From contig JAGNHN010000036.1 in NCBI GenBank assembly GCA_018001695.1, positions 1 to 36,723 of the forward strand: a stretch of 36,723 bases of DNA. Direction: 5' to 3'. This stretch comes from Lentimicrobiaceae bacterium (GTDB lineage: Bacteria > Bacteroidota > Bacteroidia > Bacteroidales > JAGNHN01). The notes under the pieces were generated by a model. That model ran no database searches and was not told the origin of the DNA. It worked only from the letters and a program-made list of their open reading frames with translations. Numbering within the stretch: position 1 is the stretch's first letter; the number at the start of each line of letters is the position of its first letter. Positions 1 to 36,723 of this stretch are shown piece by piece. The position numbers and the translations under genes are program-made.

Positions 1-1
1 A

Positions 2-103
2 ATAACATATACCCTCCCAATCTCTAAACATACACAAAAACACTTACTAAAGATGGATAAGGATCAGCAGGAACTATTTGATATTATCCAAAATAATTTC
101 TAG
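2..103 (+). other. C-terminal tail of an unidentified ORF entering from the left
   Basis: A reading frame is open from the window edge to a TAG stop at 101-103, giving about 33 residues that end in DIIQNNF. An internal ATG at 53 would give only 16 residues, so this is either a protein tail or chance. I do not recognise the family. It lies directly before a decapitated epimerase fragment, so it could be the end of an inserted element's protein, but nothing in the visible residues proves that. Confidence 0.25.
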
Positions 104-119
104 GGTGTCCCAACGCTGA

Positions 120-266
120 AAACAGGAGGGTGCCGACAGCCTTCTGAAAGGCCAGCATGTTTTTCCGGCTACCTTGCAGCAGGCCGGTTTCAGCTTCCTT
201 TACCCAACTTTACAATTAGCGCTGGAAGCGATCATCAAAAAGAAAAAAACACTGTCTCACCTATAG
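120..266 (+). pseudogene. C-terminal remnant of TIGR01777/SDR39U1 (YfcH-like) epimerase
   Basis: The frame after the TGA at 117-119 translates to about 48 residues that include LLKGQHVFPATLQQAGFSF followed by YPTLQLALEAI. This matches my knowledge of the DUF1731 C-terminal domain of SDR39U1/YfcH epimerases (pattern roughly LL-GQRV-P-KL---GF-F-YP-L--AL). The upstream Rossmann domain of nearly 250 residues is missing and a stop precedes the fragment in the same frame, with no start codon or recognisable family sequence before it. It ends in TAG at 264-266, overlapping the tail of the convergent minus-strand gene by a few bases. I read it as a truncated gene. A contig-edge artefact is also possible. 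Confidence 0.6.
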
Positions 267-653
267 GGACCTGCTTTTGACAGTCTTCAGCATCTGAAAC
301 ACCTCAAAGGCCGTGAAGGCCAGGTAGATGACCAGAAATGTAAGCATAAATGGAATGGCATCTGCCTGGTTTACCAACAGGGCGTATATCAGGATGATGA
401 CCAGATATAATAATAACTTGGAAAAGGTAATCAGCATGAAACGGTTTGCAAAGCGGGGTACCTTTTCATGTCCTTCCCGGAACAGGATACGATGTTGAAC
501 CAGTGTAAGCGAGAAGAAGAACAGAAGAATGAATGGGTAGGCCGGTGTCCGCCATTGTTCCGGTGACAGGAAAATGATCAGCCAACCGGCCAGGCCGGTG
601 ATGATGCTGAACAGTGTAAGACGGCGTAAGAAAGCAGGAAAAGGGTTCTCCAT
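261..653 (-). CDS. small four-helix membrane protein in the AtpI position
   Basis: This 130-residue protein is almost entirely hydrophobic, with about four predicted membrane helices at roughly residues 10-30, 38-56, 70-93 and 98-122 and a short basic tail. It starts three bases after the stop of the AtpZ-like gene, so the two are surely co-transcribed. In Bacteroidota a poorly conserved four-helix protein often sits between atpZ and atpB and is annotated as ATP synthase subunit I (AtpI), which helps assemble the c-ring. The position and topology fit that role, but there is no diagnostic motif. Unusually, atpB does not follow: the gene ends against a convergent epimerase remnant. Confidence 0.7.
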   Translation of the reverse strand: MENPFPAFLRRLTLFSIITGLAGWLIIFLSPEQWRTPAYPFILLFFFSLTLVQHRILFREGHEKVPRFANRFMLITFSKLLLYLVIILIYALLVNQADAIPFMLTFLVIYLAFTAFEVFQMLKTVKSRSL

Positions 654-656
654 GGA

Positions 657-902
657 TTACGGTTTTTTCAGAAAGTCCCTGATAGATATATATATGGCCA
701 GCGTAACGGCCAGCAACGACAAGGTGACGGTGAACAGCGGAAATTTCCAGTCCATCCAACGGTCCAGCTTAACACCTCCATACATCCCGCCACCGATAAT
801 GATGGCCATCTGGAAGGCGATGTTGGTGTACCGGATATACTGATCAGCCAGCTTTTTCCCTGGCTTTCCGCTCGTCATCTGACTTGCTTTCTTTTCCGGC
901 AT
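657..902 (-). CDS. atpZ: AtpZ/AtpI family ATP synthase accessory protein
   Basis: The protein has about 81 residues and two membrane helices. A first helix begins in a YIRYTNIAFQM segment and is followed by a GGGMYGGVKLDRWM stretch and a second helix. This Gly-rich end of helix 1 followed by LD-W is the hallmark of the AtpZ/AtpI family, which is encoded beside the F-type ATP synthase and is implicated in c-ring assembly or Mg2+/Ca2+ uptake. I chose the ATG at 902 (MPEKKAS...) because it gives the usual short charged N-terminus. ATGs at 878 and 914 and a longer frame to 944 are alternatives. Every choice overlaps the bactofilin gene, which implies translational coupling. Confidence 0.75.
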   Translation of the reverse strand: MPEKKASQMTSGKPGKKLADQYIRYTNIAFQMAIIIGGGMYGGVKLDRWMDWKFPLFTVTLSLLAVTLAIYISIRDFLKKP

Positions 903-1248
903 CTGCCTGACCATCCATACGGCATGAACCGGTGAACACGGCACCCGGCTCTATGGCAAGCTGAGAGGCTCTGATGTCTCCTTTCAACCTGGCGGTAGAC
1001 TTCAGGCTGAGCAGTTCACTAACCTGGATCTGGGCTGTCACCTGCCCGGAAATGTCGATATCACGGCATATGATCTCTCCTTCTACCAGTCCACTAGCCC
1101 CAATGACCACCTTGCCCTTGCATTGTATGGATCCGATAAGCTGTCCATCGATACGGAAATCCCCATCAGAAGTGATATCGCCCTTGACAAAGGTTCCAGC
1201 TCCCAACAGATTGATTGACGGTGTTTCAACAATGGTATTTTTGGCCAT
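844..1248 (-). CDS. bactofilin family cytoskeletal protein
   Basis: This 134-residue protein consists mostly of a bactofilin (DUF583) domain: a short N-terminal tail, then repeated beta-strand turns with alternating hydrophobic and Gly residues (GDFRIDGQLIGSIQCKG, VVIGASGLVEGEI, then LKGDIRASQLAIEPGAVFTG), and a charged C-terminal tail. Bactofilins polymerise without nucleotide into filaments on the membrane and act in cell shape or in localising wall enzymes. I start at the MAKNT methionine because the eight residues before it are not family-like. It lies 47 bases after porW on the same strand and overlaps atpZ. The nearby divergent M23 peptidase is noteworthy, since bactofilins are often paired with M23 peptidases. 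Confidence 0.88.
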   Translation of the reverse strand: MAKNTIVETPSINLLGAGTFVKGDITSDGDFRIDGQLIGSIQCKGKVVIGASGLVEGEIICRDIDISGQVTAQIQVSELLSLKSTARLKGDIRASQLAIEPGAVFTGSCRMDGQADAGKESKSDDERKAREKAG

Positions 1249-1295
1249 ATGTGTATAGTATTTAGTTGACAATTCAGAGATGCAATGATCTGAAA

Positions 1296-3953
1296 TCAGG
1301 GCCCCTTCACATATTGCTTATCGTAAAACTCCCGGTAAGATGATAAATCTTTGCTACGGTAAAGTACGGGATAATTCTCAACGGATATTACGAAATGATC
1401 AAATGTTCCCTCCGGTAGTTGGGAAAAAACATAGGTGTTGCCCTGAATACCATTGATATACTGCAACGCTAACGCCTGGTCCTTGAAGTTGCTGACTGTA
1501 ACCAGTTGTCTTGTGTCATCCAGAAAGAGGCTGCTGATACTGAGGTTATCAAGACTGTGGTATTTCTTATTGTAATCAGATATCCTGATCTTCAGTGCAT
1601 TGATGTTAGTGTTCTTAATGTCGGCAATCAGGATATATAAATGAATGGCTGATGGATCGTTGCGGTAAAGACTAATAGCTTCCGTTTTACCGGATGTTTC
1701 AGCCAGTGTGGTCTTTCCCCCGCCTGGAATGACTGCTGCAGAATCTCCCCCGTTCATCTGTTCAAGTATCCTGGCTGCCAGATCGCTGACATCGTGCTTT
1801 GGATATCCTTCCACCAGTCCCTGCAGCACAACCGCCATACTGTCCTTACTGATGGTTTTTCCAAGGGTTAGTGCTCTGAGAAATAAAAATTTAGGCAATA
1901 GATCTGCATCCTGGGCATCCCGTATCACCTCATTGCTGATCTGCATTACCCGGGCATGTTCGTTGCCGTTGAATGCCAGGAATGCCTGACGGTACAAGGT
2001 TTTCTCGCGGTTTCTCTCTTCTCCCAGCTTTAAATAATAGGATGGATCCTGGATGATCATGGCATAATCACTGTCAGGATAATCCCTGATAATCATGTTT
2101 TTATAATAGTCCCGCTTCGCGACATCCCCGCTTTCTTCATACAGTTTATACAATTGATAAGCAACTTTCAGGGCATATAGGCTGTCGCCCGGATAACGGC
2201 GAAGTAATGTGTCATAGGAAGCAATGGCCCGCTTCACATCGTTGAAGCCCTTATCATATATCAAGCCCAGGTTATACAACGAAGATTTGATCAGCTGGTG
2301 GGAAGCAGCCTTTTTCTCATCCGTTAGGGGAACATCCTGGAGGTAGTAATTGCGATCCTTAGGATCCGTCACTTTTACAACAGCACTGTCTCCTTCAATG
2401 CTGTCATTTTCAGCCAGGGCTTCATTATTGAATTCAATCTCAGTGGGGATTTTATTGGAAAGCCGCCAGTTATCCTCCAGCTTCCTGCGTCCCCACTTTT
2501 TCAGAAACTCCGTATACCCGAAACTCAGCGCCGTTGGATTGTAAAAATACCAGTTGGCGCCTCCCTGTCTGTCATAATTGGCTTCACGGTTGGCCTGCTC
2601 AATGAATCCCAGCCCCTGGCGCATCTGGTTTTGCTCCCGCTGGGCTTCCTGCTCTGCCTGCTTCAGACTCTGGATGATAGCGTCAACCACCTTGATGCGT
2701 TCTGCCTCAGGCATATTGGCCAGCCGTAACAGGCTGTCCTGTAATTCAATGGTTTCAATGTGCTCAACCAGTTCGTTGAGCCTTGTCGACTTGGTCTGGA
2801 TGGCTTCATAGTTGGTGTAGTCCTTGGGCAGGAACTGCACAGCCGTGTCGAAGTAAGCCTGTGCCGGTCGGTACTGGGGGTCCTCAAAATATATCTCAGC
2901 CAGCTTCAATGCAGCCAGACCTTTTTGGTAATCGTTAGAAACGCTTGTGCTAACAGCCTTTGTCAGATGTTCAATGACCAGGGGTGTATCCCCTTCCTTC
3001 ATGGCAATCTCAGCCAGGGCATAGTGGATCTGATCCCGGTACTCCTCATTTTTCTCATCCGCCAACATCTTGTTCAGTTCCTTTATAATCTCCTTGCTGT
3101 TTCCGGTGGAGGCGTCAAAGCATTTTGCCATGTTGATCCTGGCTTTGAAGGCCATCTCGTAGGGAGGATTACGGCGAATGACGCTGGCATAAAGCTTGGT
3201 TGCTTCATTTAATTCACCAACTCCCTGGTAAATCTGAGCCAGGATAAACCGTAACCTGTTCTTATCGGCCTTGCGTGTCGTCAGTCTCTCAGCTTTCAGA
3301 AGGTGCTCAATGGCCGGAGGATAATTCTGTTGGACAATATAGTATTCGGCAAAGGCAGAAGCCAGGTCCCGGCGATAACGGACAGGCGCTTTTTGCTTCT
3401 CCATGCGTTCGTTCAGCATGTCCAGCATGGATTCAGCCACACTGTGGTTGCCTTGTAAGATATGAGTACGTGCCAGCCATACACTGGCATCATAGCGCAT
3501 ATTCGGGTCGTTATACCGCTTAATGATAAAATCAAAGGTCCTGGCAGCCATGGGGTAATCCTGTTTGTAGAAATAGGCCTGGCCGATCATCAGGTAGCTG
3601 TCATCTATCCAGCGGTTATATTCCACTTTTTTGAAGTACATGGAGTGCCTGCCGATTACCTTGGAGCCTTTTTGGATCGCTTTGTCCATGTATGGCCCGA
3701 TAGATTGTACATCCTGCGGGGTTCCGTAATTGTGGACCGGTAGAACACGGTTGTAGTCATCCAGCGTCTTTTTACGCAGCTCGGCCACTCCTTCCTTCAA
3801 ACTTTCCCTTCCGTTGAAGTAGCCGTTATACTTAGCATTAATGTTATGGTAAACACGTCTGGTAAAGGTATTCTTCTTGGTGGAGCATGCCGTCGCGAGC
3901 ATGATGACACCGGCAAGCAGCAGTAAGCGAAGACGTATTGTGGAGATGATCAT
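1296..3953 (-). CDS. porW: T9SS lipoprotein PorW/SprE (TPR repeats)
   Basis: The protein has 885 residues from the chosen start. A signal peptide with lipobox LATAC puts the lipidated Cys at residue 23, so it is an outer-membrane or periplasmic lipoprotein. The following NTFTRRVYHNINAKYNGYFNG segment is typical of PorW/SprE, and tetratricopeptide-like helical pairs run through most of the rest. A C-terminal domain (about the last 130 residues, with FDHFVISVENYPVLY) closes it. PorW is required for type IX secretion and is reported to link PorN/GldN rings to the outer-membrane translocon. The upstream 30 codons to 4043 lack signal-peptide character, so I start at the MIIST methionine. It heads the minus-strand operon with bactofilin, atpZ and the AtpI-like gene. 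Confidence 0.88.
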   Translation of the reverse strand: MIISTIRLRLLLLAGVIMLATACSTKKNTFTRRVYHNINAKYNGYFNGRESLKEGVAELRKKTLDDYNRVLPVHNYGTPQDVQSIGPYMDKAIQKGSKVIGRHSMYFKKVEYNRWIDDSYLMIGQAYFYKQDYPMAARTFDFIIKRYNDPNMRYDASVWLARTHILQGNHSVAESMLDMLNERMEKQKAPVRYRRDLASAFAEYYIVQQNYPPAIEHLLKAERLTTRKADKNRLRFILAQIYQGVGELNEATKLYASVIRRNPPYEMAFKARINMAKCFDASTGNSKEIIKELNKMLADEKNEEYRDQIHYALAEIAMKEGDTPLVIEHLTKAVSTSVSNDYQKGLAALKLAEIYFEDPQYRPAQAYFDTAVQFLPKDYTNYEAIQTKSTRLNELVEHIETIELQDSLLRLANMPEAERIKVVDAIIQSLKQAEQEAQREQNQMRQGLGFIEQANREANYDRQGGANWYFYNPTALSFGYTEFLKKWGRRKLEDNWRLSNKIPTEIEFNNEALAENDSIEGDSAVVKVTDPKDRNYYLQDVPLTDEKKAASHQLIKSSLYNLGLIYDKGFNDVKRAIASYDTLLRRYPGDSLYALKVAYQLYKLYEESGDVAKRDYYKNMIIRDYPDSDYAMIIQDPSYYLKLGEERNREKTLYRQAFLAFNGNEHARVMQISNEVIRDAQDADLLPKFLFLRALTLGKTISKDSMAVVLQGLVEGYPKHDVSDLAARILEQMNGGDSAAVIPGGGKTTLAETSGKTEAISLYRNDPSAIHLYILIADIKNTNINALKIRISDYNKKYHSLDNLSISSLFLDDTRQLVTVSNFKDQALALQYINGIQGNTYVFSQLPEGTFDHFVISVENYPVLYRSKDLSSYREFYDKQYVKGP

Positions 3954-4048
3954 CAAATCCGTATTATATATGTACCAATGCGGCAACAATGTTCCAGGGA
4001 ACCTGCCGCCGCTGATGTTAGCCTGTTTCCCTATTAACTTCAAAACGA

Positions 4049-4080
4049 CAAAATTATTTCATTTTCATGAGGTATGCCAA
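4049..4080 (-). promoter_or_regulatory. promoter for the porW operon
   Basis: Read on the minus strand, TTG (4080-4078), 21 bases, then TAATTTTG (4056-4049) matches the Bacteroidota -33/-7 consensus TTG / TAnnTTTG. The predicted transcript would have a leader of roughly 90 bases before the porW ATG at 3953. The site is divergent from the M23 promoter about 70 bases away. Confidence 0.55.
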
Positions 4081-4121
4081 TCAAAGCTGATTATCTGAAG
4101 GATACAAGGGTCCCAATTTGC

Positions 4122-4129
4122 TATCTTTG
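4122..4129 (+). promoter_or_regulatory. -7 element of the M23-dxr-rseP promoter
   Basis: TATCTTTG is a perfect match to the Bacteroidota -7 consensus TAnnTTTG and lies 22 bases before the ATG of the M23 gene. I see no clear TTG at the expected -33 distance, so strength is uncertain. Confidence 0.5.
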
Positions 4130-4151
4130 CCGGTGAACAGGAATTAGGGTT

Positions 4152-5051
4152 ATGGCAACAGATTATGGGAATGAATCCAGGTGGAAGCGCTGGCTTAAAA
4201 AGCTGAGAAGCAAGTACCGTCTGGTTATCATGAATGACCAGACCTTCGAGGAGAAGCTATCTATCCGCTTGTCACGCATGAATGTATTTGTGATTTCAGG
4301 CAGTGTGGCCATCCTGTTGGTCTTTCTGACGACCTATATCATCGCATTTACACCCCTGAGAGAGTATATTCCTGGTTATATGGATGTAGGTTTGCAGGGT
4401 GAGCTGTATGCATTGCACCTAAGGGCCGATTCTATTCAGAATGAGCTGGATGACAGGGATTTATATATTCTGAACCTGCGCAGGATCATGGAAGGTGAGG
4501 AAATACTCACCCAGATGCCGGATATCCCGGACACCATGCCATCCTATGATGACATTACCCTGAGCAGTTCAGTGGAAGATTCACTTCTCCGGGCAGAATA
4601 TGCCGGTGCGATGGATCAATATAGTCAGCGCTATCTGGAAGGGGGAGATGGATTCAGGCCCGGTGCCTCGGGTGGCATTGCCAGTATGATGTTTTTCACA
4701 CCGCTCAAGGGAATAATCACCAATGAATTCAATCCCAGGATGCGGCATTATGGTGTCGACATCGTCAGCCCCCCGAATGAGAGTGTCAAGGCTGTGTTGG
4801 ATGGACGGGTCATTCTGGCAAACTGGACCCTGGAAACCGGCCATGTCATCGGCATTATTCACAGCGGCAACCTGGTTTCCTTTTACAAGCATAATGCTGC
4901 TTTGCTGAAGCAACAGGGTAGCTATGTCCGCGCCGGAGATCCCATTGCCATTGTGGGCAATAGCGGAGAGCTTACGACAGGTCCTCATCTGCATTTTGAG
5001 CTATGGTACAATGGGATGCCTGTTAACCCTGTTGATTATATTTCCTTCTGA
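4152..5051 (+). CDS. membrane-anchored M23 (LytM-type) metallopeptidase
   Basis: The 299-residue protein has a basic cytoplasmic N-terminus, one membrane helix (about 44-66), a short coiled-coil-like linker (about 75-110) and a C-terminal M23 domain (about 175-299). All zinc and catalytic residues are present: H199 and D203 in HYGVD, H247 in FYKHN, and H279/H281 in GPHLHFE. It should therefore be an active peptidoglycan endopeptidase facing the periplasm, unlike degenerate LytM activators such as EnvC. It is eight bases ahead of dxr and probably co-transcribed with it. This order (M23, dxr, rseP) fits envelope growth, and the bactofilin gene in the divergent operon could be a scaffold partner, which is inference. 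Confidence 0.88.
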   Translation: MATDYGNESRWKRWLKKLRSKYRLVIMNDQTFEEKLSIRLSRMNVFVISGSVAILLVFLTTYIIAFTPLREYIPGYMDVGLQGELYALHLRADSIQNELDDRDLYILNLRRIMEGEEILTQMPDIPDTMPSYDDITLSSSVEDSLLRAEYAGAMDQYSQRYLEGGDGFRPGASGGIASMMFFTPLKGIITNEFNPRMRHYGVDIVSPPNESVKAVLDGRVILANWTLETGHVIGIIHSGNLVSFYKHNAALLKQQGSYVRAGDPIAIVGNSGELTTGPHLHFELWYNGMPVNPVDYISF

Positions 5052-5059
5052 TCACGAAT

Positions 5060-6247
5060 ATGGAACCCACATCAGCGCTTGCCACTCCAAAACGTATTGC
5101 CATACTCGGCAGTACAGGGTCCATCGGCACGCAGGCCCTGGATGTGGTAAGGCAACACCCGACCCTGTTCAGTATCGTCTGCCTGGTTGCTCAGTCCAAC
5201 TGGCGATTGCTCGTTGAACAGGCCCTTGAGTTCAAACCTGAGAAGGTTGTGATCACCAGTGAGCAGCATTATCCGGCGGTGGAGGCAGCGCTAAAAGTTC
5301 ATGGTATCGATGTTATGACTGGTGATGATGCCATGACGAACGTTCTGGATGCCGTTCAGGCTGATATGGTGTTGTTGTCGGTGGTTGGGGCAGCTGGCCT
5401 TCGCCCTGCGCTAAAAGCAGCCGCGAGCGGTATAGATATCGCTCTGGCTAATAAGGAAAGCCTGGTAGCCGGTGGACATCTCGTTATGGCTGCAGCTGCG
5501 CGTTCAGGAGCCAGGATTATACCTGTCGATTCGGAACACTCTGCCATCTTTCAGTGCCTGGCCGGCGAGGATATGGCAGAAGTTGCAGAGCTCATCCTCA
5601 CAGCTTCAGGTGGTCCGTTTCTGGGTAAGGACAGGAAATTCCTGGAGACGGTAATGCCGGAACAAGCCATTCGTCATCCCAACTGGTCGATGGGCTGCAA
5701 AGTGTCGGTGGACTCAGCTACCATGATGAACAAAGGGCTGGAAATGATTGAAGCGCATTGGCTTTTCGGATTGCCATCGCAACGAATCAGGATCCTTGTT
5801 CACCCACAATCGGTGGTACATTCCATGGTGACTTTTATTGATGGATCCATGAAGGCACAGCTGGGTATTACCGATATGCGTCTTCCAATACAATACGCCC
5901 TGAGCTGGCCCAGGAGATTGCCGGGTCATCTGGCCGGACTGGACCTGTGTCAATACCCAGGACTGACATTTCAACCTCCTGACAATGAAAATTTTCGTAA
6001 CCTTGCGATCGCTTATGAGGCCATTGACAGGGGGGGTACCATGCCTTGTGTCATGAATGCTGCCAACGAAATGGCTGTCAAAGCATTCTTAAAGAAAGGA
6101 ATACGTTTTACCGACATTCCCCTGATTACGCTTGCCGTGATGGAATCAGCAGCTTTTGAACAGAACCCGGATCTGGACTGTTTGCTGGAGGCCGATCATG
6201 AGGCACGTTTCAGGGCGATGGAAATCATAAATAAAAAGGAAAAATGA
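5060..6247 (+). CDS. dxr: 1-deoxy-D-xylulose-5-phosphate reductoisomerase
   Basis: Dxr converts DXP with NADPH to 2-C-methyl-D-erythritol 4-phosphate, the committed step of the MEP isoprenoid pathway. The 395 residues match the usual length of about 400. The N-terminal NADPH motif GSTGSIG is at residues 17-23. The metal-binding segment VDSEHSAIFQ and the downstream NKGLEMIEAHWLF with its conserved Glu residues are intact, as is the VHPQSVVHSMV region. Its ATGA stop/start overlaps rseP by four bases, showing translational coupling. No strong Shine-Dalgarno is visible, as is usual in Bacteroidota. Confidence 0.96.
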   Translation: MEPTSALATPKRIAILGSTGSIGTQALDVVRQHPTLFSIVCLVAQSNWRLLVEQALEFKPEKVVITSEQHYPAVEAALKVHGIDVMTGDDAMTNVLDAVQADMVLLSVVGAAGLRPALKAAASGIDIALANKESLVAGGHLVMAAAARSGARIIPVDSEHSAIFQCLAGEDMAEVAELILTASGGPFLGKDRKFLETVMPEQAIRHPNWSMGCKVSVDSATMMNKGLEMIEAHWLFGLPSQRIRILVHPQSVVHSMVTFIDGSMKAQLGITDMRLPIQYALSWPRRLPGHLAGLDLCQYPGLTFQPPDNENFRNLAIAYEAIDRGGTMPCVMNAANEMAVKAFLKKGIRFTDIPLITLAVMESAAFEQNPDLDCLLEADHEARFRAMEIINKKEK

Positions 6248-7557
6248 ACGGATTGATCATGGCTGCCCAGCTTATTCTTGGGCTTTCCATATTGGTTGTG
6301 CTGCATGAATTGGGCCATTACCTGGCAGCCAGGGCGTTTGGTATACGCGTGGAGAAATTTTATCTCTTTTTCGACGCCTTCAAATTCAAATTATTTAGCT
6401 TTAAAAAGGGAGATACTGAATACGGAATTGGCTGGCTGCCACTGGGAGGCTACGTGAAGATTTCGGGTATGGTGGATGAATCCCTCGACCGTGAACAACT
6501 GAAAAAGGAGCCACAGCCATGGGAATTCAGGTCCAAACCAGCCTGGCAAAGGCTGATCGTGATGCTCGGTGGTGTAACGGTTAACGCCATTTTAGGGGTC
6601 ATTCTTTTTGCCTTCGTTCTATTGCATTACAACCGTGCCTATCTGCCAAATGACAGTGTTAAGGATGGTATTTATGCATATGAATTGGGCCGAAAGGCCG
6701 GATTCCTTCCGGGAGATAAGATCCTCAGCGTGGAAGGAAGGAAAGTGGAGCGTTTCAAGGATATTCTCTCAACCAAGGCCTTCTTTGGTACCGATATAAT
6801 GGTGCAGAGAGGCCAGGATACGGTTCATATCGAAGTTCCCAAAGATTTCTACCGCATGCTGAACGCAAGTCCAGGCGCACGCATCATTGGTCCTGAGAAT
6901 TACCGTTTTGCAGTTGATAGTGTGATACCGGACATGAATGCCGCAACCGCGGGCCTGCTGGCCGGGGATAGCATTCTGATGTTGGATAGCCTGAATGTCA
7001 ACTCCTGGGGTGCTTTTACTGAAATGATTCAGGGGAGGAAGGGAGAGACAGTGGAGATGATGATCCGGAGAGATACAGCGTTATTGAGTCTCCAGGTAAC
7101 AGTGGACTCCAGCGGGATCATTGGTTTCTATGCACGCTCACAGGAGTACCAGACGAAGCCATACCATGTTGGAGGCGCCATCCGTTACGGGTTTAAGGAT
7201 GCCATGGATATCCTGACCGCCAACATCAAAGGCTTTGGGAAAATCCTCTCAGGTAAGGAAAAAGCCAGCGAGTCGTTGCAGGGCCCCATCGGCATAGCGC
7301 AGATATATGGAAGTGTCTGGGATTGGAGCAGGTTCTGGTTTATCACAGGGCTGCTGAGTCTCATTCTGGCCTTCATGAACATCCTTCCCATACCTGCCCT
7401 GGATGGCGGTCACGTTATCTTTTTAACCATCGAAGCCATCACCGGACGGAAGTTTTCTGATTCCTTCATGGAAAAAGCCCAGCTTGCCGGTATGATCATT
7501 TTATTGGGGCTTATGGCCTTTGCAATTGGAAATGATATATTTAAGCTCTTCAAATAG
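6244..7557 (+). CDS. rseP: RIP metalloprotease RseP (site-2 protease)
   Basis: An inner-membrane zinc protease of 437 residues that cuts membrane-embedded substrates such as anti-sigma factors after a first periplasmic cut. Helix 1 carries the HELGH zinc motif (H21, E22, H25). Two PDZ-like regions follow (about 110-190 and 200-290). The C-terminal helices carry NILPIPALDGGH, the third-ligand motif. All catalytic residues are present. The PLGGYVKISGM segment is also characteristic. It overlaps dxr by four bases and ends within the stem of a terminator. No anti-sigma gene lies nearby, so its substrates cannot be deduced here. Confidence 0.95.
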   Translation: MNGLIMAAQLILGLSILVVLHELGHYLAARAFGIRVEKFYLFFDAFKFKLFSFKKGDTEYGIGWLPLGGYVKISGMVDESLDREQLKKEPQPWEFRSKPAWQRLIVMLGGVTVNAILGVILFAFVLLHYNRAYLPNDSVKDGIYAYELGRKAGFLPGDKILSVEGRKVERFKDILSTKAFFGTDIMVQRGQDTVHIEVPKDFYRMLNASPGARIIGPENYRFAVDSVIPDMNAATAGLLAGDSILMLDSLNVNSWGAFTEMIQGRKGETVEMMIRRDTALLSLQVTVDSSGIIGFYARSQEYQTKPYHVGGAIRYGFKDAMDILTANIKGFGKILSGKEKASESLQGPIGIAQIYGSVWDWSRFWFITGLLSLILAFMNILPIPALDGGHVIFLTIEAITGRKFSDSFMEKAQLAGMIILLGLMAFAIGNDIFKLFK

Positions 7558-7598
7558 GCTTAATAATCCCGAATCGGGCCTATTCAGGTATTTTTTTT
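7553..7598 (+). terminator. intrinsic terminator after rseP
   Basis: A seven-base stem AATAGGC (7553-7559) pairs with GCCTATT (7578-7584), with a smaller CCG/CGG stem inside the loop, followed by a run of eight T at 7591-7598. The rseP stop codon lies within the left arm. Confidence 0.65.
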
Positions 7599-7618
7599 CA
7601 AGTTTCGTTGTTAAGAGC

Positions 7619-7645
7619 TTGTTAAGAACTTTTTTCCTACCTTTA
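7619..7645 (+). promoter_or_regulatory. candidate promoter of the porP-gldKLMN operon
   Basis: TTG (7619-7621), 16 bases, then TACCTTTA (7638-7645) is one base off the -7 consensus. The implied leader before porP is about 160 bases. It is the best match in the 250-base gap between the rseP terminator and porP, but spacing is slightly short. Confidence 0.4.
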
Positions 7646-7809
7646 CCGCCTGTTTGAATGAAACATTGCGGCCAACCGGGCGGTATAATGTCCTGAAAGA
7701 GCAGGAAACAATGCTGATATTCACCGGAAGGCAGGTCGCAGCGTTTTGCTCAAGTCAGAGAATTTTAGTTATTTTATCGCCCTTTTTAGTGCAGGAAATA
7801 TACAGGGTT

Positions 7810-8772
7810 ATGAAAATACGTTTGATTGCCTTACTGTTGGGCGTGACTTGGGGTGTTCTTCTGCAGGCCCAGCAGGAAGCACAGTTTACCCAGTATATGT
7901 TCAACCAGATGGCCTTTAATCCGGCTTTTGCAGGAGCCCGGGATGCCATCTGTACCAATGGCCTGGTGCGTCAGCAGTGGATGGGTTTGAAAGATCCCCA
8001 GGGGAATGACATCGCCCCCAGAACAATCCTTGTCTCATTGGATGCCCCTGTCCGCCTCCTGCACGGAGGACTAGGTGCCACTATCGTTCAGGATCAGCTT
8101 GGTTTTGAGAAGAATATCGGCGCAAAGCTCTCCTATGCTTACCGGTTTTTCCTTGGAAATGGCAATATGTCCGTTGGCCTGCAGGCCGGATTCCTCAACA
8201 AAACCATTGATTTTTCCAAGTTTATTCCCATTCAGGAAAATGACCCGGTGCTGACCGATAAGAACGAGCAAAGCACCATGATGACGGATTTCGGATTTGG
8301 ATTGTATTATCAAATGCCTGAGAAATTTCATATTGGCCTGGCTTCGACACAGCTTAGTGAGGCTTCCTCCGCCATTGGAACCGACAAGGCCAGCTTTAAA
8401 CTGAAAAGACACTATTATCTCAACGGAGGTTATGAATATACACTCCCTTCCAATCCTTCGTTTGAGATACTGCCCTTTGCACTTGTGAAATCTGATGGAA
8501 GCACTTTCACCTTCGATGTAACAGGGCTGGTAAGGTATAACGGTCGCGTCTGGGGAGGTTTAACTTACCGCTTCCAGGATGCCGCTTCAGTGATTTTAGG
8601 GATGAACGTTCGTAACTTCAATCTCGGATATTCGTATGACTTAACTACATCTCAGTTAGGTCGCGTAACCAAAGGTAAAAGTACCGGCAGTCACGAGGTC
8701 TGGTTGAGCTATTGCTTTAAGATCGAAATCGAAAAGCCAAGGAGAAGTTACAGGAACACAAGATTTTTATAA
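7810..8772 (+). CDS. porP: T9SS outer-membrane protein PorP/SprF family
   Basis: The protein is about 320 residues from the chosen ATG, where a good signal peptide begins (KIRLIALLLG..., cleaved near LQAQ). The mature start QFTQYMFNQMAFNPAFAG is the signature of the PorP/SprF family, followed by amphipathic strands of an outer-membrane beta-barrel. PorP/SprF proteins act in type IX secretion or in surface anchoring of secreted adhesins. The 52 codons upstream in frame have no family features, so I reject the longer start. It lies 63 bases before gldK, the same order as porP-porK-porL-porM-porN of Porphyromonas, so I treat it as the operon's first gene. Confidence 0.9.
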   Translation: MKIRLIALLLGVTWGVLLQAQQEAQFTQYMFNQMAFNPAFAGARDAICTNGLVRQQWMGLKDPQGNDIAPRTILVSLDAPVRLLHGGLGATIVQDQLGFEKNIGAKLSYAYRFFLGNGNMSVGLQAGFLNKTIDFSKFIPIQENDPVLTDKNEQSTMMTDFGFGLYYQMPEKFHIGLASTQLSEASSAIGTDKASFKLKRHYYLNGGYEYTLPSNPSFEILPFALVKSDGSTFTFDVTGLVRYNGRVWGGLTYRFQDAASVILGMNVRNFNLGYSYDLTTSQLGRVTKGKSTGSHEVWLSYCFKIEIEKPRRSYRNTRFL

Positions 8773-8835
8773 TCAACATCGTTATACCGCATCTGGAATT
8801 ACCAGAGCATATTTGACAGCAATAATATCTCGTAT

Positions 8836-10194
8836 ATGAAAAGAGTACTGCTGAATCTGTCCGTTGTTGCCCTGATTGCCAGTCTTTGGGGTTGTGGCAA
8901 TTCCGGTAACGGAGAACTGATCGGTGTCCAGGACCGTGAGATCTTCTACCAGCCGGATCCGTATGGGATGGTGTTCATTCCGCTTGGCAGCTACACCATG
9001 GGTGCTGCCGATCAGGATGTTCCCTATGCCCTGGTTCACAGACCAAGAACGGTGTCACTCCAGGCTTTCTACATGGATGAGACTGAGATCACCAACAACG
9101 AATACCGGCAATTCGTGCATTGGGTTCGCGACTCGCTTGCACGCACCTTGCTTGGAGATCTCTACCCTGAGGATTATCTCATTGAGGAAGATGATTATGG
9201 TGAACCCATAGATCCACCCGCATTGAACTGGGACACGGAGATCGAATGGGATGGCGAAGAAGAACGCCAGGCACTGGAGGAACTGTATTACCCTGAGCAT
9301 GAACGTTTCTACCGCCGTCGTGAGATCGATCCACGCAAACTGAATTACGAGTATTATTGGATTGATTACCAAGCTGCTGCACAGAAAGATTTTTCTGAAA
9401 CCAACAATGAAATGGGCGCATGGGCAAACCGTCCGCAAGGCCTGCGCGACCGCTCTGTGTTCATTCGTAAAGAAGTTATTAATGTATACCCGGATACCCT
9501 GTCCTGGATACATGATTATGCCTACTCCTTTAATGAACCGATGGCACAAAGCTATTTCAGCCATCCCGCCTATGACCACTATCCGGTCGTTGGAATAAGC
9601 TGGAAACAGGCAAAGGCTTTCTGTGTCTGGCGCACTGCTCTGATGAACAGCTATCTTGCCAGAAGAGGAGAAGCCAACGTCAATGAGTTCCGCCTGCCGA
9701 CCGAAGCCGAATGGGAATGGGCAGCCAGAGGCGGCCTCGATCATAGCCCCTACCCATGGGGAGGCCCTTATATCCGCAACTCAGAAGGTTGTTTCCTTGG
9801 GAATTACAAACCGCTCCGGGGTGATTATGTGGATGATGGCGGTCTGCATACAGTCATCGTCGGCCACTATGCACCAAATGATTTCGGTGTTTACGACATG
9901 GCAGGTAACGTTGCCGAATGGACCAATGATGCTTTTGATGAATCTTCCTACAATTTCACCTGGGACCTCAATCCCAGCTATACTTATAATGCCCTCGACA
10001 GTGACCCGCTGGTACTAAAGCGCAAGGTAGTGCGTGGCGGATCCTGGAAGGATATCGGATACTTCATGCAGGTAAGCGCCCGTACCTATGAATACCAGGA
10101 TACGGCTAAATGCTATATCGGCTTCCGTTGTGTCCAGACTTACCTTGGAAGGCAAAAGGGAGATAATATGAGTGCGTCTTCCAATGTGTATTAA
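8836..10194 (+). CDS. gldK: T9SS ring lipoprotein GldK/PorK
   Basis: GldK/PorK forms with GldN/PorN the periplasmic ring attached to the outer membrane in the type IX machine. The 452-residue protein starts with a lipoprotein signal peptide (LWGC, Cys20). The rest is a formylglycine-generating-enzyme-like (SUMF1/FGE-sulfatase) fold: FIPLGSYTMG near 48-57, ETEITNNEYRQF near 82-93, the RLPTEAEWEWAARGG signature, the GNVAEWTNDAF segment and the RGGSWKD...GFRC C-terminal hallmark. Catalytic function is not expected for this branch; it is structural. It is followed by gldL after 58 bases. Confidence 0.95.
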   Translation: MKRVLLNLSVVALIASLWGCGNSGNGELIGVQDREIFYQPDPYGMVFIPLGSYTMGAADQDVPYALVHRPRTVSLQAFYMDETEITNNEYRQFVHWVRDSLARTLLGDLYPEDYLIEEDDYGEPIDPPALNWDTEIEWDGEEERQALEELYYPEHERFYRRREIDPRKLNYEYYWIDYQAAAQKDFSETNNEMGAWANRPQGLRDRSVFIRKEVINVYPDTLSWIHDYAYSFNEPMAQSYFSHPAYDHYPVVGISWKQAKAFCVWRTALMNSYLARRGEANVNEFRLPTEAEWEWAARGGLDHSPYPWGGPYIRNSEGCFLGNYKPLRGDYVDDGGLHTVIVGHYAPNDFGVYDMAGNVAEWTNDAFDESSYNFTWDLNPSYTYNALDSDPLVLKRKVVRGGSWKDIGYFMQVSARTYEYQDTAKCYIGFRCVQTYLGRQKGDNMSASSNVY

Positions 10195-10199
10195 TTTTG
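10192..10199 (+). promoter_or_regulatory. possible internal -7 element before gldL
   Basis: TAATTTTG matches TAnnTTTG exactly and begins within the TAA stop codon of gldK, 53 bases before gldL. No TTG is visible at -33, so an extra promoter for gldLMN is only a suggestion. Confidence 0.25.
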
Positions 10200-10252
10200 C
10201 ATTTTTTCATCAATTCATCACAACTTAACCAAACCAAATCAACAGCATCACT

Positions 10253-11281
10253 ATGGGTATCAACAATTTAGTTAGAGGTAGGGGTTTCAGGAACTTCATG
10301 GCTAAGCTTTATGGTTGGGGAGCATCGGTCGTTATTCTGGGCGCGCTGTTCAAGATTAACCACTATCCCGGAGCCGACTATATGCTGATCGTCGGACTGG
10401 GTACCGAAGCCATCATTTTCTTCTTCTCGGCATTTGAACCCCCCCACGTAGAGCCGGACTGGAGCCTTGTTTATCCCGAACTGGCAGGTATGTACCATGG
10501 CTCAGATGATAACGAGGCGTTGGAACAGAAAAAAGGCGTTACCGGTGAACTGGACCGTATGCTCAAGGAGGCCAATATGGACCAGACATTAATTGATAGC
10601 CTGGCGAAGGGTTTGCGAAATCTTAGTGATAACACTGCTAAACTGGCTGATGTGTCCGATGCAGCGGTAGCCTCACAGGAGTATATTAAAAACGTGAAGA
10701 ATGCCTCCACCTCTGTGGCTGACCTGGCACACTCCTATAAGAAAACAGCCGAAGCCCTGAATCAGGATGCTGAAACTGCTGAGGAATATTTTACCAATAT
10801 GCGTAAAGCCACCGATTCAGCTGCAAGTCTGGCTGGAGCCTATAACCAGGCTGCATCACATATGAATAATGAACTGGAAGCTACTAAAGTCTTTGCTGGA
10901 AGTCTGAGAGCGGCAACAGATCAGGTGAATAAACTGGTTGACAATTACTCCAAGACCTCTGACCTGCTGACACGCTCTGCTGAAGCCCTGGACTTCTCAG
11001 GCCTGCAGGGTTCAACCTTCAATACTGAACTTAGGAAGATCTCTGATAATATGACCGCACTGAGTGCTGTGTTTGAGCTACAACTCCAGCATACAAGTCA
11101 GCACGCTGATACCACGGTGAAACTGCATGAAACCATGAAGCGTTACCTGGATAACCTCAACCTTTCCGTTGATAAGTCAGCCGAGTATCAGTCCAGTCTC
11201 GACAAGTTGTCCAAGAATGTTGCTGCCCTCAACCAGGTATATGGCAACATGCTTACAGCTATGAATGTCAATGTCAAGTAA
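10253..11281 (+). CDS. gldL: T9SS inner-membrane motor protein GldL/PorL
   Basis: GldL forms the proton-driven stator, around the GldM rotor, that powers type IX secretion and gliding. Two N-terminal membrane helices (about 20-35 and 42-62) are followed by a long cytoplasmic region rich in alpha-helix. By motif alignment the residues described as important in Flavobacterium johnsoniae GldL are kept: Tyr20, Lys34, His37, and the membrane Glu52 and Glu62 (TEAIIFFFSAFEP). At 342 residues it is longer than the roughly 215 of F. johnsoniae GldL; the extra C-terminal part has many repeated heptad-like helices (about 100-335). It sits between gldK and gldM. Confidence 0.94.
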   Translation: MGINNLVRGRGFRNFMAKLYGWGASVVILGALFKINHYPGADYMLIVGLGTEAIIFFFSAFEPPHVEPDWSLVYPELAGMYHGSDDNEALEQKKGVTGELDRMLKEANMDQTLIDSLAKGLRNLSDNTAKLADVSDAAVASQEYIKNVKNASTSVADLAHSYKKTAEALNQDAETAEEYFTNMRKATDSAASLAGAYNQAASHMNNELEATKVFAGSLRAATDQVNKLVDNYSKTSDLLTRSAEALDFSGLQGSTFNTELRKISDNMTALSAVFELQLQHTSQHADTTVKLHETMKRYLDNLNLSVDKSAEYQSSLDKLSKNVAALNQVYGNMLTAMNVNVK

Positions 11282-11330
11282 CATATGCCTCGCGGTATAT
11301 TGTGTTGTGAGAATTTAAACCTGACAGAAA

Positions 11331-12935
11331 ATGGCTGGATATAAAGAGACACCGAGGCAAAAAATGATCGGGATGATGTATCTGGTTCTGACGGCCCTGC
11401 TGGCACTTAATGTGTCAAAGGAGATCCTCGAATCATTCATCGTCGTTAATGAGAGTATTGAAACTACCACACAGAACTTCAGCGCTAAACTGCAGGATGT
11501 TTATGCAGATTTTGCCAGAGCTGCCAGTGATAACCCCGAGAAGGTAAGAGAGTACCAAAACAAAGCCCTCGTGGCACAACGACTGGCCGACGAGATGACG
11601 ACCTATATTGACAGTATCAAATGGGCTGTGATCATCGCTACAGATAATAAAATAGAAACAGTAGAGCAGGCAAAAAGTGTCCCGCTGGGTGAAATCGCCA
11701 GCCGGGATAAATACACCGAGCCTACTCGTTTCTTCTTCGGACGCTCACCGGATGGAACCAATGCCACTGCCGGTGACCTGCGCAGGGCCATTGAGAAGTT
11801 CAAAAGCGACCTGCTTAACCTGGTGGATCCCAGATACAGGGATAATATCAAGATCGGTCTGGATACAGAAGGTCCGTTCTTCAATGCCGATGGACGTAAA
11901 CAGACCTGGGAACAGCATAACTTCTACTACAGCATCCTGGCAGCAGATGTGACGATCCTGAACAAACTCATCAACGAAGTACGCAATGCAGAGTTTGACG
12001 TTATCAAACACCTGTATGCTGCTATCGATGCAGAGGACTTCAAGTTTGACAAAGTAGCTGCCAAAGTCATCCCGAAAAGCAGTTATGTGCTGAAGGGAGA
12101 TAACTATGAAGCAGAAGTGCTGGTTGCAGCCTACGATTCAAAATCCAATCCGGATGTGGTATTTGCCATGGGAACGGATACCCTGACTGAATCCAATCGC
12201 GCCAATGCCAAACCCGTTGAAGGCGCTGAAGGGGTGGTGAAAATCTCCATTCCTGCTGGCGCTCTCGGAATCCAGAAGTATGCGGGTATTATTAATGTGC
12301 AAAGTCCACTGGGTGGCACCATTCCTTATCATTTCAAAGGCGAATACATCGTTGGTGAACCTTCACTGACCGTTTCGGCCAAGAAAATGAATGTGTTCTA
12401 TATCGGGGTGGATAATCCTGTGTCTATCTCAGTTCCCGGTATTCCGTCAGAAAAACTGAAGCCCAGTATCTCTGCTGGTCGACTGACTTCATCGGGTGGT
12501 GAATGGATCGTTCGGGTTGATCCCGGTACCAGCAAAGCCACCATCAATGTCAGTGCGGATATCGACGGAGGTGTGCGTTCCATGGGGTCTGCTGACTTCC
12601 GCGTGAAACGTGTTCCGGACCCGCAGGCCACCGTGGCTGGGCGTAGCAGTGGACTGATCGCCAAAAGCGCGCTTACGGCCGCTGGTGGTATTATCCCTAA
12701 AATGCCGGATGACTTTGAGTTTGAACTGTATTTCGAAATCGTATCCTTCTCTTTCGTAACGGTAAAGAGCGGCGATATCTTCGAACGTACAGGACGTGGG
12801 AACAGGTTCTCGCCGGAAATGCAAAGCCTGATCGACGGTTCACAGCGTGGAACCAAGATCTGGATCGAGAATATCGTTGCCAAAGGACCGGATGGTAACC
12901 GTCAGCTGGGTACCATCTCCCTGCAGATACAATAA
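11331..12935 (+). CDS. gldM: T9SS motor shaft protein GldM/PorM
   Basis: The 534-residue protein starts with a short cytoplasmic segment (ETPRQKMIGMMYLVLTALLA), whose single membrane helix near 13-30 is the conserved GldM N-terminus. A long periplasmic part follows: a helical bundle to about 215, then beta-rich domains to the end, with KMNVFYIGVDNPVSI marking the start of the D3 Ig-like part. It spans the periplasm, links GldL to the GldK/GldN ring and rotates with proton flow. It lies 49 bases after gldL; gldN follows within about 30 bases. Confidence 0.94.
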   Translation: MAGYKETPRQKMIGMMYLVLTALLALNVSKEILESFIVVNESIETTTQNFSAKLQDVYADFARAASDNPEKVREYQNKALVAQRLADEMTTYIDSIKWAVIIATDNKIETVEQAKSVPLGEIASRDKYTEPTRFFFGRSPDGTNATAGDLRRAIEKFKSDLLNLVDPRYRDNIKIGLDTEGPFFNADGRKQTWEQHNFYYSILAADVTILNKLINEVRNAEFDVIKHLYAAIDAEDFKFDKVAAKVIPKSSYVLKGDNYEAEVLVAAYDSKSNPDVVFAMGTDTLTESNRANAKPVEGAEGVVKISIPAGALGIQKYAGIINVQSPLGGTIPYHFKGEYIVGEPSLTVSAKKMNVFYIGVDNPVSISVPGIPSEKLKPSISAGRLTSSGGEWIVRVDPGTSKATINVSADIDGGVRSMGSADFRVKRVPDPQATVAGRSSGLIAKSALTAAGGIIPKMPDDFEFELYFEIVSFSFVTVKSGDIFERTGRGNRFSPEMQSLIDGSQRGTKIWIENIVAKGPDGNRQLGTISLQIQ

Positions 12936-12952
12936 TTACGCTTGTTTACAAC

Positions 12953-12957
12953 GGAGG
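12953..12957 (+). promoter_or_regulatory. Shine-Dalgarno site setting the gldN start
   Basis: GGAGG lies eight bases before the ATG at 12966. It supports that start over the in-frame codon at 12942, which would put this site inside the gene. Clear sites of this kind are uncommon in Bacteroidota. Confidence 0.6.
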
Positions 12958-12965
12958 CCATTATC

Positions 12966-13820
12966 ATGAAAAAGATCTGGGTCATCAGTGTTTTTGCCGG
13001 TTTCTTTGCCTGCCTTGCCTGGAATGGCAGTGCGCAGGTTCTCGACAACCCACCCCGGGACGGCGTTTACGACCGGGTGCATGTGATTGAGAAGAAACCC
13101 ATCGCTTACGCAGGCTTGCGTGAAGCCGATGTGATCTGGTCCAAACGCATCTGGCGTGTCATCGACCTCAGGGAAAAGATCAACCACCCGTTCTATTATC
13201 CGATCACACCCCATAACGGATGGAAAAACTTCATGACCATCGTCATGGACGCCCTCAGGGAAGGTGCCATTACCGCCTATGAGGTAACGGATACCGATGA
13301 ATTCCTGGTACCGCTGACCTTCGAGGAAATCATGGCCCGAATGGAACGCCGTGACTCCGTCCAGTTGCAGCGTCCGGAGCCTCCGTATGACTATTATGAC
13401 ACTGTCCTGATCACCAAATTCAACCCACAGGATGTGAAGCGGATTCGTGTGAAAGAGGATTGGTTCTTCGACAAACAACGCTCCGTCATGGATGTCCGCA
13501 TCATCGGAATCTGCCCGGTCCGCGATAGCTATGATGAAAATCAGGAGTTCAGGGGCTTCGACCCATTGTTCTGGATCTATTTCCCCGAAGCTCGGCCGGT
13601 TTTCGCACGGAATATTGTTTTTAACAGGTTCAATGACTCGGAAAGAAGAACCTATGATGAGATCTTCTGGAATCGCATGTTCGGTAGCTATATCTACAAG
13701 GAACAAAACGTCTACGACAGACGTATTGCTGATTATGCTACGGGCATGGATGCCCTGCTGGAGGCAGAACGTATCAAAAACGAGTTGTTCAAGTTTGAAC
13801 ATGACCTCTGGGAGTTTTAA
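12966..13820 (+). CDS. gldN: T9SS ring protein GldN/PorN
   Basis: The periplasmic partner of GldK in the outer ring. The product has 284 residues with a cleavable signal peptide (KKIWVISVFAGFFACLAW, cleaved near GSAQ). The mature protein opens with the conserved VLDNPPRDGVYDR motif and carries VIWSKRIWRVIDLREKINHPFYYP, a family signature, plus a DWFFDKQRSVMDVRIIGICPV-like segment in mid-protein. It ends in a helical, basic and acidic tail. It is the last gene of the T9SS operon, followed by an intrinsic terminator. A long antisense frame covers most of it and is a shadow. Confidence 0.94.
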   Translation: MKKIWVISVFAGFFACLAWNGSAQVLDNPPRDGVYDRVHVIEKKPIAYAGLREADVIWSKRIWRVIDLREKINHPFYYPITPHNGWKNFMTIVMDALREGAITAYEVTDTDEFLVPLTFEEIMARMERRDSVQLQRPEPPYDYYDTVLITKFNPQDVKRIRVKEDWFFDKQRSVMDVRIIGICPVRDSYDENQEFRGFDPLFWIYFPEARPVFARNIVFNRFNDSERRTYDEIFWNRMFGSYIYKEQNVYDRRIADYATGMDALLEAERIKNELFKFEHDLWEF

Positions 13821-13843
13821 TGTATTGATCTAGATTTATTTAA

Positions 13844-13874
13844 GGCTGCCGGGAACTAACCTGGCAGCCTTTTT
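13844..13874 (+). terminator. strong intrinsic terminator after gldN
   Basis: GGCTGCC (13844-13850) pairs with GGCAGCC (13863-13869), with further pairing just inside, followed at once by five T. The 3' T-run overlaps the -33 TTG of the next promoter. Confidence 0.85.
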
Positions 13875-13902
13875 GTTTTCTACACCCCAACCGCTATCTT
13901 TA
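13873..13902 (+). promoter_or_regulatory. recG promoter
   Basis: TTG (13873-13875), 19 bases, TATCTTTA (13895-13902): ideal spacing and one mismatch from the -7 consensus. The ATG of recG follows 18 bases later. Confidence 0.65.
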
Positions 13903-13920
13903 CCATACACAATTCCTGAA

Positions 13921-16023
13921 ATGCGCAGCTTCGCTGAGATACCGGTTGAGTACCTCAAAGGTGTGGGACCCAAAAGGGCTGAAACACTCCAGAAAGAACT
14001 GGAAATATTCACCTTTGGCGACCTGCTTCAGCACTTTCCCTTCCGCTATGTCGATCGCAGTAAGGTATATGCCATAAATGAAATTCCTGGTGAACTGGCC
14101 TGGGTTCAGATCAGGGGAAAGATCATGGATGTCAGCCTGGCCGGAAAACCACGTCAGCAAAGACTAATGGCTTCCTTCACGGATGGGACAGGTATGGTCG
14201 ATCTGATCTGGTTTAAAGGAATACGTTGGATCGCAGAGATCATTAAACCTGGCCAGGAGTTGATCGTCTTCGGGAAACCTAATCTGTTTAAAGGACGTTT
14301 CAGTTTTCCACACCCTGAGATTACGCTGCCAGATGGTTTTGAGTCTTTATTGAAGGAATCCTTTCAGGGTGTCTATAACACCACAGAAAAACTAAGAAAC
14401 CAGGGCCTGGATAGCCGGGGTATCAGCAAGATCATCCGAACCTTGCTTTCACATCCGGAATTGCAACTCCCTGAAAATTTGCCGGAAGAACTCAAAAACC
14501 GCCTTCGTCTGATGGATCGTGCACAGGCTTTCAAGGAAATGCATTTCCCCAGCACCACGGAAGCATACCAGCATGCCAGTCTCAGGCTCAAATTTGAAGA
14601 ACTGTTTTTCGTACAACTCTGGATGCTGAAGCAGAAAGTACTCCGGAAAGAGCGGAACAATGGCCTTATATTTAGCGCTGTTGGTGATCTGGTTCACAGG
14701 TTCTATAAGGAAAACCTGCCTTTTGACCTGACGCAGGCACAGAAGCGGGTCATCAGGGAGATCCGTAAAGACCTGGGGTCAGGCAAGCAGATGAACCGGC
14801 TTTTGCAAGGCGATGTTGGGAGTGGAAAGACACTGGTAGCCCTGATGTCCATGCTGATCGCCCTGGATAATGGCTATCAGGCATGTATGATGGCACCGAC
14901 GGAAATACTGGCTCAGCAGCATTATCGCAGCATCATTGGTTTTCTGGGAGAGCTTCCTGTCAAAACGGCCCTTTTAACAGGCTCCACAAAAGCTGCTGAC
15001 CGCAGAATCCTGCATGAATCACTGCAGACTGGAGAGCTTCAACTTTTAGTAGGGACACATGCCTTGATTGAAGATACCGTCATCTTTGAGAAGTTGGGCC
15101 TTGTCGTGATCGATGAGCAGCACCGCTTTGGCGTTGAGCAACGGGCCCGCCTCTGGGACAAGGGTGATCGCCCTCCGCATGTCATGGTTATGACTGCTAC
15201 CCCAATCCCCCGTACCCTGGCCATGACCTTTTATGGCAACCTCGATTACTCAGTCATTGATGAAATGCCGCCAGGACGAAAACCGGTTAAGACAGTGCAT
15301 TTCTTTGAAAAGGAGCGCGAGCGGGTACACCAGTTCATGCGACAACAGATCGCAGAAGGGAGGCAGATATATATCGTCTATCCGCTTATATCAGAATCGG
15401 AAACCCTGGACCTGAAAGCATTGGAACTCGGGTTTGAAAATATCACCGCTGCTTTCCCGGAGCCGGATTACAAGGTGAGCATGGTCCATGGACGTTTGAA
15501 ACCCAGGGAAAAAGAGATGGAAATGCAGCGCTTCCTGAGAAAGGAGACCCACATCATGGTTGCCACCACCGTGATCGAAGTGGGTGTAGATGTACCGAAT
15601 GCTTCTGTCATGGTGATCGAAAACGCGGAGCGTTTTGGCCTGAGCCAGATGCATCAACTCCGCGGTCGCGTTGGCCGGGGTGCCGAGCAGAGTTATTGTA
15701 TTCTGATGACAGGTGTCAAACTGTCCCACGAAGCACGTGAAAGGTTGCGCACCATGGTACAGACTACTGATGGCTTTGTGATAGCAGATGCAGACTTGCG
15801 GCTGCGGGGACCTGGAGACGTGATGGGCACACGACAGAGCGGCAACCTGGATCTTAAGCTCGCTGACCTCATCAAGGATGAGAAGATCCTGCGCCGCTCA
15901 CGGGAAGAGGCACAACGCATACTGGACGAGGATCCTGACCTGCGTCAACCTGCTCATACCTGCCTCGTTCAGGAAATCGCCCGCAGGGAGAAAAGGGCAG
16001 GTAGTTGGAGCCGTATACTATAA
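13921..16023 (+). CDS. recG: ATP-dependent DNA helicase RecG
   Basis: RecG remodels stalled replication forks and branched DNA. The 700-residue product has an N-terminal wedge/OB part (starting FAEIPVEYLKGVGPKRAETL) and a superfamily 2 helicase core: Walker A GDVGSGKT, motif II DEQH in VIDEQHRFGVEQR, motif III MTATPIPRTLAM, and C-terminal helicase motifs TTVIEVGVDVPNAS and HQLRGRVGRG. I use the ATG at 13921 because the in-frame extension to 13873 would start inside the terminator and promoter. Confidence 0.96.
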   Translation: MRSFAEIPVEYLKGVGPKRAETLQKELEIFTFGDLLQHFPFRYVDRSKVYAINEIPGELAWVQIRGKIMDVSLAGKPRQQRLMASFTDGTGMVDLIWFKGIRWIAEIIKPGQELIVFGKPNLFKGRFSFPHPEITLPDGFESLLKESFQGVYNTTEKLRNQGLDSRGISKIIRTLLSHPELQLPENLPEELKNRLRLMDRAQAFKEMHFPSTTEAYQHASLRLKFEELFFVQLWMLKQKVLRKERNNGLIFSAVGDLVHRFYKENLPFDLTQAQKRVIREIRKDLGSGKQMNRLLQGDVGSGKTLVALMSMLIALDNGYQACMMAPTEILAQQHYRSIIGFLGELPVKTALLTGSTKAADRRILHESLQTGELQLLVGTHALIEDTVIFEKLGLVVIDEQHRFGVEQRARLWDKGDRPPHVMVMTATPIPRTLAMTFYGNLDYSVIDEMPPGRKPVKTVHFFEKERERVHQFMRQQIAEGRQIYIVYPLISESETLDLKALELGFENITAAFPEPDYKVSMVHGRLKPREKEMEMQRFLRKETHIMVATTVIEVGVDVPNASVMVIENAERFGLSQMHQLRGRVGRGAEQSYCILMTGVKLSHEARERLRTMVQTTDGFVIADADLRLRGPGDVMGTRQSGNLDLKLADLIKDEKILRRSREEAQRILDEDPDLRQPAHTCLVQEIARREKRAGSWSRIL

Positions 16024-16055
16024 TGCCCTGCACCAGAGCGATCCCTCAAAATCCT

Positions 16056-16063
16056 TACCTTTG
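16056..16063 (+). promoter_or_regulatory. -7 element of the pheT promoter
   Basis: TACCTTTG is a perfect TAnnTTTG match, 23 bases before the pheT ATG, in the 63-base gap after recG. No TTG is evident at -33. Confidence 0.45.
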
Positions 16064-16086
16064 CCCTCCTATCAAACATCCGACTC

Positions 16087-18552
16087 ATGAAGATCTCATA
16101 CCGCTGGCTCCAGGATTACCTGTCACTGAATCTGGATCCCCAGGAAACAGCTAAGCTGTTGACAGATTGTGGATTAGAGGTGGAATCTCTTGAAATGGCT
16201 GACCTGTACCCAGGCGGTTTGTCCGGTGTCTTTGTTGGCGAAGTAATCACCTGTGAACGTCATCCTCAGGCGGATCGCCTCCACCTGACCACCGTCAATA
16301 TTGGCCATGCCGAACTGCCCATCGTTTGCGGGGCTCCAAATGTGGCCCGTGGACAGAAAGTACTGGTTGCCACGGTCGGCAGCGAGGTGTTGATGGGAGG
16401 TGAGAAGGTTACACTTAAGCCTGTAAAAATCAGGGGTTCACAATCCGAGGGCATGATTTGCGCCGAAGATGAACTGGGCCTCGGGACCTCGCATGCCGGC
16501 ATCATGGTACTGCCGGACGAAGCCATTCCCGGGACACCGGCTACCGAATACCTGCAAATAGCGCAGGATTGGATATTCGAGATTGGCCTGACCCCAAACA
16601 GGGCCGATGCGGCATCTCATTTTGGCGTCGCCCGTGACTTGGCTGCTGTTCTGGCAAACCGCGCCAGGATGGGCCTGGGAACGGTTGCAACCTTGAAATT
16701 CCCCTCTATAGAAGGTTTTACGCAGGACAATGATGTCCTCCCAATGGAGATCCAGGTAATCGATACAGATGCCTGCCCCAGGTATTGCGGAGTAACCATG
16801 ACAGGGATCAGGGTAGGAGAATCTCCGGCATGGCTGAAAAACCGTCTTAAGAGCATTGGGTTGAGACCAATCAACAACCTGGTCGATATCAGTAATTATG
16901 TTCTTCATGAGACCGGACAACCCCTGCATTTCTTCGACGCTGACAAAATCAAAGGGCATCAGGTGATCATCCGCAAGCCCGCGGAGGGCACTCCTTTTAC
17001 AACACTGGATGGGCAAGACCGTAGACTGTATGCAGAGGATCTCATGATATGTGATGCTAGTGCAGAAATGTGTATTGCCGGTGTGTTCGGAGGGATTCAC
17101 TCCGGTGTTACAGAAGAGACCAAAGCCATCTTCATTGAAAGTGCCTGCTTCGACCCGGTCCATATCCGAAAGAGTTCCAAAAGGCATGGCCTGAAAACAG
17201 ACGCTTCATTCCGTTTTGAAAGGGGAACAGACCCGGAGATGCCCCTGTATGCGATGAAACGGGCTGCCTTGCTCATCAAAGAGCTGGCAGGCGGACAGGT
17301 GTCTTCACCGGTTTACGATGTGTATCCCAGTCCCTTGCCTCCGTATGAAGTAGCGTTAAAGTATAAGACCGTCGACACATTGCTGGGCACCTCCCTGCCC
17401 GGGGATCATATTAAGGATATCCTTGGCTGGCTTGACATCAAGGTCAGGAAAGACCTGGGTGATGCTTTGGAACTCGAGGTGCCACGCTACCGGGTTGATG
17501 TGACCAGGGAAGCTGATGTCGTGGAAGAAATCCTGCGTATCTATGGATATAATAATGTGCCCCTGCCGGATTCCGTCCGCAGTGCTTTGGCCTTTATCCC
17601 ACATCCGGACAGGGAAAAGTACCGCAACCAGATCAGCGATGTCCTTAGTAGCCAGGGATTGCAGGAGATCATGTGTAATTCTCTTACCTTTTCAAGGTAT
17701 TATACCATTGTGCCGCACTGGGATATCAGCCAGGCAGTGCCTGTGCTGAATCCTATCAGCCAGGAACTGGATGTTATGCGACAGACCTTGTTGTTCGGTG
17801 GCCTGGAAGCCATCGTGTATAACCGCAACAGGCGACAGGCTGATCTGAAGCTCTTTGAGTTTGGCAATGTCTATGCATTACACAACAACCGTGAACATGG
17901 CAATGATGGCCTCGGCAGGTACCATGAGAATACAAACCTGGCCTTCTTTTTTACCGGGAAGCGCGAACCTGAATCCTGGAACCTGAAGCCGGCAGATGTC
18001 GACTTTTATGACCTCAAGGCCTCCGTTGTCAACACCTTCGCGAAGCTTGGACTTAAGGTTGTTGGCGCTTTGGCCACATTGCCTTCCTACCTTTCACAAG
18101 GGTTGTTGTGCACCATTAAAGACCAGGAGATTGGATGGATGGGCTTGCTGGATGAGCGACTGACACGGCATTTTGACATTCAGGCTCCGGTCTGGTATGC
18201 TGAGTTTGATTGGGACAAAGTGATGAATCTGATTCCGGAAAAGGAGATGGAGTTCACAGCTATACCGCGATTCCCGGCTGTCAGACGAGATCTTGCCCTG
18301 GTCGTGGACCAGCAAGTTCAATATGCAGCACTGGAAGAACTGGCGTATGCCACAGAACCGCAACTCCTCAAATCCGTCAACCTCTTCGATGTGTTCGAAG
18401 GTAAAAGCATAGGAGAAAATAAGAAGTCCTATGCCATTAGTTTTGTCTTGCAGGATGAAGAGAAGACATTGACAGATAAGGTCATAGATGCGGTCATGAA
18501 TAAACTTCTGAAGGCTTTTGAGTCCAGGTTAGGAGCCCTGCTCAGATCTTAG
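16087..18552 (+). CDS. pheT: phenylalanine--tRNA ligase beta subunit
   Basis: PheT with PheS charges tRNA-Phe. The 821 residues have the standard domain order: an EMAP-type tRNA-binding fold (about 40-150, with GEVITCERHPQADRLHLTTV), B3/B4 editing domain (about 215-400), B5 domain, the class II core-like domain (about 490-700), and the C-terminal FDX-ACB anticodon-binding domain (IPRFPAVRRDLALVVD onward). The typical Bacteroidota length is about 800-820. The pheS gene is not in this window, as is common for the phylum. It converges on the M1 peptidase gene. Confidence 0.96.
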   Translation: MKISYRWLQDYLSLNLDPQETAKLLTDCGLEVESLEMADLYPGGLSGVFVGEVITCERHPQADRLHLTTVNIGHAELPIVCGAPNVARGQKVLVATVGSEVLMGGEKVTLKPVKIRGSQSEGMICAEDELGLGTSHAGIMVLPDEAIPGTPATEYLQIAQDWIFEIGLTPNRADAASHFGVARDLAAVLANRARMGLGTVATLKFPSIEGFTQDNDVLPMEIQVIDTDACPRYCGVTMTGIRVGESPAWLKNRLKSIGLRPINNLVDISNYVLHETGQPLHFFDADKIKGHQVIIRKPAEGTPFTTLDGQDRRLYAEDLMICDASAEMCIAGVFGGIHSGVTEETKAIFIESACFDPVHIRKSSKRHGLKTDASFRFERGTDPEMPLYAMKRAALLIKELAGGQVSSPVYDVYPSPLPPYEVALKYKTVDTLLGTSLPGDHIKDILGWLDIKVRKDLGDALELEVPRYRVDVTREADVVEEILRIYGYNNVPLPDSVRSALAFIPHPDREKYRNQISDVLSSQGLQEIMCNSLTFSRYYTIVPHWDISQAVPVLNPISQELDVMRQTLLFGGLEAIVYNRNRRQADLKLFEFGNVYALHNNREHGNDGLGRYHENTNLAFFFTGKREPESWNLKPADVDFYDLKASVVNTFAKLGLKVVGALATLPSYLSQGLLCTIKDQEIGWMGLLDERLTRHFDIQAPVWYAEFDWDKVMNLIPEKEMEFTAIPRFPAVRRDLALVVDQQVQYAALEELAYATEPQLLKSVNLFDVFEGKSIGENKKSYAISFVLQDEEKTLTDKVIDAVMNKLLKAFESRLGALLRS

Positions 18553-18577
18553 AATTATCGACCTCCCTGATTACCCA

Positions 18578-18597
18578 GGCGCTTGCTCTTGCAAGCC
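18578..18597. terminator. possible hairpin between convergent pheT and M1 genes
   Basis: CTTGC (18582-18586) and GCAAG (18591-18595) form a five-base stem with a TCTT loop, extended imperfectly by GG/CC. There is no T-run on either side, so termination activity is doubtful. Confidence 0.25.
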
Positions 18598-18625
18598 AGT
18601 ATGCACATTTGCAATAGATTATATC

Positions 18626-20995
18626 CTAGATTCGAACAAGGGTCGTAGCATACAGCCTGGATCCTTGTCGATCATATAGCTCCACCATATAGCTCCCTGC
18701 TGCTTCCCGACCTGCCTGCCAGGTCCATTGGGATTGTGCTGGTTCCCAGGTATGACGGGCAACAACCTGTCCACTTTGTCCGGAAATCCTTAGGTACAGG
18801 ATATCCTGACCCAGTTCGGCCCGCTGAAAATGAAAACTGCCATCGGAAGGGTTGGGAAAGATGCGAAGCGGAGCCTTCTCCTGCTGCTCTCCTGTTTCCA
18901 GGTAGGCCTGGTCCCAGACACCTATAGTATATTCCCCCTGCTTCAGACTATCGGTGATCAACCATCCCTGGTATGTTAACCCATCCCTCATGAATGGAAT
19001 CGTTTGCCACATAAGGCCCGGCCCTGGGCGGTACATCAAAACAACAGAATCATAAGGACTTAAGATAACTTGTCCGTCAAGATTGCTGAACCGGGAAAAG
19101 AAGAATTTGCCTTTTGCTGTAAAGGAAGCAGGAAAAACCCCTTTGACGGTCCAATAGCGGTAATTGGATAACCTGAAGCCAGGCTTTGCTTCATACAAAG
19201 GATCGGGAGGCACCCATTGATGTCCCGCCTGCAGTATGGCAGAATCGCCGGCATGGATGACTTCAGCTTCAAACATCATTTCCGGAAATGACTGTTTCCC
19301 AGGCGAACGGATCATCCTTAATTCATCTGTTGTCGCATCGCAGAGCTTTTCCTCTGGATCAACAAACACAACGGAAGGGATAAATGGCACCTCTACAACA
19401 ACCTGATCCGATGGGCCGTTAAAAGTCACTACTGTTCTGAAAGTCTGCCAGTAAGCGTTCATAAAGAGAAGCTCAACCTTATTGTTCAATGCCGTCTGTG
19501 CCGGCCCTTTCGCGGCTTGCCTGAGATTCACCTCTACCGAAAACACAGGTGGCATGGAAAGGGGAAGTACACGAAATGAATCGACACGGTAATGCAAATA
19601 ACCGGGACTGTCAACCCAGGCATCAAAAAACGATTGCAGGTTGATACCGCTATGGGCAGTCAGGGTATTCATGAGGTCCTGAGTGGTGGCATGCCGATGG
19701 GCAAAGCTGTCCAGATAGGCCCTGACCGCCGGAAAGAAAAGGGAATCCCCCATATATCCCCTGAGGGAGTGTACGACACATGCGCCTTTGGTGTAGACGG
19801 TTGTACTGTATGTCATGTCCAGCGGCATATTGGTAAGGGGGTAATAGCCGTTCTCCTGTACATGAAGATTCTGCAGTATATTCCGTAATTTGTTTCTGAC
19901 GTAAGATTTCCGGTCTGCCACCCCATACAATCCTTCCCTGTATATAAACTCGCAAAAGGAGGCCCAGCCCTCATTGAGCCACATGTCTCCGGCATTGTCA
20001 CAGGTAACAAGGTTTCCAAACCACATATGAGACAGCTCATGAGCGATCAGGTACTCAGCGCTGAGATTACCATTGATCTGAGCACGCGGATAGGTGATAT
20101 TGGTCACATGCTCCATGGCACCTTTCGGTGCCGCAACAAAACCAACACGGCTCCATGGGTAGGGACCGAAATGCTGTTCGAAAATGTTGATGATCTGGTT
20201 GAGATGGATAAACGACTGCACCGCTTTGAGTGAATCCGCCGGACGAACATAGATGGCTGTTGGCAAGGGTCCGTTCATGGCCTGAACGGTATCATGGATG
20301 CCGATATAGGACGCTACCGCCACAGACGCAAGGTATGTTGGGATGGATTGACTGAGCGACCAGGAATAGGTCTTGTTACCATTGGAATGAGAGGTGATAT
20401 TCTCAAGCTCTCCGCCGCAAACAGCAACATAACCTGGTGGTACGGTGATGTGGCAGTCGTAAGTGGCGCGGTCCCGGAAGTCATCCACACAAGGAAACCA
20501 TACCTTACCATAATTATGCGGGATATCAGCAATGGCAATGCCAAGGTTATAGACATATTCCGTTCCCTGAAAATGAAAGCCTCCCCAGTTATAGGCTTCA
20601 ACATGCGGCTTTCCCTGGTAGTAAACACGCACCTCCACCGTATCTGCAGGTGTAAGTGGCACGGGCAGATCGAACCTGATAAGTGTATCATTATGGCTGA
20701 ACGATGCAATCTTCGCCGAATCAACAAAAATAGAATCTACCTGCAATGACAGCAGCTCCAGGCATACGCCCGTAATAGCCGGCTGACGACTTGTCATGTT
20801 CAGGGAGGTGTAGGCGGAGATCTCCTTGGATGCAAAACGGATATCTGTCAGGTGTATGCTGTAATGCGTGATATCGATGGAATCGCTGATCATCCCCTGG
20901 CTGTATAAACCTGGACATAGATAAAATAAAAAGAAAATCAAAAACAGTCGCTGTAGTTTCCTGACAATTAGCGTGTTTAAGTGGCTGGTCATCAT
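18626..20995 (-). CDS. secreted M1-family metallopeptidase with T9SS sorting domain
   Basis: The product is about 789 residues from the chosen ATG, which places a signal peptide (core RLFLIFFLFYLCPG, cut near LYSQG) at the N-terminus. The M1 zinc motif HELSH followed by 18 residues and Glu (in LNEGWASF) is complete, and the substrate-binding motif reads GAMEH rather than GAMEN. After the peptidase and a beta-rich region, the last roughly 80 residues begin IFPNPSDGSFHF and end YDRQGSRLYATTLVRI, a type A T9SS C-terminal domain. It should be exported and attached or released by the type IX machine encoded nearby. Longer in-frame starts to 21094 exist, with an ATG at 21052. Confidence 0.9.
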   Translation of the reverse strand: MMTSHLNTLIVRKLQRLFLIFFLFYLCPGLYSQGMISDSIDITHYSIHLTDIRFASKEISAYTSLNMTSRQPAITGVCLELLSLQVDSIFVDSAKIASFSHNDTLIRFDLPVPLTPADTVEVRVYYQGKPHVEAYNWGGFHFQGTEYVYNLGIAIADIPHNYGKVWFPCVDDFRDRATYDCHITVPPGYVAVCGGELENITSHSNGNKTYSWSLSQSIPTYLASVAVASYIGIHDTVQAMNGPLPTAIYVRPADSLKAVQSFIHLNQIINIFEQHFGPYPWSRVGFVAAPKGAMEHVTNITYPRAQINGNLSAEYLIAHELSHMWFGNLVTCDNAGDMWLNEGWASFCEFIYREGLYGVADRKSYVRNKLRNILQNLHVQENGYYPLTNMPLDMTYSTTVYTKGACVVHSLRGYMGDSLFFPAVRAYLDSFAHRHATTQDLMNTLTAHSGINLQSFFDAWVDSPGYLHYRVDSFRVLPLSMPPVFSVEVNLRQAAKGPAQTALNNKVELLFMNAYWQTFRTVVTFNGPSDQVVVEVPFIPSVVFVDPEEKLCDATTDELRMIRSPGKQSFPEMMFEAEVIHAGDSAILQAGHQWVPPDPLYEAKPGFRLSNYRYWTVKGVFPASFTAKGKFFFSRFSNLDGQVILSPYDSVVLMYRPGPGLMWQTIPFMRDGLTYQGWLITDSLKQGEYTIGVWDQAYLETGEQQEKAPLRIFPNPSDGSFHFQRAELGQDILYLRISGQSGQVVARHTWEPAQSQWTWQAGREAAGSYMVELYDRQGSRLYATTLVRI

Positions 20996-21075
20996 TGGGA
21001 ATGCAGCGATGCCTGTTGATTTTGATCTCATCATGACGAAAGTAATACGCATTGTTATACGATTCTTACAAAGGC

Positions 21076-21083
21076 TAAAGATA
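21076..21083 (-). promoter_or_regulatory. possible -7 element for the M1 peptidase gene
   Basis: On the minus strand the site reads TATCTTTA, the same -7 variant as at recG. No TTG is seen at the right distance. The leader to the preferred ATG would be about 75 bases. Confidence 0.25.
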
Positions 21084-21164
21084 CGACAGCCCATGGATTA
21101 GACCCTTGATGATTTTGTTGAAATACTAATACCTCAATGCCAATGCAGATGCATATAAATGTCA

Positions 21165-21172
21165 TAGATTTG
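21165..21172 (+). promoter_or_regulatory. possible -7 element for the tolC-like gene
   Basis: TAGATTTG fits TAnnTTTG exactly, about 118 bases before the first credible ATG. No TTG -33 is visible. The rest of the roughly 295-base divergent gap holds no gene that I can support. Confidence 0.3.
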
Positions 21173-21290
21173 TAACCTTTCATGACAATAAGTGTCTTAT
21201 AGTTGTGTTTGTGTTTCCAACGGAAGTGACTTGCCCGTTCCATATCGGATTGGCACGTTTTTCGTATATCCTGTTCATACCCCGATTCGG

Positions 21291-22754
21291 ATGAAAGCAC
21301 CCAGATTAATCATACCACGGAAAATGCGTCTTCTTTTCTCATTCCTCCTGATGATAGGCGGGCTGGGAGTCATTCAGACAACCCAGTCTCAGAAAATCTG
21401 GAGCTTAGAAGATTGCATTAACTATGCGATGGAAAATAATATCCAGGTCCGACAGCAGGAACTTGGGATTCAACTGGCGGAACAAAACCTGCTTGAAGCC
21501 AAAGCAGCCATGGTTCCCGGCCTGAATGCCAATGCCTCCCATGGGTATAACTGGGGAAGGACTGTCGACCGTTTCACCAATCAGTTTGCCACTGAAAGGG
21601 TGCAGTTCAATAATTTCTATCTCAGCAGCAGCGTATATGTTTTCAATGGATTCAGGTTGCTGAATACCATACGCAAAGACAAGCTGGAGCTTCAGGCCAG
21701 TCAGTTTGACATGGAGAAGATGCGCAATGATATCTCGCTGACCATTGCCATGGCTTATCTGAATATTTTATTCAGCCAGGAGCAGTTAAACAGCCTGGTA
21801 GGCCAGGCCGAAGTTACCCGCCAGCAGGTCGAACGTACCCGCAAGCTCGTAGATGCTGGCACCCTACCCAAGGGAGCCCTACTTTCGCTTGAAGCACAGC
21901 ATGCGCAGGACGAGAAGAATGTTGTGAGTGCGGAAAACCTTCTCGATTACAACATGCTGACCCTCGTTCACCTGCTTGATTTGCCCGGTACGGCAGGATT
22001 CGCCATCAGCAAACCATCCATCAGCCTGCCCGATAACACCACGTTATTGGCCACACCGGATTATATCTTTGCATATGCTGTTGAAAATCAACCATCTGTC
22101 AAGAGTGCAGATGTACGGGTTGAAAGTGCCGCACGTGACCTATCCATAGCCCGCAGCCTGATGATGCCCAGTGTCGCCGTCCAGGGCTCATGGGGAACCG
22201 GCTATTCGGGAGCAAGTCAAACCGTTAAGGATGCAAGGATCACAGGAGTAGATACCATCGGCCTCACGCTTGAGCCCACACCCGTCTTTGTAGGAGCACC
22301 ATCTATCAGTTATACCCTGGAGAAGATAGCCTTCCGGGATCAGATCGACCAAAACAACAATACTTCTCTGGGGTTTTATATGTCTATTCCGCTCTTCAAT
22401 GGCCTGCAGGCCAGGACCAGTGTGAGCAAGGCAAAGATAGGCATGGAAAATGCGAGATATAATTATCAACTTGCACGTAATCAATTATATAAGGACATAC
22501 AGCAATCCTATGCAGATGCTCTGGCTGCACTCAAACGTTACCGGGCAGCAGACAAATCCCGACAAGCCCTGCAGGAGAGTTTTGCCTATACCGAACAGCG
22601 TTTTGAGGTGGGAATGGCCAACTCCGTTGAATACAATGATGCGAAGAACAAATTAGCGCAGGCAGAATCAGAAGTGCTGCAGTCCAAGTACGAATACCTG
22701 TTCAGGAAGACAATCCTCGATTTCTATCTTGGGAATCCCATCACACTTCATTGA
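21291..22754 (+). CDS. tolC: TolC-family outer-membrane efflux/export protein
   Basis: The product has about 487 residues with a signal peptide (cut near TTQSQ). The mature start KIWSLEDCINYAMENNIQV is the usual TolC-family opening in Bacteroidota. Two long helical repeats follow (about 60-250 and 290-480), each with the Ala/Gln/Glu-rich coiled-coil pattern that builds the periplasmic tunnel. It provides the outer-membrane channel for an exporter. ATGs at 21291 and 21324 are both possible and leave the mature protein unchanged; an upstream extension to 21192 lacks signal-peptide character. A membrane-fusion gene follows after 60 bases, with no ABC or RND gene after that. Confidence 0.88.
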   Translation: MKAPRLIIPRKMRLLFSFLLMIGGLGVIQTTQSQKIWSLEDCINYAMENNIQVRQQELGIQLAEQNLLEAKAAMVPGLNANASHGYNWGRTVDRFTNQFATERVQFNNFYLSSSVYVFNGFRLLNTIRKDKLELQASQFDMEKMRNDISLTIAMAYLNILFSQEQLNSLVGQAEVTRQQVERTRKLVDAGTLPKGALLSLEAQHAQDEKNVVSAENLLDYNMLTLVHLLDLPGTAGFAISKPSISLPDNTTLLATPDYIFAYAVENQPSVKSADVRVESAARDLSIARSLMMPSVAVQGSWGTGYSGASQTVKDARITGVDTIGLTLEPTPVFVGAPSISYTLEKIAFRDQIDQNNNTSLGFYMSIPLFNGLQARTSVSKAKIGMENARYNYQLARNQLYKDIQQSYADALAALKRYRAADKSRQALQESFAYTEQRFEVGMANSVEYNDAKNKLAQAESEVLQSKYEYLFRKTILDFYLGNPITLH

Positions 22755-22814
22755 TATCTCTTTAATAAACTCACGCTAAAAGACAATTAGCTCATCGCGC
22801 AATACCACAATGAT

Positions 22815-24176
22815 ATGAGAAAATTTAAAAAGTACTATCCCTGGTTAATTGGATTGATAGCCCTGGTCATCATCCTGCTGGCTATTGGGAAAAAACAGGG
22901 CTGGTTTGGTACGAAAGAGGGAACCAAGGTCAGCACAGAACTGGTGACCTTGCGCAATATCACGGAGACAGTATCGGCCAATGGGAAGATAGAACCGGAG
23001 GTGGAGGTCAAGGTTAGTCCGGATATCAGCGGTGAGGTGGTGGAACTTTATGTTAAAGAGGGCAACGAGGTAAAGCAGGGTGATTTACTGGCCAGGATCA
23101 ATCCGGAAATCTATAAGTCCAATTACGACAGGGCTGTGGCCGCCATGAATACACAAAAAGCAAATGAGGCGAGCGCTTCAGCCATGGTGTCACAGGCCAG
23201 ATCCCGGTTTGCGAATGCCAGATTGTCATTTCAGCGAAATGAGACACTGTATAAACAAGGCGCCATTTCTGCATCAGAGTTTGATGCAGCCAAGGCAAGT
23301 TACGAGATCGCTGAAGCGGAGACAAATGCTGCCGAACAAAACCATAAGGCGGCGCAATACGGCGTCAGAAGTGCGGAAGCATCAGTGAAGGAAGCCAATG
23401 AGAACCTGTATAAAACCTCCATCTATGCACCCACGGATGGCACCGTGTCGCGCCTGAATGTAGAAAAAGGGGAAAGGGTTGTAGGGGCTTCACAGTTCTC
23501 TTCGGGTACCGAAATCATGCGTATTGCCAACCTGACCACGATGAGCGTAAAAGTAAGTGTAAATGAGAATGATATCGTCAGGGTAAAGGTTGGTGATACT
23601 GCACTTGTCGAAGTAGATGCTTATCTCGACAAGAAATTCAAAGGTATTGTCACCGAGATTGCTACTTCAGCCAATGTCACTGGCGTAAGTGCTGACCAGG
23701 TCACCAATTTTGATGTCAAGATCCGCATCCTTCAGGAATCTTATGCAGATATGATACCGGAAGACCAGCCCAATTATTCACCCTTTCGACCCGGGATGTC
23801 AGCTACCGTTGACATTCAGACCAAATCCGTGTCGGATGTCCTGACAGTGCCGATCCAGGCAGTCACTACCCGGGCTGATAGCACCGATAAACCAATGGCG
23901 GAGAAAAAGGAAGGGGAAGAGGAAGGAGAGGAAGACGTTTCAGCGGTTAAAGAATCGCAGGAGGTACAGGAAGTGGTGTTCGTATATGACAATGGTAAGG
24001 CGAAGATGGTGAAGGTCAAGACGGGAATCCAGGATAATATGTACATAGAAGTGATCAGTGGCCTGGATAAGGAACAGGAGGTGATCACAGCACCCTATCG
24101 GGCAGTCAGCCGTAAGTTGAAAGATGGTGATGTTGTTATTAAAGTCCCTCGTGAGGAGCTGTTCGGAAAACAATAG
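22815..24176 (+). CDS. HlyD/MacA-type periplasmic adaptor (membrane fusion protein)
   Basis: The 453-residue protein has an N-terminal membrane anchor (about 8-27), a split lipoyl domain (IEPEVEVKVSPDISGEVVELYV, then IYAPTDGTVSRLNVEKGERV), a coiled-coil hairpin between them (about 95-200) and a beta-barrel domain. A very acidic linker near 355-375 (EKKEGEEEGEED) interrupts the C-terminal part, which is unusual but seen in Bacteroidota adaptors. It should link an inner-membrane pump to the preceding TolC-like channel. The usual MacB-like permease and ATPase genes are missing; tsaB follows within three bases, so the pump must lie elsewhere. Confidence 0.88.
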   Translation: MRKFKKYYPWLIGLIALVIILLAIGKKQGWFGTKEGTKVSTELVTLRNITETVSANGKIEPEVEVKVSPDISGEVVELYVKEGNEVKQGDLLARINPEIYKSNYDRAVAAMNTQKANEASASAMVSQARSRFANARLSFQRNETLYKQGAISASEFDAAKASYEIAEAETNAAEQNHKAAQYGVRSAEASVKEANENLYKTSIYAPTDGTVSRLNVEKGERVVGASQFSSGTEIMRIANLTTMSVKVSVNENDIVRVKVGDTALVEVDAYLDKKFKGIVTEIATSANVTGVSADQVTNFDVKIRILQESYADMIPEDQPNYSPFRPGMSATVDIQTKSVSDVLTVPIQAVTTRADSTDKPMAEKKEGEEEGEEDVSAVKESQEVQEVVFVYDNGKAKMVKVKTGIQDNMYIEVISGLDKEQEVITAPYRAVSRKLKDGDVVIKVPREELFGKQ

Positions 24177-24179
24177 GGG

Positions 24180-24872
24180 ATGAACTGGATACTTTCTATA
24201 GAAACGGCAACCCCAGTTTGTTCGGTTTGCCTGAGTCAGGGAACTGTGGTGGTGGCCTCCCGTGAGACGTCGACTCCTCAATCGCATGCTGCGATACTGG
24301 CCCCCTTTGTGCAGGAGGTGTTGCAGGAAGCCGGGATCCAGGCTGCTGAGCTGGATGCCGTCGTCATAAGCAAAGGTCCTGGCTCTTATACAGGCCTTCG
24401 TATCGGCGTGAGTACGGCCAAAGGGATCTGTTATGCACTGGACAAACCACTTGTCTCGGTTTCAACACCACGTGCCATGGCTTATGGGGCTATTCAGGCG
24501 CATCCGGGATATTACCGGTACTGTCCCATGATTGATGCCCGCAGGATGGAGGTCTACCTTGCTTTCTATGACAACGAACTGCACATTGATGGGGGTATCG
24601 AAGCGAAGATAATTGAAACCGGAACCCTGGATGCTGTCCTGGATAAGGGTAAGGTGCTGTTCTTTGGTGATGGGGCTGCCAAGTGCAAGGATATTCTCTC
24701 AAAACACCCCAATGCCTTCTTTGATACAGATTTTACCCCATCCGCCGTTCACCTCGCCCGGATTGGTTACGAGCGCTTTTTGTCAGGTATCCGGGAAGAC
24801 GTGGCGTATTTTGAACCCTTTTACCTTAAAGATTTTATTGCAGGCCCACCTAAGGTGAAAGGCTTGTTTTAA
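24180..24872 (+). CDS. tsaB: tRNA t6A synthesis protein TsaB
   Basis: TsaB is the non-catalytic ASKHA-fold partner of TsaD in threonylcarbamoyl-adenosine (t6A37) formation. The 230 residues match the family. It opens ILSIETATPVCSVCLSQG, and SKGPGSYTGLRIGVSTAKGICYAL is the TsaB signature; PMIDARRMEVYLAFY is also conserved. The start lies three bases after the adaptor stop (TAGGGGATG), so it is probably transcribed with the exporter genes. I see no functional link between the two. Confidence 0.93.
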   Translation: MNWILSIETATPVCSVCLSQGTVVVASRETSTPQSHAAILAPFVQEVLQEAGIQAAELDAVVISKGPGSYTGLRIGVSTAKGICYALDKPLVSVSTPRAMAYGAIQAHPGYYRYCPMIDARRMEVYLAFYDNELHIDGGIEAKIIETGTLDAVLDKGKVLFFGDGAAKCKDILSKHPNAFFDTDFTPSAVHLARIGYERFLSGIREDVAYFEPFYLKDFIAGPPKVKGLF

Positions 24873-24884
24873 TCATATACTACC

Positions 24885-25049
24885 ATGGAAAACAGTAAAT
24901 CCTTCCCGTGTGAAGAATGCAAAATGCGTTTGAAGGCAGAGCAGAACCCAAAGTCGTTCTGGTCCAGAGTGTGGCGTTGGCATACGACCTGGTGCCCCGG
25001 CTGGAAAAAATATCAGGCCTACCTGAAAGAGGCGGGCGCCGGACAATAG
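24885..25049 (+). CDS. 54-residue CxxC/HxxxC small protein
   Basis: The small reading frame after tsaB encodes 54 residues. C9 and C12 (FPCEECKMR) plus H33 and C37 (WHTTWCPGW) make a plausible zinc site, and the Trp/Arg-rich block between (SFWSRVWRWHTTWCPGWKKY) is striking. The gap to tsaB is 12 bases and the strand is the same, so co-transcription is likely. Codon use resembles the neighbours, and the protein has a normal low-complexity-free composition, which argues for a real gene. I have an impression that similar short proteins occur in Bacteroidota, but I recognise no named family. It might bind nucleic acid or a protein partner. No function is assigned. Confidence 0.7.
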   Translation: MENSKSFPCEECKMRLKAEQNPKSFWSRVWRWHTTWCPGWKKYQAYLKEAGAGQ

Positions 25050-25159
25050 CCGTTTGACGATCAGTATATCAGTAAATAAATGACGAAGAATGGGCATCAA
25101 AAGAGGATGATGCCCGCCCTTCTCAATGCGCTATACCCTGGCTGGCCGGAATGCTCCTA

Positions 25160-25540
25160 TTAATGATGCTTATGGCCACTATGATCATGGTCATGATCAT
25201 GCCCGCCTTTCTTGCAGCAGGCTGGTAGTTTTTCATATGCAACCGGATCTGCAGCCACCTCATCAGCGTCATAACCAATCCTGGAAAGGGCTAAGCGTAA
25301 GGCCTCCGGATTGGTTTTAGATGTGGCATACCGCACCGTAACTTTCTTTGTTTCGAGGTCGAGATTAGCATATTTCACACCCTTGGTGAAGGCCAGCTCG
25401 TGCTCAATCCTGTCCTTGCACATGCCACACTGGGCACTGGTTTGAATGATGATCTCTGCTTGTTTTGGCGCTTTCTGAGCATGTAAGGGCATTCCAAACA
25501 AACCAGTCATAACCATTAATAAGATGAAAGAAGTCCTCAT
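25160..25540 (-). CDS. periplasmic HMA-domain metal-binding protein with His tail
   Basis: The 126-residue product has a signal peptide (cut near LHAQ) and one heavy-metal-associated domain (about 28-95) with the metal site CGMC (C38, C41). The C-terminus carries CC followed by a His/Asp-rich run (HDHDHDHSGHKHH) that would bind Cu, Zn or Ni ions. It is probably a periplasmic metal chaperone or buffer. It is the last gene of the minus-strand operon with the TonB-dependent receptor and the Cys-rich protein; the gap to the receptor is about 50 bases. Confidence 0.88.
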   Translation of the reverse strand: MRTSFILLMVMTGLFGMPLHAQKAPKQAEIIIQTSAQCGMCKDRIEHELAFTKGVKYANLDLETKKVTVRYATSKTNPEALRLALSRIGYDADEVAADPVAYEKLPACCKKGGHDHDHDHSGHKHH

Positions 25541-25589
25541 GTCACTGTATTTTTAAATGTTGTATCTGCTGTCATTTGATGTGGTGCGA

Positions 25590-27806
25590 TTATTTCAGCG
25601 TATACCGCAAACCGATATAAAGCTTTCGGCCATGAATGGGCCCCCATATAGAGGCCGCATCAAAATAGGGCCCGAAAGGCTGGTCTGCAGCAATGATGGG
25701 GTCTTTCTGCTTATAATCTGTCAGGTTTTCGGCTCCGATGTAGATGCTCCATACCTTGAAAAAGCGGGAAGCCTGAAGGTGGAAAATCGTATGTGCCGGC
25801 GAGGTGGAAGCCCGTTGATATGCGACGGGGTTGCCCGACGTTGAGGGCAACCTGGCATCCCCGTTAAACTGTGCTGTAAAATCAAGCTGGTATTTACGCA
25901 TGGCGCTCCTCCAACTGCTGGTTAGCAGCGCTTTATAACGGTTTACCAGTAACTGGCGCTGAAGGGCTCCATTGGTGGTGGTCTTAACATCATTGATCCT
26001 GAATGCGGCCGTGATGTCAAGGTTGCGTAACACCTCATACTGGGCTTCAAACTGCAGGCTGTTTGCATAGGATTTTCCATCCAGATTGTAAACATCAATA
26101 TACTGGGTGCTACGATCCAGGTCCACAATCAGTTGATTGAGAAAATCAGTACGGTAAGCATCCAGCGTCAGCCGCATTTCCCTTCCAAAGACCGGGAAAA
26201 AGTAGGTGATATTGACACCATAGTTCCATGCATGCTCGATTTCAGGCTTTTCCAGGATCCGGAGCTCTCGCGCACTGGCCAGGATCCAGGCATTCTCGGT
26301 GACCAGGTAGGGTGTGCGATAACCTTTACCGGCAGATGCTCTTAAAACAAACTGACCGAATGGATTATAACGAAAATGGAAACGTGGTGTGATGAGGGTA
26401 CCAAAGAGGTTATGGAAATCAGCACGAATACCCCCCATAATCGTGAGAGAATCTGTGAAACAATAAGCATATTCACCAAAGATACCTGGCACCACCTCTT
26501 CTCTTTCCATGTCCTTGTTCATATATACCTCATCATAGAGATCATAGACCAAGCTTCCACCTGCCTTCACCTTGTGCCGGGTGTCAAATACATAGCTTTC
26601 GTAGACTGCATTGAGGTACCCACTGGTATGCGTAGCATCAAATCCACGCTGGCCGTAATGTGATTTCTGTTCATGGTAGATGGCAGAGCCAATGATGCCA
26701 AAGCTCGTGGCGGCTCTACGCTGAGAGATGAAACCGTTCTTGGTGAAGAACTCATACCGGCGGGCATTGATCTGTATGTGATAGATGCTGTCTTTTTGAA
26801 ATCCAGCATCATCATGCAGATGAACCTGTCCACTCTCCCGGTCTTCATGCAGCGCTTTCACCCCAAATTGCATATGGCGTTCGCCCGGACGTTCATATTC
26901 CCAGCGGTTGATAGCGTTGAACTGCCGGGATAAAGGAATATCAGCAAAGCCATCTCCATTACCATCTATCATATGATCCTGGTAATCAGCATGCAGCAGC
27001 AGCATTGTGCCCAGTTCCGGGGTGAGTTTCTTTCTGATATTGGCATTGGCCTCCATCCGTTGTTCACTGTCATAGAAGACATTCAGGTGCAGCTTTTCAT
27101 CGCTGGAAGGCTTCTTGTATTCTACATTGATTTGTCCGGTGGTTGATTCATACCCGTTTTTCACAGAGGCTGTCCCTTTTGAAACCTGGATGGACTCCAT
27201 CCATGGACCGGGTATATAATTAAGACCGAATGTTGCGCCCAATCCTCTCAGGTTGGGGATATTCTCGGTCTGAAGCTGGCTGTATTTTCCATCCAGTCCC
27301 AGCAACTTGATTTGCTTCGCACCGGAGATGGCATCGCTGTAATTGACATCTACGGAAGCACTGGTCTCAAAGCTTTCGCTGAGATTGCAGCAGGCAGCCC
27401 TTTGCAGCTCTCCGGTTGTGATCACACGGGTATTGATGGGATCAAGACGCGAAACGAAGCTATTCGAAATGCGTTCGCTGATCTCAACTCCTTCCAGTGC
27501 CTTGCTGGCTTGCAGGAGAATGCCTGGTCTTTCTCTTGCATTCTTCACCAACAGGGTGTCAGTTGTGTAGCCTACAAAGCTGACAATGAGCTCATGAGGC
27601 CAGGATGGCGGGACTGAAATCGTGAACCGTCCGTGGATATCAGTGACACTTCCGGTCTGGGTTCCCTTCCAGAAGACATTGGCTCCAGTCAGAGGTTCTG
27701 TCTTGCCATCAGGTAAGGTGCCGCTTACCGTCCCGGTGATGTTTTGAGCGGTGAGGCTTACGGCTGACAGGATCAGCCAAATAGCCAGTAAATATATTGT
27801 TTTCAT
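25590..27806 (-). CDS. TonB-dependent outer-membrane receptor, probably metal-linked
   Basis: A 738-residue protein with a signal peptide, a CarboxypepD-regulatory-like beta domain (about 22-105: TGTVSGTLPDGKTEPLTGANVFW), a plug domain with an unusual CC pair (RAACCNLSESFE, near 137) and a beta-barrel of many amphipathic strands ending in YIGLRYTLK. It imports a ligand across the outer membrane using TonB energy. The CCNLSESFE variant of the plug, together with the flanking Cys-rich and HMA genes, suggests a transition metal or a metal complex as ligand rather than glycan. No SusD partner gene is adjacent, which also argues against a sugar uptake pair. Confidence 0.9.
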   Translation of the reverse strand: MKTIYLLAIWLILSAVSLTAQNITGTVSGTLPDGKTEPLTGANVFWKGTQTGSVTDIHGRFTISVPPSWPHELIVSFVGYTTDTLLVKNARERPGILLQASKALEGVEISERISNSFVSRLDPINTRVITTGELQRAACCNLSESFETSASVDVNYSDAISGAKQIKLLGLDGKYSQLQTENIPNLRGLGATFGLNYIPGPWMESIQVSKGTASVKNGYESTTGQINVEYKKPSSDEKLHLNVFYDSEQRMEANANIRKKLTPELGTMLLLHADYQDHMIDGNGDGFADIPLSRQFNAINRWEYERPGERHMQFGVKALHEDRESGQVHLHDDAGFQKDSIYHIQINARRYEFFTKNGFISQRRAATSFGIIGSAIYHEQKSHYGQRGFDATHTSGYLNAVYESYVFDTRHKVKAGGSLVYDLYDEVYMNKDMEREEVVPGIFGEYAYCFTDSLTIMGGIRADFHNLFGTLITPRFHFRYNPFGQFVLRASAGKGYRTPYLVTENAWILASARELRILEKPEIEHAWNYGVNITYFFPVFGREMRLTLDAYRTDFLNQLIVDLDRSTQYIDVYNLDGKSYANSLQFEAQYEVLRNLDITAAFRINDVKTTTNGALQRQLLVNRYKALLTSSWRSAMRKYQLDFTAQFNGDARLPSTSGNPVAYQRASTSPAHTIFHLQASRFFKVWSIYIGAENLTDYKQKDPIIAADQPFGPYFDAASIWGPIHGRKLYIGLRYTLK

Positions 27807-27874
27807 GATGTTCTGTCTTAATGGTTAACACGTATGCAATGCCAGATCGACTGGCGGGATGACGGTGGTGTTAA

Positions 27875-28360
27875 CTAAACAGAAAGGGAAGAATGGAAAG
27901 CGCCGATGCAGGTCAGACACGTCTTTCTCGTGGGTGGCGGCGGCTCGGCCGGAATGTAGCGGAGACGATCTGCGTCAGGCAGATTCTCCGTCAGGATAGT
28001 TTCCCATGGAACTTCAGCGATGGCCATTTCCGGATCATATTCCTGCTGCGAATACTGACTGGTGACATACTGATCCGTCTTCACGACATATAGTAGTGAT
28101 GCAGAGCAGCAATGGTCCTTTGCACCGACTGGGCAGGCATGTTCAGTCTGGGAATTGTGGCAGCAAGCCGGCGTGGAACTCGCGTCGTTGGCTGCATCAT
28201 GGTTACATTGGCAGGCATGCACTTCTGTCAGCGTAATGCGGTCATCCCCTGTACACTGACATAAGTGATGGTACAGGGACAACCCTCCGCTGGCTGCGAC
28301 CATCCAAACAGCTAAGATGGATGTGAAGAGGGATTGTATGAATCTGGTCCTGCTTTCCAT
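27875..28360 (-). CDS. Cys/His-rich secreted small protein, HYC_CC_PP-like
   Basis: The product has about 161 residues with an N-terminal hydrophobic segment (signal or anchor, about 10-25) and eleven Cys: two LCQC/ACQC-type pairs, ACC, HAC, HCC and a C-terminal KTCLTC, with nearby His residues. A Pro run (PPPPTRKT) lies before the last pair. The layout resembles what NCBI calls HYC_CC_PP family proteins, which from memory accompany metal-related TonB receptors. I start at the ATG at 28360; a TTG three codons upstream also opens the frame. It is first in the operon with the receptor and HMA genes. Confidence 0.75.
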   Translation of the reverse strand: MESRTRFIQSLFTSILAVWMVAASGGLSLYHHLCQCTGDDRITLTEVHACQCNHDAANDASSTPACCHNSQTEHACPVGAKDHCCSASLLYVVKTDQYVTSQYSQQEYDPEMAIAEVPWETILTENLPDADRLRYIPAEPPPPTRKTCLTCIGAFHSSLSV

Positions 28361-28366
28361 TGATTG

Positions 28367-28374
28367 CAAAGATA
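28367..28374 (-). promoter_or_regulatory. -7 element before the Cys-rich protein
   Basis: On the minus strand the site reads TATCTTTG, a perfect -7 consensus, ending only six bases before the ATG. Normal -7 to start spacing here would make the mRNA leaderless. No good TTG is seen at -33. Confidence 0.35.
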
Positions 28375-28619
28375 CAGAATAAACAGATTATGTGGCGCTT
28401 TGTTCATGCCATTCAGTGACTTGCAGGATGCGGAAGCCCCTGTACTCTTCTTATATTAAACGACTTAGATTGCCCTGCAGTGAAAGTTAAGATCAGGTAA
28501 TCGTGTTCTTAATTAACAAATTAATAACGAAATGTGCATTGATATAACAAAACATAATCGCTGAGAAGGTGTTGAGACAATAGGCCTTTTTGCCTCTTGT
28601 TAATCAATATCGCCCTGAA
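28375..28619. other. intergenic stretch without a supported gene
   Basis: This stretch of about 245 bases separates two divergent genes. It is AT-rich near 28500-28560 with a TTAATTAA palindrome, and has an AGGC/GCCT inverted pair around a T-run just before the FISUMP gene. I find no TAnnTTTG on the plus strand, no RNA gene and no reading frame worth reporting. Confidence 0.5.
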
Positions 28620-30074
28620 ATGAAACAAATTATTACCTTTTTGATGATTCTATTGCCAATTTTCATGCTTCGCGCCCAACAGGTATCTTTGTCTGTAAAG
28701 GTATTCCTCCAGGGCTCCTACCAGGGAAATGCGCAAATGAGCGCAGCGCTGAATGCAGGAGGGTATCTTCCACTGAGTCAACCTTATCATGCAGGAATCT
28801 GGCAGCATACGGGAGCAGAGATCCTGTCAGCAATCCCGGCAGGGATGGTCGACTGGGTGCTGGTGGAACTTCGAAGTCAACCTGATACAGTGGTAGCACG
28901 CATGGCTGCCCTGTTGTTTTCAGATGGAACAGTGCGGGATGTAAATGGAAACGACACTTTGCGCTTTTCCATTTCACCGGACCATTATTATGTCGCTATA
29001 CTTCACAGGACACACCTGACTGCGATGACGGCTGGTAAGCTTAGCTTTCCGGTCAGCGGTCCTGTCAATTTTACCGATACTGCTTTTGCCATGTACGGAA
29101 CCTGCCTGATCAACATGCCTGGGAATGTAATGGGGATGATTGCAGGGGATATTAATCAGGATATGACATTGAAATACAGTGGTTCAGGAAATGACCGCAG
29201 CCTTGTTTTACAGCGCATTCTTGATGAAAGTGGGGGTTTAGCCATACATAATACAGCTTCTGGTTATTTTCTGGAGGACCTTCGCATGGATGGAACGTTA
29301 AAATATAGTGGCGCCGACAATGACCCTGCACTGATTATTCAAAACCTGGTCAACTTGAATAGCAGCACCGCTATTAATGCAACTTTCACAGGATCTGTTC
29401 CTCATGCTGTCTTTGCAACAGCTACATGTGGAGATAGCCTCACCGATTTGAGGGACGGTAAACGATATCCGACAGTTCAGATAGGGACACAGTGCTGGAT
29501 GGCCAGCAACCTTAACATAGGCGTTATGGTAAACAGTCTCGATACCGGGGGCAGCCATTCCGATGTGAGCAACAACAGTATAATAGAGAAATACTGCTTT
29601 AACAACGATGCGTCATATTGTGACCAATATGGTGGCTTATATGACTGGGATGAGATGATGAACTATGATTTAACTCCTGGCATTCAAGGGATATGTCCTG
29701 AAGGATGGCATGTCCCAACAGCAGCGGAATTATGCACGCTGGCATCGTATTTGGATAGCACTTTCAACTGTAACTCCTATGGCTGGAGGGGAACTAATGC
29801 CGGAGGAAAACTAAAGAATACAGGGTTTCTGAATTGGAACTCGCCCAATACCGGAGCCACCAATGAAAGTGGCTTTTCTGGCCTGGGTGCGGGAGGGCGT
29901 AGTTATTTCGGCTCATTTAACAACATACTGTCATCCGGATATTTTTGGTCATCGACAGAATATGATAGTCTTTACAGCATATACATACGGTTAACAAACC
30001 AACAAGCGAGGGTGTATTACCATTATTATCAGAAAACGTTTGGGTTTTCGGTGCGCTGCCTGCGAGATCATTGA
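28620..30074 (+). CDS. secreted FISUMP-domain protein (TIGR02145)
   Basis: The product is about 484 residues, with a signal peptide (cut near LRAQ). The N-terminal third holds a beta domain with WVLVELRSQPD and a GMIAGDINQDMTLKYSGSGNDR segment followed by a second LKYSGADND repeat; both look like Asp/Gly-rich, calcium-loop-like elements. The last 200 residues form the Fibrobacter succinogenes major paralogous domain, starting DLRDGKRYPTVQIGTQCWMA and ending GFSVRCLRD. Function of the domain is unknown; it occurs on surface proteins. There is no T9SS C-terminal domain, and no signal for lipidation. It stands alone between two gaps. The ATG at 28620 is preferred to one ten codons upstream for signal-peptide reasons. 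Confidence 0.85.
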   Translation: MKQIITFLMILLPIFMLRAQQVSLSVKVFLQGSYQGNAQMSAALNAGGYLPLSQPYHAGIWQHTGAEILSAIPAGMVDWVLVELRSQPDTVVARMAALLFSDGTVRDVNGNDTLRFSISPDHYYVAILHRTHLTAMTAGKLSFPVSGPVNFTDTAFAMYGTCLINMPGNVMGMIAGDINQDMTLKYSGSGNDRSLVLQRILDESGGLAIHNTASGYFLEDLRMDGTLKYSGADNDPALIIQNLVNLNSSTAINATFTGSVPHAVFATATCGDSLTDLRDGKRYPTVQIGTQCWMASNLNIGVMVNSLDTGGSHSDVSNNSIIEKYCFNNDASYCDQYGGLYDWDEMMNYDLTPGIQGICPEGWHVPTAAELCTLASYLDSTFNCNSYGWRGTNAGGKLKNTGFLNWNSPNTGATNESGFSGLGAGGRSYFGSFNNILSSGYFWSSTEYDSLYSIYIRLTNQQARVYYHYYQKTFGFSVRCLRDH

Positions 30075-30125
30075 TCTGAGCTCTCAATTAGGCATCTCTC
30101 CCTCGCCCCGGCGCCTTACCACCAC

Positions 30126-30146
30126 CTTCCCTCGTCCCGAGGGAAG
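30126..30146 (+). terminator. hairpin after the FISUMP gene
   Basis: CTTCCCTCG and CGAGGGAAG form a perfect nine-base stem with a TCC loop. It is not followed by a T-run, so it may be a terminator without a U-tract, an mRNA-end stabiliser or a small repeat. Confidence 0.5.
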
Positions 30147-30175
30147 ATATGTAAGATTTTGATCAAAATATGTAA
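30147..30175 (+). promoter_or_regulatory. operator-like palindrome flanked by direct repeats
   Basis: A perfect 14-base palindrome ATTTTGATCAAAAT occupies 30156-30169. It is flanked by direct repeats ATATGTAA at 30147 and 30168, and a related TTTGTAAGAT recurs near 30189. The palindrome contains the -33 TTG of the acyl-CoA operon promoter, the usual place for repressor binding. A TetR-type fatty-acid regulator would be the first guess, but no regulator gene is present. Confidence 0.5.
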
Positions 30176-30192
30176 CAAATAATATATATTTG
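30159..30192 (+). promoter_or_regulatory. promoter of the acyl-CoA degradation operon
   Basis: TTG (30159-30161), 23 bases, TATATTTG (30185-30192) gives a perfect -7 and spacing at the long end of the range. The leader to the ATG at 30239 would be about 40 bases. A second weaker option is TTG at 30203 with TAACTTTC at 30223, only eight bases before the ATG. Confidence 0.5.
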
Positions 30193-30238
30193 TAAGATCA
30201 GGTTGTAAAAACGGTATTATATTAACTTTCAAAAAATC

Positions 30239-31018
30239 ATGAATTTACAAACACTCACCCTGAAGGTGGACCAGGGCGTCGCCGTGGTCACCCTCAACCG
30301 TCCTGAATCACTCAACGCACTGAACAGCCAGTTCTTTCATGATTTGAATGAGGTGCTGGATGTTGTTGAACCGCAGGCAGGCGTCCTGGTCATCACCGGT
30401 GCCGGAAAGGCCTTCGCTGCCGGTGCTGATATCGCCGAGATGGCCTCCAAAGACCCGGCCGGGGCACGCGCATTTTCGCAACTCGGACAGGATACATTCT
30501 TTCGCCTGGAGGATCTCGAAATACCGGTCATCGCTGCCGTCAATGGTTATGCCCTTGGTGGCGGATGTGAACTGGCACTGGCCTGCGATTTTCGCATCGC
30601 TTCCAGCAGGGCCGCATTCGGCCAGCCGGAAGTCAACCTGGGCCTGATACCCGGCTTTGCCGCCACACAGCGACTTCCCAGGCTTGTCGGACTAGGACCT
30701 GCCCTCTACCTTCTTCTTACCGGAGACCGCATCGATGCGCAGGAAGCCCTTCGCATCGGATTGGTTCAGAAGGTCGTTGCCGAAGAATCATTCATGGAAG
30801 AGGTCATGCGGCTGGCACATCTCATCCTACAAAAAGGACCTGAAGCTGTCCGTAAAGTCAAGATGGTTACACGCCAGGGCCTGATGCTTGGCATCGAAGC
30901 GGGAAATAACCTGGAAAATGAACAATTCGGGTCCCTCTTTGGTATTGGAACTGAAGGTTTCGAGGGAATGCAGGCCTTTCTCGGGAAACGGAAACCCAAC
31001 TGGACAAGTAACTTTTAA
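30239..31018 (+). CDS. enoyl-CoA hydratase/crotonase family protein
   Basis: Hydrates trans-2-enoyl-CoA to 3-hydroxyacyl-CoA. At 259 residues it has normal length. The oxyanion-hole segments AFAAGADIAEM and YALGGGCELALACD are present, and the two catalytic Glu residues of classical hydratases are kept (E111 in GCEL, E131 in GQPEVNLG, 20 apart). So hydratase activity, rather than only isomerase, is expected. Chain length is unknown. It is the first gene of the operon, 27 bases ahead of the hydroxyacyl-CoA dehydrogenase. Confidence 0.92.
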   Translation: MNLQTLTLKVDQGVAVVTLNRPESLNALNSQFFHDLNEVLDVVEPQAGVLVITGAGKAFAAGADIAEMASKDPAGARAFSQLGQDTFFRLEDLEIPVIAAVNGYALGGGCELALACDFRIASSRAAFGQPEVNLGLIPGFAATQRLPRLVGLGPALYLLLTGDRIDAQEALRIGLVQKVVAEESFMEEVMRLAHLILQKGPEAVRKVKMVTRQGLMLGIEAGNNLENEQFGSLFGIGTEGFEGMQAFLGKRKPNWTSNF

Positions 31019-31045
31019 GTAGATAACCATATGTATACAGAACGA

Positions 31046-32365
31046 ATGCAACATGTTGCTGTGCTGGGCGCAGCCGGAAAAATGGGAAGCGGTATCACGC
31101 TATTGTCAGCCCTGGAATTGGCAGACCTCAGCCTGCTCCCCGAAAACCAGGGAGTCTCATTTAAGTTGACGGCTTTTGACCTTTTTCCCGAAGGCCCGGA
31201 GGGACTGAAGCAATACCTTCATAAGCAGGCTGCCCGCAAAGCGGGCCGCATGGCAGAAAAGCTCCGTCAGGTTATTCCTGCCTGGCAGTCACTGGACGAT
31301 GAGGCGGTTGGGAAAGCCTATGCTGATCATGCTCTTACTATGATGGTGACCACGGATTCACTGGCAGATGTGGCCGGAGCCGGCCTGGTTTTTGAAGCGG
31401 TCAGCGAAAACCCGAACCTCAAAATAAAACTATTCAAGGATATCGAGTTTAGCGGGAAAGGAGATACCTGGTATTTCACCAACACCTCCTCAGTACCTAT
31501 TCATATCCTGGACGAAGGTGCCAGCCTGGGAGGCCGCATACTGGGCTTTCATTTTTACAACCCACCGGCCGTGCAGCGCCTGGTGGAGCTCATCGTGACC
31601 AGCAATACCTTGCCCGAGATGCGTTCTTTCGCCGAGGCCCTGGCAGCCAGAATGGGCAAGATCATCGTTCCGGCCAATGATTTTGCCGGATTTATCGGTA
31701 ACGGCCATTTCATGCGCGACGCTCTCTATGGAATGGGCGAGGCCCTGAAGCTGTCGGAAAGCATGCCTTTCGCCCAGGCCATAGCCATCATCAATCATGT
31801 CAGCAAGGAGTTCCTCATCAGACCTATGGGGATTTTTCAATTGATGGATTATGTGGGATTGGATGTCGTCAGGTATATCCTTGGCGTGATGAATCCCTAT
31901 TTCCCACAGGAGAACCTTCACAGTGCCCTTTTGGATGATCTTGTGGAGAAAGGTGTACGCGGAGGTCAACAACCTGACGGCTCCCAGAAAGACGGTTTCT
32001 TCCGTTACGCCGATGGAGAACCCTCCCACGTTCTGGATGTTGTCTCAGGAGACTATGTGGAACTGATCCCACTGCGTACGCAGATTGAGGCCTACACGGG
32101 TCCGCTCCCCGCTTCGCATATGCCCTGGAAGCAGCTCATCAAAGATGCCGAGAAGAATAGCAAGCTGCAGACCTACTTCGACGACCTGAAAGCCTCAGAA
32201 ACAAAGGGCGCCAGTCTCGCCCGCAGCTACATGGAACGTTCCCGTCAGATCGGTAAGCTGCTGGTTAAGGATGGTATCGCCCTGTCTGATAAGGATGTCA
32301 ATACCGTCCTGCTGACCGGCTTCTTCCATGCCTATGGCCCTGTGAATGATTACATGACGTCTTGA
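31046..32365 (+). CDS. 3-hydroxyacyl-CoA dehydrogenase
   Basis: Oxidises 3-hydroxyacyl-CoA to 3-oxoacyl-CoA with NAD. The product is 439 residues from the ATG before QHVAVLG; five extra codons upstream are possible. The nucleotide loop is GAAGKMGSG (G8-G16), one residue longer than the common GAGTMG. The catalytic set S148, H169 (HFYNPPAVQRLVELI), E181 and N219 has exactly the spacing of human HAD (S137, H158, E170, N208). The C-terminal half is longer than that of simple 290-residue enzymes, with about 150 residues after the helical domain. It follows the hydratase and precedes the OYE gene by four bases. Confidence 0.9.
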   Translation: MQHVAVLGAAGKMGSGITLLSALELADLSLLPENQGVSFKLTAFDLFPEGPEGLKQYLHKQAARKAGRMAEKLRQVIPAWQSLDDEAVGKAYADHALTMMVTTDSLADVAGAGLVFEAVSENPNLKIKLFKDIEFSGKGDTWYFTNTSSVPIHILDEGASLGGRILGFHFYNPPAVQRLVELIVTSNTLPEMRSFAEALAARMGKIIVPANDFAGFIGNGHFMRDALYGMGEALKLSESMPFAQAIAIINHVSKEFLIRPMGIFQLMDYVGLDVVRYILGVMNPYFPQENLHSALLDDLVEKGVRGGQQPDGSQKDGFFRYADGEPSHVLDVVSGDYVELIPLRTQIEAYTGPLPASHMPWKQLIKDAEKNSKLQTYFDDLKASETKGASLARSYMERSRQIGKLLVKDGIALSDKDVNTVLLTGFFHAYGPVNDYMTS

Positions 32366-32369
32366 CCCC

Positions 32370-33479
32370 ATGGACAGAAAAAATTTATTGGATCCTTTCC
32401 GGATCGGAGACCTTCATCTACCCAATCGCCTGGTCATGGCACCCTTGACGCGTTGCCGGGCCGGGGAGGAGCGAATGCCCAATGCACTGATGACGACTTA
32501 TTACCGCCAGCGCGCCTCGGCCGGACTGATTATCGCGGAGGCTACCGTTGTCAATACGCAAGGTATTGGGTACAGGAACACGCCGGGCATATACAATGAC
32601 GCCCAGATGGCGGCCTGGAAATCACTTAACGAAGTACTGCACCAGGCCGGTGGCAGAATATTCCTGCAGCTCTGGCATATGGGCAGGATCTCTCATCCTT
32701 CATTTCAGGAAGATGGACAACTCCCCGTTGCACCTTCTGCCATCGCGGGTGAGGGTGAGATCAAGACACCGGCCGGCATCATGCCCCTGCCAGTGCCGCG
32801 CGCCATGGAAACACAGGAAGTTGAAGATACCATCCGCGACTACAAGAATGCAGCCCGCCTTGCCCTTCAGGCAGGTTTTGACGGCATCGAGCTACATGCT
32901 GCCAATGGCTATCTCCCGGAACAATTCCTGAACGACGGAACCAACAGGCGCACCGATAAATATGGCGGTAGCCCTTCCAACCGGCGTCGCTTCATCCTCG
33001 AAATCCTGGATCAGCTCATTGAAGTATGGGGAGAAAACAAAGTCGGTATCCGGCTCTCACCCAGTGGACGGAAATTTGGAACAGTCGACAGCGACCCCGT
33101 GAACACCTACACCGCGCTGGTCGAAGAACTTAACAAATACCCATTGGCATACCTTCATCTGGTTGAACCATTATCCCCACTCGAGGAGGAGAGCAGGTAC
33201 CTCCGGCATGTAACCCCACATTTCCGCAAGGTCTTCAAGGGACCCCTGATCACCTGCGGAGGTTATACTCCTTCATCAGCTCAGCATGCACTGCAGGAAG
33301 GATGGGCTGATTTGGTCGCCTTCGGAAGGCCCTTTATCGCCAACCCGGATCTTCCGGAGCGCATCCGCCAGGGTGCCCCGTTGAACCAAGCTGACCCTGA
33401 AACGTTCTATACTTTTGATAGCTTGGGATATACAGACTACCCATTTTTAAAAGATGACAATTCTTCTTCTGACGCTTAA
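32370..33479 (+). CDS. Old Yellow Enzyme family FMN oxidoreductase (NemA-like)
   Basis: A 369-residue single-domain TIM-barrel flavoenzyme. LVMAPLTRCR carries the conserved Thr27. The H176/N179 pair and Y181 in ELHAANGYL bind the carbonyl and donate a proton. NRRTDKYGGSPSNRRRF is the OYE signature. It lacks the 4Fe-4S and FAD/NAD parts of 2,4-dienoyl-CoA reductase FadH, so it is a simple ene-reductase. Substrates of this family are usually free enones, yet its place between hydroxyacyl-CoA dehydrogenase and CoA-transferase suggests an unsaturated intermediate of the pathway. It starts four bases after its neighbour. Confidence 0.9.
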   Translation: MDRKNLLDPFRIGDLHLPNRLVMAPLTRCRAGEERMPNALMTTYYRQRASAGLIIAEATVVNTQGIGYRNTPGIYNDAQMAAWKSLNEVLHQAGGRIFLQLWHMGRISHPSFQEDGQLPVAPSAIAGEGEIKTPAGIMPLPVPRAMETQEVEDTIRDYKNAARLALQAGFDGIELHAANGYLPEQFLNDGTNRRTDKYGGSPSNRRRFILEILDQLIEVWGENKVGIRLSPSGRKFGTVDSDPVNTYTALVEELNKYPLAYLHLVEPLSPLEEESRYLRHVTPHFRKVFKGPLITCGGYTPSSAQHALQEGWADLVAFGRPFIANPDLPERIRQGAPLNQADPETFYTFDSLGYTDYPFLKDDNSSSDA

Positions 33480-33491
33480 TCACCACCTATC

Positions 33492-34181
33492 ATGAACAAA
33501 ACAGTGAAGAATGCCACAGAAGCCATCCAGGGGATCACGGATAACATGACCGTGATGTTCGGGGGGTTTGGACTGTGCGGCATCCCGGAAAACAGCCTCC
33601 GCGCCCTGGCTGCATCCGGTGTCAAAGGCCTGACCTGCATCTCCAACAATGCAGGTATCGATAACGTTGGATTGGGAATGCTGCTGCGCAACAGGCAGAT
33701 CAGGAAGATGATTTCTTCCTATGTTGGTGAAAACAAGGAGTTTGAACGCCAACTTATGGCAGGTGAGCTGGAGGTGGAGCTGATCCCGCAGGGGACCCTG
33801 GCCGAACGCATTCGTGCAGGCGGCGCCGGAATACCGGCTTTTTTCGTACCCGCAGGTTATGGAACTGAGGTGGCTGAAGGAAAGGAAGTCAGGGAGTATA
33901 ACGGTAAGATGCATCTCCTTGAACTGGCACTCACCGCTGATTTTGCTGTGGTCAAAGCCTGGAAAGGCGATGCCATGGGCAATCTGGTGTACCGGGCCAC
34001 CGCCAACAATTTCAACAATATGATGGCGGCAGCAGGCCGCATCACCATTGCAGAAGTGGAGGAACTGGTTCCCGTGGGAAGCATCCGCCCTGAGGAGGTG
34101 CATACACCCGGAATCTTTGTGCAGCGCATCTTCCAGGGTGAACGTTTTGATAAGCAGATTGAATTTGTCACCACACGCTGA
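33492..34181 (+). CDS. 3-oxoacid CoA-transferase subunit A
   Basis: The alpha subunit of a heteromeric class I CoA-transferase (ScoA/AtoD/CtfA type), 229 residues. The [14 protein letters not shown] segment near the N-terminus and [15 protein letters not shown] are family hallmarks. With subunit B it moves CoA between acyl-CoA and a 3-oxoacid, for example from succinyl-CoA to acetoacetate or from acetoacetyl-CoA to acetate; the sequence does not tell which. The start is 12 bases after the OYE stop, and subunit B follows after 11 bases. Confidence 0.93.
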
Positions 34182-34192
34182 AAACTGATACA

Positions 34193-34849
34193 ATGGCACT
34201 TGATAAGAACGGTATAGCAAAGCGAATCGCCAGGGAGCTGCGCGATGGCTACTATGTGAACCTGGGGATAGGTATTCCTACCCTGGTAGCCAATTATATT
34301 CCTGAAGGCATGCAGGTTGTGTTGCATTCGGAGAATGGACTGCTCGGCATCGGGCCTTTTCCCTCGACAGACGAAGTGGATGCAGACCTGATCAATGCGG
34401 GTAAACAAACGGTCACTGCCATTCCCGGAGCCGCCTTCTTTGATTCTGCCGCCAGCTTTGGCATGATCAGGGGTGGGCATATCGACCTGACTGTACTTGG
34501 CGCTTTTGAAGTCTCTGAAAAGGGGGACATCGCTAGCTGGAAAGTCCCGGGCAAACTGGTCAAAGGCATGGGCGGTGCCATGGACCTGGTAGCTTCGGCG
34601 CGCAATATCATCGTGGCCATGCAGCATACAGACAAGGAAGGTGGAAGCAAGTTGCTGAAGGAGTGCACCTTGCCTCTGACCGGCGTACGCTGTGTGAAAA
34701 AGATCGTCACGGATCTCGCTGTAATGGAGATCGTCGCGGAGGGATTTAAGCTGCTGGAAAGGGCTCCCGGGGTCAGCGTTGAAGAGATACGAACCGCCAC
34801 AGAAGGAAACCTGATCATCGATGGGGATATCCCTGAAATGGAACTTTAA
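34193..34849 (+). CDS. 3-oxoacid CoA-transferase subunit B
   Basis: The beta subunit, 218 residues, carries the catalytic Glu in the SENG motif (E47 in [12 protein letters not shown]) that forms the glutamyl-CoA thioester. [13 protein letters not shown] and [13 protein letters not shown] are conserved family segments. It is normal in length, immediately downstream of subunit A, and 30 bases ahead of the lyase-like gene. The two subunits are surely active together; the acyl donor is unknown. Confidence 0.94.
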
Positions 34850-34879
34850 TTACGCACCTCATTATCAAAGCCATTGTCT

Positions 34880-35896
34880 ATGAAATCAATGTCCTACCCC
34901 AAAAAAGTTGTGATCGGTGACATCACCGTGCGTGATGGTTTTCAGCATGAAGAGAAATTCATACCCACCGAGGCCAAGATATGGGTGGCAGAGGAATTGG
35001 TCCTGGCCGGTGTCAAGCATATCGAAGTCACAAACTATGGTAATCCCAAGGGCATGCCGCAGTTCAGGGATGCCGACGAGGTGATGAAGGGGATCCGCAA
35101 CAGCAAGCGGATCGGGCATCTGTTGTCCGATGTGAGCATTACCACGGTCACCATCCGTGAAAAGGCCGTCGAGCGTGCCATACAGGCCCGTAAGGACGGG
35201 TATGGGCCGGACAGGATACTGCTGATGGTGTCCACCAGCGAGACCCACCATCGGAAGAACTCAGGTCTGAGCCTGCAGGAATACTGGAAGATGGCGGAAA
35301 AATACATCCCGATGGCCCGCGATGCCGGCATCAAGGTCAACGGAACCGTGAGCACCATCTGGGGATGCCCGATGGAAGGCCCAACGGAGATGAAGGATGC
35401 CATCGCATTTACAAAGCGGTGGCTGGATATCGGCGCCAGCGATGTCGAGCATGCCGATCACGACGGTTCTGCCTCTCCGGACAGGGTGTATGCTTATTTT
35501 TCTGAATTGCTGGACGCCATTCCGAAGCCAGAGAAGCACATCGTGCACCTGCATACCACCAGGGGCTGGGGATTGGCCAATGTCCTGGCCGCATTACAGG
35601 CCGGCATGACCAATTATGAATCAACGCTGGGCGGTATCGGCGGACAGCCGGCCAATTTTGTCGATGGTGTCCCGGTAGCCGGCACAGGCGAATACTATTA
35701 CCGCGATCCGAACATCGTTGGCCTCGTCAGCACTGAAGACATGGTGGTGATGATGGATGAAATGGGCATTGATACCGGCCTCGACGTGGACCATATCCTG
35801 CGCCTGGGCGCCATGGTAGAGCGCATCGTGGGCAGGCGCCTGCGTTCCGAAAGCATCCGCAACGGCAGGGTACAGAAGAAGGGGAGTATGCAGTGA
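34880..35896 (+). CDS. HMG-CoA-lyase-like TIM-barrel enzyme with altered active site
   Basis: A DRE-TIM superfamily protein of 338 residues (HMGL-like domain about 10-295). It keeps R18-D19 (TVRDGFQHE), His223 and His225 (VHLHTTRG), and the STED segment (E286, D287). Classical HMG-CoA lyases have HCHDTYG, a catalytic Cys in GLGGCPYA and an Asn in GN-ATED; here the sites read HLHTTRG, GIGGQP (Gln256) and GLVSTED (Leu). So metal and aldol-cleavage chemistry may persist but the Cys loop is gone. In context it should cleave or form a CoA ester of a 3-hydroxyacid. I start at the ATG (34880) instead of the TTG six bases upstream. The stop codon lies in the repeat array. Confidence 0.85.
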   Translation: MKSMSYPKKVVIGDITVRDGFQHEEKFIPTEAKIWVAEELVLAGVKHIEVTNYGNPKGMPQFRDADEVMKGIRNSKRIGHLLSDVSITTVTIREKAVERAIQARKDGYGPDRILLMVSTSETHHRKNSGLSLQEYWKMAEKYIPMARDAGIKVNGTVSTIWGCPMEGPTEMKDAIAFTKRWLDIGASDVEHADHDGSASPDRVYAYFSELLDAIPKPEKHIVHLHTTRGWGLANVLAALQAGMTNYESTLGGIGGQPANFVDGVPVAGTGEYYYRDPNIVGLVSTEDMVVMMDEMGIDTGLDVDHILRLGAMVERIVGRRLRSESIRNGRVQKKGSMQ

Positions 35897-35910
35897 TCGC
35901 TGACCGGTGT

Positions 35911-36290
35911 GAGATAATTAGGAATTAGGAATTAGGAATTAGGGATTAGGAGTTGGAAATCAGGTAAATACGAATTACAAATTACGAATTACGAATTACG
36001 AATGATTGCTGATCGCTTTGAGATAATTAGGAATTATGAATTAGGAATTAGAGATTAGGAGTTGGAAATCAGGTAAATACGAATTACAAATTACGAATGA
36101 TTGCTGATCGCTTTGAGATAATTAGGAATTAGGAATTAGGGATTAGGAATTGGAAATCAGGTAAATACGATTTACAAATTACGAATTACGAATGATTGCT
36201 GATCGCTTTGAGATAATTAGGAATTAGGAATTAGGGATTAGGAATTGAAAATCAAATAATTACGAATCACGAATTACGAATGCTTGCTGA
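35911..36290. repeat. four tandem AT-rich units (about 95-109 bp)
   Basis: Units begin with GAGATAATTAGG at 35911, 36020, 36115 and 36210 (periods 109, 95, 95). Each has a run of GAATTAGG repeats, a GGAAATCAGGTAAATACG spacer (diverged in the last unit), a run of ACGAATT repeats and, in the first three units, a GATTGCTGATCGCTTT end. Copies differ by point changes and by the number of short inner repeats. Confidence 0.88.
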
Positions 36291-36330
36291 AAACTGATCG
36301 CAGACAACTGATCGCTGATAACTGACCGCT
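36286..36330. repeat. CTGATCGCTG-type tract, first copy
   Basis: Imperfect tandem units of the form AACTGATCGCTGA/ACCGCTG lead from the AT-rich units into the first 118-bp element. Confidence 0.75.
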
Positions 36331-36448
36331 GGTGCACCCAACCCCGTAAGGGTGGTATATTGGTAGCCCGGCGGAATAACCACAGTATCAATCCCCCTCC
36401 CATGACCGGCGATGATAGTTGCATGATGGTGATTGGGAGGGGGGCAGG
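36331..36448. repeat. 118-bp GC-rich element, copy 1
   Basis: The element begins GGTGCACCCAACCCC and ends GGGAGGGGGGCAGG. It matches copy 2 at 116 of 118 positions by my reading (differences in the GTAAGGG/GTAGGGG loop and in GCATG/GCTTG). It contains a ten-base inverted repeat, CCCCCTCCCA (36393-36402) with TGGGAGGGGG (36434-36443). Confidence 0.88.
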
Positions 36449-36457
36449 GGGGAGGGG
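36435..36457 (+). other. G-quadruplex-type G-run
   Basis: Four runs of three or more G (3, 6, 6 and 4) are separated by A, CA and A at the junction of the 118-bp element and the next AT-rich unit. This fits the loose quadruplex pattern. Its right arm also pairs in the element's hairpin, so the two structures would compete. Confidence 0.55.
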
Positions 36458-36540
36458 AGATAATTAGGAATTAGGAATTAGGGATTAGGAAATGGAAATC
36501 AGGTAAATACGAATTACAAATTACGAATTACGAATGATTG
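36457..36540. repeat. fifth AT-rich unit
   Basis: The unit begins with GAGATAATTAGG right after the G-run and contains the same GAATTAGG, GGAAATCAGGTAAATACG and ACGAATT parts as the first four. Confidence 0.85.
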
Positions 36541-36605
36541 CTGATCGCTGATCGCTGACCGCTGATCGCTGTTCGCTGTCAACTGATCGCTGACAACTGA
36601 TCGCT
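36537..36605. repeat. CTGATCGCTG-type tract, second copy
   Basis: A longer run of CTGATCGCTGA/CCGCTG/TTCGCTG variants links the fifth AT-rich unit to the second 118-bp element. Confidence 0.75.
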
Positions 36606-36723
36606 GGTGCACCCAACCCCGTAGGGGTGGTATATTGGTAGCCCGGCGGAATAACCACAGTATCAATCCCCCTCCCATGACCGGCGATGATAGTTGCTTG
36701 ATGGTGATTGGGAGGGGGGCAGG
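36606..36723. repeat. 118-bp GC-rich element, copy 2 (at window edge)
   Basis: It starts 275 bases after copy 1 and reaches the window end with the same GGGAGGGGGGCAGG close, so a full element is present. Copy 2 has a perfect ACCCC-GTA-GGGGT stem near its start, which one base change weakens in copy 1. Confidence 0.88.

Follow-up and report, generated by a model that had tools for sequence, protein, structure and literature searches.

A genome-wide composite repeat in a Lentimicrobiaceae bacterium, with a hairpin-bearing GC-rich element nested in heptanucleotide tracts

The small dispersed repeats (SDRs) of Nostoc, reportedly described by Elhai et al. in 2008, are said to be small, hairpin-forming cyanobacterial repeats of 21–27 nt that often lie in tandem heptamers. 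Heptanucleotides are the commonest longer tandem repeat of bacteria, with reports from Cyanobacteria, Beggiatoaceae and some Bacteroidetes (PMC4679880, PMC4692102). Those known as STRRs in cyanobacteria and as TAACTGA repeats in Beggiatoaceae, Cyanobacteria and Bacteroidetes are intergenic, consist of 7-bp units in which related heptamers are mixed, are patchily distributed and have contigs ending in them (MacGregor 2015, PMC4679880). The REP and REPIN sequences that go with TnpA-REP (RAYT) proteins are intergenic hairpin repeats that form genome-specific families grouped around a Y1 transposase gene and have a (G)TAG motif adjacent to the hairpin (PMC3733652, PMC6006769, PMC3116915). TnpAs of subclass 1.2 (Y---Q--HH), found in Cyanobacteria and Bacteroidetes, are listed without REPs (PMC6006769). 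BrickBuilt, a MITE of the Bacteroidota species Porphyromonas gingivalis with about 19 copies, is a composite intergenic element in which tandem repeats (23-bp unit) lie within a non-autonomous element with inverted-repeat ends (PMC4596501).

The locus described here is like the STRR and TAACTGA repeats in all of these respects, and its tracts include TAACTGA, but it differs from them in having a fixed three-part order at dozens of sites and a nested 120-bp element. It resembles the Nostoc repeats, as described, in carrying hairpin repeats within heptamers, whereas its element is about 120 bp long. The likeness to REP and REPIN sequences lies in the intergenic hairpins, their genome-specific families grouped around a Y1 gene and the adjacent TAG; the size of the element sets it apart, as do two further differences given below. 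BrickBuilt is similar in its composite build and copy number, and differs, as described, in its repeat unit and ends.

The window, meaning the whole stretch of DNA analysed, is a contig of exactly 36,723 bp (C46; JAGNHN010000036.1), and the array reaches its end, inside the second copy (b) of a GC-rich element. The features are:

34886..35896, + strand, HMGL-like gene (PF00682), the last gene before the array (context)
35894..36723, + strand, whole composite array, starting in the TGA that ends the HMGL-like gene and running past the contig end
35894..35912, + strand, first TGATCGC-type heptamer stretch (TGATCGCTGACCGGTG...), whose TGA is the stop codon of the gene (ORF end 35896)
35916..36003, + strand, heptamer unit 1: (AATTAGG)n, then AATCAGG-like, then (AATTACG)n
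36022..36091, + strand, heptamer unit 2, without GC element
36110..36192, + strand, heptamer unit 3, without GC element
36210..36285, + strand, heptamer unit 4
36286..36331, + strand, TGATCGC/TGATAAC/GACAACT heptamer tract 5' of GC element copy a (Tandem Repeats Finder)
36327..36455, + strand, GC-rich element copy a, 58% GC, one of about 17 copies in the genome
36342..36366, + strand, REP/IS200-like hairpin and tail CCCCGTAAGGGTGGTATATTGGTAG of copy a, with one stem mismatch
36393..36443, + strand, second hairpin, with arms CCCCCTCCCA (36393-36402) and TGGGAGGGGG (36434-36443), from the sequence and the DNA fold
36435..36457, + strand, G-quadruplex-type motif GGGAGGGGGGCAGGGGGGAGGGG
36457..36534, + strand, heptamer unit 5, which matches unit 3 at 98% identity
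36535..36606, + strand, TGATCGC heptamer tract 5' of GC element copy b (Tandem Repeats Finder)
36602..36723, + strand, GC-rich element copy b, truncated where the contig ends
36617..36641, + strand, REP/IS200-like hairpin and tail of copy b, intact, CCCCGTAGGGGTGGTATATTGGTAG

A sequence-only reading had proposed a composite, nested array with units of 95–109 bp, and the array is real: Tandem Repeats Finder gave periods of 7, 14, 95 and 109, and a repeat search recovered the long units at register spacings of 109, 88 and 95, together with a 163-bp duplicated block at a spacing of 275. The lag-7 self-match of the array is 0.527, which is 17 s.d. above shuffles, and lag 14 is also high. The microsatellite unit, first read as 8 bp, is 7 bp; AATTAGG and AATTACG, read in overlapping registers, account for GAATTAGG and ACGAATT, and what was given as CTGATCGCTG resolves into the 7-mer TGATCGC, interspersed with TGATAAC and TGACAAC. 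There are five AT-rich units, each ordered AATTAGG, AATTACG, TGATCGC. The fixed alternation of element types had been overstated, as four heptamer units come first and only then do two blocks of tract plus GC element follow, with one heptamer unit between them. Likewise, the description of the units as AT-rich suits the heptamer units (31% GC) and not the GC element (58% GC; window, 49%). It had been noted that copies of the 118-bp element disagree at two positions only and that the spacers differ, and both points were borne out, with 2 mismatches over 122 bp (36349, A/G; 36423, A/T) and identity at 34 of the 42 bp that precede the copies.

This apparent local oddity belongs to a genome-wide composite repeat family, whose GC element occurs in either orientation relative to the heptamers. 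When the rest of the genome was searched, as the first reading had proposed, a 129-bp query retrieved about 17 substantial copies of the GC element on 11 contigs (80–98% identical), and the AT unit gave 49 matches; the window array is one of more than 20 dispersed places. Surveys covered 400–750 kb of contigs, and 22 arrays were mapped on 14 contigs, all 22 of them intergenic and most with a single heptamer strand. Among these, the GC element is confined to heptamer arrays, heptamer units also occur alone (as they do in the window), and truncated remnants of the GC element are present in the genome. Most of the units inspected elsewhere share the same internal order, which in heptamer orientation is AATTAGG, AATCAGG, TAATTACGAATTACG, GATTGCTGATCGC, so the fixed order within the unit is a genome-wide property of the heptamer unit.

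The GC element follows the heptamer strand on contigs C46, C58, C35, C79, C11 and C94 (group A) and is opposite to it on C45, C70, C51, C56 and C85 (group B). Mean identity is 92% within group A, 87% within group B and 83% between them, and in a tree of the copies group B falls on a single, modestly supported branch (74). Copies at the same locus can be 100% identical (C51b/c, C11a/b and C56a/b), and copy b of the window and the copy on C58 have the same core sequence. Such near-identity within loci, and the match to a copy on another contig, support the recent duplication or gene conversion that had been suggested from the window alone. An alignment of the GC copies with their flanks showed no terminal inverted repeat such as a MITE of a DDE transposon would have, and the surrounding tandem repeats would mask any target-site duplication.

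The best explanation of the repeat, and one that we favour with some reserve, is that heptamer tracts in the cyanobacterial style carry a nested, REP-like, non-autonomous element, the whole being neutral or selfish DNA between genes and the element looking like a small parasite. The first layer would be a directional tandem heptanucleotide scaffold (AATTAGG, then AATTACG, then TGATCGC) of the STRR kind, growing and shrinking by slippage and unequal exchange, and the second a non-autonomous element of about 120 bp nested in that scaffold. The array region holds no gene, and is thus not a complete autonomous IS200/IS605 element with tnpA.

The first reading had proposed a search of other Bacteroidota for the GC element; none of 98 related genomes contained it, the genus-mate G001 among them, nor was it matched in plasmids and phages (blastn) or in viral contigs (pattern search). 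The AT unit had no match in G001, and had many weaker matches in G017, a genome of another family. G001 has heptamers of its own (ACTAGCC, AACATAG and AGATATC) and palindromes (GTCTGCCGCAGGCAGAC). When lags of 2–30 were scanned, 7 and its multiples stood out in the intergenic DNA of this genome, of G001 and of samples from 20 other Bacteroidota genomes, with almost no period 7 in coding DNA, and the heptamer sequences differ from genome to genome. A 7-bp tandem unit in intergenic DNA, here both in the array and genome-wide, is the hallmark of the STRRs, and the period-7 results fit the published heptanucleotide reports. A clean empty site was sought in G001 at two loci and none was found: past the HMGL-like gene, G001 has different genes next in line as well as heptamers and palindromes of another kind, and the region upstream of leuS has a different neighbour gene and lacks the array.

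These data can also be read as pure heptamer expansion, in which slippage during replication and recombination from tract to tract make and spread the arrays, with the GC element a passive passenger homogenised by gene conversion and no transposase involved. Such an account would be consistent with the dominance of period 7 in intergenic DNA of all samples and the genome-specific heptamers, with identical or nearly identical copies within a locus, and with GC copies never lying outside heptamer tracts. It is harder to reconcile with the two orientations of the GC element relative to the scaffold, the fixed internal order at most dispersed sites, and the transposase-associated hairpin and tail at the left end of the element, and we regard it as unlikely, if still the most serious competitor to a nested REP-like element.

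An origin as an assembly artefact, in which the array or its copy number at the contig end would be a collapsed or chimeric join of repeats belonging to several loci, had been named at the outset as a result that would overturn the sequence-only reading. The contig does end within copy b, the core of that copy equals the C58 copy, and some other arrays contain N gaps. Arrays also lie near contig ends more often than by chance, with 12 of 27 places (on contigs of known length) within 1.5 kb of an end compared with about 6% expected, a rough figure because the list of contigs was partly chosen for such repeats. However, the same composite occurs inside the long contigs C58, C11, C70, C51, C56 and C85, between intact genes, and these interior copies argue that the GC element itself is real, which makes an artefact very improbable as a general explanation. 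The length and copy number of the window array are uncertain, and the arrays break the assembly.

The array carries no visible coding or tRNA function, in agreement with what had been stated from the sequence; no ORF of at least 100 aa is listed inside it, no tRNA or tmRNA was found in the region, and an Rfam search of the region returned zero matches. A structured-RNA reading was dropped because the single-stranded DNA fold predicted for the GC element is unexceptional (z = -0.97, no better than shuffles) and the copies are too alike for covariation. A functional 3'-end element was weighed separately, in which hairpins, a G-quadruplex and stops in all frames would end transcription or translation or guard the mRNA ends of the upstream gene. 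The HMGL-like gene has its stop codon at the very start of the array, and elsewhere several heptamer units likewise start no more than a few bases from a stop codon; the second-hairpin arms are conserved in an alignment of the copies, and the motif GGGAGGGGGGCAGGGGGGAGGGG is present in all copies that are not cut short. The orthologous HMGL-like gene of G001, though, lacks the GC element and has its own heptamers and palindromes downstream, arrays are also found where genes are arranged differently, some of them ahead of gene starts, and the unremarkable fold and lack of an Rfam match also weigh against such a function, which we consider distinctly unlikely.

What points to a REP-like element is the left third of the GC element, which comprises a short hairpin and tail (CCCC-GTA-GGGG...ATATTGGTAG) with a C(GTA)G loop, a layout like that around genes for IS200-like single-strand TnpA (Y1) proteins of Bacteroidota. 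Within it, CAACCCCGTAGGGGTGnnATATTGGTAG is almost invariant among the copies. Discovery that the elements were known transposon parts had been another stated refutation, and this applies to a limited extent: the GC element looks related to IS200/REP-like hairpins over roughly its first third only, and the rest is without a known relative. A search for the 25-base core CCCCGNAGGGGNGNNATATTGGTAG (up to 3 mismatches) gave 24 places in the genome, of which 16 are in GC elements, 7 are in tandem beside a Y1 gene and 1 is elsewhere; a control pattern gave 0. The Y1_Tnp gene (C6:25602-26060) has this 7-copy tandem directly downstream, in units of about 55 bp with a core 2 mismatches off the pattern. 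The genome has four Y1 genes, which are mutually divergent, with no near-identical multiples.

The C6 Y1 protein scores 89 bits against PF01797, and its sequence also matches transposase chains of solved structure, among them 2fyx and 2xm3, the latter being the ISDra2 TnpA. Its motifs (DHVH and YIANQEQHH), and the YxxxQxxHH of most relatives, fit subclass 1.2 and not the YxxxNP of class 2 (RAYT). The hairpins beside it differ from that of the GC element in loop (GAA vs GTA) and tail (AATGATAG vs ATTGGTAG), and because of these differences the C6 protein need not be the partner of the GC element.

Repeated hairpin families were found in the non-coding flanks at 21 of 30 loci of the C6 Y1 and its relatives (the best protein matches, this genome's own included), whereas control segments taken from these genomes had them in 2 of 57 cases, so that, as in a REPtron, repeats of one family lie beside a Y1 gene. 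The controls came from the first contig of each genome and average 423 nt of non-coding DNA against 690 nt at the Y1 loci, and among those with at least 600 nt non-coding, 1 of 11 was positive; since the loci are best protein matches and the controls have less non-coding DNA, the contrast should be taken as indicative, not exact. At the 29 loci from other genomes, hairpins of the C(GNA)G/C(GNNA)G type reach 14.5 per 10 kb versus 0.59 in controls. DNA hairpins of the C(GNA)G type are unusually stable. Among 101 unique hairpins at these loci, a TAG at +7 to +12 occurs on the 3' side in 39 and on the 5' side in 10. A hairpin followed by AATATTNGTAG (9/10) was found 24 times in 85.6 kb of Y1 loci (10 of 29 loci) and 0 times in 238 kb of controls, and the window element, read by eye, scores 9/10 for AATATTNGTAG and has GGTAG about 10 nt 3' of its hairpin. 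Here lie the two remaining differences from REP and REPIN sequences: the TAG is about 7–12 nt 3' of the hairpin, whereas the GC-rich hairpins of REP sequences have a GT[AG]G at their 5' foot, and the Y1 proteins carry the class-1 motif YxxxQxxHH of subclass 1.2, reported without REPs (PMC6006769). That survey counts against the proposed partnership and, because it lists the subclass without REPs, the association of TnpA subclass 1.2 with hairpin repeats may be new.

For the nested REP-like element, we envisage that a Y1 transposase of the subclass 1.2 type would act on the hairpin and would have copied or moved the element, probably in single-stranded form; recombination or slippage in the heptamers would later have enlarged the array in tandem. 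The present data show neither a transposition event nor an empty site nor any target-site feature. Also against this mechanism are the ordinary single-strand fold of the GC element, the different hairpins beside the C6 gene and the finding of the core in G368, described below, with no intact partner Y1. The main interest of the repeat is this possible link, which would connect small dispersed hairpins and tandem repeats of period 7, both little-understood parts of bacterial intergenic DNA, with a candidate enzyme from a single-strand transposase subclass that had lacked a DNA partner.

A pattern scan of named genomes found the core CAACCCCGTAGGGGTGnnATATTGGTAG in other Bacteroidota as short intergenic repeats, with the rest of the element absent. 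G368 has 6 exact copies of the core, and the search for a partner Y1 there gave only a partial, weak match with no such hairpins nearby. A broader proposal is that Bacteroidota have a hitherto unrecognised REP-like system in which subclass 1.2 TnpAs (YxxxQxxHH) each propagate a genome-specific family of mini-hairpins, whose loops are of the C(GNA)G type and which have AATATTNGTAG as a 3' tail. In that case the 118-bp element would be a composite derivative settling in heptamer tracts, in parallel with the SDR-in-heptamer arrangement of cyanobacteria, the other phylum with the subclass. We hold this proposal to be plausible but tentative, the chances lying somewhat against it; if true, a class of repeat that fragments Bacteroidota assemblies becomes predictable, and the enzyme testable.

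Several minor observations concern other palindromes and tracts. A different palindrome family (ACGCGTCTGAAGACGCGC) surrounds a Y1_Tnp gene of the genus (C67:1-3000), and the same Y1 in G001 (C16, ~40837-41034 +/- 1.5 kb) has CGCGTCTGTGACGCG, the family being apparently conserved within the genus. A third Y1_Tnp gene (C11:38000-41000) is flanked by GGACTCCCgccaGGGAGTCC palindromes, with relatives near the C79 array. On a Bernardetia plasmid (NZ_CP147018.1, 53960-54430), an annotated IS200/IS605 tnpA has, by eye, a hairpin and AATATTNGTAG upstream, with loops AGA and AGC that the strict GNA-loop rule missed. Heptamer tracts on C6 (423-507) and C84 (L075, L026) are followed near contig ends by a common sequence (...gaaacgattacgtgattaataatgcctaacacatacagac...) that is possibly another repeat or mobile element. 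Finally, heptamer units often start within a few bases of an apparent same-strand stop codon (L026, L031, L039, L045 and position 35894 of the window), and AATTAGG, AATTACG and TGATCGC tracts tend to hold stops in several frames.
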